Source: Roseobacter sp. (lineage in GTDB: Bacteria; Pseudomonadota; Alphaproteobacteria; Rhodobacterales; Rhodobacteraceae). Taken from it: a stretch of DNA of 64,000 nt. The stretch covers positions 522,048 to 586,047 of the forward strand of contig PCCY01000021.1 of assembly GCA_002731875.1 (NCBI GenBank). The letters run 5' to 3'. A program made the translations under genes and the position numbers. The notes under the pieces were generated by a model. The model saw only the letters and a list, made by a program, of their open reading frames with translations. It searched no databases and had not been told where the DNA came from. Below, piece after piece: positions 1 through 64,000 of the stretch; the stretch's first letter is position 1; each line of letters begins with the position of its first letter.

Positions 1-150
1 CCGTTTTCGGTACCGGTTACCTTGGATGATATCAAAGCTGACGACAGGTTCGCCGACATGCCATTGGTAAAAAGCCCCCGCCTGTCTGTGCAGCCTGTGA
101 CGGATGAACAGTGGTCGGCCATCTGCGCCATGGGGCGGACCGAACCTTGA
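1..150 (+). CDS. EVE domain-containing protein, C-terminal fragment (5' truncated by window edge)
   Basis: Frame 1 reads ...DDIKADDRFADMPLVKSPRLSVQPVTDEQWSAICAMGRTEP*, which resembles the C-terminus of EVE/thymocyte nuclear protein family members. Confidence 0.75.
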   Translation, partial: PFSVPVTLDDIKADDRFADMPLVKSPRLSVQPVTDEQWSAICAMGRTEP

Positions 151-161
151 AACCGTGGTTT

Positions 162-186
162 AGGGTCCCGGTATTACCGGAACCCT
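162..186 (+). terminator. Stem-loop downstream of the EVE gene (possible terminator; no U-tract)
   Basis: AGGGT c CCGGT att ACCGG a ACCCT: 10 bp paired with one internal mismatch and a 3-nt loop; followed by ttcccc rather than a T run. Confidence 0.35.
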
Positions 187-360
187 TCCCCACCCCACGC
201 ACGCCATAAATGGCCACCTCGCGTATGCTTAACTCACTGCCTATCGCTTGATGTTGTGTCACTTATCGCCAATGATCACAACGAACTGATGTCTAAAAAT
301 CGGCACAAAATAAGAACGTCCGCTTAACCAAGCGAACGCTCGGCTCGGTTGCTGGCTTGC

Positions 361-702
361 TTAGCCGTAAACGGATTCTTTGCCGAAATGCTTTGTAAGC
401 ATATAGTAGAGCACTGCGCGATATTTGTTACGCTCCGACTTGCCATAGGTTTCGACAGCTTTGTTGATGCCATCCATCAAGTCGGGGCTGTCGGTCATGC
501 CCAGCTTTTTTATCAGAAAGTTTTCCTTGACCAGCTCTAGCTCGCTTTGCTGCGAACTGGCCACCGTCTGGGCATCAGCGTTATAGATTGAAGGACCACA
601 ACCGATCGTTACTTTTGTCAGTAAGTCCATATCGGGCGTCATGCCGCATTTGTTTTTCAGATCATCTGCGTATTTTTCGATCCATTCATCTCGCTTGCCC
701 AT
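361..702 (-). CDS. DUF2853 family protein
   Basis: 113 aa MGKRDEWIEKYADDLKNKCGMTPDMDLLTKVTIGCGPSIYNAD...LTKHFGKESVYG matches the DUF2853 pattern. Confidence 0.85.
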   Translation of the reverse strand: MGKRDEWIEKYADDLKNKCGMTPDMDLLTKVTIGCGPSIYNADAQTVASSQQSELELVKENFLIKKLGMTDSPDLMDGINKAVETYGKSERNKYRAVLYYMLTKHFGKESVYG

Positions 703-861
703 TTAGCAGTCTCCCTCGATTGGTGTTGACCGGAACCCGGCGTGATCAAAAGCCTAGTGCGGAATGACCCACCACAAAAGCAATTTCTACGGGAACCAGG
801 GTCAAGCGGCGAGCCGAACCTCGGGCTTGTCCGACTTATCAAATTGGGGATAGATGGCTTC

Positions 862-2214
862 ATGATTAGGCTATGGGCCATAACGTTCCTATTTGCGATT
901 GGTCCGGTTGCCAGTCTGACGGACCCATTGCCAGATCCCGTGACTGAAGACATGTTCAGCCCGGTGGACAACGACCAAGCGCTTCTGGGTCAGCTATTGT
1001 TTTATGACCCGATCCTGTCCGGCAACCGCAACATTGCCTGTGCCACCTGCCATCATCCGAATTTTTCGACGTCGGACGGTGTTTCGCTCGGGTTGGGTGA
1101 AGGCGGCATCGGACTGGGGCCAAAGCGCAGGGGTGATCCGAAAAATATGCCCTCGCAACGGGTTCCCAGAAACTCTCCGGCACTGTTCAACCTAGGTGCG
1201 CACGCATTTACCGTGCTGTTTCACGACGGCCGCATCGAAGTTTCAAGTGACATGCCTTCTGGATTTCGTACACCGATGGACGATGACATGCTGGAGGGAT
1301 TTGACTCTATCTTGTCTGCCCAGACAATGTTTCCGGTTCTCAGCCCGGATGAAATGGCAGGCCACGATGCGGAAAACGATATTGCCAAGGCGGTGCGCCA
1401 AGGGCTGATCACCGGTGAGGGCGGCGCATGGGACCTGCTGGCGAAACGGGTGGCGGCGATTCCTGAATACACCCAGAGGTTTAAGGCGGCATATGACCAT
1501 CTCGACACGGGTAACCAAATCCGTTTCACCGATATATCCAATGCGGTTGCCAGCTTCATCGCGCTAGAATGGCGTTCCGACACATCGCCCTTTGACGCTT
1601 ATTTGCGTGACCCTTCTATCCCGCTCCCGCCCGATGCCGACGCGGGGATGAAGCTTTTTTACGGAAAAGCCCAGTGCAGTGCCTGCCATTCAGGACCATT
1701 CCAGACCGATCACAAATTTCATGCGATGGCCGCGCCCCAGTTAGGTCCGGGCAAAGCGGCGGCGTTTGAAAACCACGCCCGCGACACCGGCCGCATGCGT
1801 GTCACCGGCGATAGCGCCGATGCCTATGCCTTTCGTACACCTTCGCTTCGCAACGTGATGCAAACCGGTCCCTGGGGCCATGCGGGTGGCCACAATGATA
1901 TGATGCGTTTTCTTGCCGACCATCTCGACCCCTCCGCCGCCCTTGAACGTTTCGCCGACCAAGGTGGCGCGCGAAACGGCGTATCGCTTCCGCCACTGGA
2001 CGTCGATGATTGGCGCGAAATGGATGACGCAAATGCGCGTGCAAAGATCAGGAACGCGACAGAGGTTAAGGTGCCCATCGTACTGGATGCTGCTGAAATC
2101 GCTTTGTTAGTCTCTTTTCTTCACAGCCTTGATGACCCCACAGCATTGGCCGGGCGGATGGGAATCCCCCCGCAGGTTCCCAGCGGGCTTTCGGTCGGCG
2201 GCATTGGTGACTAA
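862..2214 (+). CDS. MauG-like / di-heme cytochrome c peroxidase family protein
   Basis: Two c-type heme motifs (CATCH, CSACH), AFRTPSLRNVMQTGPWGHAGG motif, N-terminal hydrophobic signal at ATG 862 (MIRLWAITFLFAIGPVASL). Confidence 0.85.
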   Translation: MIRLWAITFLFAIGPVASLTDPLPDPVTEDMFSPVDNDQALLGQLLFYDPILSGNRNIACATCHHPNFSTSDGVSLGLGEGGIGLGPKRRGDPKNMPSQRVPRNSPALFNLGAHAFTVLFHDGRIEVSSDMPSGFRTPMDDDMLEGFDSILSAQTMFPVLSPDEMAGHDAENDIAKAVRQGLITGEGGAWDLLAKRVAAIPEYTQRFKAAYDHLDTGNQIRFTDISNAVASFIALEWRSDTSPFDAYLRDPSIPLPPDADAGMKLFYGKAQCSACHSGPFQTDHKFHAMAAPQLGPGKAAAFENHARDTGRMRVTGDSADAYAFRTPSLRNVMQTGPWGHAGGHNDMMRFLADHLDPSAALERFADQGGARNGVSLPPLDVDDWREMDDANARAKIRNATEVKVPIVLDAAEIALLVSFLHSLDDPTALAGRMGIPPQVPSGLSVGGIGD

Positions 2215-3725
2215 TGCGGATAGCGTATGTCGATCGTGGTGTCTGCAAGGGCTTTCACGAAAGTGCCCAGCGTTCCGTCAGGCCACTTTACCTGCACTGT
2301 GGCCTGTTGTGCGGCATCGATCCCGAAGTGAAGAGGTAAAAGCGTTGCACCCGCGTGGCCGCCGCCAATGGTGATCTGCTGGCTCTGTCGGATCCCTTCA
2401 GTCATGACAATCACCCGCGCGCCAATGGCAAACCGGTTCTTTTCTGGCCCTTCAAGCTGAACTTTCACCCAATGGCCCGCGTCCGACGTTACATTCCGAT
2501 ACAACCGCATGTCGGCGCGCCGGTTAACGACGGCTAAATCAACCAGACCGTCGCCGTCGAAATCTGCTAGTGCCGCTCCGCGTGACCGGGCTGTGTCGGC
2601 CACTCCGGCCGTAGCGCCCGCTTCGGTGAACCGCCCGTCGGCACCCTGGATCAGAAGATTGTTAGGGTCCAGCATCGCCATACTGGGCATTTGATCCACG
2701 TTGCCCTTTGCAATGAACAGATCAGCACGTGCATCATTGTCGACATCAGCGAATGCCGCGTGCCACCCTGTCGACGGGCGCCCATCCCCCTTGAGATAGG
2801 GAGAATGCGCATAGGTGCCGATGTCGTAAGGGGCGTTTTTATAGGTCCCGTCAACCTGGGCGATCTGCATCAACTGGTCCCCCATCGAGGTGAGCATCAC
2901 TTCGTCACGCTGATCGCCGGTCAGGTCTCGGCTTGCTATTCCCATTCCCCACAGAGAAACCGCTGGCCAGCCATCTTCCTGTGCAAGGAAACGCCTAGTT
3001 TCGATATCCCAAAGCTGTTCAGACCCCCCAGACACATAATAGTGTCTATCGTTGGAAATCCGCAGGGATAACTGGCCTCGTGCATCCTGGGCGGCAAGCA
3101 TCGAGAGCGCACAAAAACCGGGGGTTAAAACCTGAGCCGTGTAATAAGGCGCTTCGTCGGTGGCGGGAATAAGCAGTGTGTTGCTATCACAGGTTCCAAA
3201 TGGGCCTAGGGGGTCGGCTCGGTCAACATAGTGACCTACCGCCATCGTTGGGAACGCCATGTCGCCGTTCCACCAAGCAGTAAAAGACGTCGTCCACTGG
3301 TCGGACTGCGGGATGCCCCAACGTTGGGTCATATCCTCGAAACTGCAATCGGCACCGCCCCGCAGCACCTTGTCGGGTCCGACGCGCATCACATAAAGAT
3401 CAAGCACGCCATCCGCATCTATATCCAACGGGTACGCCCCGGTTACCTGCGTGATCTCTGTAGGTAATTTGGCCGGTTCAAACGCTATACCATCTTTGTC
3501 AGAGACGTTTTTCAGCAATAGCAGCGGCGCGCTGCCTCCAGCCGCCACCATATCGGGCCGCCCGTCACCAGAACAGTCAAATGCCGAAAGACCGCCCCCG
3601 ACGAAATGCTCCCACCCACCTGTGTATTGATGCTTGGGAAGGGCGCGCGACACGTCTTGAAACAACGGTTGCGCCAAAGTGGGTTGCGCCAGTGCGACAA
3701 GGGCAAGTGCCAGTATCCGGATCAA
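2211..3725 (-). CDS. Secreted FG-GAP/VCBS repeat protein with C-terminal ASPIC/UnbV domain (CRTAC1-like)
   Basis: Signal peptide; repeated DxDxD(G)xxD loops (DIDADGVLDLY, DVDNDARADLF, DFDGDGLVDLAV); UnbV-like C-terminus (RFAIGARVIVMTEG...VQVKWPDGTLG). Confidence 0.85.
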   Translation of the reverse strand: MIRILALALVALAQPTLAQPLFQDVSRALPKHQYTGGWEHFVGGGLSAFDCSGDGRPDMVAAGGSAPLLLLKNVSDKDGIAFEPAKLPTEITQVTGAYPLDIDADGVLDLYVMRVGPDKVLRGGADCSFEDMTQRWGIPQSDQWTTSFTAWWNGDMAFPTMAVGHYVDRADPLGPFGTCDSNTLLIPATDEAPYYTAQVLTPGFCALSMLAAQDARGQLSLRISNDRHYYVSGGSEQLWDIETRRFLAQEDGWPAVSLWGMGIASRDLTGDQRDEVMLTSMGDQLMQIAQVDGTYKNAPYDIGTYAHSPYLKGDGRPSTGWHAAFADVDNDARADLFIAKGNVDQMPSMAMLDPNNLLIQGADGRFTEAGATAGVADTARSRGAALADFDGDGLVDLAVVNRRADMRLYRNVTSDAGHWVKVQLEGPEKNRFAIGARVIVMTEGIRQSQQITIGGGHAGATLLPLHFGIDAAQQATVQVKWPDGTLGTFVKALADTTIDIRYPH

Positions 3726-4996
3726 GTGGCACCATCTCCGAGCAGCGTATCGGTTAATTCAGACAGAGCAAGCGCCGCCGCCCCCTTGGCCCAGACAGAC
3801 CCGCTCCATGCGTGGATATCAACGGGTGTCGGGGTGCGGCCCGCAGGCAGGATCATGCTGTTCATTTCGGCCAGCATGTCGTCCGCGGTCATATAGGCAT
3901 AGCGCATGCGTTCCCCGCTTAGAATGATACGTTCAGGGTCGAACAGCTGCACAATATTTGCCAAGCCGACGCTTAGGAACCGCCCCGCCCGGCTAAAAAT
4001 CGCCAACGCCGCTTCATTCCCTGCGTTTGCCTCCTGGTAAAGTGTTTCGATCATCGTCACGGCAGAACTGTCTATTCGCGGATCGCGATCCAGCGCGGTC
4101 CCCGCTTCGCGGATCAGCGCATAATCGGCGACATAAGCTTCCAAACAGCCGCGCTGGCCGCAACGACACAAAGCTCCGTCAAGCTGCACCTTGGTGTGCC
4201 CCAGCTCCATCCCCGGGCCCAATGCGCCGCGAAACAGCCGGTTATTCAGGACCAATCCCATACCGACGCCGCGTTCAATCGTTACCACTGCGAAGTTTGA
4301 GATACCGCGCCCCGCCCCAAACCATAATTCAGCCAGCGTCAAAAGGTTGGTATCGTTGTCCAGCGATACCGGCAGACCCAGCATAGCGGCCAGCTGATCG
4401 CGCAGGGGGGTGTCGGTTTCAGTCATGACCGGAGACCACCTGACGACGCCCGTGCACGCATCGACCAAACCCGGCAAGCCGATCCCTACGGCGCTGATAT
4501 CGTCTGGCGCGCGCCCCGCCTTTTGCAACAGCTTCCCCATCAGGGTGTTTACGTCGGCCAATATTTCTTCGTTGGACTGGCGCAACGCGCCGCTGGTCTG
4601 GTGCGCGCCGGCCACGATGTTTCCCGCAAGGTCAAGCAGGACTGCGGTATGGCGCTCGTCAGACAGCTTCATCCCAACCACAAATCGGCTAAGCGGTGCA
4701 ACCCGAAGCGCAATGGGAGGACGACCCCTGCTTGGACCGCGTTGACTGTCTTCCACCTCTTGCAACAAACCTCGCGCGATCAAGTCCGAGGTGATGGTGG
4801 TGACCGACCCCGGGCTGATGTTCAGTGCGCGCGCGACATCCATTCTTGGCATCTGACCATTTGCGCGTACCTGTTCGAATACCTGTTGCCGCAACGGGCG
4901 CGCGTCTTCCTGCGGCAACGCCATCAACGGCCCACACCCCGGCAAGGCTTCCCGTGGTTCTCTTATCGCCGAAGGATGAATTAGTTCGCCAGCCAA
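3722..4996 (-). CDS. ROK family transcriptional regulator (XylR-like)
   Basis: N-terminal wHTH and ROK domain with GLDLAGN/GHTKVQLDGALCRCGQRGCLEAY motifs; divergent from xylF. Confidence 0.85.
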   Translation of the reverse strand: MAGELIHPSAIREPREALPGCGPLMALPQEDARPLRQQVFEQVRANGQMPRMDVARALNISPGSVTTITSDLIARGLLQEVEDSQRGPSRGRPPIALRVAPLSRFVVGMKLSDERHTAVLLDLAGNIVAGAHQTSGALRQSNEEILADVNTLMGKLLQKAGRAPDDISAVGIGLPGLVDACTGVVRWSPVMTETDTPLRDQLAAMLGLPVSLDNDTNLLTLAELWFGAGRGISNFAVVTIERGVGMGLVLNNRLFRGALGPGMELGHTKVQLDGALCRCGQRGCLEAYVADYALIREAGTALDRDPRIDSSAVTMIETLYQEANAGNEAALAIFSRAGRFLSVGLANIVQLFDPERIILSGERMRYAYMTADDMLAEMNSMILPAGRTPTPVDIHAWSGSVWAKGAAALALSELTDTLLGDGAT

Positions 4997-5211
4997 ATTT
5001 TATCCCCTGATTCCTTCGCAGATTTGACAACGACGACCAACCAACCGCCCTTCTCTTTACAGAATTAGGGGGGTTTTAGCTTCTCGTGTCAAATTCTTTG
5101 TACAGATTCTGAAAATTTATTTTGACAACTGAATTAAATTGCGCAACCTCAGGGTACGAGATCACCGATATCGTTAACGGTGTCGGAAACATTTCATCTG
5201 GGAGGAAAGAA
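4997..5211. promoter_or_regulatory. Divergent promoter/operator region between the ROK regulator and xylF
   Basis: 215-bp divergent intergenic region; TTGACA-like hexamers on both strands (plus strand ttttgacaactg near 5123; minus strand tgtcaa near 5086). Confidence 0.5.
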
Positions 5212-6234
5212 ATGCGTAAACTCTTTATGGCTACGGCGGTTGCAACGGCGGGGTTCACCCATGCCGCGCTGGCACAAGATATCACCGTTGGCGTGAGCTG
5301 GTCCAACTTTCAAGAAGAGCGGTGGAAAACCGACGAAGCGGCAATAAAGTCTGCGCTGGAAGCAGCAGGAGCGACATATGTCAGCGCCGATGCGCAATCA
5401 TCATCCGCCAAACAACTGTCCGACGTGGAAAGCCTGATCGCACAGGGCGTTGATGCGTTGATCATCCTTGCCCAAGACAGCCAAGCCATTGGGCCGGCAA
5501 TTACCGCCGCAGCGGACGAAGGCATTCCCGTAGTCGGTTATGATCGCCTGATCGAAGACCCGCGCGCGTTCTATCTGACATTCGACAACGTCGAGATCGG
5601 CCGTATGCAGGCCCGCGCCGTGCTCGAAGCGATGCCAAAGGGTAATTATGTAATGATCAAGGGTTCCCCCACCGATCCAAACGCTGATTTCCTGCGCGGC
5701 GGTCAGCAAGAAGTGCTGCAATCTGCCATCGACGCGGGCGACATCACCATCGTGGCTGAAGCCTATACCGACGGCTGGTTGCCAGCAAACGCGCAGCGCA
5801 ACATGGAGCAGATCCTGACGGCGCAAGACAACAAGGTTGATGCCGTTGTCGCGTCGAACGACGGTACAGCCGGCGGTGCGGTAGCAGCGCTGACAGCGCA
5901 AGGCATGGAAGGCACACCCGTATCGGGTCAAGACGGCGATCACGCCGCGCTTAATCGTGTTGCCAAGGGCACGCAGACTGTCAGCGTCTGGAAAGACGCC
6001 CGCGATCTAGGCAAGAACGCCGCTGAAATAGCTGTTGCCCTTGCTGGCGGAACCGAGATGTCCGCAATTGACGGTGCGACCGAATGGACATCGCCCGGCG
6101 GCACGAAGCTGTGGGCCAAATTCCTGGCCCCTGTGCCGGTCACTAAGGACAACCTCAACACGGTCGTTGATGCTGGCTGGATCTCCAAAGAGGCTCTGTG
6201 CCAGGGCGTTTCGGGTGTAGACGTCTGTAATTAA
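5212..6234 (+). CDS. xylF: D-xylose ABC transporter substrate-binding protein
   Basis: Signal peptide [30 protein letters not shown]; sugar-binding type-1 fold; heads the xylose operon; RBS ggagg upstream of ATG 5212. Confidence 0.9.
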
Positions 6235-6242
6235 ATCAACAT

Positions 6243-6273
6243 CGCGCACCCTTGCATGCGCCCGGGGTGCGCG
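6243..6273 (+). other. Intercistronic hairpin between xylF and xylH
   Basis: Perfect 9-bp inverted repeat CGCGCACCC (6243-6251) / GGGTGCGCG (6265-6273) with a 13-nt loop, directly after the xylF stop. Confidence 0.7.
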
Positions 6274-6351
6274 CTCTGCCCTCCGTTGGTCGATGCCCAA
6301 GACACGCTCGGTCAATGAAAGACACTGCGACCTCAGTTGGAAGCCACTCAC

Positions 6352-7668
6352 ATGACAGATACCACAACCGAAACCGGGGCAGCGGTGCGTCCGTCACCGA
6401 CGGCACCCAAACGCTCTTTTCTCAGCCAGTTAGAGATTGATACCCGTCTTTTAGGAATGATCGGGGCATTTATTCTCGTTTGCCTTGTGTTCAACGTGCT
6501 GACCGACGGGCGGTTTCTGACGCCGCGCAACATCTTCAACCTGACGATCCAGACGGTCAGCGTCGCCATTATGGCGACCGGGATGGTTTTTGTGATCGTC
6601 ACACGGCATATCGACCTGTCCGTCGGCGCGATGCTGGCGACATGCTCTGCGGCGATGGCGATGACGCAAACCGATATCCTCCCGCGGATGATGGGTCTTG
6701 GATTGGGGCATCCCCTGACACCATGGATCGCAATAGCGGTCGGTCTGGTGGTTGGCATTTCTATCGGCGCTTTCCAGGGTTGGCTGATCGGCTTTCTGAC
6801 GATCCCTGCCTTTATTGTAACCTTGGGCGGGCTGCTGGTCTGGCGCAACGTGGCGTGGTACATGACCGATGGGCAGACCATCGGACCCTTGGACGAAACC
6901 TTTCGTAAATTCGGCGGCATCAACGGGACGTTGGGCGAAACCTGGTCATGGGTTGTCGGCGTAATTGCAGTGATAGCGGCGCTCTGGGCGCTGTGGTCGG
7001 CGCGGCGCAACAAAGTCAACCATGGTTTTCCGATCAAACCGGTCTGGGCCGAAGTGTTGGTTGGCCTGATTATCGCCGGCGGGATTCTGGGCTTCGTTGC
7101 GATCCTGAACGCCTACGAGGTGCCCACTGCGCGCCTGCTGCGTGAATTCAAAGCCCGAGGCGACGTTATGCCAGAGGGATATTCCGCATCTTATGGCATT
7201 CCCTATTCCGTGCTGCTGCTGATCGCGATTGCGATCGGCATGACAGTGATGGCACGTCGGACACGGCTGGGAAGGTATATTTTCGCCACCGGCGGTAACC
7301 CTGACGCGGCAGAATTGTCGGGTATCAACACACGGCTGTTGACGGTCAAGGTGTTTGCGTTGATGGGCGGATTGATCGCACTGTCCGCCGTCGTCGCTTC
7401 GGCCCGTCTGACGAACCACTCCAATGACATCGGCACGTTGGACGAACTGCGCGTCATTGCCGCTGCGGTGATTGGCGGCACAGCGCTTGCAGGCGGAATA
7501 GGTACGATTCACGGCGCAATATTGGGCGCATTGATCATGCAGTCCTTGCAATCGGGCATGGCCATGGTGGGCGTCGATGCACCGCTGCAAAACATCGTGG
7601 TGGGCGCGGTTCTTGTCTTGGCCGTCTGGATCGATATCGTCTATCGCCGCCGTTTGGGAGGGAAATGA
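6352..7668 (+). CDS. xylH: D-xylose ABC transporter permease
   Basis: Multi-TM CUT2 permease between xylF and xylG ([34 protein letters not shown]). Confidence 0.9.
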
Positions 7669-8411
7669 TGACACCACTAGTAGAGCTCAAGAACATCTCA
7701 TTATCTTTCGGGGGGGTGCGCGCAGTCGATAACGTATCGCTGGACCTGTATCCGGGCGAGGTCGTCGGCCTGTTGGGCCATAACGGTGCGGGAAAATCCA
7801 CGCTGATCAAGATCCTGGCCGGTGCCTATCAAATGGACGAGGGCGAAATCTGGATCGAGGGGAAAAAGGCCACCATTCATTCGCCCCGCGACGCCCGCCG
7901 TTACAACATCGAAACCATTTACCAGACGCTGGCGCTGGCAGATAACCTTGATGCGCCCAGCAATCTGTTTCTGGGCCGCGAGTTGACCAATCGGTTCGGT
8001 CTGGTCGACGATGCGCAGATGGAGGCGGAGACCCGCAAGATCATGGCGCGGCTCAACCCCAATTTCAAGAAGATAAGCGAGCCTGTTTCGGCGCTTTCCG
8101 GCGGTCAGCGTCAATCGGTTGCGATTGCCCGCGCGGTGTACTTCAACGCCAAGATCCTGATCATGGACGAACCGACCGCCGCCTTGGGTGTACATGAAAG
8201 CAAGATGGTCGCCGACCTGATCAAAGAGCTGAAGGCCCAAGGGCTGGGCATCTTTCTGATCAGCCACGACACCCGCGAGATGCTAGAGCTGTGCGACCGT
8301 GTGTCGGTAATGAAAAACGGCGCGCTGATCGGCACCGAAAAGGTCGGCGACGTGACCGAGGATGACATCCTGAGCATGATCATCATGGGCAAGGCGCGCG
8401 ACGCCGCATAG
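7665..8411 (+). CDS. xylG: Xylose ABC transporter ATP-binding protein (single nucleotide-binding domain)
   Basis: Walker [10 protein letters not shown], signature LSGGQRQ, Walker [12 protein letters not shown]; 248 aa; 4-nt overlap with xylH. Confidence 0.85.
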
Positions 8412-8432
8412 GCGCTGACAAAGGGGAAAACC

Positions 8433-9866
8433 ATGTTTCTGGGGCTTGATCTGGGCACCTCTGGGCTGAAGGCCCTGCTGGTGGACGACGCCGAAAACAT
8501 CATCGCGGAAAGCGTGGCACCCTTGCAGGTGTCGCGCCCCCACGATGGCTGGGTCGAACAGGACCCACGCGATTGGTTCACCGCCTGCGCCGATGCGATT
8601 GCGGGGCTGGAGGTCGATCTATCCGCCGTGCAGGGTATCGGGCTTAGCGGGCATATGCATGGCGCGACCCTGCTGGATGCTTCAGGCACGCCGCTGCGCG
8701 CCTGTATGCTGTGGAACGACACCCGCGCCGCAGCACAGGCCGCCGCGATGGATGCTGACCCCATCTGGCGCGCGGTCACGGGCAACATCGTGTTCCCCGG
8801 TTTCACCGCGCCCAAACTCGCATGGGTGCGCGACCATGAACCCGATATTTTCGCGCGGATCGACAAGGTGTTGCTGCCCAAGGATGCGCTGCGCTTCTGG
8901 CTGACCGGCGACGCGGTGTCAGAGATGTCGGATGCCGCAGGCACAAGCTGGCTGGATACCGGCGCGCGCGACTGGTCCGACGCCTTGCTGGACCGGTCTG
9001 GCCTCACGCGGGCGCAGATGCCATCGTTGGTCGAAGGATCGCAGGTGTCAGGGCACCTAAGCGGCTCTATCGCCGCGCAACTGGGCCTGCCCGCAGGCAT
9101 CCCCGTTGCGGGGGGCGGCGGTGATAATGCTGCCTCGGCCATCGGGATGGGTGTGGTGAAACCGGGTCAGGCGTTCGTCTCGCTCGGGACGTCCGGCGTG
9201 CTGTTTGCCGCGACGCCGGGCTATGCCGCGGCACCTGAAAGCGCGCTGCACAGCTTTTGCCACGCGCTGCCGGATCTGTGGCACCAGATGGGGGTGATCC
9301 TCTCGGCCACGGATTCGCTTAATTGGCTGGCCAGTGTTTTGAACGAGGACGCGCGGACGCTCACATCTGATCTGGACGCGCTACAGGCCCCCGGTCGCAC
9401 GATCTTTATGCCCTATCTGGGGGGCGAGCGGACGCCCCATAACGACGCCAATATCCGGGGCGGTTTCCTGCATCTGGCCCATAACACCGACCGCGCCGCC
9501 CTGACCCGTGCGGTGCTGGAGGGGGTGACCCACGCCCTGCGCGACAGCTTTGACGCGATGACGCAGACCGGTACAAAGATCGATAGCCTGATCGCTGTCG
9601 GGGGCGGATCAAAATCCGATTACTGGCTAAAGGCAATTGCAACATCGCTGAACATGCCGATCCAGCTTCCCGCTGCCGGTGACTTTGGCGGCGCTCTTGG
9701 TGCTGCAAGGCTTGGCCGCATGGCCGCCACCGGCGAAGGGGCCGAATTGGCCGTTCCTCCGCCTATTTCACGCACAATAGAGCCTGATGCGAACTTGGTG
9801 GATAATTTTGCCGAGGCACACGGGCGATACGCCGACGCATACCGCGCGGTAAAATTCCTGCGCTAA
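8433..9866 (+). CDS. xylB: Xylulokinase
   Basis: FGGY kinase motifs (FLGLDLGTSGLKALLVD; GGGGDNAASAIGMGVVKPGQAFVSLGTSG); next to xylA. Confidence 0.93.
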   Translation: MFLGLDLGTSGLKALLVDDAENIIAESVAPLQVSRPHDGWVEQDPRDWFTACADAIAGLEVDLSAVQGIGLSGHMHGATLLDASGTPLRACMLWNDTRAAAQAAAMDADPIWRAVTGNIVFPGFTAPKLAWVRDHEPDIFARIDKVLLPKDALRFWLTGDAVSEMSDAAGTSWLDTGARDWSDALLDRSGLTRAQMPSLVEGSQVSGHLSGSIAAQLGLPAGIPVAGGGGDNAASAIGMGVVKPGQAFVSLGTSGVLFAATPGYAAAPESALHSFCHALPDLWHQMGVILSATDSLNWLASVLNEDARTLTSDLDALQAPGRTIFMPYLGGERTPHNDANIRGGFLHLAHNTDRAALTRAVLEGVTHALRDSFDAMTQTGTKIDSLIAVGGGSKSDYWLKAIATSLNMPIQLPAAGDFGGALGAARLGRMAATGEGAELAVPPPISRTIEPDANLVDNFAEAHGRYADAYRAVKFLR

Positions 9867-9884
9867 ACGAACAAGGATAATTCC

Positions 9885-11183
9885 ATGACCAGCTTTTTCG
9901 ACGGCATCCCCGCAATCGCATACGACCCGCAGGCGGATCACGATTTTGCCTATCGCAGCTATAACCCCGACGAAATGATCTTGGGTAAACGGATGGCCGA
10001 CCATTTACGTTTTGCCGTGGCGTATTGGCACAGCTTCGCGTGGGAAGGGGGCGATCCATTTGGCGGAAGAACCTTTGATCGTCCATGGTTCGGTGACACG
10101 ATGGAACACGCCAAAACCAAGGCGAATACCGCGTTTGACATGTTCAAGATCCTCGGTCAGCCGTATTTCTGTTTTCACGACGCCGATGTCCGCCCCGAGG
10201 GCGATACCTTTGCCGAAAGCACCGCGCGGTTGCACGAGATCACCGATTACCTCGGCGAAAAGATGGAGCAGACGGGCACCAAACTGCTTTGGGGCACCGC
10301 AAACCTGTTTTCGCATCGCCGCTATATGTCTGGCGCCGCCACCAACCCCGATCCCGATATCTTTGCCTATGCCGCCGCGACGGTGAAGGAATGTATCGAC
10401 GTGACACACAAGCTGAGCGGTGAGAACTATGTGCTGTGGGGCGGGCGCGAAGGCTATGAAACGCTGTTGAATACCGACATGAAGCGCGAACGCGAACAGG
10501 CGGGGCATTTCCTGCAAATGTCCGTCGAATATGCCCACAAGATCGGCTTTACCGGTTCGATCCTGATAGAGCCTAAACCGCAGGAACCGACCAAACACCA
10601 GTATGATTACGACGTGGCCACCGTCTATGGTTTTCTCAAGGACTACGGGCTTGAGAACGAGGTGAAGGTGAACATTGAACAGGGCCATGCGATATTGGCG
10701 GGGCATTCGTTTGAACACGAGTTGGCCATGGCCGCAGCGCTTGGCATCTTTGGCTCTATCGACATGAACCGCAACGATTACCAATCCGGCTGGGACACCG
10801 ACCAGTTCCCCAATTCCGTCCCCGAAGTCGCGCTGGCCTATTACGAAGTGCTGAAAGCGGGCGGTTTCACCACCGGCGGCACCAACTTTGACGCGAAATT
10901 GCGCCGCCAGTCGCTGGAGCCGCAGGATCTGATCCTCGCCCATGTCGGTGCCATGGATGTCTGCGCCAAGGGGCTGAGAGCCGCCGCCACGATGCTCGAC
11001 GACGGCAAATTGGAGGCGGCTCTTGACGCGCGTTATGCCGGGTGGCGCTCTGCGCGGGGTCAGGATTTACTTCAAAGCAACCTTGAAACGATCAATGCGC
11101 AGGTAAGGTCGCAGAATCTGAACCCGCAGCCAGTTTCAGGTCGTCAGGAAATGCTGGAGAATTTGGTGAACCGATATCTATAA
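9885..11183 (+). CDS. xylA: Xylose isomerase
   Basis: Xylose isomerase motifs ([57 protein letters not shown]). Confidence 0.96.
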
Positions 11184-11227
11184 ATTGCAACATTCATCGC
11201 GTACGTAGGGCGGAAAAGGGGCGTTTT

Positions 11228-11920
11228 ATGTACAATCGCTATGCCATCTATTTCACCCCACCCCCCGGCACCTTTTCCCGCCTGGGTGCCGCGTGGTTGG
11301 GATGGGATATCAAAACCGGCTTTACCGTTGTTCAGCCCGATTATTCTGGCGTGAATGTTGAAAAGATCACTCGGCGACCCAGGAAATACGGCTTGCACGG
11401 GACGATTAAGGCACCCTTCAGGCTGGCGGATGGCCAGACGGAAAACGGATTAGCAGACGCGTTGGAAACGTTTTGCAAAGACCGCCGACCCGTTGCTCTG
11501 GACGGGCTTGCGTTGTCCCGGCTCGGTCGGTTTCTGGCACTTACCCCGCAGGGCGACACACGGGCGTTGCGAAATCTGGCCGACGACACGGTCGAAAGGT
11601 TTGACGAATTTCGCGCGCCCTTGAGCGATGAAGAATTTGCGCGAAAGAATTCCCCGGCGTTGACAGAACAGCAGCGCATCTACTTGAGATACTTTGGCTA
11701 CCCTCACGTGAAAGAGTATTTCCGGTTCCACATCACACTGACCGGGCCGTTGGCACCAGAGCAGAGCTGTTCAATATCGTCTCTGTTGCACGATTATCTT
11801 GAACCTGCCAGTTTGTCCCCTTTCATTCTGGACAGCCTGAGCTTGTGTGGCGAAGCCAGTGATGGCTATTTTCACGAGATCTCTCGATTTGCTTTAGGAA
11901 AAGCTTCGAACTGTCTCTAG
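11228..11920 (+). CDS. DUF1045 family protein (phosphonate-operon-associated, 2H-phosphodiesterase-like)
   Basis: MYNRYAIYFTPPPGTFSRLGAAWLGWD...YGLHGTIKAPFRL...FRFHITLTGPL: two H-x-T motifs typical of 2H phosphoesterase-like DUF1045 proteins. Confidence 0.8.
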   Translation: MYNRYAIYFTPPPGTFSRLGAAWLGWDIKTGFTVVQPDYSGVNVEKITRRPRKYGLHGTIKAPFRLADGQTENGLADALETFCKDRRPVALDGLALSRLGRFLALTPQGDTRALRNLADDTVERFDEFRAPLSDEEFARKNSPALTEQQRIYLRYFGYPHVKEYFRFHITLTGPLAPEQSCSISSLLHDYLEPASLSPFILDSLSLCGEASDGYFHEISRFALGKASNCL

Positions 11921-13426
11921 CGCACCGGACAGCGCCTTGCCGTCCGGGTCTTGCAGGGCTGCCGCATGTAACCGTGCAACCCATTCAGCAGCGTCCTTGC
12001 GATCTTTCACCAAATCCGCACCCTGCATCACGTTCACGAATTTTGATTGCCCACGGCCGTGCGTATCTGAATATCCCTTTATAAGCCGCTGGCACCGTAG
12101 CATTTCGACACTAAGCATATAGTTGGACGCCAATGGTGCCAGGCTTTGGTGCAACCAAGCGTCCAAATGTGCAACTTCGATAGTGTGCCGGCGGGTTTTC
12201 AAGCGATAGGATCTTAAACCACCAAGCCAATAGAGCAGCAAAAACGCGGGTATGCTATCGGTGCGCAGACGACGCCCCTTGCCAAACCAACGGTTCAACC
12301 AAGCCATTGCGCGTGGGCTGTTCTCAACTCTTGCTCCCAACCCTCGTGGCAACAGGCCTGAAATTTCTTCGGCCCGCGGGTGGAAATATTCGGTCAACTG
12401 CATTCCCTGATCAGACCGGACACTCATTTCGGCTCGTATACGATCAAAGCGGGGACCACGGGTTTTGATATCCGCCACACGGATGATATCGTCATAGGCC
12501 ATGGCATTTGCAATGTATTTAGCCGCCGTAACCGCAAGCAGCCAGTGATCAGAGGCCCTGTCTAGAGCGACGATCGGTTCCAGCCGGTCAAGGTAGAGAC
12601 TGCCATAGGCACAATCTTGAAAATCGACCACTTTTGCAAGACCTGCCAAGGCCATCTGATGAACCGGCTCAGGAAGGGCATCAATACGGTTACGCAACAC
12701 CTCCCACTGCAGCGTAGGATTGGCTTGGCCTACGGATGCAAGCGTCGACGACCGAGCGGCGGTATCGTTGTCATTCAGCCCCAAGGTCGCATCAAACCCT
12801 GCTGAAAATGCCTGTAAGCTTGGGCCGACACCTTTGCCGCTTTCGCGAATGGTATTTTCAAAGGCCGCTCGAGAAAAAGGTAATGTGCCCGATGCAGCCA
12901 GCGCTCCAAATAGGCTGGCCGATATATTCGAACCGTGTGCTACGGCCAGCCGCTCCATATCGGCAAGTATTAGTGTCTGGGCAGCAATTTCCGCCGCGGC
13001 ATGGACCTCTTTGGCATTCGCGATGCCGTCGCCAGGGGCTGATTTTTCCGATACCGCCAGCGCACGATGAGTCGATCCTATCAGCGTTGTTTTATCGGGC
13101 GTTACAAACCCCCTCATGATGGCGCGTCCCACCTCCATCATCTCGGCGGCGATCAAGATATCTACGTCGCCAGCGGATGGTGCCAAGGCAAAGACCGGAG
13201 GTCGTTCGCTGGCCGGAGCCATTTCCACGTAATAAATCGTCGCCCCTGTTCGTTGTGCAACGCCTGCGACGCTTGTCGCTTGAACGCTATATCCCTGTGC
13301 CCGTGCCAGCTTTTCGATCCAGCCGGTCAATACTCCGCCGCCCTGCCCGCCAACGGCCATTATCGCCAGTTTTGTTATACCTGGCGTTTGCGCCCTGACA
13401 GGCCCCCCCGAAAGGTCACCGGTCAT
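11894..13426 (-). CDS. iorB: Indolepyruvate oxidoreductase subunit beta, long form with C-terminal extension
   Basis: Start MTGDLSGGPVRAQTPGITKLAIMAVGGQGGGVLTGWIEKLA; ATGA overlap with the iorA stop; about 300-aa C-terminal extension. Confidence 0.85.
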   Translation of the reverse strand: MTGDLSGGPVRAQTPGITKLAIMAVGGQGGGVLTGWIEKLARAQGYSVQATSVAGVAQRTGATIYYVEMAPASERPPVFALAPSAGDVDILIAAEMMEVGRAIMRGFVTPDKTTLIGSTHRALAVSEKSAPGDGIANAKEVHAAAEIAAQTLILADMERLAVAHGSNISASLFGALAASGTLPFSRAAFENTIRESGKGVGPSLQAFSAGFDATLGLNDNDTAARSSTLASVGQANPTLQWEVLRNRIDALPEPVHQMALAGLAKVVDFQDCAYGSLYLDRLEPIVALDRASDHWLLAVTAAKYIANAMAYDDIIRVADIKTRGPRFDRIRAEMSVRSDQGMQLTEYFHPRAEEISGLLPRGLGARVENSPRAMAWLNRWFGKGRRLRTDSIPAFLLLYWLGGLRSYRLKTRRHTIEVAHLDAWLHQSLAPLASNYMLSVEMLRCQRLIKGYSDTHGRGQSKFVNVMQGADLVKDRKDAAEWVARLHAAALQDPDGKALSGALETVRSFS

Positions 13427-15561
13427 GAGAATGCCAGCCGCTTTGCGCTGCGGCGTTTTTGTAACCAGGCAATCACCTTGTTGCGCTGCCGGGTGCGCCA
13501 TGCCTCGTGACGCTTGGGGTTGTGCACCACATCTACCTGATAGAAAGAAGGGCAAAGAATTGCCGTATCTGCGACCTCACCGCAGTTACCACAACCAACG
13601 CAAGTCTGATCAATATGCGCAACAGGGTCATCGCGTAGCGGGTCATCAAGCTTTTTCAGCGACAAGGACGGGCACCCTGACAGACGGATACAAGCATGAT
13701 CACCCGTGCATATGTCCGGGTCGACGCCAAAGCGCGGAACGCTGGTACGCTGACCTTCATGTATGGCAAGGTCGCGTTGCGGTTTTTCACGGCGCTGCTT
13801 GTTGAGCATACATTCCGATGATGCGATTATCACCTTTGGACCCTTGTAATCGGTGGTCAGGGCGTCGCGCAGAACATCTCGCATCCGGCCCACATCATAT
13901 GTGCGGTCGATCTGCCTGATCCATTCAACGCCTATCCCGCCTAAGGCCTTTGATATGGGGTTATTCGTCGATTTAGTGTCGTTTTGCGCACGGCTAGACA
14001 GTACATCCTGGCCGCCGGTCGCAGCAGAATAATAATTGTCGACAATCACGACAACGCTGTCGGATTTGTTGAATACCATGTTCCCGATAGATGAGCTCAG
14101 GCCGTTGTGCCAAAATCCTCCGTCACCCAAGATAGAGATCGCCCGGCGTTCCCCCCCACCGTCAAAAGCTGCGTTGGATGCTGGGCCCAGACCGTATCCC
14201 ATAGTTGCACCACCAATTTCGAACGGCGGAAGCGAAGCGAACAGGTGACAGCCGATATCCCCGCTGATCTGGTGTTTGCCAAGCTCTTGCTCGGTCAGCT
14301 TCATCGCTGCAAAAATCGGTCGTTCGGGACAGCCTGTGCAAAATCCTGGCGGGCGGATTGGAACAGTCTTTGTAAGATCCGGGATTTCCGGCGCGACCGT
14401 GTTAGGCGCGCGCACCTGGCCGGGCAACAGGTTCGGTGCAACGGTTTTGAGGAATGCTGTGATACCGTCAAGCATTACCTGACCGGTGTATTCCCCCGCC
14501 ATTGGAAAAACATCCTTGCCGTGCAAGGCCACCGAACTACGGGACTTGTACAGCATGCTGCCCAGCTGTTGTTCGATAAAGTCTGGCTGGCCTTCCTCGA
14601 CAACCAAAACATGACCCTTGCCTACGCAAAACTGGTCGAACTCTTCTCTGATCAAGGGATATGTGACGTTCAGAACATAAATCGGTATCTTGCTATCGCC
14701 ATAGATATCGGCCAATCCCAGACGGTGCAGCGCACGCACCACGCCGTTGTACATGCCGCCCTGCACAACAATGCCCAACGGCGCGTTGCGGGGGCCGAAT
14801 ACTTCATTCAGCCCATTTTTCACAATAAAGGTCTCGGCGGCGGGCCAGCGATTTGCGATCTTGTCCTGTTCGTGAAGATAGCTCATCGGGGGGAGAACCA
14901 CGCGCGAAAAGTCACTGCGCGGGTCGCGAAGCGCGTCTTTTACCGTAAGCGGCGGCACCACGTTATCGCGGGTTTCAAAACTGCCGGTGACGTGACAAGA
15001 CCTGATCCGTACCATCAGCATCACCGGCGTATTGCTCGCTTCAGACAGCTCGAACCCGTCCTTGACGGCCTTGGTGATGCTGGGCAGATTGGGGCGCGGG
15101 TCCAGCAGCCAGAACTGAGACTTCATCGCGAAGGCGTGAGATCTCTCTTGCATGATCGACGATCCTTCACCGTAGTCTTCGCCCACGATCACCAACGCGC
15201 CGCCGGTCACCCCCGACGAACTGAGGTTGGCCAGCGCGTCAGCCGCCACGTTGACCCCTACCGGGCCTTTGAACGTTACCGCACCTCGGATCGGGTAATG
15301 CACCGATGCCGCCAACATTGCGGCAGCGGCGGCTTCGCTCGCGTTTGCCTCGAACCTCACGCCCAGTTCATCAAGAACATCCTGCGCGTCTGCAAGTACG
15401 TCCATCAAATGGCTGATCGGTGCCCCCTGATACCCGCCGACATAGCCCACGCCATTTTCCAACAGGGCCTTGGTAATGGCCAAAATACCTTCGCCGGTAA
15501 AGGTTTCCCCGTGACCCAGACGCAGATATTCGACTTCATTGCTAAAGGATCTTTCCGCCAC
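13423..15561 (-). CDS. iorA: Indolepyruvate ferredoxin oxidoreductase subunit alpha
   Basis: TPP enzyme motifs (GDIGCHLFASLPPF...GDGGFWHNGLSSSIGN...DNYYSAATGGQ) and C-terminal 4Fe-4S motif CVGCGNCGEVADTAILCP. Confidence 0.92.
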   Translation of the reverse strand: MAERSFSNEVEYLRLGHGETFTGEGILAITKALLENGVGYVGGYQGAPISHLMDVLADAQDVLDELGVRFEANASEAAAAAMLAASVHYPIRGAVTFKGPVGVNVAADALANLSSSGVTGGALVIVGEDYGEGSSIMQERSHAFAMKSQFWLLDPRPNLPSITKAVKDGFELSEASNTPVMLMVRIRSCHVTGSFETRDNVVPPLTVKDALRDPRSDFSRVVLPPMSYLHEQDKIANRWPAAETFIVKNGLNEVFGPRNAPLGIVVQGGMYNGVVRALHRLGLADIYGDSKIPIYVLNVTYPLIREEFDQFCVGKGHVLVVEEGQPDFIEQQLGSMLYKSRSSVALHGKDVFPMAGEYTGQVMLDGITAFLKTVAPNLLPGQVRAPNTVAPEIPDLTKTVPIRPPGFCTGCPERPIFAAMKLTEQELGKHQISGDIGCHLFASLPPFEIGGATMGYGLGPASNAAFDGGGERRAISILGDGGFWHNGLSSSIGNMVFNKSDSVVVIVDNYYSAATGGQDVLSSRAQNDTKSTNNPISKALGGIGVEWIRQIDRTYDVGRMRDVLRDALTTDYKGPKVIIASSECMLNKQRREKPQRDLAIHEGQRTSVPRFGVDPDICTGDHACIRLSGCPSLSLKKLDDPLRDDPVAHIDQTCVGCGNCGEVADTAILCPSFYQVDVVHNPKRHEAWRTRQRNKVIAWLQKRRSAKRLAFS

Positions 15562-15573
15562 TGAATTCCCCCT

Positions 15574-16053
15574 TCAAAAATCATGCTTGCGAATGTTCTT
15601 CAGCATTTTCTGCAAGGTACCAACAAAGGCACTTTTCTCGGTTTCTGTGACACCGCGGAACATTGCCTCGTAGGCGTTGGACATGTGTGGCCAAAGCTGA
15701 TCAAAGGTCTTGCGGCCAGCGTCAGTCAGAAATATCCGCGTGGCTCTGCTGTCGTTGGGGTCAGGCAGCCGCGCGACCAATCCGTCTTGCACTAATGCAT
15801 CCAACCCTCTGCTTAGGGTCGATTGTTGTACGACCGCGTAAACCGCCAGTTCGCGGATCAAAATACCATCCAACACGGACAACACTGCAAGCGATCGCAT
15901 TTGCGTTGTGGTCAAACCCAGCTTTGCCATCTCTTCCCGCAGGGCGGCGTTATAGCGCCCCATTAACCGGTTCATCAAATAGGGCGCAAAGTTTTCCAAC
16001 CCCATTTCAGCCAGTTTTCGAGCCTTATCTGAAGGTATGTCCTGTAGAATCAC
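15574..16053 (-). CDS. MarR family transcriptional regulator
   Basis: 159 aa wHTH: VVQQSTLSRGLDALVQDGLVARLPDPNDSRATRIFLTDAG. Confidence 0.88.
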   Translation of the reverse strand: MILQDIPSDKARKLAEMGLENFAPYLMNRLMGRYNAALREEMAKLGLTTTQMRSLAVLSVLDGILIRELAVYAVVQQSTLSRGLDALVQDGLVARLPDPNDSRATRIFLTDAGRKTFDQLWPHMSNAYEAMFRGVTETEKSAFVGTLQKMLKNIRKHDF

Positions 16054-16109
16054 ACGCTGGTTCCTTATGCAGCTTCAGCACCAGATTGCCGAAGTTGGGG
16101 CGCTGTTTT

Positions 16110-16910
16110 TCAGTCTTTGGGAACAAGGGCAAGTGCACGGATCGGGCTGCCGGTCCCATGCTGTATTTTCAACGGGGCGGCGATCAGGATCGCCCCCTTT
16201 GCCGGCAATTGATCAAGATTTGCAAGGCTGGCCAACCCAAAGCAATTATCGCGATGCAGTAGATTATGCGCGGGATACGGGGGCTCCATTCCGCCGGCTT
16301 GTCCGGCATCGGTACCTATACATTGCGTTCCCCACCCCACGATCCCTTTTGACAAAAGATACTCGATACAGTCAGGCGTCGGGCCGGGACTATGAGGGCC
16401 AGAATCATCGGCATTCAGAAACCTGGCCTCGTCAGTCGCGCGTTTGTCCCAATCGGTGCGCATAACCACCCATTCACCCGCACCGATCTCGCCATATTCT
16501 GACTCCCATGCTTTTACGCTGTCGGCGGTTAACAGAAAGTCTTCGTTTTTAGCTGTCTCTTCCGAGCAATCAATTACGTTTACCGGGGCGACAAGCCGCT
16601 GGACATCAAGGGTATCGGTAAACCCGTCATCGTAATCCTTGCCGGTGATCCAGTGATGAGGAGCGTCGAAATGGGTACCGGCATGTTCGCCCAGCTTCAG
16701 CCAGTTCCACGCAAAGAACGGGCCGTCCTCATCGTATTCACTGATCTTGTGAATTTCGACTTTAGGGGTATTTTTGGCGAAATCCTCGGGCAGCCGGAGA
16801 ATCGGCGTATCCGGTCCCAAAACACCCGTGCAGTCCACCACTTTCACGTCACCTGATGCCAACATCATAGCAAGGTTCGTCAGACTATTTTCGCTGTTCA
16901 TCGTCGTCAC
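16110..16910 (-). CDS. Cyclase family protein (kynurenine formamidase-like)
   Basis: Metal-binding HAGTHFDAPHHW motif; MRTDWDKR; overall cyclase family pattern. Confidence 0.85.
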   Translation of the reverse strand: MTTMNSENSLTNLAMMLASGDVKVVDCTGVLGPDTPILRLPEDFAKNTPKVEIHKISEYDEDGPFFAWNWLKLGEHAGTHFDAPHHWITGKDYDDGFTDTLDVQRLVAPVNVIDCSEETAKNEDFLLTADSVKAWESEYGEIGAGEWVVMRTDWDKRATDEARFLNADDSGPHSPGPTPDCIEYLLSKGIVGWGTQCIGTDAGQAGGMEPPYPAHNLLHRDNCFGLASLANLDQLPAKGAILIAAPLKIQHGTGSPIRALALVPKD

Positions 16911-16969
16911 TCCCTATCCTGTACCGCCTAACGTGTATTGGGTAAGATGCTAGGTAGCGTTATATGCGT

Positions 16970-16991
16970 TTGCAACTAAAATTACATTTGC
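16970..16991. promoter_or_regulatory. Candidate operator in the cyclase/kynureninase-like divergent promoter
   Basis: TTGCAACT-aaaat-TAC-a-TTTGC; a similar element lies upstream of the aminotransferase gene at 19305-19329. Confidence 0.35.
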
Positions 16992-17021
16992 CCTAACATA
17001 AGACACTATTCCAAGGTAGCG

Positions 17022-18137
17022 ATGATGGACCACGCATACTTTCTTTATCATTCGATTGGACAATACCCTGGCAAAGCTATCCAGATGGCAAATGCCATGT
17101 CTGAATTTGCCGATATTTGGGCCGCAGCGGATGATGGTCAGTGGCCGAAGGTGCTCACCAAAAGGGAAGAGTTCCTGTCGCGATGGCGCACCTTGATTCA
17201 CGCCCCGGATGGCAGCCTGACCAGCGCAGAAAATGTAACTACGGCACTTTTTTCGGTGATCGGTGGCCTGCCCCCCGGTTACCTGCGTGGCAAGAGACTG
17301 CTGATCGCGGCAGATTGCTTTCCGTCTCTGCATTTCCTGCTGAGTGGTCTCGCCGATCGGATGGGTTTTGTGCTGGATACTGTTCCGATGCGGGACGGGC
17401 AGTTCTGGGTGCAGGACGATGACATGCTCGATGCGTGGGGGCCAGATGTCGGCCTGGCGTTGTTAACCTTCGTAACCTCTACCAGCTCGCATCAGTGCGA
17501 TCTCTCGCGGTTGTTGCAGCATGGAAAGACCATGGGGTCTCTGGTAGGGCTTGATTTGACCCAAGGCATCGGGATCATCCCATTCTCTCTTGTCGATCAT
17601 CCAGTGGATTTTGCAGTTTCCTCCAGCCTCAAATGGCTGTGCGGCACGCCCGGGGCCGGTATAATTCAAATGCACACTAACCTGATCGAACAGGTCACCC
17701 CAGAGCTGCGCGGATGGTTTTCACAGGAAAATCCGTTTTCATGGGACCTCGATGCATTTAAATACGCCCCGGATGCGCGGCGGTTCGACAACGGAACACC
17801 TTCAGTTCTAGCTTGTTTAGGGTCTGTCCCTGGGTTGAAATGGCATGCCACGCAGGAAGGCCTGTTGGCACATAACCGGTCACTTACCGATCAGATCATC
17901 GTGGCGGCGGACCACGCTGGGCTTACCGTCGCAACCCCGCGCCTGCACGATCAGCGCGGCGGATCGGTTATGATTCAATTGCCTGAAACGACAGATAGTC
18001 AAACGCTGGTGCAACAATTGCGCGAACAGTCTATTTACGTTGACGCGCGCGGGCAGATCCTGCGTCTGTCACCAGGGGCGATTACCACCGAACACCACGT
18101 AGATAAACTGTTCGATCAGCTTATTCCCCTTGTTTAG
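17022..18137 (+). CDS. Kynureninase-like PLP-dependent aminotransferase class V-fold protein
   Basis: LVGLDLTQGIGIIPFSLVDHPVDFAVSSSLKWLCGTPGAG aligns with the kynureninase PLP-lysine region; divergent from the kynurenine-formamidase-like gene. Confidence 0.75.
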   Translation: MMDHAYFLYHSIGQYPGKAIQMANAMSEFADIWAAADDGQWPKVLTKREEFLSRWRTLIHAPDGSLTSAENVTTALFSVIGGLPPGYLRGKRLLIAADCFPSLHFLLSGLADRMGFVLDTVPMRDGQFWVQDDDMLDAWGPDVGLALLTFVTSTSSHQCDLSRLLQHGKTMGSLVGLDLTQGIGIIPFSLVDHPVDFAVSSSLKWLCGTPGAGIIQMHTNLIEQVTPELRGWFSQENPFSWDLDAFKYAPDARRFDNGTPSVLACLGSVPGLKWHATQEGLLAHNRSLTDQIIVAADHAGLTVATPRLHDQRGGSVMIQLPETTDSQTLVQQLREQSIYVDARGQILRLSPGAITTEHHVDKLFDQLIPLV

Positions 18138-19294
18138 AGGCTATTGAAAAAGCGCTGCATACGATCCATTGCATCGGCCAGCACCTCTAGTTCAGCGCAG
18201 CCGAAACAAACACGCAGATGCCCCTCGCCGGCGGTGCCATAGAAACTGCCTGCTTCCACAACCACGCCGGTGTCGCGCAATAAACGGTCCGCACATTCCT
18301 GGGCGTGCAACCCGGTTGCCGTGATATCGGGAAACGCATAGATCGCACCCTGGACATCGGCACACGTCACACCGGGCATTTGATTTAGTCGCCCGACCAC
18401 ATAATCACGTCGCTCGCGGTCCCGCGCTACCAGAGTCGCCAACACGGAACTATCGCCAGTTACCGCCGCCAGCGCTCCGTATTGGATAAACGTGTTCACA
18501 TGGGTGGCGTCATTGGTGGTAATTTTCATCAGCGGGGGCATCAATACTTCGGCCGCGGCAACGTATCCCAGTCGCCAGCCGTCCATCGCATACGCTTTGG
18601 TAAATGCGAAAAGCGTGATCGTCCGCTCTTTCATGCCGGGCAATGAGGCGATCGAAATATGCGGCGTGTCATAGGTGATTTCTTCATAAACCTCGTCGGA
18701 AATCACCAGCAGATCATATTCCCGCGCCAAATCAGCGATAATCTGCAATTCGTCAAGACTGTACACCCGACCGGTAGGGTTACAGGGATTGACCAACACA
18801 ATCACCCGGGTGGCTGAAGTGATAACAGGCTCTATCAAGGCGCGATTGATCGAAAATCCGTTTGTGGCATCCAATGGCGCAATGGTGACTTTGGCCCCGG
18901 CCAGTTCGGCTTTGCCAATATGCTGCGGATAATAGGGGGCAAGCAGCAATGCCTCATCACCCGCGTCAAGAAAACCCATGAAGGCTGCAAACGACCCTTG
19001 GGTCAAACCGTTGGTGATCAGAATCTCATCAGCGGTGACATCGATCGCGTTCTGACGCTTCAGCTTGTGGGACAACGCCTGACGCAGTTCGGAGAGCCCT
19101 TGCAGGTCTGAATAGTGAACGTGGCCGTTTTGCAGAGCTGCAATCGTTGCGTCCTTTATATGTTGGGGGGTGTCGTCGGCAGGCATGCCGAGTTCCAGAT
19201 GGATCAGGTCACCCGGCATGCCGACAGCTTTGGCGAACATGCCAAAGTTTTTAGGGCTGGTGTCGGTAATTCGTCGGGCAGGGCGAATGGCCAT
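18134..19294 (-). CDS. Pyridoxal phosphate-dependent aminotransferase (class I/II)
   Basis: LVNPCNPTGRVYS, ISDEVYEEITYD, AFTKAYAMDGWRLGY motifs; RBS aaggaaa upstream of ATG at 19294. Confidence 0.88.
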   Translation of the reverse strand: MAIRPARRITDTSPKNFGMFAKAVGMPGDLIHLELGMPADDTPQHIKDATIAALQNGHVHYSDLQGLSELRQALSHKLKRQNAIDVTADEILITNGLTQGSFAAFMGFLDAGDEALLLAPYYPQHIGKAELAGAKVTIAPLDATNGFSINRALIEPVITSATRVIVLVNPCNPTGRVYSLDELQIIADLAREYDLLVISDEVYEEITYDTPHISIASLPGMKERTITLFAFTKAYAMDGWRLGYVAAAEVLMPPLMKITTNDATHVNTFIQYGALAAVTGDSSVLATLVARDRERRDYVVGRLNQMPGVTCADVQGAIYAFPDITATGLHAQECADRLLRDTGVVVEAGSFYGTAGEGHLRVCFGCAELEVLADAMDRMQRFFNSL

Positions 19295-19304
19295 TCCGCT
19301 TTCC

Positions 19305-19329
19305 TTGCAACTTAACACCTACGTTTGCA
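19305..19329. promoter_or_regulatory. Candidate operator upstream of the aminotransferase gene
   Basis: TTGCAACT-taacacc-TAC-g-TTTGCA; resembles the element at 16970-16991. Confidence 0.35.
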
Positions 19330-19521
19330 TTAATTTTGATACCGCAGGTCAGCCAGAACACCAAACCGAAACGGACCGCTCTGTCGGCGGTATTTATCCA
19401 GAGCTCGACGGTCAGAGGCCGGCGGACCCTGCGCTGGTTTTACACTGTTATGCCCGTACAGAGACACAAAACCCGCCCAAACTCATGTCCAGGCGGCTTT
19501 CATGGTAACTTTATGACTTGC

Positions 19522-20910
19522 TCAATAGCGGTAGTGTTCAGGCTTGAACGGTCCTTCGGGCGTTACCCCGATATAGGCGGCTTGTTCACTGCTAAGTTGC
19601 GTGAGCTTCACGCCGATACGATCAAGGTGCAGTCGGGCCACCTTTTCGTCCAGGTGCTTGGGCAGGATGTATACCTTGTTCTCGTACGCGCCGGTATTTT
19701 CCCACAGTTCGATCTGCGCCAACACTTGGTTGGTAAATGACGCGGACATCACAAACGACGGGTGGCCGGTGGCATTACCAAGGTTCAACAAACGACCTTC
19801 GGAGAGCAGGATCAGACGATTGCCGTTCGGCATCTCGATCATATCGACCTGTTCCTTGATGTTGGTCCATTTATGGTTCTTTAGCGCGGCGACTTGGATC
19901 TCATTGTCGAAGTGGCCGATATTGCCAACAATCGCCATGTCCTTCATCTCGCGCATATGCTCGATGCGGATCACGTCTTTGTTGCCGGTGGTGGTGATGA
20001 AGATATCAGCGGTGGCCAACACGTCTTCCAACAGCACCACTTCAAACCCGTCCATGGCAGCTTGAAGCGCACAGATAGGGTCTACTTCAGTGACTTTTAC
20101 ACGTGCGCCCGCACCAGCCAGCGAAGCAGCAGAGCCTTTGCCGACGTCACCATACCCCATGACGACGGCTACTTTACCCGCCATCATGGTGTCTGTTGCC
20201 CGACGGATACCGTCGACCAGCGATTCCTTGCAGCCATACTTATTGTCAAACTTCGACTTAGTGACAGAGTCGTTCACGTTGATCGCAGGGAAAGGCAACT
20301 GACCTTGCTTGACCAGTTCATACAAGCGATGCACGCCAGTCGTTGTTTCTTCGGAAACGCCTTTGATCTGGTCGCGCATTTTGGTGAACCAACCGGGGGA
20401 TGCTTCCATCCGCTTCTTGATCTGCGCCTTGATAGCGACTTCTTCTTCGGATGTGGGCACAGAAATCACATCTTCGCCCGCTTCCGCGCGCGCACCCAAC
20501 AGTATGTATAGTGTCGCGTCGCCGCCATCGTCCAAAATCAGGTTCGGTCCATCGGGGAACTGAAAGGACTTGTCCAAATAGTCCCAGTGCTCTTCCAGCG
20601 ACTGGCCTTTGATCGCGAAAACCGGCGTTCCGCCAGCAGCGATGGCCGCTGCTGCATGATCCTGGGTCGAGAAAATGTTGCATGATGCCCAACGCACGTC
20701 TGCACCGAGGCAGTTGAGCGTTTCAATCAGAACCGCTGTTTGGATCGTCATATGCAGTGATCCTACGATACGCGCTCCGCTCAACGGTTTCTTTTCTCCG
20801 TACTCGGCACGCAACGCCATCAGACCCGGCATTTCAGTCTCAGCAATATCAAGCTCCTTGCGGCCGTACGCGGCAAGGTTAATGTCTTTAACGATATAAT
20901 CGTTGGCCAT
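19522..20910 (-). CDS. ahcY: Adenosylhomocysteinase
   Basis: SAHase motifs ([42 protein letters not shown]-terminal PFKPEHYRY). Confidence 0.97.
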
Positions 20911-21079
20911 GGGGTATCCCTTTTCAAAAATCGGATATTTGGGACGCGATTAGCACTTTGATGAGGCAATCTCAACGGTGGTGAAATCATGGTCGGTTTC
21001 GGGGCGCGACTTAGACGCGTGAATCTTGGTGCCGCGGGTGTTTACCCTGCTATTTTCACTTTGTAGGGACCCTGGCTCC

Positions 21080-21090
21080 GGGGGGGGGGG
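21080..21090 (+). repeat. Homopolymeric G tract (11 G)
   Basis: ctccGGGGGGGGGGGcgcgg, in the intergenic region between the oxidoreductase stop and ahcY start. Confidence 0.9.
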
Positions 21091-21124
21091 CGCGGTAACT
21101 GTGGCACCCGCATTTCAACCTGTT

Positions 21125-22471
21125 CTAAAGCATAGACGAAATGTCCGATGCCCCGGTCGGATAGGCAAACATCGTTTCTTTTAGTTGATCTGCGGTCAGC
21201 CCGTGCCGCACGGCCAGGGTAAAGATGTTGATAACCTCATCGGCATGTGGCCCAAGCAGATGGGCACCCAAGATGCGGCCGCTGCCTTCTTCTACAAGAA
21301 CCTTGTGGCCAGAAATGGTTTCGGCCTGCTGACGAGTCGAGAACCAACCCGGAGTACGATCGGATTGCATGCGGAACTTCAGGCCTTTCTCGCGCACTTG
21401 GGCCTCGTCCAGCCCTACCCGTGCGATCGGCGGCAGGGTGAAAGCGACAGATGGCACACCAGTATAATTTGGCGTGATATGGTTGCCGTCCAGCAGATTG
21501 GCCGCGACAACCTTGCCGTCATGATTTGATACTGGCGTCAGTGATGGGCCCATTTGGGCGGTGTCGCCGGCAGCATAAACCGCCGGGTTCGACGTGCTTT
21601 GCAAATACTGGTTGAGGGCCAGCTTGCCATCACGCAATTCTACATCTCCGGCATCCAGATCAAGCGATGCGAAATCCGGTTGGCGTCCAGCTGCATGCAC
21701 GACGAGATCCGCATCATAGGTCCGGGTCCCCCCTTTCCCACCAGCGATAACACGAAAGGCATCGCCAGTCTTTTCCACACGTTCGACCGTGGTTTCGGCA
21801 TGTAGCGTCACGCCGATATCTTCGTATTTTTCCATCAGCCACCCGACAAGGTCTGGGTCAAAGCCAGTCAGCATTCTGTCACCCTGCTGAAGGATCGTCA
21901 CCTCCGCTCCGGCACGCGCCGCGATGTGCGAAAACTCGGCCGCGATATAACCTCCGCCGACCAACACGATCCGGCGGGGTAAACGCTCCATTTCCAAGAA
22001 GCCTTGATTATCAACAAGGTATTCCTCACCCGAAATGCCCAGCGTCACCGCTTCAGATCCAGTGGCCAGAACGATATGCTTGGCCTCTAGCCTCTCGTCA
22101 TTGATTGCGACCGAGTTCGGGCCGACAAAGCGCGCTTTTCCGTGGTAGGTCGCGATACCACTATCCGAGAAGCTTTTTTCCTTCTTCTCTGGCACAGGAT
22201 CAGTGAATCCGCGTTTGAATTCCATGAGGCTGCGCCAATCAATCCGCACCTCGCCCTCGACCCCCTTACCGTCCATCCGACGTACGTGATCGGCAGCAGA
22301 CGTTCCGCCAATCAACATCTTTTTGGGGTCACATCCGCGCAACGCACAGGTGCCGCCATAGGGGCGAAAATCGGTAACCGCCACACTAAGGCCTGCGGCG
22401 CTGACGCGGCGCGCTACGGTCGTCGCGGCGGTACCGCTTCCGATGACTATCAGATCGTAGGTCGTGCTCAT
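21125..22471 (-). CDS. NAD(P)/FAD-dependent oxidoreductase (glutathione/mercuric reductase-like family)
   Basis: Start MSTTYDLIVIGSGTAATTVARRVSAAG; redox motif GGTCALRGCDPKK; second Rossmann motif VLVGGGYIAAEFSH. Confidence 0.85.
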   Translation of the reverse strand: MSTTYDLIVIGSGTAATTVARRVSAAGLSVAVTDFRPYGGTCALRGCDPKKMLIGGTSAADHVRRMDGKGVEGEVRIDWRSLMEFKRGFTDPVPEKKEKSFSDSGIATYHGKARFVGPNSVAINDERLEAKHIVLATGSEAVTLGISGEEYLVDNQGFLEMERLPRRIVLVGGGYIAAEFSHIAARAGAEVTILQQGDRMLTGFDPDLVGWLMEKYEDIGVTLHAETTVERVEKTGDAFRVIAGGKGGTRTYDADLVVHAAGRQPDFASLDLDAGDVELRDGKLALNQYLQSTSNPAVYAAGDTAQMGPSLTPVSNHDGKVVAANLLDGNHITPNYTGVPSVAFTLPPIARVGLDEAQVREKGLKFRMQSDRTPGWFSTRQQAETISGHKVLVEEGSGRILGAHLLGPHADEVINIFTLAVRHGLTADQLKETMFAYPTGASDISSML

Positions 22472-22695
22472 GATGGATCTCCCCATTTTATTGTCATGCG
22501 GCACGCTGTATCTGCATAACGCGAGTGATAATTTTCCCGTACAGGGCTTCAACATCCAAGCCGTGCTCGTGATGCTCTGTATTCAACTACAGGCTAACGC
22601 CAAAGTTCCGCTTGAGCCGCTATCCATGCGAAGCCCAGATGCATGTGCCTGCTTCCCTGGCCTGCCCGGCGAAGGTCAGGTCACGGTCACAAACG

Positions 22696-23620
22696 TTATC
22701 CTGCGCGGCAACTCAGCATTGTCACATCTTTATCAAAGGTCTGCCCAGCGAGCTTTAATCCCTCCACGGTAGTGAGATAGGGAAAGATCGTGTCGCCGAA
22801 CGCGTTGATCGTCATGCCCGCTTTTCGGGCCATCACCAACGTCTGGATACTGTCGGAACCTTCTGCAGCAATGATCTGGCCCCAAAGCAGCAGGTCCGTT
22901 TTCCGGTCAGCGACAAGCTTGATAACCCCGCGTGGGTCGCGCGCAGCCTGCGCCCGCGGCACTTGGTCAAGAGGCAATTCGGAGACCTTGACCTCGTAAC
23001 CCGCGTTGCGTGCCTGACGTTCGCCAAGGTCAACGCCTGCACCTTTGGGGTCAGTGAACACCACCCAGGGCATCGCGCTGTTGTCATAGCAGTTGTTACC
23101 GCCCAAGACCGCATTGCGGGTCGCGATCTTGGCCCCGTAGGCCGCCATATAGACGAACCGGTCAAGACGGTTACACCTTCAGCCCGGAACAAATCCGCCA
23201 AAACCTGAGAGACCTCTGGTTCAGCGTCCGGTAATAAGCGCGAGCGGGTTACAAGAGTAACCTTGACCCCCATCCGTGCCATCATTTGCGCCAATTCTGC
23301 ACCGATCTAGCCGGTGCCGACAAAGATCAGGCTGGCGGGCAGAGTTTCCAGTTCGGGAAGCGAACTGCTGTCGAGAAGATCGACATCCTCGATCCCGCGG
23401 ATCGCCGGGACAAGCGTACGACGCCCTGTCGCGACCAACGTCTTGGGTGCCGTGATATCGCGACCGCCCCCGTTGACGCCCACGCTGACTAGAACGAGGG
23501 GTAAGGTACAGCACGACGTCATGACCAGCGCCCCGAGCGCGGCAAAAGCTATGGCGACCCACCCCGGCTCTCGTCTGTGTCAGCGTTGATCGGTGTAGGG
23601 GCAGATGCTGTCGTGTCCAT
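22696..23620 (-). pseudogene. Decayed mer locus: merT 5' remnant joined to fragmented merA
   Basis: merT-like N-terminus (MDTTASAPTPINADTDESRG, then +1-frame WVAIAFAALGALVMTSCCTLPLVLVSVGVNG) runs into merA-like ITAPKTLVATGRRTLVPAIRGIEDVDLLDSSSLPELETLPASLIFVGTG-stop-IGAELAQMMARMGVKVTL..., then a frame change to the merA C-terminus AAYGAKIATRNAV...MPWVVFTDP...LSCRAG. Confidence 0.88.
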
Positions 23621-23691
23621 GCGGGTCTCCTTGCGATCAACTGCAACGAGTCTTAAGGTCTGTAAGTGATACAGGCTCAGGGAGTATTTCA

Positions 23692-24108
23692 GTGAAAACG
23701 AAGAACACTTTCGTGAGACCGATGCAGCGGGCAGCGTTGGCCCGTGAAACTGGATGCAACCTCGAGACAATTCGATATTACGAGACAATCGGCGTGATGC
23801 CGAACCCGCCCCGGGACCCAAACGGTTATCGCTGCTATGACGAAAATCATGTGCGCCGCCTGCGGTTTGTGATGCGCGCCCGCGACTTGGGATTTTCGCT
23901 CGAGGAAATAAGAGGGTTGCTAACCTTAGTCGATAATGAAACGCGGTCGTGTGCAGAAGTTGAGCGGATCGCTTTGCAGCACCTTAAAGATGTCCAGACC
24001 AAAATTGCGGACCTGGTTCGGATCGAGACCGCGCTTAGCAACACGCTGGTGCATTGTAGCGGCGCTGATGTGCCGGAATGTGCCGTATTAGACGCTTTGT
24101 TGGATTGA
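23692..24108 (+). CDS. MerR family metal-type regulator (divergent from mer remnant)
   Basis: GTG start; MerR HTH ALARETGCNLETIRYYETIGVMPNPPRDPNGYRCYDENHVRRLRFV; C-terminal Cys residues (RSCAEVE, HCSGADVPECAVLDALL). Confidence 0.83.
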   Translation: MKTKNTFVRPMQRAALARETGCNLETIRYYETIGVMPNPPRDPNGYRCYDENHVRRLRFVMRARDLGFSLEEIRGLLTLVDNETRSCAEVERIALQHLKDVQTKIADLVRIETALSNTLVHCSGADVPECAVLDALLD

Positions 24109-24203
24109 TGAGAAGGTTACGTGGGACAAGAACACCGATCTCCACAGCGCATTAGGAAACGGCATGGCAATCAACCGGCACCATTGGGAGGTGCCTGATG
24201 TTC

Positions 24204-24506
24204 CTAGTCAAGAGAAGCAATAATCGTATGCTGTGTTTCCAAACCCGCCATCCAGTTTGTTCCTTGGGCAGTTACACACGCCGTGCCATCCGATAAGGTT
24301 TTGACCGCGGACCAAGTTCCGGTCATTTCGGACGCCCATACCTGAACATTGCCGTCTTTCTGATTAGGGACCGGTTCCTCACCGTACCAATCCACCAATG
24401 ACGCCTTCAATTCCTGTGCTGGCATGCAAACTTCACCGGCAAAGGCGGGTGCACTTACCGTGCCAAGTGCAAGGGTCAGGACTAAAGTTGAAATAACAGG
24501 TTTCAT
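24204..24506 (-). CDS. Small secreted protein of unknown function (about 100 aa)
   Basis: Signal peptide MKPVISTLVLTLALGTVSAPAFA, mature domain with two Cys (GEVCMPAQ...GTACVTAQ). Confidence 0.7.
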   Translation of the reverse strand: MKPVISTLVLTLALGTVSAPAFAGEVCMPAQELKASLVDWYGEEPVPNQKDGNVQVWASEMTGTWSAVKTLSDGTACVTAQGTNWMAGLETQHTIIASLD

Positions 24507-24576
24507 GATTGTCTCCTTCATGGGAAGAACACGGAAACTGTGTAAATGTTCCACATTCCTGAAGCAGAGGCATCCT

Positions 24577-25170
24577 ATGGCGCAGCAACCCCGCGCGTGG
24601 CAACGCATGTTATCCGGTCGCAGGCTAGACCTTCTTGACCCGACGCCGGTCGATATCGAGATCGAAGACATCGCGCACGGGCTGGCGTTCGTGGCGCGGT
24701 GGAACGGGCAAACCCACGGTGATTTTGCCTATTCCGTTGCCGAACATTCGTTGCTTGTCGAAACCATCTATGGGCGATTGAACCCCAAGGCACCGGCAAA
24801 GTGGCGACTGGCTGCATTACTGCATGATGCGCCCGAATACGTGATCGGCGATATGATATCGCCGGTCAAGGCGGCTGTCGGTCCGGAATACACTGCGCTG
24901 GACCAGCGCTTGACAGCGGCAATTCACATCAGATTTGGTTTGCCGGCAGCAATCCCGAAATCCGTCAAACAACAGATCAAGAAAGCCGACAAAATCAGCG
25001 CGTGGATGGAGGCTACACAGATTGCCGGATTTTCACACGCCGAATCGTCGCGATTTTTCGGCAAACCTGATCCTGCAACATTAGAAGGGCTGGCGATCGT
25101 GCTGCGCCCCCCGACCGAAACCCGTGTTGCCTTTACTGAACGGCACAATGATTTACTGCGAGACCTTTGA
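24577..25170 (+). CDS. HD domain-containing hydrolase (YfbR-like)
   Basis: FAYSVAEHSLLV...ALLHDAPEYVIGDMISPVK (H...HD motif). Confidence 0.88.
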   Translation: MAQQPRAWQRMLSGRRLDLLDPTPVDIEIEDIAHGLAFVARWNGQTHGDFAYSVAEHSLLVETIYGRLNPKAPAKWRLAALLHDAPEYVIGDMISPVKAAVGPEYTALDQRLTAAIHIRFGLPAAIPKSVKQQIKKADKISAWMEATQIAGFSHAESSRFFGKPDPATLEGLAIVLRPPTETRVAFTERHNDLLRDL

Positions 25171-25658
25171 TGATCGTCGTGCGGCCTGCTCTTTCTCTGG
25201 ATGCGCCCGAAATGGCACAGCTGTTGAACAAGATTATCGCGATCGGCGGCACCACCGCGTTGGTGCGACCGGTTACCGCGCAGGACCTGAAAGACTGGAT
25301 GGCCTTTGCCGCCGACAAAAGTGCCTGGCACGTCGCGCTGGAAGACGCAGCGGGGGGCGTGGTCGGCTTTCAATGGATCAGCCCACATCCGAAACTTCCA
25401 GCGGCGGCGTGTGATATCGCCAGCTTTGTGAAGGTCGGGCGCACAGGGCTTGGCATCGGTTCGGCGCTTTTCGATGCAACAGCCAGGGCCGCTGAAAGAC
25501 TTGGCTATACCTGGATCAATGCGACGATCCGAGGTGATAATAACGGCGGTTTAACCTATTATCAAAGCCGGGGTTTCCGTGTTTGGCACGTTGACGACAA
25601 TGTGGAGCTTGAAACAGGTCAAATCGTCACGAAGATCAGCAAGCGCTATGATATCTGA
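25170..25658 (+). CDS. GNAT family N-acetyltransferase
   Basis: ALEDAAGGVVGFQWI...VKVGRTGLGIGSALFDATARAAERLGY...NGGLTYYQSRGF; overlaps HD gene stop (TGATGA). Confidence 0.85.
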   Translation: MIVVRPALSLDAPEMAQLLNKIIAIGGTTALVRPVTAQDLKDWMAFAADKSAWHVALEDAAGGVVGFQWISPHPKLPAAACDIASFVKVGRTGLGIGSALFDATARAAERLGYTWINATIRGDNNGGLTYYQSRGFRVWHVDDNVELETGQIVTKISKRYDI

Positions 25659-25661
25659 ACT

Positions 25662-26237
25662 TTAGCGTGGCGATCTTTTCGCCAGGATCCGCTGCAAGGT
25701 GCGTCTGTGCATGTTCAAGCGTCGCGCCGTTTCCGAAACATTCCGATCACACAGCTCGTACACACGCTGTATGTGTTCCCAACGCACGCGGTCCGCGCTC
25801 ATCGGGTTTTCTGGCGGAGCGGGCAAATCATCGCCGGTCGCCAAAAGGGCATTGGTGATATCATTCGCATCGGCGGGTTTCGACAGATAGTCAATTGCGC
25901 CGATCTTGACAGCCGCGACAGCCGTCGCGATCGCACCATAGCCAGTCAAGACAACCACCCGCGCGTCGGGTCGCTTTTCGCGCAGCACTTCGACGATATC
26001 CAGACCGTTGCCATCTTGCAGACGCAGGTCCACCACAGCAAAGGCCGGGGGTCGGCCCGTGGCGATAGCGCAACCGGCTGCTACTGAATCCCCTGTCTCC
26101 ACCTCAAAGCCCCGTTTTTCCATCGCCTTGGCCAAACGTCGCAAAAACGGCTCATCATCATCAATCAACAGCAGTGATCGATCTTCTACTAGATCAAGCG
26201 CATTTTCCTGAACCATTTCGTGCCTCGTCGCTACCAC
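25662..26237 (-). CDS. regA: Redox response regulator RegA/PrrA/ActR
   Basis: Receiver domain (LLLIDDDEPFLRRLAKAMEKRGF, VVDLRLQDGNGLDIVE, VVLTGYGAIATAV) with Fis-type HTH ETARRLNMHRRTLQRILAKRSPR. Confidence 0.93.
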   Translation of the reverse strand: MVATRHEMVQENALDLVEDRSLLLIDDDEPFLRRLAKAMEKRGFEVETGDSVAAGCAIATGRPPAFAVVDLRLQDGNGLDIVEVLREKRPDARVVVLTGYGAIATAVAAVKIGAIDYLSKPADANDITNALLATGDDLPAPPENPMSADRVRWEHIQRVYELCDRNVSETARRLNMHRRTLQRILAKRSPR

Positions 26238-26291
26238 TTGAACATCTCTTTGGGCAAAGAGTATGCGCCTCTGTGAAGATAGGCAAATACT

Positions 26292-26909
26292 CTACTGATT
26301 TTCGACAAAGCACGCGACTTTGTCTGCCATATCGGCCGGTGGGATATCACGCCGGAAAAAATCGACATAGCCTTCCTGCGGCATCACAAGATAGGTCATG
26401 GTGGTATGATCGACCAAATAGGTGTCGTCGTCAGCTTCATGCGCCTTGAAGTAGGTTCGGTACGCGTCGCTTGCTGCTTTGACTTGGTCTGGCGTTCCGG
26501 TAAGTCCGACCATCTTGGGGTGCATATAGCTGACGAATTCGCCCACAACCTTTGGCGTGTCTCTTTTTGGATCAATAGAGATGAATACCGGCGTCACTGA
26601 CAGACCACGGTCCGCCAGAACGTCGACCGCAGCGGCATTTCGGCTAACGTCCATGGGGCACACATCCGGGCAGTAGGTATATCCAAAATACACCAAGCTC
26701 GGCTCGGTGATGATATCCTTGTCGGTCACTGTCTGACCGTTGGTGTTTATCAGCTCGAACGGTCCGCCCAGATCATCGCCCCCGGCGACGGCAGAACTCT
26801 TGCATTGCGCATATTTGTCGGCGGCGTTCGGCCACAGACCCAGTTCAAACGCTATCCACGCCAAAGCAGGCACGATCAAAATCAAGCCTGTTACCCATCC
26901 AAGTCTCAT
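26292..26909 (-). CDS. senC: SCO1/SenC family protein (copper chaperone-type, PrrC)
   Basis: TYCPDVCPMD (CxxxC) motif, SIDPKRDTP, conserved distal His (VDHTT); located between regA and regB. Confidence 0.9.
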   Translation of the reverse strand: MRLGWVTGLILIVPALAWIAFELGLWPNAADKYAQCKSSAVAGGDDLGGPFELINTNGQTVTDKDIITEPSLVYFGYTYCPDVCPMDVSRNAAAVDVLADRGLSVTPVFISIDPKRDTPKVVGEFVSYMHPKMVGLTGTPDQVKAASDAYRTYFKAHEADDDTYLVDHTTMTYLVMPQEGYVDFFRRDIPPADMADKVACFVENQ

Positions 26910-27010
26910 CCTATAGCTCCAATGCGAAAGCGCGCCCTTGATCGCGCAATGGGGGGCACCTACGCTGCAATTTTGTCGGTGCATAGCACCAAGTTGAAAA
27001 AGGTGCGCCA

Positions 27011-28399
27011 ATGACGCAGGCCACGATCAAACCATTGGGCGACCGGACGCGGGCCAACTGGATCAGACTGCGCACCATGATTGTGTTGCGTTGGGTCGCG
27101 ATTGCGGGGCAATTGATTGCAATCACGGTGGCCCAGCGCCTGTTCGGTCTACAGCTGGAGCTAGCGCTTTGCTACTTCGCCATCGGTGTATCGGTCATCG
27201 GTAATTTGATCGCCACACTGGTGTTTCCCGAAAATAAACGGCTTTCGGAATATGAAAACCTGTCAATGGTGCTGTTCGATCTATTGCAGCTCAGCTTTTT
27301 GCTATTTGTCACCGGAGGCCTGAACAACCCATTTTCGCTGTTGCTGCTGGCACCGGTTACAATTTCAGCCACCGCGCTCAGCTTGCGATCGACCGTGGTG
27401 TTGTGTGGGACCGCTATAGTATTAGTCTCTATTCTGGCGACATATCACTTTCCGCTGATCACCCAAAACGGTGGCCTCATGGAAATTCCTGATGTCTTTG
27501 TCTTTGGAAATTGGATCGCTTTGATCATCGCCATCGTATTTTCCACAGCATATTCCCGACGGGTCACTACCGAAATCCATTCCATGTCCGATGCGTTGAC
27601 AGCGACCCAGATGGCACTGGCCCGCGAGCAGAAATTAACTGACCTGGGCGGGGTCGTTGCCGCCGCCGCGCACGAACTGGGCACACCACTGGCGACGATC
27701 AAACTGACCAGCGTCGAACTGTTGAGCGAACTGCAATCTTGGCCGGAACTGGCCGAAGATGCGGCTCTGATCCGGGATCAAGCCGACCGATGCCGTGATA
27801 TTTTGCGAGACATGGGAAGGGCTGGAAAGGACGATCTGCATATGCACACAGCCCCGTTGATGACAGTATTGGAAGAAGCCGCTGAACCACATCGGATGCG
27901 TGGAAAAACCATAGAGTTCTCAATAGATCCAACTGCCAGTGATACAGTCGACCAGCCGGCGATATACCGCAAACCCGAAATCATTCATGGTCTACGCAAC
28001 CTTATCCAAAACGCGGTCGATTTTGCCAGTACGACCGTCTGGGTCGAAGCGAACTGGACAGACCGTCATATCTCGGTACGAATTTTTGACGACGGCAAAG
28101 GCTTTCCTCCCTATCTTCTGGGGCGGATCGGCGACCCTTTCATGCGGCGCCGCAGGCCTGAACCCGCCTCGTCTGAACGCCCGGAATACGAAGGGATGGG
28201 GTTAGGGCTGTTCATCGCGAAAACGTTGCTTGAAAGATCTGGTGCCGAACTGCGATTTGCCAACGGGTCAGAAGACCCGACCGACCGCTTTAATGAATTA
28301 GGCGCAGTGGTAGAGGTCATCTGGCCACGTCGCCAGTTAGATGCGCAGACAACAAACGGATCGACATCGCTTGGTGAAAACCTTCCAATTCGCATATGA
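27011..28399 (+). CDS. regB: Redox sensor histidine kinase RegB/PrrB/ActS
   Basis: TGGLNNPFSLLLLAPV quinone-motif, AAAHELGTPLATIKLT H-box, DQADRCRDILRDMGRAGKDD redox-Cys region; divergent from senC-regA. Confidence 0.93.
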   Translation: MTQATIKPLGDRTRANWIRLRTMIVLRWVAIAGQLIAITVAQRLFGLQLELALCYFAIGVSVIGNLIATLVFPENKRLSEYENLSMVLFDLLQLSFLLFVTGGLNNPFSLLLLAPVTISATALSLRSTVVLCGTAIVLVSILATYHFPLITQNGGLMEIPDVFVFGNWIALIIAIVFSTAYSRRVTTEIHSMSDALTATQMALAREQKLTDLGGVVAAAAHELGTPLATIKLTSVELLSELQSWPELAEDAALIRDQADRCRDILRDMGRAGKDDLHMHTAPLMTVLEEAAEPHRMRGKTIEFSIDPTASDTVDQPAIYRKPEIIHGLRNLIQNAVDFASTTVWVEANWTDRHISVRIFDDGKGFPPYLLGRIGDPFMRRRRPEPASSERPEYEGMGLGLFIAKTLLERSGAELRFANGSEDPTDRFNELGAVVEVIWPRRQLDAQTTNGSTSLGENLPIRI

Positions 28400-28430
28400 T
28401 TCACACCAATTGCGTCCGTTGTAATCATCG

Positions 28431-28445
28431 TTAACGAAAGATTAA
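28431..28445. promoter_or_regulatory. CtrA box (TTAA-N7-TTAA) upstream of the DivL-like PAS gene
   Basis: TTAAcgaaagaTTAA, exact match to the full CtrA consensus, 46 nt upstream of the TTG start at 28492. Confidence 0.65.
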
Positions 28446-28491
28446 CGTTTTACGCGTCTAAACACCGGATTATTAATGAAAGTGTTCTGAA

Positions 28492-29997
28492 TTGATTTCC
28501 GCCTTCGATATCGCATGCATATTACTGGCCATTCTAGCAAGCGGTTCAGTGGCATATCTATGGCTAAGCCATGAGAAAACGCCGGACACCGCAGCGCCCA
28601 AGGAAAGCGAGCCTAAAATCTCGTATCTGTTCGATCATGGGGTGTTGCAACATGCTTCTGATGGCATCGGCGAATTCTGCGCGCTTGAGCCCGGCTTTCA
28701 CGAATGGTCGGACCTTTATGATTTCGTGGTGGAAATGTTTCCGCAATTTCCACCTGAACCAAAATCCGGGATCGCCGGGAGCCAGTATATTTCGTCCAGC
28801 GATACCACCACTTCGAGGCAGATAAAAATTTCGTGGGATCAGCACCTGTGTCGTATCGTCGTTTTCGACCCGGACAAAGAAGATCCGCTTGCAGAAACCG
28901 ATAGCCGTACCCTGTTGCGCTGCTTGTCTTCTGGATTGAGCATTCCAGTATGGCACACGAACAAAGCGGGGAAAATTCTTTGGTCGAACAACGCCTGCCA
29001 CGAATTGCACGAACGGGTATACCCTGGCCAACCGTGTAGCGCCCAACCGCTGTTTGACCCCGTCCGCCTTGAGGCCGCAAAACGGATTTCCGTCAGGATC
29101 GCATCCACACAGAAAAAGGAATGGTACGAAATCACCAATATCGAAATCCACGGAGTGCTGTGCTATCAGGCTATCTGTGTGACCGACCTAGTCCGCGCCG
29201 AAGAAGCACGCCGCAATTTTGTGCAGACTCTGACCAAGACATTCGCCCATCTTTCTATCGGGCTTGCCATCTTCGACCGCAACAACCAACTGGCGCTGTT
29301 CAATCCGGCGTTGGTGGATCTTTCTTCACTAGACGCAGAGTTTCTTAGCAGTCGACCGACGCTCCATTGCTTTTTTGACCGTTTGCGTGAAAACCGTAAA
29401 ATGCCCGAACCCAAAAACTATACCGACTGGCGCTTGGCGATTTCCGATCTCATTTCCGCAGCTCATGACGGGCGATACGAAGAAACATGGTCCATAGATA
29501 CGGGGCAAACGCTCCGCGTGAGGGGGCGCCCCCACCCTGACGGAGCTACAGCGTTTCTTATCGAAGACATCAGCGCCGAAGTCAGCCTGACCCGAAGCTT
29601 TCGCGCCGAGTTGGAACTGGGCCAGTCATTGCTAGACACCCTAGAAGATGCAATCGCGGTCTTTTCAATGGCGGGTGTCCTGACATTTTCCAATGCAGCG
29701 TATCAGAAGCTTTGGCAGGTAGACCCGGAAAAAGCTTTTGCCGATGTCACAATTTATGATGCCGTGCAGATCTGGAAACGCAGATGTGCCCCAAACTTTT
29801 CCTGGGGAGAAATCGAAAGCTATGTCGGTAACATCGAGGATCGAAAACACTGGAGCATGCCGGTGTATCTGTCCGAAGGATCGCAAATGACCTGTAACAT
29901 CTCACCAATTACCGCGGGTGCGACGCTTATCAGGTTTCATATGTCAGAAAAACTGACCACACCCGCCGTCGCCCAGGATTTGATAGCGACCCCTTAG
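28492..29997 (+). CDS. Multi-PAS domain protein lacking a histidine kinase module (DivL-like by synteny)
   Basis: 501 aa; N-terminal TM helix (FDIACILLAILASGSVAYLWL) and successive PAS-like segments; ends ...TAGATLIRFHMSEKLTTPAVAQDLIATP* without HisKA/HATPase; next gene is tsaE. TTG start. Confidence 0.75.
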   Translation: MISAFDIACILLAILASGSVAYLWLSHEKTPDTAAPKESEPKISYLFDHGVLQHASDGIGEFCALEPGFHEWSDLYDFVVEMFPQFPPEPKSGIAGSQYISSSDTTTSRQIKISWDQHLCRIVVFDPDKEDPLAETDSRTLLRCLSSGLSIPVWHTNKAGKILWSNNACHELHERVYPGQPCSAQPLFDPVRLEAAKRISVRIASTQKKEWYEITNIEIHGVLCYQAICVTDLVRAEEARRNFVQTLTKTFAHLSIGLAIFDRNNQLALFNPALVDLSSLDAEFLSSRPTLHCFFDRLRENRKMPEPKNYTDWRLAISDLISAAHDGRYEETWSIDTGQTLRVRGRPHPDGATAFLIEDISAEVSLTRSFRAELELGQSLLDTLEDAIAVFSMAGVLTFSNAAYQKLWQVDPEKAFADVTIYDAVQIWKRRCAPNFSWGEIESYVGNIEDRKHWSMPVYLSEGSQMTCNISPITAGATLIRFHMSEKLTTPAVAQDLIATP

Positions 29998-30058
29998 CGT
30001 ACCAAGCTCGCCTCTTTCGCCTTGCGGCGCATAGGTCTGCCCAAGTAACCTTGGCACC

Positions 30059-30529
30059 ATGGCATCGCGAAATCTTTCCCTTAACCTGCACGACGCAGAC
30101 CACACCGCCGGGCTTGCCCGAACGCTTGGGCGTGTTCTGGAACCAGGCGATACAATCCTGCTCACCGGAAATGTCGGCGCGGGAAAAACCCATTTCGCGC
30201 GCGCGCTGATCCTGTCATTGCTGTCCCACCCCGAAGATATTCCGTCTCCGACGTTTACGCTCGTGCAAACCTATGAATCCACGCGTGGGATGATCTGGCA
30301 TGCTGATCTTTATCGTCTCAGCTCCAGTTACGAAGTTGAGGAACTCGGCCTTAGCGACGCGTTTCATGACGCGATCTGTCTGGTTGAATGGCCGGACCGT
30401 CTTGGCAGCCTTTCGCCCGATCACGCGTTGGAGCTGGCAATTGAAGCGACAGGTGACGAGACCCGAGAGGTCACCGCAAGCTGGACAAATAAGAAATGGT
30501 CAAAAAAGCTTGATGGGTGGGCACCATGA
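30059..30529 (+). CDS. tsaE: tRNA threonylcarbamoyladenosine biosynthesis ATPase TsaE
   Basis: LLTGNVGAGKTHFARAL, SPTFTLVQTYE, WHADLYRLSS, CLVEWPDRLG. Confidence 0.95.
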   Translation: MASRNLSLNLHDADHTAGLARTLGRVLEPGDTILLTGNVGAGKTHFARALILSLLSHPEDIPSPTFTLVQTYESTRGMIWHADLYRLSSSYEVEELGLSDAFHDAICLVEWPDRLGSLSPDHALELAIEATGDETREVTASWTNKKWSKKLDGWAP

Positions 30530-31530
30530 CCACACGCGAAGCCTGTGCACAGGCGTTCATTCAGCAGGCGGGCTGGGCGCATGCGACGCGCCATTTGCTT
30601 GCTGGGGACGCCTCGAACCGTCGGTATGACCGCTTGACCCGGTCAGACGGCAGCAGCGTGGTTCTTATGGATGCACCGCCGGACAAGGGCGAAGACGTTC
30701 GCCCGTTCATGCACATCGCCGAATGGCTTGGCCGTCAAGGATTGAGCGCACCGAAAATATACAACGCCGATGTGGAAAACGGTTTTCTTCTTATCGAGGA
30801 TCTAGGTGACGCGCTGTTTGGGAAGTTGATGGTCGAAACCCCGGAAGCGACCATGCCTCTTTACGTTGCAGCAACGGATGTATTGATCCAGTTGCATCAG
30901 ATGCCGCCGCCAAAGCTGCCGGTTTGCGATACGGATTGGCTGTTGGACGCAACGCAATTGGTCTTTGACTGGTACGCCCCTGACGGCAACGCGTCGGCTG
31001 CGTTCAACACGTTGTTCCGTCCGCATGCCAGACGGCTTGATGACGTGTCACGCGTCATGATTTTGCGTGATTATCACGCTGAAAATCTATTGTGGCTACC
31101 GGGGCGCGACGGCACTGCCCAGGTCGGGTTGCTTGACTTTCAAGACGCCCTGCTTGGTCATCCCGCGTACGATCTGGTGTCGATCTTGCAAGATGCCCGG
31201 CGCGATGTCTCTCCTGATATCCAAGCTGCCATGATCGCCCGGTACGTGGAAAAAAGCGAGGCTGACGCTGACGATTTCAACCGCGCTTTCGCTTTGCTTG
31301 GGGTGCAGCGCAACCTGCGCATACTGGGTATCTTCGCCCGGCTTTGCCTGCGGGATGGCAAGACACATTACGTTGACCTGATTCCTCGTGTTTGGGGATA
31401 TATCCAGCGAAATCTCGATCATCCTGACCTGCGCGATCTGGCATCGCTGATAAACGAAGCTCTGCCCGTCCCTGACAAGGGCTTCCTTGAGGACTTGAAA
31501 GCAAGATGCGCAACACTCCGAACGCCGTAA
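30526..31530 (+). CDS. amgK: Aminoglycoside phosphotransferase-family sugar kinase (AmgK-like)
   Basis: DASNRRYDRL, LRDYHAENLLWLPGR, GLLDFQDALLGHPAYDLVSILQDAR; adjacent to a murU-like gene. Confidence 0.85.
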   Translation: MTTREACAQAFIQQAGWAHATRHLLAGDASNRRYDRLTRSDGSSVVLMDAPPDKGEDVRPFMHIAEWLGRQGLSAPKIYNADVENGFLLIEDLGDALFGKLMVETPEATMPLYVAATDVLIQLHQMPPPKLPVCDTDWLLDATQLVFDWYAPDGNASAAFNTLFRPHARRLDDVSRVMILRDYHAENLLWLPGRDGTAQVGLLDFQDALLGHPAYDLVSILQDARRDVSPDIQAAMIARYVEKSEADADDFNRAFALLGVQRNLRILGIFARLCLRDGKTHYVDLIPRVWGYIQRNLDHPDLRDLASLINEALPVPDKGFLEDLKARCATLRTP

Positions 31531-32198
31531 TGATGTTTGCCGCAGGTTTCGGCACACGAATGAAGCATTTGACCAAAGATCAGCCTAAACCGATGATCAG
31601 GGTTTCCGGCCGTCCCTTGATCGACCACGCTCTGGACCTGGCGGACGCAGTCAGACCAGAACGCATCGTGGTGAACCTTCATTACAAGCCAGAGCCATTG
31701 TTGGCCCATCTCCAAGGGCGCAACGTGCGCACGATTGTCGAGCAGCCTGACATCCTGGAAACAGGTGGCGGATTGCGTAACGCGCTGCCTCTGTTAGGCG
31801 ACGGGCCGGTATTTGCCATGAATACCGATGCAATCTGGGCCGGGCCGAACCCACTTGCCTTGGCATTGGATGCGTGGGAACCCGACAAGATGGATGCGCT
31901 GTTGGTGTGCGTTCCGGGCGCGCATGCCATTGGCCATTCCGGGGCCGGGGACTTCACGATGTCGTCCGACGGGCGGCTATCGCGTGGGCCCGGCATAATC
32001 TATGGCGGTGTCCAGATCATCAAGACCGACTTACTGGGCACCATGTCAGAAAAGGCATTCTCGTTGAATGTGGTATGGGACCAAATGCTAACACAGGGCC
32101 GGTTGTTCGGAATTTGCTATCCGGGGCGTTGGTGCGACGTGGGTCATCCCGAAGGTATAGAGATGGCTGAACGCATGTTGGGAACCCTAGATGTTTGA
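31506..32198 (+). CDS. murU: Nucleotidyltransferase (MurU-like)
   Basis: MMFAAGFGTRMKHLTKDQPKPMIRVSGRPLIDHAL; N-acetylmuramate-1-P uridylyltransferase-type motif. Confidence 0.85.
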   Translation: MRNTPNAVMMFAAGFGTRMKHLTKDQPKPMIRVSGRPLIDHALDLADAVRPERIVVNLHYKPEPLLAHLQGRNVRTIVEQPDILETGGGLRNALPLLGDGPVFAMNTDAIWAGPNPLALALDAWEPDKMDALLVCVPGAHAIGHSGAGDFTMSSDGRLSRGPGIIYGGVQIIKTDLLGTMSEKAFSLNVVWDQMLTQGRLFGICYPGRWCDVGHPEGIEMAERMLGTLDV

Positions 32199-35154
32199 AC
32201 CCCAGCACGAACCCCGGGTCTTTGGTGTGGCACCCGGAATAGACTTCCCCAAAGATCTGGTCACCGGCCTTTTAGAACGACTGCAAGGTCAGCCGGCACA
32301 TATCATTGGTCAAGTTGATCTGGTGGTGAACACACGGCGCATGCAACGCCGCCTCCGCGAGGTGTTCGACACGGGTCCTGCCAGCTTGTTGCCCCGAATC
32401 CATCTTATCGACAATCTAGATACGCTTGCACCGCACATCGCTTTGCCGCTTCCCAGCCCGACCCTGCGGCGGCGGCTTGAACTGATCACGCTGGTGTCCA
32501 AGCTGTTGGATCACGCGCCCGAGCTTGCGCCGCGAACATCGCTTTATGATCTGTCCGACAGTTTGGCGCAGTTGATCGACGAAATGCAGGGCGAAGGCGT
32601 CCCGGTTGAGGCTATCACCAGTCTCGACGTCAGTGATCAGTCCGGCCACTGGGAACGGTCCAAGCAGTTTCTTTCCATTGCCCACAAATATCTGGGTGAC
32701 AGCATTTCCCGCCCCGACCCACGGGCGCGCCAACGCCAGATCGTGCAGCAACTGATCGCGGACTGGACCGAAAATCCGCCCCAAAACCCAATAATCGTTG
32801 CGGGATCTACCGGTTCTCGGGGCACGTCTGCCTTGCTGATGAAAGCCGTGGCATGTTTACCGCAGGGGGCGGTGATCTTGCCCGGGTTCGACTTCGATAT
32901 GCCCACCGCCGTATGGACGGATTTAGGCGAAGACCAGGAAAAACTTGCGCAAGATCATCCGCAATATCGTTTCCGCCACCTTTTATGTGAACTCGATATG
33001 CCGCGCAGCAAAATCGGTGCCTGGACTGATGCGGTCCCGCCCTCGCCCGAGCGGAATGCGTTGGTGTCATTATCGTTGCGCCCAGCGCCTGTCACTCACG
33101 TCTGGCTTACCGAAGGGCCAAAATTGCCCGATCTTGTTTCAGCGACCAAGGGGTTGACGCTCATCCAGGCCCCTACCCCACGGGCCGAAGCGTTGGCGAT
33201 CGCCCTGCGGCTGCGCCAAGCGGTAGAGGATGGTCAAACCGCCGCCTTGATCACACCGGACCGGCTTTTGTCGCGCCAGGTTACATCGGCTCTCGACCGG
33301 TGGAACATAGTGCCAGACGATAGCGCCGGCCTCCCGCTTCATCTGTCGCCTCCGGGGCGGTTTTTGCGACACGTCGCGGGTCTTTTCCTGCGCAAGCTCG
33401 ATTCCGAAGCCTTGCTGACCCTGCTCAAACACCCCCTGACGCACAGCGGCGGTGACAGGAACATCCACCAGCTCAATACCCAGCGTCTTGAACTTCAGCT
33501 GCGGCGCGACGGGCTGCCTTATCCCACAGCCGATAGTGTACTTCGGTTGTCGCAAAAGACGGTTTCCCGGTCGAAGGACCCGTTGCAAATGGACGCATGG
33601 GCACAGTGGGTCGGATCGTGCGTGACTGGTGTAGAGATTGGCAAGGAAAGACCTTTGGAAGAATGGGTCGCCGCGCATATTGATCTTGCCAATGCCATTG
33701 CCGACGGCTCCAACCCATCGACCGCCAGTGAGCTATGGAAACATCTCGCTGGCGAAGAAGCCAGCAACGTCATGACCAATCTTTGCGAGAATGCCGCCTA
33801 CGGAGACACTATGTCTGCGTCGGACTATGGAGATTTGGTGGGGGCATTATTGCAGCAAGGTGAAATTCGCGATCGTGACGCCCCGCATCCGGGCGTGATG
33901 ATATGGGGTACCCTCGAGGCTCGCGTGCAGGGTGTGGACCTGATTATCATGGGCGGCCTGAATGACAGCATGTGGCCCGAATCCCCGGCACCGGACCCAT
34001 GGCTAAATCGAAAAATGCGCATGAAAGCGGGGTTGTTGCTTCCCGAACGCCGGATCGGATTGTCCGCACATGATTACCAGCAATCCATCGCCGCCCCCGA
34101 AGTCTGCCTGACCCGGGCAATTCGATCAGATGAAGCTGAAACAGTGCCTTCGCGTTGGTTGAACCGCTTGGGCAACCTTTTGAACGGGCTCTCTGATCAA
34201 AGCGGTGACAGGGCGTGGAAATCCATGGTCGAACGCGGTGACTATTGGCTGGCACAGGCCCGCGCACTGGAAGCGGTGCGACGCGAGCCACCAGCCCCGC
34301 GCCCTTCGCCGCGCCCTCCGCGGGCAGCGCGCCCCCATGCCTTGTCAGTAACCGAGATCAAGCGACTTATCCGGGACCCTTATGCGATCTACGCCAAGCA
34401 CAGTTTGAAATTACGGGCCCTGAACCCGTTGGTGCAATCACCCGACGCCCCGGTGCGCGGTATCATCGTTCATGAAATAATGGAGCGTTTCATCAAGTCG
34501 GTGATGGTCGAGCCTGAAAACCTTACAAAGGCACACTTGTTAGAGACCGCATCGACGGTATTGGATGCCGAGGCCCCGTGGCCTGCCGCGCGTGTGATGT
34601 GGCTGACCAAAATAGAAAGAATTGCTGAATGGTTCATTGAAAACGAGGTGAAACGCCAAAGCTATTCCAGGCCCGCCGCGTTTGAAAAAGCGGCCAACGG
34701 TCGTCATGTTTTAGCGGATTTGGGCTTTACCCTCACTGGGTATGCCGACCGTATCGACCGGACCGACGACGGCGATATATTGATATACGACTACAAGACC
34801 GGCACCCCTCCCAGTGTCGCTGAGCAAAAAGCCTTTGACAAACAGTTGCTGCTGGAGGCGGCGATGATTGAAGAGGGCGGATTCAAGGAGATTGGCCCGG
34901 CGACGGTGGCTCGCGCCGCGTATATCGGTCTTGGCAGCAAGCCGATAGAACGGCCGGCACCGCTTGAAGATGAACCCCCACATGAAGTGCTTGCCAAATT
35001 GCATGCGCTGATTACCAGCTATCTGTCCGAGGATCAGGGGTTCACCTCGCGGCGGATGGTGAAGACCACGGACTTTGCAGGAGACTATGACCAGTTGGCC
35101 CGTTTTGGCGAATGGGATGCCACAACCGAGCCGACACCGGAGGATCTGAAATGA
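32191..35154 (+). CDS. addB: Double-strand break repair protein AddB
   Basis: 987 aa; C-terminal PD-(D/E)XK nuclease region (HEIMERFIK...GYADRIDRTDDGDILIYDYKTG); precedes addA. Confidence 0.93.
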   Translation: MFEPQHEPRVFGVAPGIDFPKDLVTGLLERLQGQPAHIIGQVDLVVNTRRMQRRLREVFDTGPASLLPRIHLIDNLDTLAPHIALPLPSPTLRRRLELITLVSKLLDHAPELAPRTSLYDLSDSLAQLIDEMQGEGVPVEAITSLDVSDQSGHWERSKQFLSIAHKYLGDSISRPDPRARQRQIVQQLIADWTENPPQNPIIVAGSTGSRGTSALLMKAVACLPQGAVILPGFDFDMPTAVWTDLGEDQEKLAQDHPQYRFRHLLCELDMPRSKIGAWTDAVPPSPERNALVSLSLRPAPVTHVWLTEGPKLPDLVSATKGLTLIQAPTPRAEALAIALRLRQAVEDGQTAALITPDRLLSRQVTSALDRWNIVPDDSAGLPLHLSPPGRFLRHVAGLFLRKLDSEALLTLLKHPLTHSGGDRNIHQLNTQRLELQLRRDGLPYPTADSVLRLSQKTVSRSKDPLQMDAWAQWVGSCVTGVEIGKERPLEEWVAAHIDLANAIADGSNPSTASELWKHLAGEEASNVMTNLCENAAYGDTMSASDYGDLVGALLQQGEIRDRDAPHPGVMIWGTLEARVQGVDLIIMGGLNDSMWPESPAPDPWLNRKMRMKAGLLLPERRIGLSAHDYQQSIAAPEVCLTRAIRSDEAETVPSRWLNRLGNLLNGLSDQSGDRAWKSMVERGDYWLAQARALEAVRREPPAPRPSPRPPRAARPHALSVTEIKRLIRDPYAIYAKHSLKLRALNPLVQSPDAPVRGIIVHEIMERFIKSVMVEPENLTKAHLLETASTVLDAEAPWPAARVMWLTKIERIAEWFIENEVKRQSYSRPAAFEKAANGRHVLADLGFTLTGYADRIDRTDDGDILIYDYKTGTPPSVAEQKAFDKQLLLEAAMIEEGGFKEIGPATVARAAYIGLGSKPIERPAPLEDEPPHEVLAKLHALITSYLSEDQGFTSRRMVKTTDFAGDYDQLARFGEWDATTEPTPEDLK

Positions 35155-38100
35155 CTGTGCCATTCGATGATGCCACCCGCGCCCAAATAGACGCTGCTCG
35201 TCCTGACGCCTCTACTTGGCTGGGGGCAAACGCCGGGTCCGGCAAAACCCGCGTTCTGACCGATCGTGTGGCGCGTTTGTTGCTGAATGGCGTCGAACCC
35301 CAACACATTCTGTGCCTGACCTATACCAAAGCCGCGGCATCCGAAATGCAAAACAGGCTCTTTAAAAGGCTTGGCGCATGGGCGATGCTGAAGGACGATG
35401 AGCTTCGCCTTGCGCTGACAGAGCTGGGCGTTTCAGACGAGTTTACCCCGGCTAAAATGCGCATGGCCCGCACGTTGTTTGCCCGCGCAATTGAAACACC
35501 GGGGGGTCTGAAGATCCAGACAATCCATTCGTTCTGTGCATCTTTGCTCCGGCGTTTTCCTCTCGAGGCAGGTGTAAGCCCGCAGTTCACCGAGATCGAA
35601 GACCGCGCCGCTGACCTATTGCGGAGCCAGATTGTCGATGACATGGCAGAAGGCCCAGATGCCGATTTGATCATCGCGCTGGCACGACACTACTCTGGCG
35701 AAGACTTCGCCAAGTTAACCCGCAGCATCGTGAATCAAAGGGAAGGCTTTGCGCAGGCATCGACTTGGCAAAGCATCCTGTCGCTATTCGGGTACCCTGC
35801 GGATCTTACCGAAAAATCCATCACGACATCCGTCTTTCTGGGATCAGAGGCGGCGATTCTTGATGCGATGATACCGCCTATGCTTGCCAAGGGCGGGCTT
35901 GACGGAAAAGCCGCGGAAAAGCTCAAGTTGATCGGGGCGCTGGATATCACCGCCCTGCCCGTCCTGGAAGATGTTTTTCTGACAGGTGCCAGCGCGAAGG
36001 AGCCATTTACCGCGAAAATCGGCTCTGTACCGACCAAACCTACGCAAAAACTATTGTTTGACCTGATGCCACAAATCGATGATCTGATGCGGCGGGTCGA
36101 AGGTTCACGCGATGCGAGGTTGGCGTTGAAGGCGGCGCAGAAAACCCATGTGCTGCATCAATTTGCGCGGCGATTTCTGCACGTCTACGCGCTAGAGAAA
36201 CAAAAATGCGGCTGGCTTGATTTTGATGACTTGATCTTGAAGGCTCGCAACCTGTTAACCAACCCTGCGGTGGCTGCATGGGTCTTATACCGTATTGATG
36301 GGGGCATTGATCATATTCTGGTGGATGAATCCCAAGATACCAGCCCCCGCCAATGGGACGTGATCGAACGTTTGACCGATGAATTCTATAGCGGCGAAGG
36401 GGCCAGGGACACCGAGGATCGCACACTGTTCGTAGTAGGCGATAAGAAACAGTCGATATATTCGTTCCAGGGTGCAGACCCACGTGAGTTTGACCGAAAA
36501 CAGGATATTTTCGAAGCCAAAATAACTCAAGCAAACCAGATTTTTCAGCGGCGTAGTCTCGATTATTCGTTCCGATCTTCGTCTGCAGTTCTTGGCTTGG
36601 TCGATGCAACCCTGGCACCTCATTCAGATGCCGGGTTTGATCAAAATACCCGGCACAAGGCATTCAAATCTGCGCTACCCGGTCGTGTTGATCTGTGGCC
36701 GCTGGTTGAAAAAACCGACGAAACCGACGACCGGGAATGGTCTGACCCAGTCGATCAAAAGTCGTCGCACCATCATAGCGTCGTATTGGCCACCCAGATT
36801 GCGCAAAAGATCAAAACCCTGATCGATGAAGAAAACTATTTGCCGGTTGATACTTATGACCCCGGAAAATTCGCCCGGCGACGGATCACCGCGGGTGATT
36901 TTTTGATCCTGGTCCAGCGCCGCAGTGACCTGTTTTCAGAGATTATCAGTGCCTGCAAAACAGCTGGCCTGCCTATTGCCGGGGCGGATAGATTGAAAGT
37001 CGGTGCAGAACTGGCGGTCAAGGATCTCGCGGCGCTGTTGTCCTTTCTTGCCACGCCCGAAGACAGCTTGGCCCTGGCGACTGCGTTAAAGTCGCCACTG
37101 TTTGGCTGGACCGAGCAGATGCTGTTTACCTTGTCGCACTACCGTTCCGAAGACCATCTTTGGCAAGCATTGCGCAACAGTACCCAATACCCTGAAACCG
37201 TTGCGATCCTGCGGGACTTACGCGCGCATGTCGACTTTTTACGACCCTACGACCTGATCGAACGGATCCTTACCCGTCATGACGGACGGCGCAGGCTGTT
37301 GGCCCGCTTAGGGTCTGAAGCCGAAGACGGGATAAACGCGATGCTTTCGCAGGCGCTATCCTATGAACGCGGTTCCATTCCCAGTTTGACAGGTTTTCTG
37401 GTTTGGATGCAGACCGACGATCTTGAGATAAAACGCCAGATCGACAACGCATCCGACCAAATCAGAGTGATGACGGTTCATGGCGCGAAAGGTCTTGAGG
37501 CGCCGATTGTGATTTTGCCTGATACTGCCAAACGTAACCTGGTTATCCGGGATGAAATCATCAACATCGGTGTCACCCCAGTCTGGAAAGTCGGCGAAGG
37601 CGACATGCCATCCGCTATGCGAACCGCATTGAGCGAACGCAAGGATCTGGAGATGGCCGAACGTCTGCGCCTGCTTTATGTTGCCATGACCCGTGCCGAA
37701 AAATGGCTGATCGTCGCCGCTGCGGGTGAATTGCCCAAGGACGGAAACAGCTGGTACCAGATGATCGGTGCCGCCATGAATGATGTCGGTGCCAAGCCGA
37801 TCGGCACGAACGGGATGCTGAGGTTTGAATACGGGGATTGGGATGAATTACCTATCGTCGAAACCAAACGTTCTTTGGAGTTCGATCCAACGTTAGAGCC
37901 TGTATTTTCAGAAGCTTTGGTTGAAATCCCCCTGCGTAGAACGACTACATCGCCCTCGGATCTTGGGGGTAGAAAAGCCCTGCCCGGTGAAGATGGGCTA
38001 AGCGAAGACGAAGCGAAATCATACGGCAACCTTGTTCACAAGCTGTTGGAAACCCTACCGTTGATGCAAAGCGATCAATGGGATGGAAAACTGGCGACAC

Positions 38101-38528
38101 TTGCCGATCGCTATGATGCCAAAGTTGCCAATGCCGCGCTAAAGGAAGCAGTGGCTGTGATGAACACCCCGGAAATTCAGCGGATTTTCAAGGCCGACGC
38201 GCTGGTTGAAGTGCCTATTACCGCCCCTTTCGGCAAGCGGCGCCTGCATGGCACGATCGACCGGCTGTTGGTGACCGATACCGAAGTGCTTGCCATAGAC
38301 TTCAAGACCAACCGCATCGTGCCTGCCACCCCAGAGGGCTGTCCCGATGGCCTGTTGCGTCAGATGGGTGCCTATGCCTCCGCACTTGCACAGGTTTTTC
38401 CCGACCACCGCGTCAGCACGGCGATATTGTGGACGCGGACTGCCAAGCTGATGACCTTACCGGACATACTTATCACAAACGCCCTATCGCTGGTTCCCGA
38501 TCTTGACGAAGTGCCGGAGGCTACCTAG
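35151..38528 (+). CDS. addA: Double-strand break repair helicase AddA
   Basis: UvrD-type [54 protein letters not shown]-terminal nuclease (LAIDFKTNR). Confidence 0.95.
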
Positions 38529-38566
38529 ATTCCCACCTTAACCAATCCTTGTGCAGGAGCAGCAAC

Positions 38567-38887
38567 ATGGCAACCGTCGCAGTCACAGACGCAACATTCG
38601 ACGCAGAAGTTAAGAATTCCGATCTTCCCGTTGTGGTGGATTTTTGGGCAGAGTGGTGTGGCCCCTGCAAACAAATCGGCCCCTCGCTCGAAGAACTTTC
38701 GGCGGAAATGGACGGCAAGGTGAAAATCGTCAAGGTCAACGTTGACGAGAATCCGAACAGCCCTGCCCAGATGGGCGTTCGCGGCATCCCTGCCCTGTTC
38801 ATCTTCAAAAACGGCGAAGTGGTGTCCAACATGGCCGGTGCCCGGCCTAAGGCAGCTTTGCAAAGCTGGATCGAAGAATCGATCTAA
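38567..38887 (+). CDS. trxA: Thioredoxin
   Basis: [22 protein letters not shown]. Confidence 0.97.
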
Positions 38888-38910
38888 GCCTTTTGGTATT
38901 GAATGAATTA

Positions 38911-38941
38911 AAGGACGCGCCAGAAATGGGGCGTCCTTTTT
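38911..38941 (+). terminator. Rho-independent terminator of trxA
   Basis: AAGGACGC-N12-GCGTCCTT followed by a T run. Confidence 0.8.
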
Positions 38942-39848
38942 ACATGGGCCAGCCGAAACGTTCAAATCGCGCCGCGATTTTGCTGTGCACGTCGTCGCGT
39001 CCGGCATTGATGCTTTGGGTTTGCCAGAACCAGTACAGGTACCGGGCATAGTTCGGCCGGGCTTGCGCCACGTTGGTAAATGCAGTGGCCAAATAAGTCA
39101 TATCCGCTTTTATGGCTATGTGATGAAAGTCTATATTTCCAAACAACAACGCGGGTTTGCCAAAGAAGTACCCGGCGAAAGCCACGCTCGAATTTTGGGT
39201 CACTACATAGTCGCAGGTCTGTAACATCGGTATCATTCCGCCTGCCTCAACGCGCAAACGGCTATTATCGCGTTCCAATTTGTCTAGTGCTGCAATTTCA
39301 CGCGCCGAGTAGTTTTCGTTGGGGTGTATGGTCGCGATGATCCTTCGACCCGGATCATGGGCAAGGCAGTTTTCAAGCATTTCGATGGGGCTGCACACCT
39401 GAAACGACCGTTTCTCTTGCAACTTGCCCTGAAGCGGCACATAGACAATTCCGTCGCGCGACAGATTATGCGTTGCGTCCCCATACAGACGCTTCTGCCA
39501 GGCGCTATAGAAACGCGCCGCCTCGGCCCCGGAGACCGCCGCCGGGTCATATGAAGCTTTTGCAACATCCCATTCCCAGCGGCTGGCGGAACTGTCGATC
39601 TGCCAAAACGGATATTCGTATACCCGGCGGAATATCAGCCCGCGGGATCCGGGGGGCGGCTTCATATGGCTTAACACATAGGTTTGGTCAGTGCGATTTT
39701 GATCTCCGTGCAACCTATATTCGACCCTAAAGCCGGCAGATTCAAGCACGAGCGCCATCTTGGCGATGAACGGGTGATTGCCCGCAAGTGCGCTTTCAAG
39801 CAGGCCGGGTTCTAACAGGATATGGACTGTTTGATTATACGTCATCAT
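38940..39848 (-). CDS. Capsular polysaccharide biosynthesis/export (KpsS-like) type glycosyltransferase-fold protein
   Basis: RIIATIHPNENYSAREIAALDKLE...QTCDYVVTQNSSVAFAGYFFGKPALLFG resembles the C-terminal region of capsule polysaccharide synthesis proteins. Confidence 0.5.
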   Translation of the reverse strand: MMTYNQTVHILLEPGLLESALAGNHPFIAKMALVLESAGFRVEYRLHGDQNRTDQTYVLSHMKPPPGSRGLIFRRVYEYPFWQIDSSASRWEWDVAKASYDPAAVSGAEAARFYSAWQKRLYGDATHNLSRDGIVYVPLQGKLQEKRSFQVCSPIEMLENCLAHDPGRRIIATIHPNENYSAREIAALDKLERDNSRLRVEAGGMIPMLQTCDYVVTQNSSVAFAGYFFGKPALLFGNIDFHHIAIKADMTYLATAFTNVAQARPNYARYLYWFWQTQSINAGRDDVHSKIAARFERFGWPM

Positions 39849-39891
39849 CTGACGCTAGCCTCGGCAACAGATCGCCACAAGTGGGCCGACC

Positions 39892-39920
39892 CTTGTCCCT
39901 TTGGTTTTCGGGGACCATAT
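39892..39920 (+). promoter_or_regulatory. Possible heat-shock (RpoH-type) promoter of hslVU
   Basis: CTTGTC-N17-CCATATA-like spacing immediately upstream of hslV. Confidence 0.35.
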
Positions 39921-39945
39921 AGGGCTGAAGCAAAGGAGACCGCGC

Positions 39946-40503
39946 ATGTCGAAACAAGAATTCCCCGGATGGCACGGGACCACCATCATCGGGGTGAAAA
40001 AGGACGGTGAAGTCGTGATCGCCGGCGATGGACAGGTCAGTCTGGGCCAGACGGTCATCAAAGGCACCGCTCGCAAGGTCCGCAGGCTAAGCCCCGGCGG
40101 CTTTGACGTGGTTGCGGGATTTGCAGGATCAACAGCGGATGCATTTACCCTGCTTGAGCGGCTTGAAGCAAAACTGGAGGCGACCCCCGGTCAACTCGCC
40201 CGCGCAAGCATCGAGCTGGCAAAGGACTGGCGCACCGACAAGTACCTGCAAAAACTCGAGGCGATGTTGATCGTCACTGATGGCAAGGAACTGCTGGTGA
40301 TCACCGGTGCGGGCGACGTGCTGGAACCTGAACACAACGTCGCGGCCATCGGGTCGGGCGGGAATTATGCGCTGGCCGCTGCGCGCGGCATGATGGACAG
40401 CAGTCGCGATGCGGAAACCATCGCCCGTGACGCCATGAAGATCGCGTCAGATATCTGCGTATACACGAACGGCAACCTCACGGTGGAGAAAATCAAACCA
40501 TGA
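39946..40503 (+). CDS. hslV: ATP-dependent protease subunit HslV
   Basis: [40 protein letters not shown] (N-terminal Thr protease). Confidence 0.96.
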
Positions 40504-41807
40504 CCGATCTGACCCCACGCGAAATCGTTTCCGAGCTTGACCGGTTTATCATCGGTCAGAATGATGCAAAACGCGCCGTCGCCGTTGCGTTGCGGAACCG
40601 TTGGCGCCGCAAACAGCTGGGCGACGATTTGCGCGACGAAGTTTATCCCAAAAACATTCTGATGATCGGCCCGACCGGCGTTGGTAAGACCGAGATAAGC
40701 CGCCGCTTGGCCAAGCTGGCACGGGCACCGTTTTTGAAAGTTGAAGCGACAAAGTTCACCGAAGTCGGCTATGTCGGACGGGATGTCGAACAGATCATCC
40801 GCGATCTTGTCGATAGTGCGATCGTGATGACCCGCGAATACATGCGCGAAGACGTCAAGGTCAGCGCCCACAAGGCGGCGGAAGAACGCGTGATTGATGC
40901 GATTGCGGGTGCCGATGCCCGCGAAGGTACACGCGACATGTTCCGCAAGAAACTGAAGTCGGGCGAGTTGGACAGCACGATGATCGAACTTGAGGTGGCC
41001 GATACCTCCAGTCCATTCCCGATGATGGATATTCCCGGCCAACCCGGCGGCGGAATGGGCATGATGAACCTGGGCGATTTGTTTGGCAAAGCCATGGGCG
41101 GTCGGAAGGTGAAAAAGCGGCTCTCGGTCGCGGAAAGCTACGAAGTATTGATCAGCGAGGAAGCTGACAAACTGCTGGATGATGAAACAGTGAACCGCGC
41201 CGCAATCGATGCGGTGGAGCAGAACGGCATCGTGTTTCTGGATGAGATTGACAAGGTTTGCGCCCGTTCCGATGCGCGGGGCGGCGACGTATCGCGCGAG
41301 GGTGTGCAGCGCGATCTGCTACCCCTGATCGAAGGGACCACCGTTTCGACCAAGCATGGCCCGGTCAAAACCGACCATATCTTGTTTATTGCGTCGGGTG
41401 CGTTTCACATCGCCAAGCCGTCCGATCTGCTTCCTGAATTACAGGGCCGTCTGCCAATCCGGGTCGAGTTACGCGCGCTTACCGAAGGTGATTTCGTGCG
41501 CATCCTGACAGAAACCGATAACGCTCTGACGTTGCAGTACACCGCCTTGATGGGCACGGAAGAGGTTGAGGTTTCGTTCACCGAAGACGGCATCAAGGCA
41601 TTGGCAAAGATTGCCGCCGATGTGAACCAATCCATTGAAAATATCGGTGCGCGCAGACTCTATACCGTAATGGAAAGGGTATTCGAAGAGCTGTCCTTTA
41701 GCGCGCCTGACCGTGGAGGCGAAAAAGTGGTGGTTGACGGTGATTTCGTTGAAAAGAACCTTGGCGAATTGACCCGATCCACCGATCTGTCGCGTTACGT
41801 GCTTTAG
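40500..41807 (+). CDS. hslU: HslU--HslV peptidase ATPase subunit
   Basis: [37 protein letters not shown]...[18 protein letters not shown]. Confidence 0.97.
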
Positions 41808-41845
41808 GGCTTTTCAATATGCCATGCGCCTGAGAATGATGGCGC

Positions 41846-43072
41846 ATGGCTTACCTTCAGTTTATTCGCGCCAATTGGCTGTTTTTATTGGCAGGTTTCC
41901 TGCTGACATTTACATCTTCTTACGGTCAGACCTATTTTATTTCGCTTTTCGCCGGTGAAATTAAGGGAAGCTTTGGCCTGAGCGACGGGCAATGGGGTGG
42001 CATCTATACTATCGGAACCACACTGTCGGCCATCACCATGGTTTGGGCAGGTGTGCTTACCGACAGGTTCAGGGTGCGCCGTTTGTCGTTCTGGGTGATG
42101 GTCGCGCTCGCCACCGCATGTCTGGCGATGGCGGCGGTGCCCAACTGGATCGCACTGATCCTTGTCATTTATGCGCTGCGGCTGACTGGCCAAGGGATGA
42201 TGTCACAACTGGGTGCTGTTGCCATGGTGCGCTGGTTCGAGGCAGCACGCGGCAAGGCATTGTCGCTGTCATCGTTGGGATTTGCCGCCGGGCAAGCGAT
42301 ACTGCCCGTTGTGTTCGTGGCGTTATTTGCCAGTTTTCATTGGCGCAGCCTGTGGGTGTTGGCCGCCGGGCTGGTGCTGCTTACCATGCCGGTCATGCTG
42401 ATGCTGTTGCGGCATGAGCGAACCCCGCAATCCATGTCACAGACAACCCAATCTGTCGGTATGGACGGGCACCATTGGACCCGCGGGCAGATGATCCGGC
42501 ATGGATTATTCTGGCTGATGATCCCGATGATCATAGGCCCCGCGGCGTGGGGCACGGCCCTGTTCTTTCAACAGGTCCATCTGACCGAGGTCAAAGGCTG
42601 GTCGCTGGTCAGCTTTGTGGCGCTGATGCCGCTTTATACGGTCACCTCCGTTATCTCGACCTTTGTATCAGGGTGGGCAGTGGACCGTTTTGGCGTGATA
42701 CGGGTCACCCCCGTCCAGATGCTGCCCTTTGCTGCATCATTTGCCGTGCTCGCCTATGCTGACACAATTCCAATGGCCGGGGTGGGCTTACTGATATTCG
42801 GCATCGGGCAGGGGATGCAGGCCACCGCCACCTCGGTGTTCTGGGCTGAATTCTACGGGACGCGTCATATCGGTTCGATCAAGGCTGTCGCCGCCGCATT
42901 GATGGTTTTTGGGTCAGCAATAGGGCCGGGCATCACCGGGTTGTTCATAGATCTGGGCGTGGATTTTCCTGAACAGATGATCCCGATCGCGATTTATTAT
43001 GTGATCGCGGCGATCATGGCGACGACCGGAATTCTTAGGTACCAAAGCAGACTGGTTCCGCGTCAGCGGTGA
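41846..43072 (+). CDS. MFS transporter
   Basis: About 12 hydrophobic segments; VLTDRFRVRRLS loop motif. Confidence 0.88.
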   Translation: MAYLQFIRANWLFLLAGFLLTFTSSYGQTYFISLFAGEIKGSFGLSDGQWGGIYTIGTTLSAITMVWAGVLTDRFRVRRLSFWVMVALATACLAMAAVPNWIALILVIYALRLTGQGMMSQLGAVAMVRWFEAARGKALSLSSLGFAAGQAILPVVFVALFASFHWRSLWVLAAGLVLLTMPVMLMLLRHERTPQSMSQTTQSVGMDGHHWTRGQMIRHGLFWLMIPMIIGPAAWGTALFFQQVHLTEVKGWSLVSFVALMPLYTVTSVISTFVSGWAVDRFGVIRVTPVQMLPFAASFAVLAYADTIPMAGVGLLIFGIGQGMQATATSVFWAEFYGTRHIGSIKAVAAALMVFGSAIGPGITGLFIDLGVDFPEQMIPIAIYYVIAAIMATTGILRYQSRLVPRQR

Positions 43073-43644
43073 CGGCGAAGATACACATAGTAAGCGCCAC
43101 CGCCACCGTGACTGATATGGGCCTGACTGACCTGCAATACAGCAGCGGAAAGCGGCGGCATCGATAGCCACTGCGGGACCTGATGGCGCAAAACACCGTG
43201 ACGGACAGGGATCGGTCCGCCTTCATCGCGCATTTTGCCCTTGCCTGTGATGACCAGAACCAAGCGCCTTCCTTTGGCGTGCGACCCCAGAATGAACTTG
43301 GTCAGCGCCGGATGGGCGCGGTCGAGCGTCATGCCGTGCAGGTCGATCCGGCCTTCGGGGCGGATTTTTCCACGTTTCAACCTGCCGAATGCCTTGCTGT
43401 CCATCTGCACCGGAGATTTGCGGATCTGGTCGGGTAGGGACGGCATCAAATCATGCGCATTGCTGCGGGGTTTTGGCGTAGGTTTGCCCAGCACAACAGA
43501 GGTCGTTTTGCGGATTTTCGGAAGGCTGGGTGCCGGCGCATCTATCTCGGGCCGAAAAAGCTGATTCACGTCGAGCTTTTCCGTTCGCTCTGTCACCTTT
43601 TGCCAAAGCGACAGATCATCCTTATTTAGACGCTTTCGGGTCAT
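43063..43644 (-). CDS. Smr/MutS2 C-terminal domain protein
   Basis: IDLHGMTLDRAHPALTKFI...VLVITGKGK...GVLRHQVPQWL. Confidence 0.92.
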   Translation of the reverse strand: MTRKRLNKDDLSLWQKVTERTEKLDVNQLFRPEIDAPAPSLPKIRKTTSVVLGKPTPKPRSNAHDLMPSLPDQIRKSPVQMDSKAFGRLKRGKIRPEGRIDLHGMTLDRAHPALTKFILGSHAKGRRLVLVITGKGKMRDEGGPIPVRHGVLRHQVPQWLSMPPLSAAVLQVSQAHISHGGGGAYYVYLRRHR

Positions 43645-44699
43645 TCCAGCGGTTCCGGCAGTAATCCATATGCCCGTTGAATTGGCATTAGAACCATCAT
43701 CCGCCCCGGATCGCGTAGCTTACCCGCAGCCCGCCCGGCACCGTCGCCGGTGCCAAAGAAGACATCTGCCCGCTGGGCCCCCTTGATAGCTGACCCGATA
43801 TCCTGGCCGATCATCAAACGGTGCAAGGGATCGGCTCCGGCCTTCTCTATCCAGACGGGGGCACCGAGCGGTACAAATTTTGGATCGACCGCAATGGTAC
43901 GCAGCGGTGTCACAGACCGGTTCATCGCGCCAAGCGGGCCTTGATCGGCGGGAACCTGGTTAACCTCTCGGAAGAATACGTACGACGGGTTATGGTAGAG
44001 CAATTCGCGTCCATCTTCCGGATTGCGCCGCACCCAGTTTTTTATCACGTCAGCACTGACCTGATGAACGTCATAAATACCCCTGCGCACCAGTTCGACA
44101 CCGATGGACCGATACGGGTGACCATTGGCACCGCGATAACCAACCCGAAGGTACTTGCCACTTGGAAGGTGGATACGTCCGGAACCTTGTATTTGAAGGA
44201 AGAAAAGCTCAACCGGGTCATCGACATAAGCAATTTCCAGCCCGCGGTTCTTCATCACGTCGGTGTCCAGAATATCACGCCTGGTTAACCACGGGTTATT
44301 GCTTTCGGCTTCCGAGGGCATGGCGTAGACGGGATAACGGTACCGATCCGAAGGGTACAAATCGCCCTCGAGTTCGGGTTCAAAATAGCCGGTAAACAGC
44401 GCTTCCTGCCCATCTTCGATCAACACCGGGCGGAAGAACAATTCAAAAAACTGTTTCGGATCGGGGGAGGTATTGGCGAATTTACACAGGTTGCGCCAGT
44501 CGACGTCCTTCATGTCGCCGCATGTGTTCAGGAATGTCCTCAGCGCCGCTGCATGATCATCGGCTTCCCAACCATCGAGCTGGCTGAAATCCATAATTGT
44601 ATAGGAAACATCCGCGTTTGCGGGCGGCACCGTCAGGCCCGCCCACAACAATGCATACCAAAAGGCACGCCTTATCCGTCTGTAGAAACGAGCAACCAA
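43641..44699 (-). CDS. mltA: Membrane-bound lytic murein transglycosylase A
   Basis: LFTGYFEPELEGD...IQGSGRIHLPSGKYLRVGYRGANGHPYRSIG...GQDIGSAIKGAQRADVFFGTGDGAGR. Confidence 0.93.
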   Translation of the reverse strand: MVARFYRRIRRAFWYALLWAGLTVPPANADVSYTIMDFSQLDGWEADDHAAALRTFLNTCGDMKDVDWRNLCKFANTSPDPKQFFELFFRPVLIEDGQEALFTGYFEPELEGDLYPSDRYRYPVYAMPSEAESNNPWLTRRDILDTDVMKNRGLEIAYVDDPVELFFLQIQGSGRIHLPSGKYLRVGYRGANGHPYRSIGVELVRRGIYDVHQVSADVIKNWVRRNPEDGRELLYHNPSYVFFREVNQVPADQGPLGAMNRSVTPLRTIAVDPKFVPLGAPVWIEKAGADPLHRLMIGQDIGSAIKGAQRADVFFGTGDGAGRAAGKLRDPGRMMVLMPIQRAYGLLPEPLE

Positions 44700-45331
44700 T
44701 TTGGATCATCCGAGCCCATGACACGAGAGAACACCCACGTGTCTTTTTGACGTTTCACTTCGGTTGGGCTGCCTTCGACGACATTACCGTCGCGATCTTT
44801 TACAACCGATGTCATCTCGGCAACATAACGGATGGTGAGCTCCGCTTCGTTGGTGGTCCGGTCCATCGTCGCGTTGACGAGTTCCATCTCCCGGATACCA
44901 ATAAAGTGAGATTCAACCGTCAATCCTTGGTCTTCGCGGGCCGCGACCCCATCAAGAAAGCTTTCGTAAATCTCTTCTGACAAGAAAGGTTGAATATCAC
45001 CAAGATTGCCATGCTCATAACCCATCACGATCATCTCGTATGCGCCGCGTGCACCGCCAAGGAAATCACTTACACCAAACGAAGGTTCGACACGCTTCAT
45101 TTCAGCCAGGGCCAGAGCGGAATCCGACCCTTCGGGCGCGTGATCGGTGATATCAAGATCAGGACCACCTTCAATCACCTCGAATGCAGGTCCCTTCGTT
45201 GTTTTTTGCGGAGCTTCGACAGCCGTTGGCTTTTCATAGCCATCTCGCGTGCCAAGAACATTTTTCAGACGCAAAATCAGGAACACTGCAATACCGGCAA
45301 GTACCAGAAGCTGTATCAGTGGCGAATTCAT
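44672..45331 (-). CDS. Tim44/TimA domain-containing protein
   Basis: N-terminal TM helix; DFLGGARGAYEMIVMGYEHGNLGDIQPFLSEEIYESF; Tim44-like C-terminal domain. Confidence 0.9.
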   Translation of the reverse strand: MNSPLIQLLVLAGIAVFLILRLKNVLGTRDGYEKPTAVEAPQKTTKGPAFEVIEGGPDLDITDHAPEGSDSALALAEMKRVEPSFGVSDFLGGARGAYEMIVMGYEHGNLGDIQPFLSEEIYESFLDGVAAREDQGLTVESHFIGIREMELVNATMDRTTNEAELTIRYVAEMTSVVKDRDGNVVEGSPTEVKRQKDTWVFSRVMGSDDPNWLLVSTDG

Positions 45332-45433
45332 AGGTACCTCGTATTAAGAAACATGGAAACGTCGGTGTATTGCCCCTATGTAGGGTGTGAACCGGGCCAA
45401 GTCCACTCTGGCCCTCAGGAAAGGATCTTGGCC

Positions 45434-45943
45434 ATGTGGCTATTTTTGGCATTTATTGCCGTACCATTGATAGAGATAACATTATTCATCCAAGTCGGTG
45501 GCATAATCGGCTTGGGATGGACGTTGGCAATTGTTGTGCTGACAGCGATTATCGGCACCTATCTAATGCGCGCGCAAGGGGCGTTGGCGCTTGGTCAGAT
45601 CAAGAAATCCCTGTCCGAAGTTCGCGACCCTACTGAACCTTTGGTGCACGGGGCAATGATCCTGTTTGCCGGTGCGTTGTTGCTTACACCGGGCTTTTTC
45701 ACCGATGCGGTTGGCTTTGCTTTGCTGATCCCCGCTGTTCGTACCGCCGCGTTCAAAGCGGTGCGTAGTAAAATCAAGGTTAGCGGGTCAGTTAACATGG
45801 GCGGGAATATGCATGATCCGCGGCAGCAAAAACGCCCACAACCGCATCGCCCTATGCAAGGTGATATCATTGACGGCGAATATCACGAGCTTCCCGATGG
45901 TGACAGCCGCCCCAAACGCCCGTCGGGCTGGACAGACCATTGA
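45434..45943 (+). CDS. fxsA: FxsA family protein
   Basis: MWLFLAFIAVPLIEITLFIQVGGIIGLGWTLAIVVLTAIIGTYLMRAQG. Confidence 0.92.
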   Translation: MWLFLAFIAVPLIEITLFIQVGGIIGLGWTLAIVVLTAIIGTYLMRAQGALALGQIKKSLSEVRDPTEPLVHGAMILFAGALLLTPGFFTDAVGFALLIPAVRTAAFKAVRSKIKVSGSVNMGGNMHDPRQQKRPQPHRPMQGDIIDGEYHELPDGDSRPKRPSGWTDH

Positions 45944-46003
45944 GCGCCGTCAACCGATCTGATAAGCCCTGCCAATGAATTTTTAGTTTCAGGGGTCCTA
46001 AAT

Positions 46004-46495
46004 ATGGCTGAAGAAGAAGCAACACAACCTACTCAGGCAGCGCAGCCACAATTGCGCATCTTGGGGCAGTTCATCCGCGACATGTCATTTGAAAACATCA
46101 TGGCACAAAAAGGCGCGCCAACCGATGTTCAACCTGACGTCCAAGTACAAGTAAATCTGGACGCAAAAAAGCGTGCGGCTGATAACCAGTATGAATCGGC
46201 TATCAAGCTACAGGTTACTTCAAAGGCAAAAGAAGGCGATGTAACGCTGTTTCTCCTGGAAATCGATTATGTCGGCGTCTTTCATGTAGAAGGCGTTCCA
46301 GATGACCAGATGCACCCGTTTTTGCTGATCGAATGCCCACGGATGATTTTCCCGTTCCTGCGCCGGGTGGTGAGTGACATCACGCGTGATGGTGGATTCC
46401 CGCCGTTGAACCTTGAAAATATCGACTTTGTTGCTTTGTACCGCAACGAAATCGCACGTCGGCAAGCCGAGTCTGCACAAAAAGCTGACGCTTAA
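46004..46495 (+). CDS. secB: Protein-export chaperone SecB
   Basis: QFIRDMSFENIMAQKG...CPRMIFPFLRRVVSDITRDGGFPPLNLENIDFVALY. Confidence 0.97.
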   Translation: MAEEEATQPTQAAQPQLRILGQFIRDMSFENIMAQKGAPTDVQPDVQVQVNLDAKKRAADNQYESAIKLQVTSKAKEGDVTLFLLEIDYVGVFHVEGVPDDQMHPFLLIECPRMIFPFLRRVVSDITRDGGFPPLNLENIDFVALYRNEIARRQAESAQKADA

Positions 46496-47178
46496 AGCGT
46501 TTTCCACACAGCTCTGTCGCCCAATTTATCGACAAACTCGGTATGGGCGGCAGCTTCCTCTTTTGTGATACGCGAGGGCAGGGGCGTTGGACGCGGCTTG
46601 GGTGTCCATTCTGATCGGTGATCACCCGCTACAGGTTCTGGCTGGCTCGACAGACCGAAATCCGGTTGGCGACCGCCGATAAGCTCAAGATACACTTCGG
46701 CAAGAATTTCACTATCAAGCAAGGCGCCGTGCAAGGTGCGCGATGTGTTATCGATACCAAACCGCCGACACAAAGCATCCAGCGATGCAGGCGACCCCGG
46801 AAAACGTTTGCGTGCAATAGCCAGCGTGTCCAACGCCTGTTCCCACGGGATCTGCGGAAGGTTCATCCACTTCAGCTCGGCATTCAGAAACTTGATATCA
46901 AATGCTGCATTGTGAATGATCAGCTTGGAATCACCGATGAAATCAATAAAATCTCTGCCGATTTCGGCAAACTTGGGTTTGTCGCGCAGAAAATCATCGC
47001 CAAGGCCATGCACCTGAAATGCTTCGACGGGCATGCTCCGTTCGGGGTTGATATATTGATGATAGGTCTTGCCCGTAGCCATGTGACCGATCAGCTCCAC
47101 CGCGCCTATCTCGACAATACGGTCGCCGGTTTCAGGATCAAAGCCGGTGGTTTCCGTATCCAGAACGATCTCACGCAT
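46492..47178 (-). CDS. dnaQ: DNA polymerase III subunit epsilon
   Basis: MREIVLDTETTGFDPETGDRIVEIGAVEL; exonuclease motifs. Confidence 0.96.
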   Translation of the reverse strand: MREIVLDTETTGFDPETGDRIVEIGAVELIGHMATGKTYHQYINPERSMPVEAFQVHGLGDDFLRDKPKFAEIGRDFIDFIGDSKLIIHNAAFDIKFLNAELKWMNLPQIPWEQALDTLAIARKRFPGSPASLDALCRRFGIDNTSRTLHGALLDSEILAEVYLELIGGRQPDFGLSSQPEPVAGDHRSEWTPKPRPTPLPSRITKEEAAAHTEFVDKLGDRAVWKTL

Positions 47179-47764
47179 GGCGTATCCTTTCCTTGATGTC
47201 TTCGATGACCGCCTGCACCTGAGCGCGGGCATGTTCAACGGTGTCGGTTTCGATTACATAGTCGGATAACGCACATTTTTCATCGTTTGGCATCTGTTTC
47301 GCGCGGATATTTTCAAATTGTTCCTGAGTCATTGTCCCGCGCGCCATTACCCGCTCCTGCTGCAATTCCCCTGAAACAGTGACACATGCAACGGCGTCCA
47401 TCCGCAGATTGCCCCCCGTTTCAAAAATCAGTGGAATGTCGAGAACCACAATTTCGCTCCGGGCTGTAGCAAGGAAATTCGCGCGGTCCTTGCCTACCAG
47501 TGGGTGGACAATTGCTTCGATCTTCTTCAGCGCGGTCTCGTCGCGCGCAATAATTTCTTTAAGAGCAGGGCGGGATATTTCGTCATTGATGACCGCTTCG
47601 GGAAATGCCGAACGAAATGCACTAACCGCCGCCCCGCCTTTTTCGTACAGTCGGTGCACTGCCGCATCTGCGTCCCAGACCGCACAGCCAGCGTCAGCGA
47701 ACATTTTTGCAGTCGTCGATTTCCCCATGCCGATTGATCCGGTCAGCCCGAGCATAAACATCAA
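47171..47764 (-). CDS. coaE: Dephospho-CoA kinase
   Basis: LGLTGSIGMGKSTTAKMFADAGCAVWDADAAVHRLY. Confidence 0.95.
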   Translation of the reverse strand: MMFMLGLTGSIGMGKSTTAKMFADAGCAVWDADAAVHRLYEKGGAAVSAFRSAFPEAVINDEISRPALKEIIARDETALKKIEAIVHPLVGKDRANFLATARSEIVVLDIPLIFETGGNLRMDAVACVTVSGELQQERVMARGTMTQEQFENIRAKQMPNDEKCALSDYVIETDTVEHARAQVQAVIEDIKERIRHA

Positions 47765-48594
47765 AGCAACGCCGCGGTGCGTGCCGCACGGTCAACCTCA
47801 GGGCGGGTGCCAAACCAGCGTTCAAAACCAGGGACGGCCTGGTGAAGCAGCATACCCAACCCATCGACGGTCACGCATCCCAGTTCTTCGGCAGTCTCAA
47901 GAAGCTTGGTTTTCAGTGGGGCGTAAACCAGATCGGTCACCACGGTGTCAGGGCTGAGACCGTCGAGGGGCACCCGTAGCTCTGGCTTGCCAATCATGCC
48001 CAGCGATGTGGTATTAACCACCAACGCCGCATGGTCCAACATATTGCCTGCTTGTACCCAGTCGTACACCGTAACGCGGTTACCAAAGACAGATTTCAGT
48101 CGATCGGCACGCACGCGCGTGCGGTTCGACAACATGATTTCGGGTACCCCTGCATCCAGCAATGATGCAATAACAGCGCGAGCGGCACCACCTGCGCCCA
48201 ATACCGCCGCTGGGCCAGCCTGTGGTGCCCAGTTTGGTGCCCCGTTCTTTAAATTTTCAAGAAAACCGTAACCGTCTGTATTATCGCCCTGGATCTTCCC
48301 ATCTGCCCGAAAAATCAATGTGTTCACGGCACCGATCAGTGCAGCGCGGTCGGTCACAAAATCCGCGATTTCCATTATGGCTTCTTTGTGGGGTAGCGTC
48401 ACATTGGCCCCGACAAACCCCATCTTGGGTAAGGTCAAAATGACGTCTTTCAAGTTAACCGGCTCTACTTCCATTGGTATGTAGGCACCTTGAATACCCA
48501 GAGTTTTCAGCCAGTGACCATGGATTTTTGGCGACTTCGAATGTGCGATCGGATAGCCGATCACTCCGGCAAGCGGTATTTTAGGCAAACTCAT
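47761..48594 (-). CDS. aroE: Shikimate dehydrogenase
   Basis: GVIGYPIAHSKSPKIHGHWL, GANVTLPHKEA, GDNTDGYGF, AAVLGAGGAARAV. Confidence 0.96.
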   Translation of the reverse strand: MSLPKIPLAGVIGYPIAHSKSPKIHGHWLKTLGIQGAYIPMEVEPVNLKDVILTLPKMGFVGANVTLPHKEAIMEIADFVTDRAALIGAVNTLIFRADGKIQGDNTDGYGFLENLKNGAPNWAPQAGPAAVLGAGGAARAVIASLLDAGVPEIMLSNRTRVRADRLKSVFGNRVTVYDWVQAGNMLDHAALVVNTTSLGMIGKPELRVPLDGLSPDTVVTDLVYAPLKTKLLETAEELGCVTVDGLGMLLHQAVPGFERWFGTRPEVDRAARTAALL

Positions 48595-49190
48595 GCAGGC
48601 AAGTTCCCTCTTAAAGTCAGATAATTAAGCAGCTCCAGCAGCGGCAATCCTAGAACATTAAAGTAATCACCTTCAATACTGCTGAAAAGTCTTACGCCTT
48701 CTTCCTCAAGTTTGTATCCGCCTACTGACTGACGGATGCTATCCCAGTTTCGCGTGACGTAATCTTCGATATAAATGTCTGATGCCTCACGCATCCGCAG
48801 TCTTACTTGACCCACGTGGCGCCAGATTGGTTTTCCACCTTCCACGATGACTGCGGCGGATAAAAGGCTGTGGCGATCACCCGCCAATGATTTTATTTGG
48901 GCGACCGCATGTTCAGGTGACGCGGGTTTGGACAGCAGTTGCCCGCGGTGATCCAGCACTTGATCACATCCCAGAACCAAAGCTTCGGGGTTCCTGTCGC
49001 TGACCTTGCGCGCCTTCATTTCGGCCAGAGTGTCAGCGATATCACGCGGCGATGCGTCTTCTGCCAGAAGGGCGGCTTTAATCGTTTCTTCATCAATTCG
49101 AGCAACGCTGACCTCGTGCGGGACATTTGCGCGTTGCAACATCTCAGTACGCACGGGTGAAGCAGATGCGAGGATTAGTGTTTGTGACAT
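48591..49190 (-). CDS. maf: Maf family nucleotide pyrophosphatase
   Basis: LILASASPVRTEMLQRANVP; VLGCDQVLDHRGQLLSKP. Confidence 0.94.
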   Translation of the reverse strand: MSQTLILASASPVRTEMLQRANVPHEVSVARIDEETIKAALLAEDASPRDIADTLAEMKARKVSDRNPEALVLGCDQVLDHRGQLLSKPASPEHAVAQIKSLAGDRHSLLSAAVIVEGGKPIWRHVGQVRLRMREASDIYIEDYVTRNWDSIRQSVGGYKLEEEGVRLFSSIEGDYFNVLGLPLLELLNYLTLRGNLPA

Positions 49191-49582
49191 GGGGATAAAC
49201 CTGTGAACGACCTTAAGAACTTTTTAAGGATTTCTCGGTAGGAAAGCGAGGGTAACCGACTTGCCCAGGTATAGCCCTGATTTTCGGTCACGTTGTCCCG
49301 GGTTATACGGGGAGGGATAAGGATAAAACCGCAACACCCTTTATATGTTTAATCCCAAGTTTATCCCCAGAACACTACAATATTTTCTGCGCTCTATATC
49401 TCGTTAAGCTACTGATATTAATAATTATTAACGACGGTGTACTTTGTTGTCCTCTATCGTGACAATTCAATGTGCACAGGTGGATAAATCAACGCATAAC
49501 TGGATAATCCACAGGTTTTGTGTTCTCTACTTACATCATCATCTTTCTTCTTTTCTTATTTATATTAGAAAGACCGCGATGA
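49191..49582. other. oriC: Candidate chromosomal replication origin (oriC)
   Basis: 392-bp non-coding, locally AT-rich gap between divergent maf and hemJ; four 9-mers one mismatch from DnaA box TTATCCACA (49190-49198, 49361-49369, 49479-49487, 49505-49513), AT tract near 49415-49431, CtrA box at 49213-49227; flanking genes transcribed away on both sides; parAB/parS within 7 kb. Confidence 0.75.
49213..49227. promoter_or_regulatory. CtrA box (TTAA-N7-TTAA) inside the candidate oriC
   Basis: TTAAgaactttTTAA; extends to CCTTAA-N7-TTAAGG inverted repeat (49211-49229). Confidence 0.65.
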
Positions 49583-49594
49583 ATGGAGAGTGAT

Positions 49595-50044
49595 ATGTCT
49601 GACCTTCTGGCCGCCGTTTACCCTTGGGCGAAGGCTTTACATATCATGGCTGTTATCTCTTGGATGGCTGCGTTGTTCTATCTGCCGCGGCTTTTGGTGC
49701 ATCACACCGAACAAGTTGGGTTGCAGGGGCCGACCCACGAGCTGTTTTCAATGATGGAATTCAAGCTTGCCACGATAATCATGCGGCCGGCTATGATCGC
49801 CACCTGGATTTTTGGGCTAAGCTTGGTTTTTACACCCGGCGTCGTCGATTGGACGGCTTGGTGGCCATGGACCAAAGGGATCAGCGTGATCGCGATGACA
49901 GCGTTCCATGAATGGCTTTACGCCCGGGTCAAAGACTTTGCTTCGGGAAGCAACACGGTAACGGGTAGACAATACAGAATTATGAACGAAGTCCCGACGG
50001 TATTGATGATTGTCATTGTCCTGTCTGTGGTGGTGAAATTCTAA
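49595..50044 (+). CDS. hemJ: Protoporphyrinogen IX oxidase HemJ
   Basis: YPWAKALHIMAVISWMAALFYLPRLLVHH (HemJ His region) and four TM segments. Confidence 0.93.
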   Translation: MSDLLAAVYPWAKALHIMAVISWMAALFYLPRLLVHHTEQVGLQGPTHELFSMMEFKLATIIMRPAMIATWIFGLSLVFTPGVVDWTAWWPWTKGISVIAMTAFHEWLYARVKDFASGSNTVTGRQYRIMNEVPTVLMIVIVLSVVVKF

Positions 50045-50167
50045 GCGGATTGACGAAACGTCGACTTCTGACTATGTGTTTCAGCGCACCCCGTTCGGGG
50101 AGGCATCATTCTGTCCATTTAATTGATACGACCGCCCTTAACACGGGACCGGAATAGGATATTGTCC

Positions 50168-51439
50168 ATGACAACCGAAACGCTAAACCTTGCTGATCTG
50201 AAGGCGCAGACACCCAAGAATCTTCTTGCGATGGCTGAAGAGCTTGAGATTGAAAACGCGTCGACGATGCGTAAAGGCGAGATGATGTTCCAGATTCTGC
50301 GCGAGCGCGCTGATGAAGGTTGGGAAATCTCCGGCGACGGCGTTTTGGAAGTTCTACAAGACGGCTTTGGCTTCTTGCGGTCCCCCGAAGCAAACTATCT
50401 TCCCGGTCCCGACGACATCTACATGTCTCCCGAGATGATCCGCCAACATTCGCTGCGTACCGGGGATACGATTGAAGGTCTCATCAAGGCACCTGACGAC
50501 ACCGAACGTTATTTTGCCTTAACCGAAGTGACCAAAATCAACTTTGAGGCCCCCGAAGAGGCGCGGCACAAGGTGGCATTTGAAAACTTGACGCCGCTCT
50601 ATCCCGATGAACGGCTCACGATGGAAGTCGAGGACCCGACAGTAAAAGACAGGTCGGCGCGTATTATTGATCTGGTTTCACCAATCGGCAAGGGACAGCG
50701 TTGTCTGATTGTCGCACCGCCACGAACCGGTAAAACTGTTCTGCTCCAGAATATCGCAAACTCGATCGAAAAAAATCACCCTGAGTGTTATCTTATCGTG
50801 CTTCTCATCGATGAACGCCCGGAAGAAGTTACCGATATGCAGCGGAGCGTTAAGGGCGAAGTGGTATCATCGACATTTGATGAGCCCGCCACCCGCCACG
50901 TGGCAGTTTCCGAAATGGTAATTGAAAAGGCCAAACGCTTGGTCGAACACAAACGAGATGTGGTGATCTTACTTGATTCGATTACGCGTTTAGGGCGCGC
51001 CTTCAACACCGTAGTACCTTCGTCAGGTAAAGTATTGACCGGCGGTGTTGACGCGAACGCCCTGCAACGGCCTAAACGCTTCTTTGGCGCTGCGCGAAAC
51101 ATCGAAGAAGGTGGATCACTGACAATTATTGCGACCGCGTTGATTGATACCGGCAGTCGCATGGATGAAGTCATCTTTGAAGAATTCAAAGGTACCGGTA
51201 ACTCGGAAATCGTGTTGGATCGCAAGATTGCCGACAAACGCGTCTTCCCTGCGATAGATATCCTTAAATCCGGTACGCGTAAGGAAGATTTGCTTGTAGA
51301 TAAACTGGACCTTCAGAAAACCTTTGTCCTGCGTCGTATTTTGAACCCCATGGGGACAACTGATGCTATCGAATTCTTGATCGGCAAGCTGAAACAGACT
51401 AAAACCAATTCTGACTTCTTCGATTCAATGAATACATAA
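50168..51439 (+). CDS. rho: Transcription termination factor Rho
   Basis: [44 protein letters not shown]...[24 protein letters not shown]. Confidence 0.98.
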
Positions 51440-51469
51440 ATATTCATTTAAAACAGTTGGTTAGATGAT

Positions 51470-52756
51470 ATGGACACCATTTTTGCCCAAGCGACAGCGC
51501 AAGGGCGCGCCGGGGTTTGCATCGTCCGTATTTCTGGTCCGCAAGCTTTTGAAATAGCTGAAAAAGTCGCTTATCCGTGTCCCGTAGCGCGCCAAGCTGT
51601 TATGCGTGCGATAAAAGACCCAACCGGTTCCGTTATTGATCACGCACTGGTGCTGGTGTTTGACGGACCGAATAGTTTTACGGGTGAAGACACCGTGGAA
51701 CTTCATCTTCACGGCAGTATCGCTGTGGTACGTGCAGTATTAGGGGTGCTATCGACATTCCCCCAAACCAGGATGGCTGAACCGGGGGAGTTCACGCGGC
51801 GCGCCATGGAAAATGGTAAGCTGGATTTAACGCAGGTAGAAGGCTTGGCTGATCTACTCGAGGCGGAGACCGAGGCACAGCGCAAGCAAGCGTTGCGCGT
51901 ATTATCCGGGCACCTAGGACAACGCGTCGAAATCTGGCGAGAAAAGCTCATTCGTGCCGCGGCGCTTCTTGAGGTTACCATCGATTTCGCTGATGAAGAC
52001 GTTCCGGTTGATGTTTCTGCTGAAGTATCGTCGCTGTTGGATGATGTAGGTGACGAGCTTGTCAGAGAGATCGAAGGTACACATACCGCCGAACGTATCC
52101 GGACCGGGTTTGAAGTCGCTATAGTTGGCCGGCCTAACACCGGAAAGTCCACGCTATTGAATGCTCTTGCCGGCCGTGACGCTGCTATTACGTCCGCGGT
52201 CGCCGGAACCACCCGGGATGTTATCGAGGTCCGGATGGATCTGGGTGGGCTCCCGGTAACACTGTTGGATACCGCGGGACTAAGGGAAAGCTCCGACGAA
52301 GTTGAAGCAATTGGCATTGAGCGCGCTGTGTCCCGTGCCGCTCAGGCCGATTTAAGGGTTTTCTTGATCGAATCTGATGAAGATTTACCGATTACACCTC
52401 AAGCTGATGATCTTTGCTTGTTGCCAAAAGCAGATTTACGGACCTCCTCGGAAGGTGCAATATCCGGGGTGTCTGGGCAGGGGGTATCGGAGCTGATATT
52501 ACAAATCCAAACGGTATTGAACAAGCGCAGCTTAGCGGCCGGGTTGGCAACTCATGAACGGCACCGGGTAGCGTTGCAAAAAGCCGCTGACGGTTTGGTT
52601 TCGACAAAGTTGGTTCTGGATCGCGGGCCGGATCAGTATGATATAGCTTCGGAAGAACTTCGACATGCGATTCGCTCTCTGGAGGCCCTTGTTGGCAGAA
52701 TCGACGTGGAAAACCTGTTGGATGTAATTTTTTCCAGCTTTTGTTTGGGTAAATAA
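51470..52756 (+). CDS. mnmE: tRNA uridine-5-carboxymethylaminomethyl(34) synthesis GTPase MnmE
   Basis: [57 protein letters not shown]-terminal CLGK. Confidence 0.97.
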
Positions 52757-52761
52757 ATGGA

Positions 52762-54633
52762 GTGTTTCACGTGAAACATTTTGATGTCATCGTTATCGGC
52801 GGCGGACATGCCGGATCTGAAGCAGCCCACGCCGCAGCGCGGATGGGTGCACGTACTGCGCTGGTGACGATGTCAAAATCCGGGATCGGTGTGATGTCGT
52901 GCAACCCGGCTATCGGTGGATTGGGGAAAGGCCATCTGGTTCGTGAAATCGACGCGATGGATGGGGTTATGGGACGCGTTGCTGACAAGGCGGGTATCCA
53001 GTTTCGGCTGTTGAACCGCAGAAAAGGCCCAGCGGTACAGGGTCCTCGGGCGCAAGCAGATCGTAAAATTTACCAAACCGAAATGCTGAAAGAGATTGAG
53101 CAACAACCCAATCTTGAGATAGTTGAAGGTGAGGTCGTCGACTTTGTTGTAGAAGATCGCCACGTCACCGGGGTTGTTCTTACCAACGGGGAAGGCTTGG
53201 CGGGTAACGCCATAGTGCTCACCACCGGGACATTTTTGCGCGGTGTTATCCATATTGGCGATATCTCACGATCCGGTGGCCGAATGGGGGACAAGGCGTC
53301 AGTAAAACTGGCCGAGCGGATCGACTCATTTAACCTTCCGTTAGGCCGCCTAAAGACTGGTACGCCTCCGCGTCTTGATGGCCGGACCATCGACTGGGAT
53401 CTTCTCGAGTCTCAGCCCGGCGATGACGAGCCCACGCTTTTCTCATTTCTCTCGAAGGGCACGTCGACTCCTCAAGTTACTTGCGGCATCACCCACACCA
53501 ATGCAGAAACCCATCAGATCATCCGAGAAAACCTTTCGCGTTCAGCCATGTATGGCGGTAAAATTGAAGGCATCGGCCCGCGATATTGTCCGTCCATAGA
53601 AGATAAAGTGGTTCGGTTCGCTGATAAGGAATCACACCAGGTATTTCTTGAGCCCGAAGGACTGGATGATCATACGGTTTATCCTAACGGGATTTCCACA
53701 TCGCTTCCTGCAGATGTACAGCTGGCCTATGTACGGTCGATGATCGGGCTAAGCAACGTCGAGATTATCCAACCTGGGTATGCGATAGAATATGATTACA
53801 TCGATCCGCGGGCTTTGGACCTCACTCTCAAGGTTAAATCACTTGGGGGTTTATTTCTTGCTGGCCAGATAAATGGAACGACGGGATATGAAGAAGCTGC
53901 TGCCCAGGGACTGGTCGCCGGTCTAAACGCCGCGCTTCTGGCGTTGGGAAGAGAACCGGTTATATTTACCAGGTCGCAGAGCTACATCGGGGTGATGATT
54001 GATGATCTGACGACCCGCGGGGTGTCTGAGCCTTATCGAATGTTTACATCGCGGGCGGAATTCCGGCTATCGCTTCGGGCGGATAATGCTGACCAGCGTC
54101 TTACGCCTCTCGCTATGTCATTAGGATGCATTTCCTCTGAACGTGCTGAAAGTTATTTGAATAAGGCAGACCGTTTGATTGATGCGATGGCGCGCCTCAA
54201 AGGCACCCGTTATTCGCCACGGCTGATCGAAAAAGCAGGAATCAAGGTTAGTCAAGATGGCGCGAAGCGAACTGCTTATGAGCTACTGTCATTTCCTGAT
54301 GTCAAGTTTGAACAAGTGCTCACGTTGGATGCTAGTTTGGAAAATGTTGACGCGGACGTGAGACGCCAGGTAGAGCGTGACGCACTTTATGCTAACTATA
54401 TCGAGCGTCAGCAGCGTGACATTGACTTGTTGCGCAAAGACGAGGCCCACCAGATTCCAGTGGAATTCGACTATGCTTCAGTTGAGGGCTTATCAAATGA
54501 GCTCAGTTCGAAGTTGCAAAGGTCTTTGCCTGAAAATCTTGCGCAGGCTGCGCGCATTGACGGTATGACCCCCTCAGCCCTGACTTTACTTCTTTCGCAT
54601 TTAAAACGCGGTACAAAAAAGAGAATAGCGTGA
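52762..54633 (+). CDS. mnmG: tRNA uridine-5-carboxymethylaminomethyl(34) synthesis enzyme MnmG (GTG start 52762, or 52771)
   Basis: [36 protein letters not shown]; whole-length MnmG pattern. Confidence 0.97.
52763..52778. promoter_or_regulatory. parS: parS site 1 (ParB-binding palindrome) at the 5' end of mnmG
   Basis: TGTTTCACGTGAAACA, perfect 16-bp palindrome; parAB encoded about 2.5 kb downstream. Confidence 0.92.
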
Positions 54634-55238
54634 CGCGAAGTTTTGACGAAAATGTTTCACGTGAAACATTGGACCAGTTCACTTTATTCGCAAGCATTGT
54701 GGAAAAGTGGACGCCAAAGATAAACCTGATTTCCAAAGCCAGCGTTCCCAATATATGGCAGCGCCATATTGAGGACTCGATGCAGCTGTATTCGCTTGCA
54801 CCCGCGGTTGACAGCTGGGTCGATTTGGGAAGTGGAGGCGGGTTCCCGGCTATTGTCGTAGCACTGTTGGCAAATCAGGATGGGCGGAATACCAAGTTTA
54901 CCTTGGTGGAAAGTGATCAACGAAAATGCGCTTTCCTGCGTACCGCTATCAGGGAGCTAGACCTCAAGGCCGATGTGTTAAATGACCGTATCGAAAACAT
55001 TGCTCCACTTGAGGCAGATGTGGTTTCTGCCAGGGCTCTTGCAGACCTCTCAACGTTGATTGGCCTTGCGCGTCGTCATTTAAGATCCGATGGGATCGCG
55101 ATTTTTCCTAAAGGAAGAAACTGGAAAGCCGAAGATACCAAGGCGAGACTGAGCTGGAAATACGTGAACGAAGCCATCCCGAGCAGAACTGACTCATCGG
55201 CGGCGATTTTGAAGATCAAGGAGATCAAGCATGTCTGA
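54630..55238 (+). CDS. rsmG: 16S rRNA (guanine(527)-N(7))-methyltransferase RsmG
   Basis: [31 protein letters not shown]...[16 protein letters not shown]; overlaps mnmG stop (GTGA). Confidence 0.96.
54653..54668. promoter_or_regulatory. parS: parS site 2 (ParB-binding palindrome) inside rsmG
   Basis: TGTTTCACGTGAAACA, identical to the site at 52763; encodes NVSRET in rsmG. Confidence 0.92.
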
Positions 55239-56031
55239 TCTATCACGGCCGAGCGGCCCAAAGATTATCGCGATTGCTAATCAGAAAGGTGGCGTCGGAA
55301 AAACGACGACGACGATAAATTTGGCTGCCGCACTGGTAGAGGAAGGCAAACGTGTCCTGGTCATTGATTTGGATCCGCAGGGAAATGCGTCGACTGGTCT
55401 AGGTATCGATATCGATAATCGCGACTTTACAACATACGAGCTTCTTCTCGAGGACATCGCGCTCGACCAAGTTATTTTGACGACAGCGACCGAAGGTCTG
55501 CATATCGTTCCGGCAACCGTCGATCTGAGTTCTGCCGATTTGGAGTTAATCTCGAACGAAAAAAGAAGCTTTCTACTTCATGATGCGCTGCGGCAGACTT
55601 CAATGGATGATTTCAGGTTTGACTATATCCTAATAGACTGCCCGCCGTCGCTGAACCTGTTGACGGTGAATGCGATGATCGCTGCGCATTCAATACTGGT
55701 ACCGCTTCAAAGCGAATTTTTCGCGCTTGAAGGCTTATCCCAACTGATGCTGACGATCAGAGAGGTTCGCCAAAGCGGTAATAAGGATCTGAGGATAGAA
55801 GGCGTTCTATTAACAATGTACGATCAACGAAATAATTTGTCACAGCAGGTCGAACATGATGCAAGAACCAACTTGGGTGAATTGGTGTACAAAACCGTTA
55901 TCCCAAGGAATGTTCGAGTGAGCGAGGCCCCGAGCTTTTCGATGCCGGTACTAAGCTATGACAGCGGGTCGAAAGGCGCGAAGGCTTATCGAGACCTTGC
56001 AAGAGAGATTCTGACAAACGGCGTTATATAA
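55231..56031 (+). CDS. parA: Chromosome partitioning protein ParA
   Basis: KIIAIANQKGGVGKTTTTINLAAALVEEGKRVLVIDLDPQGNASTGLGI. Confidence 0.97.
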   Translation: MSDLSRPSGPKIIAIANQKGGVGKTTTTINLAAALVEEGKRVLVIDLDPQGNASTGLGIDIDNRDFTTYELLLEDIALDQVILTTATEGLHIVPATVDLSSADLELISNEKRSFLLHDALRQTSMDDFRFDYILIDCPPSLNLLTVNAMIAAHSILVPLQSEFFALEGLSQLMLTIREVRQSGNKDLRIEGVLLTMYDQRNNLSQQVEHDARTNLGELVYKTVIPRNVRVSEAPSFSMPVLSYDSGSKGAKAYRDLAREILTNGVI

Positions 56032-56046
56032 ATCCAGGGGGAAGCA

Positions 56047-56934
56047 ATGGCAGAAAGAGACAAGCGGCGCGGATTAGGACGCGGGTTATCGGCTTTGATG
56101 GCGGATGTGACGGAAACTCAAAGCGTAGCAGAGCAGGGTGCTGCTGAACATTTTATACCGATCGAAAAAATATCTCCTAATCCGGAGCAGCCGCGCAAGC
56201 GGTTCGACCCGGAAGACTTGCAGGATTTAGCAAACTCGATCCGCGAGAAAGGCGTCATCCAGCCGCTTATCGTTCGGGGGCGTGAGGACGGTACTTTTGA
56301 AATCGTCGCGGGGGAGCGTCGCTGGCGCGCGTCGCAGATGGCTCAGCTGCACGAACTGCCGGTTATCATCCGGGAGTTTACTGACGTTGAAGTCCTTGAA
56401 GTGGCGATTATCGAGAACATCCAACGTGCGGATCTGAACTCTATCGAAGAGGCTGCGGGTTATCGACAGCTTATGGACAGGTTCGGTCATACCCAAGAAA
56501 AGATGGCTGAAGCCTTGGGCAAAAGCCGCAGTCACATAGCCAACCTGCTGAGGTTGCTCAATCTACCAGACGACGTTCTTGAGATGGTGCGCGTTGGGGA
56601 TCTTTCTGCGGGGCATGCACGAACACTTGTGCCAGCTGCGAACCCGTCAAAGCTTGCCAAGCAGATAATTGCGGGCGGCTTGTCGGTTCGCGCCACAGAG
56701 GCGTTGGTGAAGAAAGAGCAAAGTGGCGACGCATCCACAAGTCCGAAAAGATCTTTGCCGAAGGATGCCGAGAAAGATGCTGATACGCGCGCGTTAGAAG
56801 GTGACCTGTCAGCCAATTTGGGTATCAAGGTAACATTAAACCACAAGCCGGGGCAGGAATCGGGGCAAATGGTGCTGCACTATAATACGATGGATGAACT
56901 GGATGAAATATGCCGGCTTCTGTCGGTGAGTTAA
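56047..56934 (+). CDS. parB: Chromosome partitioning protein ParB
   Basis: RRGLGRGLSALMAD...IEKISPNPEQPRKRFDPEDLQDLANSI...GERRWRASQMA. Confidence 0.97.
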   Translation: MAERDKRRGLGRGLSALMADVTETQSVAEQGAAEHFIPIEKISPNPEQPRKRFDPEDLQDLANSIREKGVIQPLIVRGREDGTFEIVAGERRWRASQMAQLHELPVIIREFTDVEVLEVAIIENIQRADLNSIEEAAGYRQLMDRFGHTQEKMAEALGKSRSHIANLLRLLNLPDDVLEMVRVGDLSAGHARTLVPAANPSKLAKQIIAGGLSVRATEALVKKEQSGDASTSPKRSLPKDAEKDADTRALEGDLSANLGIKVTLNHKPGQESGQMVLHYNTMDELDEICRLLSVS

Positions 56935-58088
56935 TCTGTAAGAAGTTCAGCAAGTATAGCGTTTAGCACCATAAATCCCTTGGCAGTGACTTGTAAATTT
57001 GCACTCTCGCAAGAAATCATCCCGATATCTTCCATCTGGGTGATTTTTTTTGTGCTAAGACTGCGCCCTGCCAGCGATTCATATCTTTTCAGGTCAATGC
57101 CCTCTTTAAGCCTCAGCCCCATCATCAAGAATTCGCTTGCTTGATCATCGCTAGATAGGATTTCGCGAGGTTTTTCGGTCAATCCTGCGTGGGATGCTTC
57201 GAGCCAGCGTTGCGGATTGCTATAGCATTCTGTCGCCTGGCGTTGTCTGTTTAAAGTAAGTCGCCCGTGCGCGCCCGGTCCGATGCCTAAGTAATCACCG
57301 TAACGCCAATAGATCAGGTTATGCCGCGATTGCGCCCCGTCGCGTGCGTGATTTGAAACTTCATAGGAAGACATTCCAAACTGATCGCATATTTCCTGGG
57401 TCACAGCATACATGTCTGCACTCAGGTCATCATCAGGCAAGCCACGAAGTTTGCCGATGCTGTATCGGTCACCAAACGCGGTGCCCTGTTCAATTGTCAG
57501 TTGGTAAAGCGATATATGATCTATGGCGAGCGATAGTGCCTGTTTCAGCTCGAGCCGCCAATCGGAAAGTGATTGATTTTGCCGACCGTAGATGAGGTCG
57601 AAGCTGACTCTATCAAACGCTGTTCTTGCTATTTCAAAAGCGGTCAGTGCTTCTGACGTATTATGGATGCGCCCCAAGCGTTTCAGGTCGGGATCGTTTA
57701 ACGCTTGAATTCCCATTGAAATACGATTGATGCCGGCTTGGTTAAATCCGTTAAATCTGCCTGCTTCGACAGATCCCGGATTGGCTTCAAGCGTGATTTC
57801 CAAATCGTTGGCGGTAGGCCACAGTTTTCGTATGGCATCTATAACATCGGCTACAATTTCAGGGTCCATCAGGCTTGGCGTACCCCCGCCGAAAAACACT
57901 GCGTTCAAAACCCGGCCTTTTGTCTCGGCCGCGCCGCGCTCTAATTCTCTTAGGTACGCATCTCGCCAGGCATGTTGATCGATGTTGCGACTGACGTGGC
58001 TGTTAAAGTCGCAATAGGGGCATTTCGCCTCGCAAAATGGCCAGTGAATATAAAGACCAAAACCGCCATTTTGCCAATCATCAGTCAA
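56931..58088 (-). CDS. hemW: Radical SAM heme chaperone HemW
   Basis: [21 protein letters not shown]...[10 protein letters not shown]...SMGIQALND. Confidence 0.95.
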
Positions 58089-58692
58089 AGCAGGCGGCGG
58101 TCAGTTTGGCGAAGGCATTCGCACGGTGGCTGATCCTGTTCTTTTCATCTGGGTTCATTTCACCAAATGTCTTTTCATATCCGTCTGGCTGGAACATCGG
58201 GTCATACCCATGGCCGATGTCGCCGCGGATTGGCCAGACCAGGGTGCCGTTGACGTCGCCCTCGAATATTTCTTCGTGACCATCGGGCCAGGCCAGAACC
58301 AACGTTGCGCGAAACCTACCACGTCTGGGGTAGGGCGCGTTTCTCTGTTCAAGCAGGTTATGGGTTTTTGTCATCGCCAGAACGAAGTCCCGACCATTTT
58401 CGGTTTCCGCCCAGTCGGCTGTATATACGCCAGGTGCACCATCAAGCGCTTCGACCTCTATACCCGAATCATCGGCAAGCGCTGGCAGGCCGGTTGCCTT
58501 TACCGCTGCATGTGCCTTGATCCGGGCGTTCCCGACAAATGTGGTTTCGGTTTCGTCCGGTTCAACCAGTTTCAATTCAGCTGCACCCACAACGCGCACC
58601 CCGAAAGGCGCAAAAAGATTGCGCATTTCGTCTAGCTTTCCGGCATTGTGGGTAGCGATCAGTATTTTTTCGCCGGTAAATTTTCTGGTCAT
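58081..58692 (-). CDS. rdgB: XTP/dITP diphosphatase
   Basis: [23 protein letters not shown]...[25 protein letters not shown]. Confidence 0.95.
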
Positions 58693-59402
58693 GTTGTTAC
58701 AGCTTTCTGGATTTCGACCAGTTCTGAGATGCCTTTTTCAGCCAGATCCATCAGGTTGTTCATCTGATCACGAGAATAGGTCGAGCCCTCCGCGCTCATC
58801 TGGACTTCAATAAGCTTACCGCTGCCGGTCATGATAAAGTTACCATCGACGCCGGCCTCTGAATCCTCGGGATAGTCTAGATCAAGCAAGGGTTGACCCG
58901 CGTAGATACCGCAGCTTATCGCCGCGACAGGGTCGACCAACGGGTCGCTTGTGACGACGCCAGACTTTATAAGTTTGTTCACCGCAAGGTGCAATGCGAT
59001 CCAACCACCGGTAATTGATGCACAGCGCGTACCGCCATCGGCTTGCAATACATCACAGTCTACCGTGATCTGCCTTTCGCCCAATGCGCTACGATCAACG
59101 CCGGCCCGCAGGGCGCGGCCAATCAGGCGTTGTATTTCAATGGTGCGGCCGCCTTGTTTCCCCATCGCCGACTCGCGGCGCATGCGGGTATTGGTGGCGC
59201 GGGGAAGCATGCCGTATTCGGCGGTCACCCATCCCAAGCCTGACCCTTTGATAAAGGGCGGTACGCGGTCTTCAATGGTGGCGGTACATAGAACATGCGT
59301 ATCCCCCACCTTGATCAATGCCGAGCCTTCAGCATGTTTGGTGAAGCCCGTTTCAACGGACACAGCACGCATTTCATCAAGTTTCCGGCCGGAGGGGCGC
59401 AT
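58689..59402 (-). CDS. rph: Ribonuclease PH
   Basis: [50 protein letters not shown]. Confidence 0.97.
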
Positions 59403-59501
59403 AAGATCATCCTTTGTTATGTATGTTGGGGATAACTCTGCACCCTATTACGATGCAAGCCCGATTGACGTTTGCTGCGCATGCGCCATAATTCGGATAC
59501 A

Positions 59502-60566
59502 ATGAAAAAATCATCTACAGTTCTGGACGATATGAATGATCGGTCGCGCGAAGTGTTCCGGCGCGTGGTCGAAGGGTATCTGGCAAATGGCGACCCGGTT
59601 GGGTCGCGCACCTTGACCCGAGATTTCAGTGAGAAAGTCAGCGCGGCGACAATTCGCAATGTAATGCAAGACCTGGAATATATGGGACTGCTAGGGAGCC
59701 CTCATATCAGCGCGGGCCGGATACCTACGCAACTTGGCCTTCGCATGTTTGTCGACGGGATGATCGAAATAGGCGACCCCACCGAAGTTGACCGCGAAAA
59801 GATCGACGCCACGATGGGTGACGCCGGTGCCGACGTCAGTGGCATACTTGACCGGGTAGGCTCTGCACTGTCAGGCGTCACGCAGGGGGCGTCATTGGTG
59901 TTAACCCCGAAGCATGAAGCCCCGATAAAGCACATCGAATTTGTATCTTTGTCGCAGGATCGCGCATTGGTTGTATTGGTATTTTCGGATGGGCATGTCG
60001 AAAACCGGCTGTTCAGCCCGCCACCGGGCCAGACCCCAAGCAGTATGCGCGAAGCGGCGAATTTCCTGAACGCGTTGGTAGAAGGTAAAACCATCTCGGA
60101 ACTTCAGCGTACCATCGCGCAGGAAATTAACCAGCGACGGCAAGAGATCGATATTTTGGCGCAACAGCTGGTCGAGAGCGGTTTGGCGCTTTGGCAAGGT
60201 GACGGTGAGGGACCGGAAAGGTTGATCGTCCGGGGGCGGTCCAATCTGATCAACGCCGAAGGCGAGGCCGAGAACGTCGAACTGATCAGGCAGCTGTTTG
60301 ACGACCTTGAACGTAAGCGGGACATCGCTGAATTTCTTGAATTGGCCGATGCCGGCGACGGCGTGCGCATTTTTATTGGTTCTGAGAACAAACTTTTTTC
60401 ACTTTCGGGTTCCTCTCTGGTGGTTTCCCCTTATATGAACGCTGATCGTAAGGTTATCGGGGCAGTCGGTGTGATTGGTCCGACACGCCTTAATTATGGA
60501 CGTATCGTGCCGATTGTGAATTACACGGCGCAGCTGGTTGGAAAATTGATTTCGAACCGCAGCTAG
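59502..60566 (+). CDS. hrcA: Heat-inducible transcriptional repressor HrcA
   Basis: MNDRSREVFRRVVEGYLANGDPVGSRTLTRDF...SAATIRNVMQDLEYMGLLGSPHISAGRIPTQ; start could also be 59532. Confidence 0.95.
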   Translation: MKKSSTVLDDMNDRSREVFRRVVEGYLANGDPVGSRTLTRDFSEKVSAATIRNVMQDLEYMGLLGSPHISAGRIPTQLGLRMFVDGMIEIGDPTEVDREKIDATMGDAGADVSGILDRVGSALSGVTQGASLVLTPKHEAPIKHIEFVSLSQDRALVVLVFSDGHVENRLFSPPPGQTPSSMREAANFLNALVEGKTISELQRTIAQEINQRRQEIDILAQQLVESGLALWQGDGEGPERLIVRGRSNLINAEGEAENVELIRQLFDDLERKRDIAEFLELADAGDGVRIFIGSENKLFSLSGSSLVVSPYMNADRKVIGAVGVIGPTRLNYGRIVPIVNYTAQLVGKLISNRS

Positions 60567-60575
60567 AGGTGAACT

Positions 60576-61139
60576 ATGGCAGAGCCAAGAGAGAATGAAT
60601 TTTTGGATGACATCGACGACGCGGAAGCGGAAGCGTATGCGGAAGAAATGGCCGAGATCGACGACGAAGCTTTGGAGCTTGATGAGTTGCGCGCCGAGCG
60701 TGATCAGCTGAAAGACCGGTTCATGCGCGCGTTGGCAGATGCCGAAAATGCGCGCAAGCGATCGGACAAGGATCGTCGCGAGGCGGAGAATTACGGCGGA
60801 TCAAAACTCGCACGGGATATGTTGTCGGTTTATGACAACATGAAACGTGCCGTTGAGGCGGCAACGGAAGAACAACGCACGATATCCGGGCCGCTTCTTG
60901 AGGGAATCGAACTGACGATGCGCGAGCTTTTGAACGTATTCAAAAAGCACGGGATGGAAGTAATTGCGCCTGAAGTCGGCGACAAGTTTGACCCCCAGCA
61001 ACATCAGGCGATGTTCGAAGCGCCCGTACCTGGTACAAAAGCAGGGGAGATCATTCAGGTCGCTGCCGAGGGTTTCATGTTACACGATCGTTTATTGCGC
61101 CCGGCGCAAGTAGGTGTTTCATCAATGCCCGCCGAGTGA
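60576..61139 (+). CDS. grpE: Nucleotide exchange factor GrpE
   Basis: RDQLKDRFMRALADAENARKRSDKDRREAENYGGSKLARDMLSVYDNMKRA. Confidence 0.96.
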   Translation: MAEPRENEFLDDIDDAEAEAYAEEMAEIDDEALELDELRAERDQLKDRFMRALADAENARKRSDKDRREAENYGGSKLARDMLSVYDNMKRAVEAATEEQRTISGPLLEGIELTMRELLNVFKKHGMEVIAPEVGDKFDPQQHQAMFEAPVPGTKAGEIIQVAAEGFMLHDRLLRPAQVGVSSMPAE

Positions 61140-61199
61140 GGCGATTTGACTTGGGGCGAGGACCCTTCGGGGAGGATTTAAGCCCATTTGGAATGCAGG

Positions 61200-61226
61200 G
61201 AGGCGGTCAATTTTTGGCCGCCTCTT
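61200..61226 (+). terminator. Stem-loop between grpE and mutS (overlaps the mutS 3' end)
   Basis: GAGGCGG-N11-CCGCCTC followed by TTT. Confidence 0.55.
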
Positions 61227-63858
61227 TAAGTTTATAAAGCAAATCCAGTGCTTCACGTGGGGTGAGTTCATCAGGGATGATGTCGGCGAGCACATTTTCG
61301 AGTTTCGAAGCCTTGGCGGGTTGGGGTGTCGGCGTTGCCGCAACAGCAAAGAGCGGCAGGTCGTCGATCAGGGTCTTTCGCATGGCACCGCCTTCACGTT
61401 CGCCTTTTTCGAGCGCTTCGAGAACAACGCGAGCGCGTGCAATCACGGAATTTGGTAGGCCGGCCAACTGGGCGACCTGGACACCATACGACCTGTTGGC
61501 AGCACCTTTTTTGACTTCGTGCAGAAATATGACATCGCCTTCCCATTCTTTGACCGCCACCGTGGCATTATCGACGCCATCGAGTTTGCCCGATAGCGCG
61601 GTCATTTCGTGGTAATGGGTTGCGAACAAAGCCCGAGAGCGGTTTATGTCGTGCAGATGTTCGAGGGTGGCCCAGGCGATTGAAAGCCCGTCGTAGGTTG
61701 CTGTGCCCCGCCCGATTTCGTCGAGTATCACCAAGGCGCGGTCGTCTGCCTGATTTAGAATTGCGGCTGTTTCAACCATTTCAACCATGAAGGTCGAACG
61801 GCCGCGCGCGAGATCATCTGATGCGCCGACGCGGCTGAAGATCTGGCTTACGATTCCGATATGCGCAGACGTTGCGGGGACGAAGCTGCCCATTTGAGCG
61901 ATCAAGGCGATAATCGCGTTCTGCCGTAGGAAAGTCGATTTACCCGCCATATTCGGCCCGGTAAGCAACCAGATACTTGCGTTATCGCCGTCACCGGACA
62001 GGTGGCAGTCGTTTGCGATGAAGGGTGCCCCGGATTTCTGGGCCAGCGCGCGTTCTACAACCGGGTGGCGCCCGCCCTTGATATCAAACGCCCGAGAATT
62101 ATCGATGTGCGGCCTTACCCAGTTGTGGGACAGAGCCAAATCGGCCAGACTGGTTGCGAGGTCGATTTCGGCCAGCCCGGTTGATGCCGATCCGATGGGT
62201 CCCGCGTGTTCCAATATCGCGGATTTCAGGCTTTCGTAGAGCCGTTTTTCAATTTCCAGCGCGTGATTGCCGGCATTGAGAATCTTGGTTTCCAATTCGG
62301 ATAGCTGGACGGTGGTGAAGCGAACCTGATTGGCGGTTGTTTGACGGTGGATAAACGTTTCCGATAGCGGTGCCGAGAGCATTTTGTCAGCGTGGGTTGA
62401 TGTAACTTCGACAAAGTAGCCCAGGACGTTGTTGTGTTTGATCTTGAGGGTTGAAATACCAGTGAGCGAGATGAAGTCCTGCTGCATTCGGGCAATCACG
62501 CTACGACCCTCATCGCGTAGAAGCCGCAGTTCGTCGAGGTCGGCATTATAGCCGGCGGCGATGAAACCTCCGTCGCGGGCAAGCAGAGGGGGTTCGGCGA
62601 TCAATGCCTGGTCCAGAAGTTCGATCAACGCGCCGTGTCCGATCAGGCCTCGGGTCGCTTCGCCCAGCAAAGCGGGCAGGGAGGTCACGTGAAGTTTTTC
62701 GGCCAGAAGTTCAGCTTCTGTCAGGCCGTTACGAATAGCTGCCAAATCGCGGGGGCCGCCTCGGTCAAGGGACAGGCGCGACAAGGCGCGGTCCAAATCG
62801 GGTACGCTGCGCAAATGTTGTCTTGAAGCATTTCTTAAGCCAGCGTTGTCACAGGCAAATGCGATGGCATCTAAGCGATCCTGAATAGTCTCTAACACGC
62901 GGGAGGGTGAGGAAATGCGCCGTTCAAGCAGACGTGCCCCGGCGGCGGTCGCCGTCTTGTCCATTACCGATAACAAAGTGTCGGTCCGCCCGCCGGTCAG
63001 CGCGTGGGTCAATTCGAGATTGCGTCGCGTGGCCGCGTCGATCTGGATGCTGCGAGCTTCGGCTTCTTTTTGAGGGTGGCGCAGCAGCGGCAGTTTGCCT
63101 TTTTGAGTGATTTCGAGATAGTCGATGATCGCACCCATCGCAGATATTTCGGTGCGGGCGAAAGTGCCAAACGCATCCAGAGAGCTGACGCCGAACAGAT
63201 CGCAAATGCGTTTTTCGGCGCTGGAGCTGTCAAAAGCTGAACGTGCCAGAGGTGTGAGAGCTAAGTCAAAATCAGAGACTAATTCACGCAGTTCCGCCTC
63301 TTTTGCTTCCGACACAACAAGCTCTGAAGGCATGAGCCGGGCCAGTTCGGGCCCAAGACGTGCCGGCTTCATGGGCATCACGTGAAACGCACCGGTCGAA
63401 ATATCGACCCAGGCCAGCGCGTGGCTATCGCGTACCTCGGCATACGCGGCAAGATAGTTGTGACGTCGCGCTTCGAGCAATGATTCCTCGGTCAGGGTGC
63501 CGGGGGTGACCAGGCGAACGACATCGCGTTTGACCACACTTTTGTAACCGCGCTTCTTTGCCTCTGCCGGGCTTTCCATTTGTTCGCATACTGCGACGCG
63601 AAAGCCCTTGCGGATCAGCGTCAGAAGATAGCCTTCGGCGGCATGGACCGGGACACCGCACATGGGGATATCTTCGCCGCCATGTTTGCCGCGTTTGGTC
63701 AGTGCGATGTCCAGTGCTTCGGCGGCTGCAACCGCGTCGTCAAAGAACATCTCGTAGAAATCGCCCATTCGGTAGAATAGCAATGCGTCCGCATATTGCG
63801 CTTTCAGCTCGAGATACTGAACCATCATCGGCGTGATTTTTTCTTCGGTCACTTTCAA
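61207..63858 (-). CDS. mutS: DNA mismatch repair protein MutS
   Basis: [32 protein letters not shown]...[32 protein letters not shown]. Confidence 0.98.
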
Positions 63859-64000
63859 TCCCCGTTCTACTTTGCCTTATGTACAGACCCGTGTCCTTGG
63901 GCGAAAGGGCGGAAGGCCGTTGGACCCCCTTATCGCGACGCAGAAAATACCATCATGATTGTGCGTTGGGTCGTTCACCGATATGAAGCTAGGAAATATT

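Follow-up and report, generated by a model that had tools for sequence, protein, structure and literature searches.

Gene content and composition of the maf–hemJ intergenic region

The window analysed here, a 64,000-nucleotide stretch of a 955,805-bp contig, contains a non-coding gap between two genes that point outward from it: maf on the left (48591–49190, minus strand; PF02545, E 1.2e-44) and hemJ on the right (49595–50044, plus strand; PF03653, UPF0093, E 1.5e-53). Both are transcribed away from the gap, as the preliminary description of this DNA had stated, and Pfam searches bore out the gene names for the ten products tested, namely Maf, AroE and SecB to the left and HemJ, Rho, MnmE, MnmG, RsmG, ParA and ParB to the right. 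The gap is real as well, although its earlier length of 392 bp and the earlier hemJ start at 49583 had to be revised. Because relatives align from 49595 and a GGAG ribosome site lies upstream, the hemJ start is placed at 49595, and the whole intergenic region between the maf and hemJ start codons, treated below as the oriC region, spans 404 bp (49191–49594). On the contig the gap lies at 571,238–571,629.

The GC content of the gap is 40%, compared with 56% for the contig, which puts it among the lowest 0.01–0.02% of windows of equal size. Two AT-rich stretches had been singled out earlier; one of them, cttcttttcttatttatatta, is part of a strongly conserved block, whereas the other, attaataattattaa, is not conserved. 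No RNA family in Rfam matched within the window, and GANTC sites are absent from the gap. The dnaA gene, correctly described as lying outside the window, is found on the same contig, 285 kb leftward. Contig C23 (150 kb) carries two short DnaA-domain-like matches (70272–70565 and 84111–84410, E about 1e-8), which perhaps correspond to an Hda-like protein, a DnaC/IstB-type ATPase or a plasmid replication initiator.

DnaA boxes and regulatory motifs

Four 9-mers, each one mismatch away from the DnaA box TTATCCACA, had been reported in this region, and all four were recovered at the same positions; none of them is an exact consensus box. The first, TTATCCCCA on the minus strand (49190–49198), touches the maf start codon and reads TTATCCACA in many relatives; a minus-strand box keeps this place in nearly all relatives, with 78 box calls over 81 gaps. 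The same 9-mer on the plus strand (49361–49369) is replaced by TTATCCACA in several close relatives. The third, TTATCCACC (49479–49487, minus strand), is inverted relative to the fourth, TAATCCACA (49505–49513, plus strand), which has conserved strand and spacing and is the putative loading box of the unwinding element described below. Simulated gaps of matched composition held a mean of 0.13 boxes and reached four in none of 5000 cases, and the gap is the densest 400-bp box window of the entire contig, with four boxes versus two for the runner-up. The best window in 1.43 Mb of other contigs contained three, the sequence scanned for boxes making up less than two-thirds of the genome. A further block, GGGATAAGGATAAA (49314–49327, minus strand), consists of two tandem TTATCC half-boxes and is strongly conserved in the family, many of its columns being conserved at 75–98% or more over 81 gaps; these half-boxes are possible weak DnaA sites.

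Close to the maf-side box lies a strict CtrA-type palindromic site, TTAAGAACTTTTTAA (TTAA-N7-TTAA; 49213–49227), 31–32 nt from the maf start. The whole contig has seven strict sites of this type, and the chance of finding one in a gap of this composition is 0.03. Of 110 gaps, nine, mostly of Sulfitobacter type, share a strict site at this offset, these nine being related sequences and not nine independent events; 16 more gaps are one mismatch off, and four control offsets taken together gave two exact sites. The site could equally serve as a maf promoter element. For IHF, the gap holds no match to the standard consensus and two weak matches to a loose one.

Conservation of the gap in relatives

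The divergent maf–hemJ arrangement was present in all 80 species found through HemJ, with gaps of 384–422 bp. A second draw across the family returned it in 30 of 30 genomes, with gaps of 373–456 bp; this set, which includes the window's own genome and in which hardly any genus is repeated, was confined to the 30 strongest HemJ matches and so to the nearer members of the family. Together the two draws comprise 109 relatives, some species possibly occurring in both. Adjacency to maf, the position recorded for oriC in Rhodobacteraceae, was seen in every genome of either set (80/80 and 30/30). Boxes are similarly persistent, at a mean of 3.0 per gap as against 0.12 per 404 bp of flanking DNA, and scrambled boxes gave 0.13.

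A putative unwinding element on the hemJ side

The most conserved block of the alignment has the form TAATCCAC(A/G), 13 nt, CTAC, an A/C/T-rich step, ATCATC, a T/C tract and TTATTATTA. In the window this block appears as a probable unwinding element at 49505–49567, in which TAATCCACA is followed by 13 nt, CTACTTAC, (ATC)3 and a T/C-rich tract. The loading box is separated from the first trio by a 13-nt spacer (49514–49526, plus strand), a length found in 73 of the 89 gaps that allowed both the box and CTAC to be called. Beyond it, a DnaA-trio-like tract, the putative unwinding element proper (49527–49567, plus strand), reads CTA CTT AC and then continues from 49535 as 11 NTN triplets (ATC three times, then TTT, CTT, CTT, TTC, TTA, TTT, ATA and TTA), which correspond to.A. 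on the minus strand. Among 158 boxes on the contig, no other is followed within 25 nt by the start of a comparable run, the next best reaching four triplets against 11 here.

This arrangement resembles the design of the basal unwinding system (BUS), for which a published search required three or more.A. trios behind a box with up to 2 mismatches and a spacer of at most 16 bp, 13 bp being the most frequent length (PMC8287927). The fit, as read from the sequence, is good but not strict, owing to a phase break in the window and to runs that are shorter in part of the relatives. The box and the 13-nt spacer agree with that search, but CTA CTT supplies just two trios before the 2-nt break, and the unbroken series of eleven begins 21 nt from the box. 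Nor is strict NTN phase universal, as in 28 of 110 gaps the longest run within the last 110 nt amounts to 3–4 triplets. A widened BUS pattern often arises by chance in the class as a whole, and it is uninformative outside the family. Four divergent relatives (L212, L219, L224 and L230) carry a second box, TCCACAG, followed by a GC-rich step, within the 13-nt spacer.

Chromosomal position: GC skew, KOPS-like motifs and parS

After the 48 stretches of the contig had been joined, cumulative GC skew over its 955,805 bp formed a single V. The curve falls steadily to −8336 at window position 33,531, stands at about −8265 at the gap and then rises to +342. Between its minimum, 15.7 kb left of the gap, and the gap itself it is almost flat, following a descent of over 8000. 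The sharpest 50-kb skew contrast is at 571,200 of the contig, immediately beside the gap. In a step model the break came out at 555 kb; its bootstrap interval, 535–572.6 kb, includes the gap near its right edge. Line fits placed the break at 541–561 kb. The preliminary description had named a distant skew minimum as evidence that would speak against an origin here; on this 956-kb contig the turn falls within 16 kb of the gap. Steady one-way skew with no V was seen in four sizeable stretches of other contigs, namely C4, C7, C20 and the first 100 kb of C15.

The KOPS-like leading-strand motif GGGNAGGG reverses its polarity at the gap, with 17 plus-strand and 54 minus-strand copies on the left arm and 42 and 9, respectively, on the right; in the last 71 kb to the left of the gap its polarity is mixed (9 plus, 8 minus). 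The same motif was located in a genome of the same genus assembled as one 4.2-Mb contig (G155), where hemJ lies at 123.2 kb. The reverse motif CCCTGCCC is dense there up to 108 kb (10 copies), sparse between 108 kb and 2.30 Mb (15 copies) and dense again over the following 0.59 Mb (75 copies). The forward motif is mixed up to 117 kb (7 matches) and does not become dense before about 370 kb. Polarity accordingly switches at about 108–230 kb and again at about 2.30 Mb; the first switch falls close to the gap, and roughly half a chromosome (~2.2 Mb) separates it from the second, as for an origin and a terminus.

Two perfect parS sites, both TGTTTCACGTGAAACA, lie 3.2 kb and 5.1 kb to the right of the gap, in the starts of mnmG (52763–52778) and rsmG (54653–54668), and they are the only ones in the genome when up to 2 mismatches are allowed. 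The chromosome partition genes parA and parB follow on the plus strand (55231–56934; PF13614, PF02195/PF17762).

Assignment of the origin and competing readings

The features by which a chromosomal origin is usually recognised come together at this locus: a cluster of DnaA boxes in AT-rich non-coding DNA, a turn of the skew from negative to positive and parS sites with parAB nearby. The earlier reading of the gap as oriC is upheld by skew, KOPS polarity, parS and ParAB, the box cluster, the low GC content and conservation in 109 relatives. The evidence on location, clustered boxes, conservation, skew, KOPS polarity and parS is computational throughout, and on these grounds the 404-bp maf–hemJ gap is, almost certainly, the chromosomal oriC of this Sulfitobacter-like marine bacterium.

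Since the skew minimum does not coincide with the gap, one may ask whether the true origin lies elsewhere in the flat part of the curve, at roughly 13–49 kb of the window, the gap being merely a DnaA-regulated promoter region of maf and hemJ. The cumulative minimum at 33,531 and the line-fit break at 541–561 kb of the contig both point in that direction. Elsewhere on the contig, however, no window exceeds two boxes per 400 bp, parS and the family-wide constraint are found at or beside the gap, and the curve hardly changes level between its minimum and the gap; moreover, a length of 373–456 bp kept in 109 relatives is not needed for promoter control. An origin within the flat stretch is very improbable. 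An origin at dnaA, as in many bacteria, is a still weaker contender, with a probability that is practically negligible: dnaA is indeed on the same contig, but neither a skew turn nor a box cluster is found there, and the Caulobacter oriC is likewise located elsewhere, between hemE and a DUF299 gene (PMC1914354). Origins at dnaA and at the skew minimum are both rejected.

A different question, compatible with the assignment of the gap as oriC, is where within it the DNA would open. The central stretch at 49416–49431 is very AT-rich and lies between boxes, which would suit an opening site. Yet it is not conserved even in close relatives, among which the hemJ-side tract is nearly identical letter for letter, and the BUS-like geometry belongs to the hemJ-side tract. 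Opening at the centre thus appears rather unlikely, and the hemJ-side tract is the preferred candidate.

Proposed mechanism and implications

DnaA binding, opening and helicase loading at the gap may be envisaged by analogy with known DnaA and BUS biology. DnaA-ATP would bind the spaced boxes at 49190, 49361, 49479 and 49505 and extend from the plus-facing box at 49505 over the 13-nt spacer onto the minus-strand trio tract (the complement of CTACTTAC-ATCATCATC-TTTCTTCTT..., 49527–49567). The T/C-rich stretch beside hemJ would then open, and the helicase would be loaded there. Two forks would proceed outward, co-directionally with transcription of maf and hemJ, and ParB bound to the two parS sites 3–5 kb away would separate the new origins.

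It is tempting to go further and to suppose that the Sulfitobacter-type CtrA site beside the maf-side box gates replication through the CtrA phosphorelay, a small Caulobacter-like switch within an order in which CtrA is dispensable, while the family as a whole opens its origin by way of the fixed box–13 nt–trio element. Taken together, this proposal is a speculative one, and we consider it doubtful. In the Rhodobacterales studied, CtrA can be lost without growth defects, yet for some of them CtrA has been reported to affect replication (PMC8116508); with a CtrA site inside the origin, the way in which it does so can be tested directly. More broadly, fixing the start of replication to 404 bp provides a reference for work on replichores, gene dosage and the cell cycle in roseobacters, and the alignment yields a concrete, testable unwinding element and a CtrA site limited to one clade.

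Relation to known origins

The preliminary description had likened the flanks to those of Caulobacter and other alphaproteobacteria, which is only partly exact: in Caulobacter crescentus the origin, Cori, lies between hemE and a DUF299 gene (PMC1914354). No DUF299 (PF03618) gene was found in the present genome, and hemE is on another contig (C22), so the arrangement is best described as a related but changed version of that in Caulobacter. The two origins are alike in their length of 404 bp (strain CB15), in their DnaA boxes, in being richer in AT than the genome and, for some members of the family, in a CtrA-type site. They differ in that Cori contains five CtrA sites and one IHF site (PMC1914354), while the gap described here has a single strict CtrA-type site and no standard IHF match; it has neither the hemE/DUF299 flanks nor the several CtrA sites with an IHF site that mark an origin of the Caulobacter type.

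Like the BUS of Bacillus subtilis oriC, the hemJ-side element has a DnaA box, a spacer of about 13 bp and, on the strand read 3'-5', successive.A. trinucleotides (PMC8287927). It differs in having, in this genome, only one recognisable box before the trios and a trio phase that breaks once, after CTACTT. The paired boxes in the four divergent relatives resemble the tandem boxes of B. subtilis; the window has no second box in its spacer, having either lost it or never had it.

Within the family itself, a paper on Ketogulonicigenium vulgare cites DoriC for an oriC beside maf that is conserved in Rhodobacteraceae (PMC4793288), and Ori-Finder assignments of oriC exist for 101 family genomes (PMC6699656). 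In the literature searched, which excluded supplements and most subscription journals, no experimental mapping of oriC in the family was found. The predicted Rhodobacteraceae origins (DoriC/Ori-Finder; K. vulgare) adjoin maf just as the gap does here, and the K. vulgare account, in its accessible part, is a prediction of location that does not include the box–spacer–trio anatomy, the fixed spacing or the CtrA site (PMC4793288). The position of the origin in the family had thus already been predicted, and what is new is a detailed map of the conserved DNA-opening element within the gap.
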